Source: a bacterium (lineage in GTDB: Bacteria > SM23-81 > DAOVCL01). Taken from it: a stretch of DNA of 8,040 bases. The position numbers were made by a program, and so were the translations under genes. Positions 1 through 8,040 of this stretch are shown here, piece after piece. The notes beneath the pieces were generated by a model that saw only the letters and a program-made list of their open reading frames with translations, was not told where the DNA came from and did no database searches. The stretch's first letter is position 1. Every line of letters begins with the position of its first letter. The stretch spans positions 1 to 8,040 of the forward strand of contig JAOZPP010000092.1 of assembly GCA_029932675.1 (NCBI GenBank). Reading direction: 5' to 3'.

Positions 1-1
1 T

Positions 2-475
2 TTATAACCCATTGTTATTCCAAAAGTTATAACTGCAACTGTCAAACTTGGGTTGAGAGAGGAGGATTCCCTTGCCGGCTTTTCGGCAGATTCTTACAGC
101 TTCCTCCCAAACCTGGGAGAAAAGGGAGCCGAACCTCTTCTCTACTTGTTTTTGAAAGTCCTCTTCGGTTTGAACCTCATCCCCTATAATGAAGAGCTTC
201 TTTCCCCCTACAACTACGGAATAGGCGTATTCATCCCCCAGCCTATGAATGCCAAAGCTTTCCTGGAGCTCCCTTCTTCTCTCCTCGGCCATACCGCTAG
301 GCATCCTGATCCCCTCTGGTCGTAGTGGTCTTTTACTTTGAAAGCCCCTCTTGGCTGCTGCATAAAAGATGGCTCGATTCAATCCCCAGCTTTTGGCTGA
401 ATCTAAGGGCAGTCCCAGAACAAATGCCCTGGCCGCTTGAAGGAGAGCCATTACCTGAAATCTTCCAACTCTCAT
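2..475 (-). CDS. Unrecognised 157-residue protein coupled to the ligase-like gene
   Basis: I do not recognise this family. The frame is complete: ATG at 475, TAA at 4-2 on the minus strand. It starts 3 bases after the ligase-like stop, and the end of the ligase gene supplies an AAGG a few bases before the ATG, so the two genes are probably translated together. The protein looks soluble, basic in its first half, with no signal peptide or membrane segment. Visible features are an N-terminal alanine-rich helix (about residues 8-20), a stretch around 'GLNRAIFYAAAKRGF' (31-45) that looks like a conserved core, a charged helix (60-75), a short beta-like segment 'YSVVVGGKKLFIIGD' (85-99) and an amphipathic helix (103-130). 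It does not look like the OB domain missing from the ligase, so a frameshifted ligase tail is unlikely. By position it may be a partner or regulator of the ligase-like protein; that is inference. A later ATG at residue 9 has no better ribosome site. Confidence 0.62.
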   Translation of the reverse strand: MRVGRFQVMALLQAARAFVLGLPLDSAKSWGLNRAIFYAAAKRGFQSKRPLRPEGIRMPSGMAEERRRELQESFGIHRLGDEYAYSVVVGGKKLFIIGDEVQTEEDFQKQVEKRFGSLFSQVWEEAVRICRKAGKGILLSQPKFDSCSYNFWNNNGL

Positions 476-478
476 GGC

Positions 479-1063
479 TTACCTTCTCTTTACCTTTCTC
501 CAGTTTTGGGTGGCCAGGGGAGCTTCTTTTCCCACCTCATAGGGTGAAGAGAGAAGTTTCACCACTATTCCCTCATATCCCCTCTCCAATGTCTTGGATA
601 GACTCTTCCTCAGGTCAATCACCCGTTGAAATCTAAGGAAGCGTAAAGGTTGACGGAGACCTAACCCTTTGAGGATAGCCTTCCTTTGTAAGAGGGGGAG
701 ATCCCCAATGAAGTCACCCCTATAAAAGATGATGTCAAAAACCCAGACCAAGGGTTTGAACTTCCTATGTTTGGCAAAAAGGCTAGGTATGAACCTCCTT
801 CCCTTTTTGGTGGATAGCTCGCAATCGAGAAGGGTTCCAGGGGGAAGGTCCCTTTCGCCGGCCTCAACCAAAGAGGGTAACTTTTTGGTCCAATTAGGTT
901 CTCTTTCTAACCTTCTCCCCCAGACTTCAACCCTCCCATCTCCAAACCTAATAAGCTGCATCCTCCATCCATCTATTTTCGGTTCCCAAATCCAACCATC
1001 TCCTATGGATTCACCAAAATAGGGGATGGGTTGCATAAGCCATATTGGTCCATTAAGTTTCAC
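479..1063 (-). CDS. ATP-dependent DNA-ligase-like nucleotidyltransferase, adenylation domain only
   Basis: The protein carries the ordered motifs of the covalent nucleotidyltransferase superfamily. Motif I is 'EPKIDGWR' (27-34) with Lys29 as the expected AMP-accepting residue. A motif Ia-like 'WGRR' lies at 48-51, motif III 'LLDCELS' at 78-84 with Glu82, motif IIIa 'VFDIIF' at 108-113, motif IV 'EGIVVKL' at 164-170, and motif V 'NWRKVKR' at 187-193 with two lysines. KxDGxR is typical of ATP-dependent DNA ligases, which seal nicks by activating the 5' phosphate. The chain ends right after motif V at 194 residues. The OB-fold domain with motif VI, present in even the smallest well-known ligases, is absent, as is any N-terminal DNA-binding domain. 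Motif III reads DCE where DGE is usual. The start is GTG at 1063; an AGGA about 13 bases upstream is a weak, distant ribosome site. It could be a true minimal ligase needing a partner, an RNA or nucleotide ligase, or a divergent adenylyltransferase. Family assignment is firm, activity is not. Confidence 0.86.
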   Translation of the reverse strand: MKLNGPIWLMQPIPYFGESIGDGWIWEPKIDGWRMQLIRFGDGRVEVWGRRLEREPNWTKKLPSLVEAGERDLPPGTLLDCELSTKKGRRFIPSLFAKHRKFKPLVWVFDIIFYRGDFIGDLPLLQRKAILKGLGLRQPLRFLRFQRVIDLRKSLSKTLERGYEGIVVKLLSSPYEVGKEAPLATQNWRKVKRR

Positions 1064-1097
1064 CGCTCGAGTGTAATCCTATCTGGGATTGATTTCG

Positions 1098-1129
1098 TCT
1101 CAGAGTTGATTACCTTAAGTTAACTGAGA
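1098..1129. repeat. Inverted repeat TCTCAG / CTGAGA in the divergent intergenic region
   Basis: TCTCAG (1098-1103) and CTGAGA (1124-1129) are exact complements separated by 20 bases, and two more pairs can form inside (TT with AA). The spacer holds the small palindromes CTTAAG and GTTAAC. A second, shorter dyad, AATCC / GGATT (1075-1079 and 1086-1090), lies nearer the ligase start. The larger dyad covers the candidate -10 of the minus-strand promoter, so it could be an operator or an mRNA leader hairpin. Chance occurrence is possible at this arm length. Confidence 0.35.
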
Positions 1130-1145
1130 TAGCAGGCGGCGTCAA
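1117..1145 (-). promoter_or_regulatory. Possible promoter for the ligase-like gene
   Basis: On the minus strand TTGACG (1145-1140) matches the -35 consensus at five of six bases. Seventeen bases later TAACTT (1122-1117) is a poor -10 (three of six). The transcript would start about 45 bases before the GTG start codon. The good -35 and correct spacing favour it; the weak -10 keeps confidence low. Confidence 0.35.
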
Positions 1146-1206
1146 GGGGTTAATTGTGGGGAGATGAAAATTCGCTAACTTGAAGCCCAAAAGGTTAGAA
1201 AAAATT

Positions 1207-1235
1207 TTGACTTCTCGTCCCTCAATGTTTATATT
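1207..1235 (+). promoter_or_regulatory. Sigma-70-type promoter for the HAD hydrolase-acpS unit
   Basis: TTGACT (1207-1212) and TATATT (1230-1235) are each five of six matches to the -35 and -10 consensus, with the optimal 17-base spacer. Transcription would begin near 1242, giving a leader of only about a dozen bases that contains the ribosome site. Because the promoter lies inside the longest possible reading frame, it also argues against the upstream ATG at 1180. Confidence 0.72.
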
Positions 1236-1242
1236 CCTTCCT

Positions 1243-1250
1243 GAGGAGGG
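1243..1250 (+). promoter_or_regulatory. Ribosome binding site deciding the HAD hydrolase start
   Basis: GAGGAGGG ends 4 bases before the ATG at 1255, a near-perfect Shine-Dalgarno sequence. It selects this ATG over the in-frame ATG at 1180, which has no such site. Confidence 0.8.
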
Positions 1251-1254
1251 GAAG

Positions 1255-1938
1255 ATGATAAAAGCCATAATCTTCGACTTAGATAACACATTAGTCGATT
1301 TCATGAAGATGAAGAGGGACTCGGTCGATGCCGCCGTGGAGGCTATGATCGATGCCGGCTTGGATATGCCCAGGGAGGAGGTAAAGGCTAAGATTTACGG
1401 GATATATGAAGAGGAAGGGATAGAGTATCAGAAGATCTTTGACCAGTTTCTCACCAGGGAGTTAGGGGGGATAGACCCCAAGATCCACGCGGCAGGGATA
1501 GTGGCCTATCGGAAAGCAAGGGATGCAGCTTTAGTCACCTATCCCCATGTGGATTATACCCTCATCGAACTGGCCAAGAGGGGGATAAAGTTGGCTGTGA
1601 TCTCAGATGCACCCAAGCTTCAGGCGTGGCTTAGGCTCTGCCAACTTAAACTTCATCACCTATTTGACTGCGTTGTTACTTTTGAGGACACCGGAGAGCT
1701 CAAACCAAGCCCAGCCCCTTTCCTCAAGGCTCTCCAAAGCCTAATGGTGAAGCCAGCGGAGGCTATTATGGTGGGGGATTGGCCAGAGAGGGATGTGGTG
1801 GGAGCGAAGAGGTTAGGTATCAGGACTGTGTTTGCTAAGTATGGTGATACCTTTGGCACTACTAACTCCGGAGCTGATTATGAGATAGAGGACATCGCCG
1901 AATTGTTGAAGCTGGTCGATGAGGAGAACAGCCCATGA
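1255..1938 (+). CDS. HAD superfamily phosphohydrolase (subfamily IA type)
   Basis: A cytoplasmic phosphatase-like enzyme of the haloacid dehalogenase superfamily, 227 residues from this start. All four HAD motifs are visible: motif I 'DLDNT' with nucleophile Asp8 and acid/base Asp10, motif II 'VISDAP' with Ser117, motif III Lys150 in 'LKPSPAPF', and motif IV 'GDWPERD' with Asp175 and Asp180. Residues 15-95 between motifs I and II form a helical cap, typical of subfamily I (COG1011-like). The metal-dependent phosphoaspartate mechanism is known for the family; the substrate cannot be read from sequence. The start is set by the ribosome site at 1243-1250 and by motif I lying at the N-terminus. 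The stop overlaps the acpS ATG (ATGA), so the two are translationally coupled. A role in pantetheine or acyl-carrier metabolism is suggested only by this coupling. Phosphoglycolate-phosphatase-like or nucleotidase activity is equally possible. Confidence 0.93.
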   Translation: MIKAIIFDLDNTLVDFMKMKRDSVDAAVEAMIDAGLDMPREEVKAKIYGIYEEEGIEYQKIFDQFLTRELGGIDPKIHAAGIVAYRKARDAALVTYPHVDYTLIELAKRGIKLAVISDAPKLQAWLRLCQLKLHHLFDCVVTFEDTGELKPSPAPFLKALQSLMVKPAEAIMVGDWPERDVVGAKRLGIRTVFAKYGDTFGTTNSGADYEIEDIAELLKLVDEENSP

Positions 1939-2297
1939 TACGGGTGGGAGTAGACCTGGTAGAGACGGAGAGGATGAGGAAGACCATAGAGAGGTGGGGG
2001 GAAAGGTTCCTCTTCAGGGCATTCACCCCTGAAGAGAGGAGCTATTGTGCCAGCAAAAGCCATCCTCACCTCCACTTTGCTGCCCGTTTTGCCGCGAAAG
2101 AGGCGGTTCTCAAAGCCATTGGTGGGGGGGTGAGTTACACTGAAATTGAGGTGCTAAATGATCACCGGGGTGCACCTTCAGTCAGGCTGCCCCAAAATTT
2201 ATCTTCCCAATTCAAAGTAGCTATATCCCTTTCCCACACTAAAAGCTATGCCCTGGCTTTCGTTCTGGCAGAAGAGAGGGTTACCTCTTACCATTAA
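1935..2297 (+). CDS. acpS: Holo-[acyl-carrier-protein] synthase
   Basis: Transfers the 4'-phosphopantetheine arm of coenzyme A to a serine of apo acyl carrier protein, switching on fatty-acid synthesis; cytoplasmic, normally a homotrimer. At 120 residues it has the usual AcpS length. Signature elements are 'GVDLVE' near the N-terminus with metal-binding Asp7, 'FTPEERSYC' (30-38), the helix 'RFAAKEAVLKAIG' (51-63) with catalytic/metal-binding Glu56, and 'SLSHTKSYALAFV' (98-110) near the C-terminus. The ATG shares bases with the stop of the HAD hydrolase gene (ATGA), so translation is likely coupled and both probably use the promoter at 1207-1235. Nothing is missing or unusual in the protein itself. 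Confidence 0.97.
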   Translation: MIRVGVDLVETERMRKTIERWGERFLFRAFTPEERSYCASKSHPHLHFAARFAAKEAVLKAIGGGVSYTEIEVLNDHRGAPSVRLPQNLSSQFKVAISLSHTKSYALAFVLAEERVTSYH

Positions 2298-2375
2298 TCG
2301 AGTTTAGTTTTCCTCAGTTGTTTATCTAATAGGCCGACCAGGATTAAATTAGGAAAAACTGCAATCCTCGACTAA
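2294..2375. repeat. Long interrupted dyad between acpS and the propeller gene
   Basis: Three blocks pair in nested order: TTA (2294-2296) with TAA (2373-2375), TCGAG (2298-2302) with CTCGA (2367-2371), and AGTTTTCCT (2306-2314) with AGGAAAAACT (2351-2360, one extra A). One end lies on the acpS stop codon; the other reaches the Shine-Dalgarno of the next gene (AAGGAG, 2374-2379). It could fold in the transcript and affect passage between the two genes. There is no U-tract, so it is not a classical terminator. The 36-base loop makes this tentative. Confidence 0.3.
2303..2330 (+). promoter_or_regulatory. Weak promoter candidate before the propeller gene
   Basis: TCTAAT (2325-2330) matches five of six -10 bases; TTTAGT (2303-2308), 16 bases upstream, matches only three of six -35 bases. 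It would give the propeller-phosphatidyltransferase pair its own transcript. Read-through from acpS across the 87-base gap is the alternative. Confidence 0.25.
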
Positions 2376-2384
2376 GGAGAACAG

Positions 2385-3857
2385 ATGATTAGGTCCCCTT
2401 TATTATCCCTCCTTTGTGTAATCCTTTTCTCCACTCCCTCGCTGGCAAAGCCTCCTTACAGACAGGGGGATTGGATAAGTTACTCTGATTTCAGGTATGT
2501 GACCTCGATCGCCCTTAGCCCCAGATATGTATATTTTGGGACAACCAGGGGAATAACCAGATACAATCGTTATACTGAGAGTTGGGAGTATCCCTTTACC
2601 ACAAGCACAGGGATGTTGAATGGTTGGGTGGAAGATCTGGCCTATGACCCCAGTCGAGGTGAGCTCTGGGCGAAAACAAGGGGTGGGGTCTGTCGGTATC
2701 AGCCGGCATTTGAAGATTGGATCTATGGAGGTTCCTTCCCGGAGAGTTTGGCTCACTCCCACCAGGGGAAGTTTAACCCTCCTTATTTCTTTCCTCCCTT
2801 TGGCTATAATTTCTTCACTGAAGGCTATATAATGAATGGTCATCTCCGGGAATTCCCCATCCGGGCTTGGCTAAAGGATAATTGGGACCACCTCTGGCTG
2901 GGCACATGGGGGCTCAATGTGGGGGTTGGTAATTATCGCACTCGCCAGCTAAAACTTTTTAGGTATGGGCTAATGGGGACAAATGTGGAGGCTATTCTGA
3001 AAGATGGGGACAAGTTATGGTTCGGAGGGGAGAACGACTTTGGGGATTTCTCCGGGATAACTGTTTACGACCGCCGGAAGGGGGAATGGAGGTATTTTGA
3101 ATCTACTTATACAGATGGTCTCCTCAGTGATCAGGTCACCTGTTTTGCATCCAGTTCCACCTATGTCTGGGTGGGGACCACCCAAGGGCTCTCTCAATAC
3201 AATAAGTTTACTGAGGAGTGGAATTCTTTTACTACATTTGATGGTCTGCCAGCGGATGAGGTAACCGATCTTGATCTTGACGATGGGTCCCTCTGGATAG
3301 GGACCTCATCGGGGGTGGCTAGGTTGTCCTTCCCCAATGATTCTACTATCTCCCTTGCTAATGTGGGGTTGAAACTTACCAGGATCTATGACGTGGAGGT
3401 GGGAGAAGATCTTGTTTGGGTGGGAACTGAGGATGGCCTCTATGGATGGGACAAGAATCGAAGGAAATGGGTTAAATTTTCATCGGCTAAGGCTCCAATA
3501 GTGGGGGAGATAACGGCCGTTTCTCTGTGGGGAGATGAGGTTTGGTTGGGTACCCCCCATACCATTTCCTGTTTTGATAAATCCACAAGGAAATGGAGAA
3601 CTATCAACCCTCCTCTCTATCCTGGGGGAGAGTTTATCCTCTGTTTAGCTGCCAGTAAGAATACCGTTTGGGCGGGTACCCCAGCGGGAGCATTAAAGTA
3701 TAATCGGCAAGATGGTTCCTGGAAGCTTTACACCACCCAGGATGGCCTTTTGGATAATTTAGTGCAAACCCTTCTCATAGAGGGAGATTACATCTGGTTT
3801 GGCACAAGGCTTGGGGCCACTAGGTTTTACTGGAACAGCCCTTATAGGATAAACTGA
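2385..3857 (+). CDS. Secreted beta-propeller protein with two-component-regulator-type (Reg_prop) repeats
   Basis: A 490-residue exported protein. Residues 1-21 form a signal peptide (basic start, hydrophobic core, 'PSLA' before the likely cut). The rest is a chain of propeller blades marked by a recurring W-x-G-T strand: 'YFGT' 50-53, 'LWAKT' 94-98, 'LWLGT' 170-173, 'LWFGG' 211-214, 'VWVGT' 261-264, 'LWIGT' 303-306, 'VWVGT' 344-347, 'VWLGT' 386-389, 'VWAGT' 428-431 and 'IWFGT' 470-473. 'DGLxxDxV' turns (244-251, 286-293, 453-460) are the Reg_prop hallmark. In Bacteroidetes such propellers are the periplasmic sensor part of hybrid histidine kinases; here no membrane, kinase, response-regulator or T9SS domain follows, so the propeller stands alone. 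An aromatic-rich insertion at about 110-165 interrupts the blade series. AAGGAG (2374-2379) fixes the start. The next gene begins 9 bases after the stop. The ligand or partner is unknown. Confidence 0.9.
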   Translation: MIRSPLLSLLCVILFSTPSLAKPPYRQGDWISYSDFRYVTSIALSPRYVYFGTTRGITRYNRYTESWEYPFTTSTGMLNGWVEDLAYDPSRGELWAKTRGGVCRYQPAFEDWIYGGSFPESLAHSHQGKFNPPYFFPPFGYNFFTEGYIMNGHLREFPIRAWLKDNWDHLWLGTWGLNVGVGNYRTRQLKLFRYGLMGTNVEAILKDGDKLWFGGENDFGDFSGITVYDRRKGEWRYFESTYTDGLLSDQVTCFASSSTYVWVGTTQGLSQYNKFTEEWNSFTTFDGLPADEVTDLDLDDGSLWIGTSSGVARLSFPNDSTISLANVGLKLTRIYDVEVGEDLVWVGTEDGLYGWDKNRRKWVKFSSAKAPIVGEITAVSLWGDEVWLGTPHTISCFDKSTRKWRTINPPLYPGGEFILCLAASKNTVWAGTPAGALKYNRQDGSWKLYTTQDGLLDNLVQTLLIEGDYIWFGTRLGATRFYWNSPYRIN

Positions 3858-3866
3858 GCGGAAGAG

Positions 3867-4586
3867 ATGATAGCCGGTAAGGGAGAAAAAAGTAAGAGGA
3901 TAAACATCACTATCTTCGGGCCTTGGGAGAGAAGGACCCTTCCCCAAATGGCCGATGCTCTCCCCTCGTCGGTAAAGCCTGACCACCTTACCGCGGTGGC
4001 CATGACCGGAGCCCTTTTAACTGGGTTCAGTTACTGGTTCTGTAACTGGGGGAAGGGGTTTCTTTGGCTGGCCAACTTCGGGTTACTTATTCATTGGTGG
4101 GGGGATAGTCTCGATGGGACCCTGGCCAGGGTGAGGAAAATAGAGAGGGAGAAGTATGGTTTCTTCGTTGATCATATCTGTGATGCCCTTTCCGTTTTTA
4201 TTATCTGTGCAGGTTTGGGAGCCTCCCCTTATATCCATTTAAGCATTTCCCTTCTTCTGGTTATTTCCTATTTTCTCCTTATGATTCTCGTTTACCTTCT
4301 TACCTACGTGCGGGGTATCTTTAAAATCTCCTTCGGATGGGTGGGGCCTACGGAGGTTAGGGTGTTCATATTCGCCCTTAATGTTCTTCTCTACCTTTTC
4401 CATCATCCTCTGGGAGATCTCCATTGGTGGGGTCTCCACTTTATGGATATCTTAGGAGGTAGTGCTACCCGTATTTTATTTCTTGTATTTTTAGTTGATA
4501 CCAGCAAAAACCTTATCTACTTGGACAAGTTAGATAGACCAGGGACTAATAAAGCTATGTTGGCTCACCGAGAGCAAAGGAGCTAA
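3867..4586 (+). CDS. CDP-alcohol phosphatidyltransferase family membrane enzyme
   Basis: An integral membrane enzyme that joins a CDP-linked lipid or alcohol to a second alcohol with release of CMP. The full family signature D-x2-D-G-x2-A-R-x9-G-x3-D-x3-D is present: Asp80, Asp83-Gly84, Ala87-Arg88, Gly98, Asp102, Asp106. These residues bind the divalent metals and the CDP moiety and include the catalytic base. About six hydrophobic segments can be seen (around 43-58, 64-78, 107-122, 126-148, 165-180, 200-214). The 239-residue length and the N-terminal 'ERRTLPQMADALP..VKPDHLT' region fit a single-domain bacterial member. Phosphatidylglycerophosphate, phosphatidylserine, phosphatidylinositol-phosphate or another polar lipid could be the product; I cannot choose. 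The start is ATG 9 bases after the propeller stop with GGAAGAG just upstream; an internal ATG at residue 28 is possible but would cut the PDHLT-side helix region short. It is probably cotranscribed with the propeller gene. Confidence 0.93.
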   Translation: MIAGKGEKSKRINITIFGPWERRTLPQMADALPSSVKPDHLTAVAMTGALLTGFSYWFCNWGKGFLWLANFGLLIHWWGDSLDGTLARVRKIEREKYGFFVDHICDALSVFIICAGLGASPYIHLSISLLLVISYFLLMILVYLLTYVRGIFKISFGWVGPTEVRVFIFALNVLLYLFHHPLGDLHWWGLHFMDILGGSATRILFLVFLVDTSKNLIYLDKLDRPGTNKAMLAHREQRS

Positions 4587-4686
4587 GGGATTTAAACCAC
4601 ACCAACCACAAATACCTTTTTGAAAAGTCAGCCTAATTTGTTAATCGATTTAGGGATAATCCAGGTAGGTATAGATTCCCATGGTC

Positions 4687-4704
4687 CAGTAAAGCTCTTT
4701 ACTG
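4687..4704. promoter_or_regulatory. Perfect 8+8 palindromic site upstream of thiL
   Basis: CAGTAAAG (4687-4694) and CTTTACTG (4697-4704) are exact complements around a CT centre. The 18-base symmetric site lies 48 bases before the thiL start in a 166-base gene-free gap. The short centre suits a dimeric DNA-binding protein better than an RNA hairpin. No regulator is encoded nearby, so the binder is unknown. Confidence 0.45.
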
Positions 4705-4725
4705 ATCTGCTTCCTATTTAAGCAC

Positions 4726-4738
4726 GCACCGCGGGTGC
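4726..4738 (+). promoter_or_regulatory. Small G+C-rich hairpin just before the thiL ribosome site
   Basis: GCACC (4726-4730) pairs exactly with GGTGC (4734-4738) over a GCG loop. It ends 3 bases before the thiL Shine-Dalgarno AAGGA (4742-4746). In the leader RNA it could modulate ribosome access. It is not part of a recognisable thiamine-diphosphate riboswitch. Confidence 0.35.
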
Positions 4739-4752
4739 ACCAAGGACATTAA

Positions 4753-5745
4753 ATGAAACTGGAAGATATAGGAGAATTCGGCCTTATCGAGCTGATCAGG
4801 AAGGAACAATCCCCTCAGGGAGGAGAAGTCCTGGTGGGGATAGGGGATGATACCGCAGTGATTAAACAGGGGGGAGATGACTACCTCCTGTTGACCTGCG
4901 ATGCCCTAGTTGAAGGGGTCCATTTTCACCTGGACTATACCGCCTATAGGGAGCTTGGGTGGAAAGCAATGGCTGTCAACCTATCGGACATTGCCTCCAT
5001 GGGAGGGGTACCTAAGTATGCCCTTGTTTCTCTTTGCCTTCCTCCTTTAACAGATCCGTTGAAGGTAAAGGAGTTTTATTGGGGGCTGAGGGAATTGGGT
5101 GAGAGGTTTGGGGTGGGGATTGTGGGTGGGGATACAACTTCCTCACCGGTTTTAATGGTCTCTATAGCCTTGATTGGGAGGGTGAGGAAAGAGCATTTAG
5201 TCACCCGTTCCGGCGCTAGGTCTGGAGATAGTCTCTTAGTCACCGGAACCTTGGGGGGGGCAGAGGGGGGATTGAAACTGCTCAAAAGGGGGAGGCCCTA
5301 TCCAAAGGGCATGGAAGGAATTATTCGCAGGCATCTTACCCCAATGCCGAGGTTAAAGGAAGCTAAGCTATTAGTGGAGAACTTAGAACCTACTGCTATG
5401 ATCGATATAAGCGATGGATTGGCTTTAGATCTTTCCCACCTAATTGAAGAGAGCGGGGTAGGGGCGGAGATATGGAGGGAGAAGATACCCCTCCATCCTC
5501 AAGCTGAGGAGGTGGCTAAGATTCTGGGAGGATCACCCTATGATTTTGCCCTCTACGGCGGAGAGGATTATGAGCTCCTCTTTACCCTTCCCCCTGACCA
5601 GGTGGAGAGGGCCAGGGAGCTTCTTAAGGAGACTGACTTGACCTCAATCGGCCAGATCCTTCCCTCAGATGAGGGACTAGTAATCTCTGTGGGAGGTCAA
5701 AAGTCGCCATTGGTAGTCAAAGGTTATGACCACTTCAGCAAGTGA
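4753..5745 (+). CDS. thiL: Thiamine-monophosphate kinase
   Basis: Phosphorylates thiamine monophosphate with ATP to thiamine diphosphate, the last step of cofactor synthesis in most bacteria; cytoplasmic. The 330-residue length matches the family (about 325 in E. coli), which belongs to the PurM/SelD/HypE ATP-binding fold. Visible motifs are 'GIGDDTAV' (29-36) for Mg-ATP, 'TCDALVEGVHF' (48-58), 'AVNLSDIASMGG' (74-85), 'GGDTTSS' (125-131), 'VTGTLGG' (163-169), 'IDISDGLALDL' (217-227), 'GGEDYELLF' (269-277) and the C-terminal 'GYDHF' (324-328). All metal-binding aspartates expected from the family are present. The start is fixed by AAGGA at 4742-4746. Upstream lie a perfect palindrome and a small hairpin but no thiamine riboswitch. 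The stop overlaps the next gene as TGATG, so expression of the two is probably coupled. No other thiamine gene is in the window. Confidence 0.98.
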   Translation: MKLEDIGEFGLIELIRKEQSPQGGEVLVGIGDDTAVIKQGGDDYLLLTCDALVEGVHFHLDYTAYRELGWKAMAVNLSDIASMGGVPKYALVSLCLPPLTDPLKVKEFYWGLRELGERFGVGIVGGDTTSSPVLMVSIALIGRVRKEHLVTRSGARSGDSLLVTGTLGGAEGGLKLLKRGRPYPKGMEGIIRRHLTPMPRLKEAKLLVENLEPTAMIDISDGLALDLSHLIEESGVGAEIWREKIPLHPQAEEVAKILGGSPYDFALYGGEDYELLFTLPPDQVERARELLKETDLTSIGQILPSDEGLVISVGGQKSPLVVKGYDHFSK

Positions 5746-6371
5746 TGGCCCTCAGGAAGGGTAGATGGATATATTTTCTTCTTCTCGTGTCCATTCCTGC
5801 GCTGGCGGGTCTAATCTACCTGAAAGCCTGCGGGAGAAAACCTAAAAAAGCTCTTCCTAAGTCCGAGCTTCAGTTCTCCGCTGAGAAGGTAGAGATGAGG
5901 ATTACTGGAAGAGAGGTGGGGCTTAAAGGTTATTACTATTTCAGAAACAATTCCTCTCAGAAATCTATCCATAAGTTACTCTTTTACCCTTTTCCGGTTG
6001 ACAGCGGCCATAATTTCCCTTATATTATTAATGTTTATTATTTCCCCAGCGGGAAGAAGATTACCTATGGGTCAAAAGAAAAGTTAATTTACTTCCCTAT
6101 TGATTTGCCTCCTCGTTCTACCACTGCTGTGGTTGTAGAATACCGCCAGTGCATTCAAACCAATAGTGGCAGATACATCCTCCATACGACAGAATGTTGG
6201 GGCCGTCCTTTGGAAAGAGCGGAATTTCTAATCTGGGTTCCCAAAGGGTTTCAGGATGTGCAGCTCTCCTACAGCCCCACAAAGGTGGAAACATTGCGAT
6301 CTCAGGTCAAATTTACCATTAAGCGGCGGAATTTCCTTCCACATAAGGATTTGGAAATAGAGTGGAAATAA
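5745..6371 (+). CDS. Membrane-anchored or lipoprotein-like protein of unknown function
   Basis: I do not recognise a named family. From the ATG at 5745 it has 208 residues; a GTG one codon earlier (5742) is also possible. Residues 1-28 are a basic start plus a hydrophobic stretch ending in 'YLKACG'. Cys29 sits where a lipoprotein cysteine would, but Lys at -2 makes a poor lipobox, so an uncleaved anchor is equally likely. The rest is beta-rich and presumably outside the cytoplasm: 'GYYYFRNNS' (62-70) and 'LLFYPFPVDSG' (78-88) resemble beta-sandwich proteins in which a strand is followed by a 'YPFP' turn (as in DUF4424-like or VIT-like domains, from memory), then 'VVVEYRQ' (129-135) and 'TTECWGRP' (148-155). 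Cys136 and Cys151 could form a disulfide. The gene overlaps thiL as TGATG with no separate ribosome site, implying coupled translation, although no link to thiamine metabolism is apparent. About 225 gene-free bases follow. Confidence 0.8.
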   Translation: MALRKGRWIYFLLLVSIPALAGLIYLKACGRKPKKALPKSELQFSAEKVEMRITGREVGLKGYYYFRNNSSQKSIHKLLFYPFPVDSGHNFPYIINVYYFPSGKKITYGSKEKLIYFPIDLPPRSTTAVVVEYRQCIQTNSGRYILHTTECWGRPLERAEFLIWVPKGFQDVQLSYSPTKVETLRSQVKFTIKRRNFLPHKDLEIEWK

Positions 6372-6413
6372 CCCCTCTTCCCGAAATGGCTCGATCTGAC
6401 TGTGGCATCCCAA

Positions 6414-6423
6414 TAAATCGAGG
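6414..6423 (-). repeat. Left copy of a 10-base inverted repeat flanking the T9SS gene
   Basis: TAAATCGAGG here is the exact reverse complement of CCTCGATTTA at 7729-7738 on the other side of the gene at 6599-7666. A 6-base dyad (CTCGAT 6390-6395, ATCGAG 6417-6422) also uses this copy. No transposase is present and the match does not extend, so it may be chance. Confidence 0.25.
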
Positions 6424-6505
6424 TGCTACTTGAATCTGCGTGAACCTATGGTTTACCTACAGCCTTGGATGGGTAACCTCTTCTGGGCTTTATCCCTTTT
6501 TGGCG

Positions 6506-6514
6506 TGCTATGAT
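6506..6514 (+). promoter_or_regulatory. Extended -10 promoter candidate for the T9SS-secreted protein gene
   Basis: TGCTATGAT fits the extended -10 form TGnTATAAT with one mismatch. No good -35 stands 16-18 bases upstream, which extended -10 promoters can tolerate. It lies about 85 bases before the chosen start within the 227-base gene-free gap 6372-6598, so the gene is probably its own transcription unit. The rest of that gap shows only short dyads and no reading frame with a ribosome site. Confidence 0.4.
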
Positions 6515-6585
6515 AAAGTTCACAGAATTCCAAAATTATTGTAAGGGATGCTTCAAAACTTGAGATTAACCAAGACAACTTTAGT

Positions 6586-6594
6586 AAAGGGGGG
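6586..6594 (+). promoter_or_regulatory. Ribosome binding site deciding the T9SS protein start
   Basis: AAAGGGGGG ends 4 bases before the ATG at 6599. The in-frame ATG at 6548 lacks a comparable site and would place 17 polar residues ahead of the signal peptide. Confidence 0.7.
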
Positions 6595-6598
6595 TAAT

Positions 6599-7666
6599 AT
6601 GAGAAGAGTTTTATTGGAGGTAATCGTGCTTTTTCTTTTGCGTTCCGCTTCGGTCTTTTCCAATCCCTATATACTAACCCTAATCAATGAGGTCCAGAGC
6701 TCGCCAGATTCCTTAGAGGCCATAGAGTTACATTGGACACCTGAATTGCCTGATGTTGGGAATATCGATTTGGGAGGCTGGTTTGTTACCACCTCTATGG
6801 GGACGGCTTACATTGTTCCGGGCGTGGTCCTCTCTCCAACTGGCTATGTTGTGATAAACTCCTCAAATACTTATGGAGAATTTTCCTTGAACGATTCTAT
6901 TGAAACCATTAGTATTCACTCTTCGGATTTCCCCGATCCTTTCGACTCGATCTCCGTATTCTTGCCTCCAGAGGGGAAAAGCGTATCCCTCTGCAATGAG
7001 TTCCTCGTAGATCCAAATGATCCATGGTCTATCAATCAGGTGGTTTATTTCTACTGGGATAGTTCACCCACTATGGGTTATGAGAATGACGACCAACATT
7101 CCCGGGGAGTCGTAAAAGGAATGGTGAGGGATAGGAATAATCAACCAGTTTCCGGTGCTTTAATTGTGGCTCTCTTTAGAAACTTCAGTGGTTGGTTTAA
7201 GCCTGATTCTGTAATCACTGACTCTGATGGGCAATTTGAGGTTGATAAACTCATTCCTGGTCCATACAGACTTACGGCACAGATAGATACCCTCTCTGAT
7301 ACCCTTTGGGTGGATGTGTTTAGTAGGGAGACGACCTCGGTGGTTTTTCCCTTGCCCTTTAGTGGTGCAAGTGGTGGCTATGCTTCTTCATCCATTCTGC
7401 CTCAAAGATTGCTCCTATTTCCCAACTATCCCAACCCCTTTAACTCCTCCACTAAGATAAGGTATTTTCTGCCTCGATCTGGCTTGGTTAGGCTGGCTAT
7501 TTATGATATTTTAGGGCGGAGGGTAGCGACGCTTTTTACTGGTTTTCAAAATGCCGGCTACAAATCCCTCTCCTGGGAGCCAAAAGGGCTTTTCTCCGGT
7601 ATATACCTCTGTCGCATCTGGACCTTAGGGGAAGAGGCAACCCAGAAAATTGTTCTGTTGCAGTGA
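6599..7666 (+). CDS. Secreted multidomain protein with lamin-tail-like, carboxypeptidase-regulatory-like and T9SS sorting domains
   Basis: A 355-residue exported protein counted from the ATG at 6599. Residues 1-21 are a signal peptide ('RRVLLEVIVLFLLRSASVFS'). Residues 25-135 resemble a lamin-tail domain: 'LINEVQSSPDSLEAIEL', then 'LGGWFVTTSMGT' and 'SPTGYVVINSS', the usual order of 'I.EV', 'L.GW.l' and 'l.pggy.vi' strands. Residues 170-253 form a carboxypeptidase-regulatory-like beta-sandwich ('VKGMVRDRNNQPVSGALIV', 'TDSDGQFEVDKLIPGPYRL'). Residues 268-355 are a T9SS type A sorting domain: 'FPNYPNPFNSSTKIRY', 'VRLAIYDILGRRVATLF', 'GYKSLSWEPKGLFSGIYL' and a final 'QKIVLL' strand. The protein is therefore expected to cross the outer membrane by the Por-type system, with the C-terminal domain removed or used for attachment. 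No catalytic domain is seen, so a structural, adhesive or displayed role is likely. It has its own leader and no close neighbour downstream. Confidence 0.93.
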   Translation: MRRVLLEVIVLFLLRSASVFSNPYILTLINEVQSSPDSLEAIELHWTPELPDVGNIDLGGWFVTTSMGTAYIVPGVVLSPTGYVVINSSNTYGEFSLNDSIETISIHSSDFPDPFDSISVFLPPEGKSVSLCNEFLVDPNDPWSINQVVYFYWDSSPTMGYENDDQHSRGVVKGMVRDRNNQPVSGALIVALFRNFSGWFKPDSVITDSDGQFEVDKLIPGPYRLTAQIDTLSDTLWVDVFSRETTSVVFPLPFSGASGGYASSSILPQRLLLFPNYPNPFNSSTKIRYFLPRSGLVRLAIYDILGRRVATLFTGFQNAGYKSLSWEPKGLFSGIYLCRIWTLGEEATQKIVLLQ

Positions 7667-7731
7667 GTTTATGCGCTGGTGATCCGAAAGATGCCACGCG
7701 AATAAAGTTGCGTTAGTGGTGGTATTCTCCT

Positions 7732-7747
7732 CGATTTAAGAAAATCG
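7732..7747 (+). repeat. Hairpin CGATTT-AAGA-AAATCG
   Basis: A perfect 6-base stem with a 4-base loop, 66 bases after the T9SS gene stop. It is followed by pyrimidine-rich DNA but no clean T-run. It overlaps the right copy of the 10-base inverted repeat (CCTCGATTTA, 7729-7738). Confidence 0.4.
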
Positions 7748-7787
7748 TATCCCTCTACCCCTCTTTCCCGTGCTGATAGTTAATAAT

Positions 7788-7808
7788 GAGGAAGTTTCCT
7801 CTTTTCTT
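7788..7808 (+). terminator. Weak rho-independent terminator candidate
   Basis: GAGGAA (7788-7793) pairs exactly with TTCCTC (7796-7801), followed at once by TTTTCTT (7802-7808). The two-base centre means the real stem is about 5 pairs with an AGTT loop, so it is short and only moderately stable. It is the best terminator-like element for the T9SS gene, about 120 bases after its stop codon. Confidence 0.4.
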
Positions 7809-7849
7809 ATCTATGGCCAATACTTCTTTCTTCCTTCCTCCTTCTTGAA

Positions 7850-7888
7850 CTTAGCTCGCTTCGCTCGCAACTTCTCGGAGCTTCTAAG
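7850..7888. repeat. Imperfect inverted repeat with GCTCGCTTCGCTCGC core
   Basis: CTTAG (7850-7854) pairs with CTAAG (7884-7888), and AGCTC (7853-7857) can alternatively pair with GAGCT (7878-7882). The loop contains tandem CGCT units. It may be a REP-like intergenic element or a folded RNA; a single copy in this window cannot decide. Confidence 0.3.
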
Positions 7889-7911
7889 AGACACCAGTAC
7901 CAAATTTTATA

Positions 7912-7978
7912 AGGTTGCTGAAAAAGTCAGTTTTTGTAAAACGAAGGCTTTAGGTGGATTCCCCGGAAAACCCGCCTA
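7912..7978. mobile_element. Possible insertion-sequence end or MITE-like remnant
   Basis: AGGTTGCTGAAAAAGTCAG (7912-7930) resembles, from memory, terminal inverted repeats of some DDE-type insertion sequences, which often read GGNTGCTGAAAAAGTC. A hairpin follows: TAGGTGG (7951-7957) with CCGCCTA (7972-7978), one G-U pair. No transposase frame or matching opposite end lies in the window, so an element, if real, would extend past 8040 or be a short relic. CTGA-AAAAG-TCAG followed by TTTTT (7918-7935) could alternatively be a minimal terminator. Confidence 0.25.
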
Positions 7979-8040
7979 TCCCCTCTAACTCATCTTTAAC
8001 AGTTTAAGAATACAAGTTCTTTATTAACAGGTAGATACGG

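Follow-up and report, generated by a model that had tools for sequence, protein, structure and literature searches.

In ligases, the OB domain closes over ATP while the lysine is being adenylated and afterwards moves to hold the nick (cf. a review of LigD, PMC8656161). A survey of minimal ligases states that all DNA ligases combine an adenylation (NTase) domain with an OB domain (PMC8455567). That survey was restricted to proteins of 250–370 aa, a limit that leaves out standalone forms of 194 aa, and its “NT-only” entries were called apparently partial (PMC8455567). The trypanosome RNA editing ligases have a catalytic domain without an OB domain, the OB fold being supplied in trans (PMC4366279). 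In mycobacteria, LigC and Prim-PolC fill and seal gaps as part of a base excision repair complex (PMC5663958). Our literature search (most subscription journals lay outside its coverage) returned no account of the ligase family described below, no standalone adenylation-domain DNA ligase, and no ligase described from Caldisericum.

Here, we analyze a bacterial DNA stretch of 8,040 bases (“the window”). The window is the entire contig C10 of a 3.03 Mb genome that is 97% complete, and both of its edges are therefore assembly ends. It carries a gene for a ligase without an OB domain, which we call the mini-ligase, followed by part of a gene for a second protein, which we call the partner. The features are as follows:

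1–54 (no strand assigned): end of a mobile-element-like repeat that cuts the partner gene, with terminal sequence ACTGTCAAACTTGGG; identical bases also terminate contigs C21 and C13
55–475, minus strand: 5′ portion of the partner gene, comprising the first ~140 of its ~170 codons; its product belongs to the “GRFQVMAxLQAARA” family, as judged by profile matches and by copies beside the ligase elsewhere
479–1063, minus strand: OB-less ATP-dependent ligase (adenylation/NTase domain only), 194 aa with a GTG start, assigned by PF01068, homologues, and dN/dS
977–979, minus strand: K29 codon; this lysine, in motif I (KxDG), is the predicted nucleophile, and all 21 family members and all 28 ordinary ligases compared share it

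Elsewhere in the window, the C-terminus encoded by 6548–7666 resembles, by eye, a secretion-system sorting domain (PNPFNSSTKIRYFLP...).

The mini-ligase gene and its family

The GTG start codon of the mini-ligase at 1063 aligns with an ATG in the sister-species copy (L016), and a query search of the window's own genome returned the 479–1063 open reading frame as the sole match. The product is strongly basic (charge +17, pI 10.4). Its residues 20–192 match PF01068 (DNA_ligase_A_M) up to the last position of the profile, with E 7e-18 and a score of 65.4 bits, above the curated cut-off of 26.2. Among NCBIfam models, NHEJ_ligase_lig matches best (E 1e-16), and the NHEJ ligase model TIGR02779 gives 60.6 bits, below its cut-off of 227.75.

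The catalytic motifs can be assigned residue by residue: motif I (E27-P-K29-I-D31-G32-W-R34), motif Ia (G49-R50-R), motif III (D80-C-E82), motif IIIa (F109-D110), motif IV (E164-G165-I-V-V-K169), and motif V (W188-R-K190-V-K192), after which the chain ends with R193-R194 and a stop codon. A preliminary description of this DNA had placed motifs I, III, IIIa, IV, and V in that order at 479–1063 and had the chain stopping at residue 194, two residues past the motif V lysine; the order, the coordinates (on the minus strand), and the end point are all exact. It had also treated the DCE of motif III as meaningful. This motif proves ordinary: its middle residue varies within the mini-ligase family (D[SCAT]E), and DAE or DSE occurs in 4 of 28 ligases with an OB domain, so that DCE carries no special meaning.

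We scanned ~85,000 species genomes with short patterns taken from the window protein, which yielded four relatives: one in Zixibacteria (same genus; 77% identity to the window ligase), two in Caldisericota metagenome-assembled genomes (MAGs; ~58–59% and 56%), and one in a Chloroflexi MAG (~53–54%). A partner-based search, followed by ligase searches of partner-positive and partner-negative genomes, brought the total to 21 members including the window. In all 21, the C-terminal OB domain with motif VI is absent and the C-terminus lies 0–9 residues beyond motif V, as the preliminary description had reported for the window copy, whereas 30/30 ordinary ATP ligases from the same searches run on for 72–486 residues. 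The two groups are far apart in profile score (family members at least 235, other ATP ligases at most 59). Twelve residues are invariant in 21/21 members (K29, D31, G32, R34, R50, E82, F109, D110, E164, K169, K190, and K192), and the family has signatures of its own, namely, a MQPIPYxGE start, GRRLExxPxW where others have SRN/SRH, and GP(I/M)AT before motif V.

When 49 of these sequences were placed in a maximum-likelihood tree, the 21 members formed one clade with support of 100/100, and the branch leading to it was 1.9 changes per site long. Most simply, a single fully supported clade suggests that the OB domain was lost once, long ago, in the mini-ligase family. With midpoint rooting, the mini-ligase of genome G874 (L120, 2573–3166) branches deepest within the clade; our search did not detect the partner in this genome. 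Between the window ligase and the L016 copy, dN is 0.14–0.16 and dS is 1.1–1.4, and the resulting dN/dS of ~0.10–0.14 indicates that the short ligase is kept by selection. Judged by these comparisons, the mini-ligase family is a conserved, complete OB-less ligase family under purifying selection.

With only 479 bp between the gene and a contig end, and with a broken gene beside it, an artefact might be suspected, i.e., a truncated pseudogene, a frameshift, or an assembly break. We give this explanation almost no weight, since the end point is shared by 21 members from separate assemblies, one of which is the single-contig 1.56 Mb genome of a member of the Caldisericota phylum (G110), and since the ligase is under purifying selection; together, the identical end point and the selection rule out accidental truncation. 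No OB frame lies 3′ of the ligase stop codon, where the partner gene begins after 3 bp. A frameshift or a lost downstream OB frame is excluded by the 20 homologues with the same end point, none of which (0/20) has an OB domain; the earlier statement that this is no simple frameshift was correct.

The partner protein and its interrupted copy

The partner is a protein of ~170 aa (~160–175 aa in full-length relatives) that begins GRFQVMAxLQAARA. Its gene lies directly downstream of the mini-ligase gene on the same strand in 17/21 cases, i.e., in 16 genomes besides that of the window, with gaps of −4 to +33 bp. Three further genomes (G852, G854, and G855) have both genes, yet unlinked, the mini-ligase lying beside tig-clpP-clpX. 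The other neighbours vary among acpS with a HAD hydrolase, groES/groEL, lon/clpP/tig, and a peroxiredoxin (names assigned by eye). For the partner, dN/dS is 0.10–0.16.

The two genes also tend to occur in the same genomes. The partner search hit 8/54 genomes of the Caldisericota phylum and 13/40 of a second class. In the former, the mini-ligase is present in 8/8 genomes with the partner and 0/46 without it (the genomes are related, and p values overstate the association). In the latter, 9 genomes have both genes, 1 the ligase alone, 4 the partner alone, and 26 neither (with the same overstatement for related genomes). The partner occurs without the mini-ligase in G853, G879, the distant G209, G347, G858, and G859, and one uncultivated virus contig (L023), and must therefore have a role of its own.

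This distribution bears on whether the two proteins form one enzyme. The linkage in 17/21 cases despite changing neighbours counts for a two-part reading, and the conserved operon suggests that the partner does the job of the OB domain with a different fold. The earlier proposal that a partner protein supplies the missing function fits this operon and may be right. The genomes with only the partner, and G874, where a genome search detected the mini-ligase and not the partner, count against it.

The partner family itself is wider than its association with the ligase. The virus contig is 87 kb long and encodes a 46% identical partner at 5998–6474, with no mini-ligase detected on that contig; the partner was not found in the named phage or plasmid records searched. 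Distant relatives (22–29% identical) lie at L077 1769–2293, L078 5511–5999, L079 5492–5941, and L080 5116–5565, in genomes without a mini-ligase, and point to a wider uncharacterised family. In G846 (L072, 4951–5459), the partner is split across two frames by a frameshift or sequencing error, and the ligase is intact.

The AlphaFold model of the partner is confident (pLDDT 87.5, pTM 0.84) and consists of two N-terminal helices forming a hairpin, a linker, four strands, and C-terminal helices. A five-stranded OB beta-barrel does not appear in it. On the strength of this model, the possibility that the neighbour provides the OB domain can be set aside, and the earlier remark that the neighbour encodes no OB fold is borne out by the predicted structure. 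Searches returned no significant structural neighbour (best E 0.3 in the PDB, Z at most 2.5 with VIA, and E 0.27 in BFVD) and no family with a credible score in Pfam, NCBIfam, PHROGs, or PADLOC. That a non-OB model resembles no known structure counts against the two-part reading.

The window copy of the partner gene is interrupted. It diverges after ...LLSQ, at the contig edge, and contigs C13 and C21 both begin with a stretch identical to bases 1–54 of the window. The missing C-terminus (last 30 codons) lies on contig C43 at 48–137, where it adjoins an inverted copy of the terminal sequence ACTGTCAAACTTGGG; both flanks carry TCTCAA. Inverted ends with flanking TCTCAA are what one would expect if a mobile element had inserted and duplicated 6 bp of its target. 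No transposase gene is evident within ~1.5 kb of the degenerate repeat copies at C70 and C83. The neighbour of 157 residues, which had been taken as intact, therefore owes its length to the repeat, its relatives having ~160–175 aa. Altogether, the preliminary reading of a genuine OB-less ligase-family protein stands, while the significance of DCE and the intact 157-residue neighbour do not.

If the interruption is real in the population, the ligase in this genome may function although its partner is incomplete, a mild argument against its strictly depending on one. The interruption also fits an alternative in which the mini-ligase acts alone, either as a one-domain ligase or as an enzyme dedicated to pre-adenylated ends, with a partner that is merely co-transcribed or regulatory. 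Such a ligase would keep all catalytic residues, as this one does, and a protein of charge +17 and pI 10.4 could bind DNA directly; G874, with no detected partner, and the genomes with the partner only are further points in its favour. We nevertheless regard independent action as unlikely, given the adjacency in 17/21 cases, the three genomes that have both genes unlinked, and the co-occurrence across clades.

The primase-polymerase fusion and the proposed function

The ligase of seven Caldisericota-phylum genomes carries a fused N-terminal domain of ~230 residues, with the conserved stretches LDxDP, TGNGxxLYF, and D-x-MYDLPRIxxVIGTxxxKG. PHROG 2478 (“DNA polymerase/primase”) matches 3/7 of these domains (best E 6e-6), and there is a further match (5e-8) to a gene of a Bacteroides phage whose annotation is DNA-directed DNA polymerase. 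D85, D87, and D178 are invariant in 7/7 (DxD and a later D). We read the fused domain as a putative AEP primase-polymerase with D85, D87, and D178 as its acidic triad. Where a histidine is usual in motif II, after TGNG, these domains have C, S, or A (assigned by eye), and the module apparently differs from the LigD-type primase-polymerase. Ku (PF02735) was found in 0/27 genomes tested, with a positive B. subtilis control; this is thus not a Ku-dependent NHEJ system. The fusion suggests gap filling coupled to sealing (cf. LigC/Prim-PolC, PMC5663958).

The fused domain also informs the choice of substrate. Some RNA ligases are known to have a catalytic domain that lacks an OB fold (PMC4366279), and the mini-ligase could accordingly be an RNA ligase or RNA-end adenylyltransferase akin to the kinetoplastid editing ligases. 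This we consider rather improbable: the relative L017 matches PF01068 at E 5e-18 and the RNA_ligase profile PF09414 only at E 1e-3, below cut-off, the Pfam search gave no PF09414 match in the window protein, and the fused domain is polymerase/primase-like. The probability is lower still for adenylation of a target other than nucleic acid, e.g., transfer of AMP onto the partner as a protein modification, with no ligation. A conserved, genetically linked partner and a missing OB domain would suit such an activity, yet the motif Ia arginine and both motif V lysines are kept as in true ligases, and the primase-polymerase fusion points to DNA.

Our preferred reading, to which we give close to an even chance, is that the OB domain was lost once and that the mini-ligase now forms a complex with the GRFQVMA protein, likely serving Ku-independent gap fill-in and sealing in chromosomal repair. 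A more specific form, which we hold more tentatively, is that the DNA ligase has two components, the place of the OB domain being taken in trans by an unrelated protein with a new fold, and that one lineage has fused this ligase to a primase-polymerase as a compact Ku-independent gap-repair machine. The replaced motif II histidine and the poor AlphaFold model of the Caldisericota fusion (five sequences, pLDDT 44) count against the preferred reading.

Under the preferred reading, the adenylation domain would bind ATP and place AMP on K29; AMP would then pass from K29 to the 5′-phosphate, and the nick would be sealed. Lacking an OB domain, the enzyme needs another helper or reacts slowly. The partner would clamp the DNA and give help of the motif VI type in step 1 with no OB fold involved, and in Caldisericota the fused primase-polymerase domain would contribute to both. 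The job would be short-gap fill-in and sealing without Ku in chromosomal DNA repair. The ligase activity, the DNA substrate, the contact with the partner, and the repair role are inferred from sequence, which suggests a two-part ligase with an unusual DNA clamp.

Significance and comparison with known systems

Set against the statement that all DNA ligases combine NTase and OB domains (PMC8455567), an OB-less family kept by selection makes the need for the OB domain in lysine adenylation and nick sealing directly testable. It likewise allows a test of whether another fold can replace that domain. The members span several little-studied bacterial groups, including Zixibacteria, Caldisericota, and Chloroflexi MAGs, and the G110 member is probably a thermostable minimal ligase, ready for expression and assay.

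The mini-ligase shares the adenylation domain and motifs I–V with Lig C and the LigD ligase domain (PF01068 + PF04679), which themselves pair with a primase-polymerase; the Caldisericota fusion carries a putative one, apparently of a different type. It differs from them in having no OB domain, motif VI, or Ku, and in its MQPIPYxGE start, GRR in place of SRN/SRH in motif Ia, and extra GP(I/M)AT. In mycobacteria, LigC and Prim-PolC cooperate in gap repair as we propose for the fusion; they are separate proteins and LigC has an OB domain, whereas the Caldisericota form is fused and OB-less. We know of no GRFQVMA partner for the mycobacterial pair.

TbREL1/2 with KREPA2/KREPA1 resemble the mini-ligase pair in joining an OB-less catalytic domain to a dedicated partner (PMC4366279). 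Unlike the mini-ligase, they are RNA ligases with a C-terminal domain of their own, and their partner brings an OB fold, whereas the mini-ligase partner is predicted to be non-OB. Finally, the Lig E, Chlorella virus, and T7 ligases are, like the mini-ligase, minimal enzymes with no appended domains; all of them consist of NTase and OB domains, whereas the mini-ligase is an NTase domain alone.
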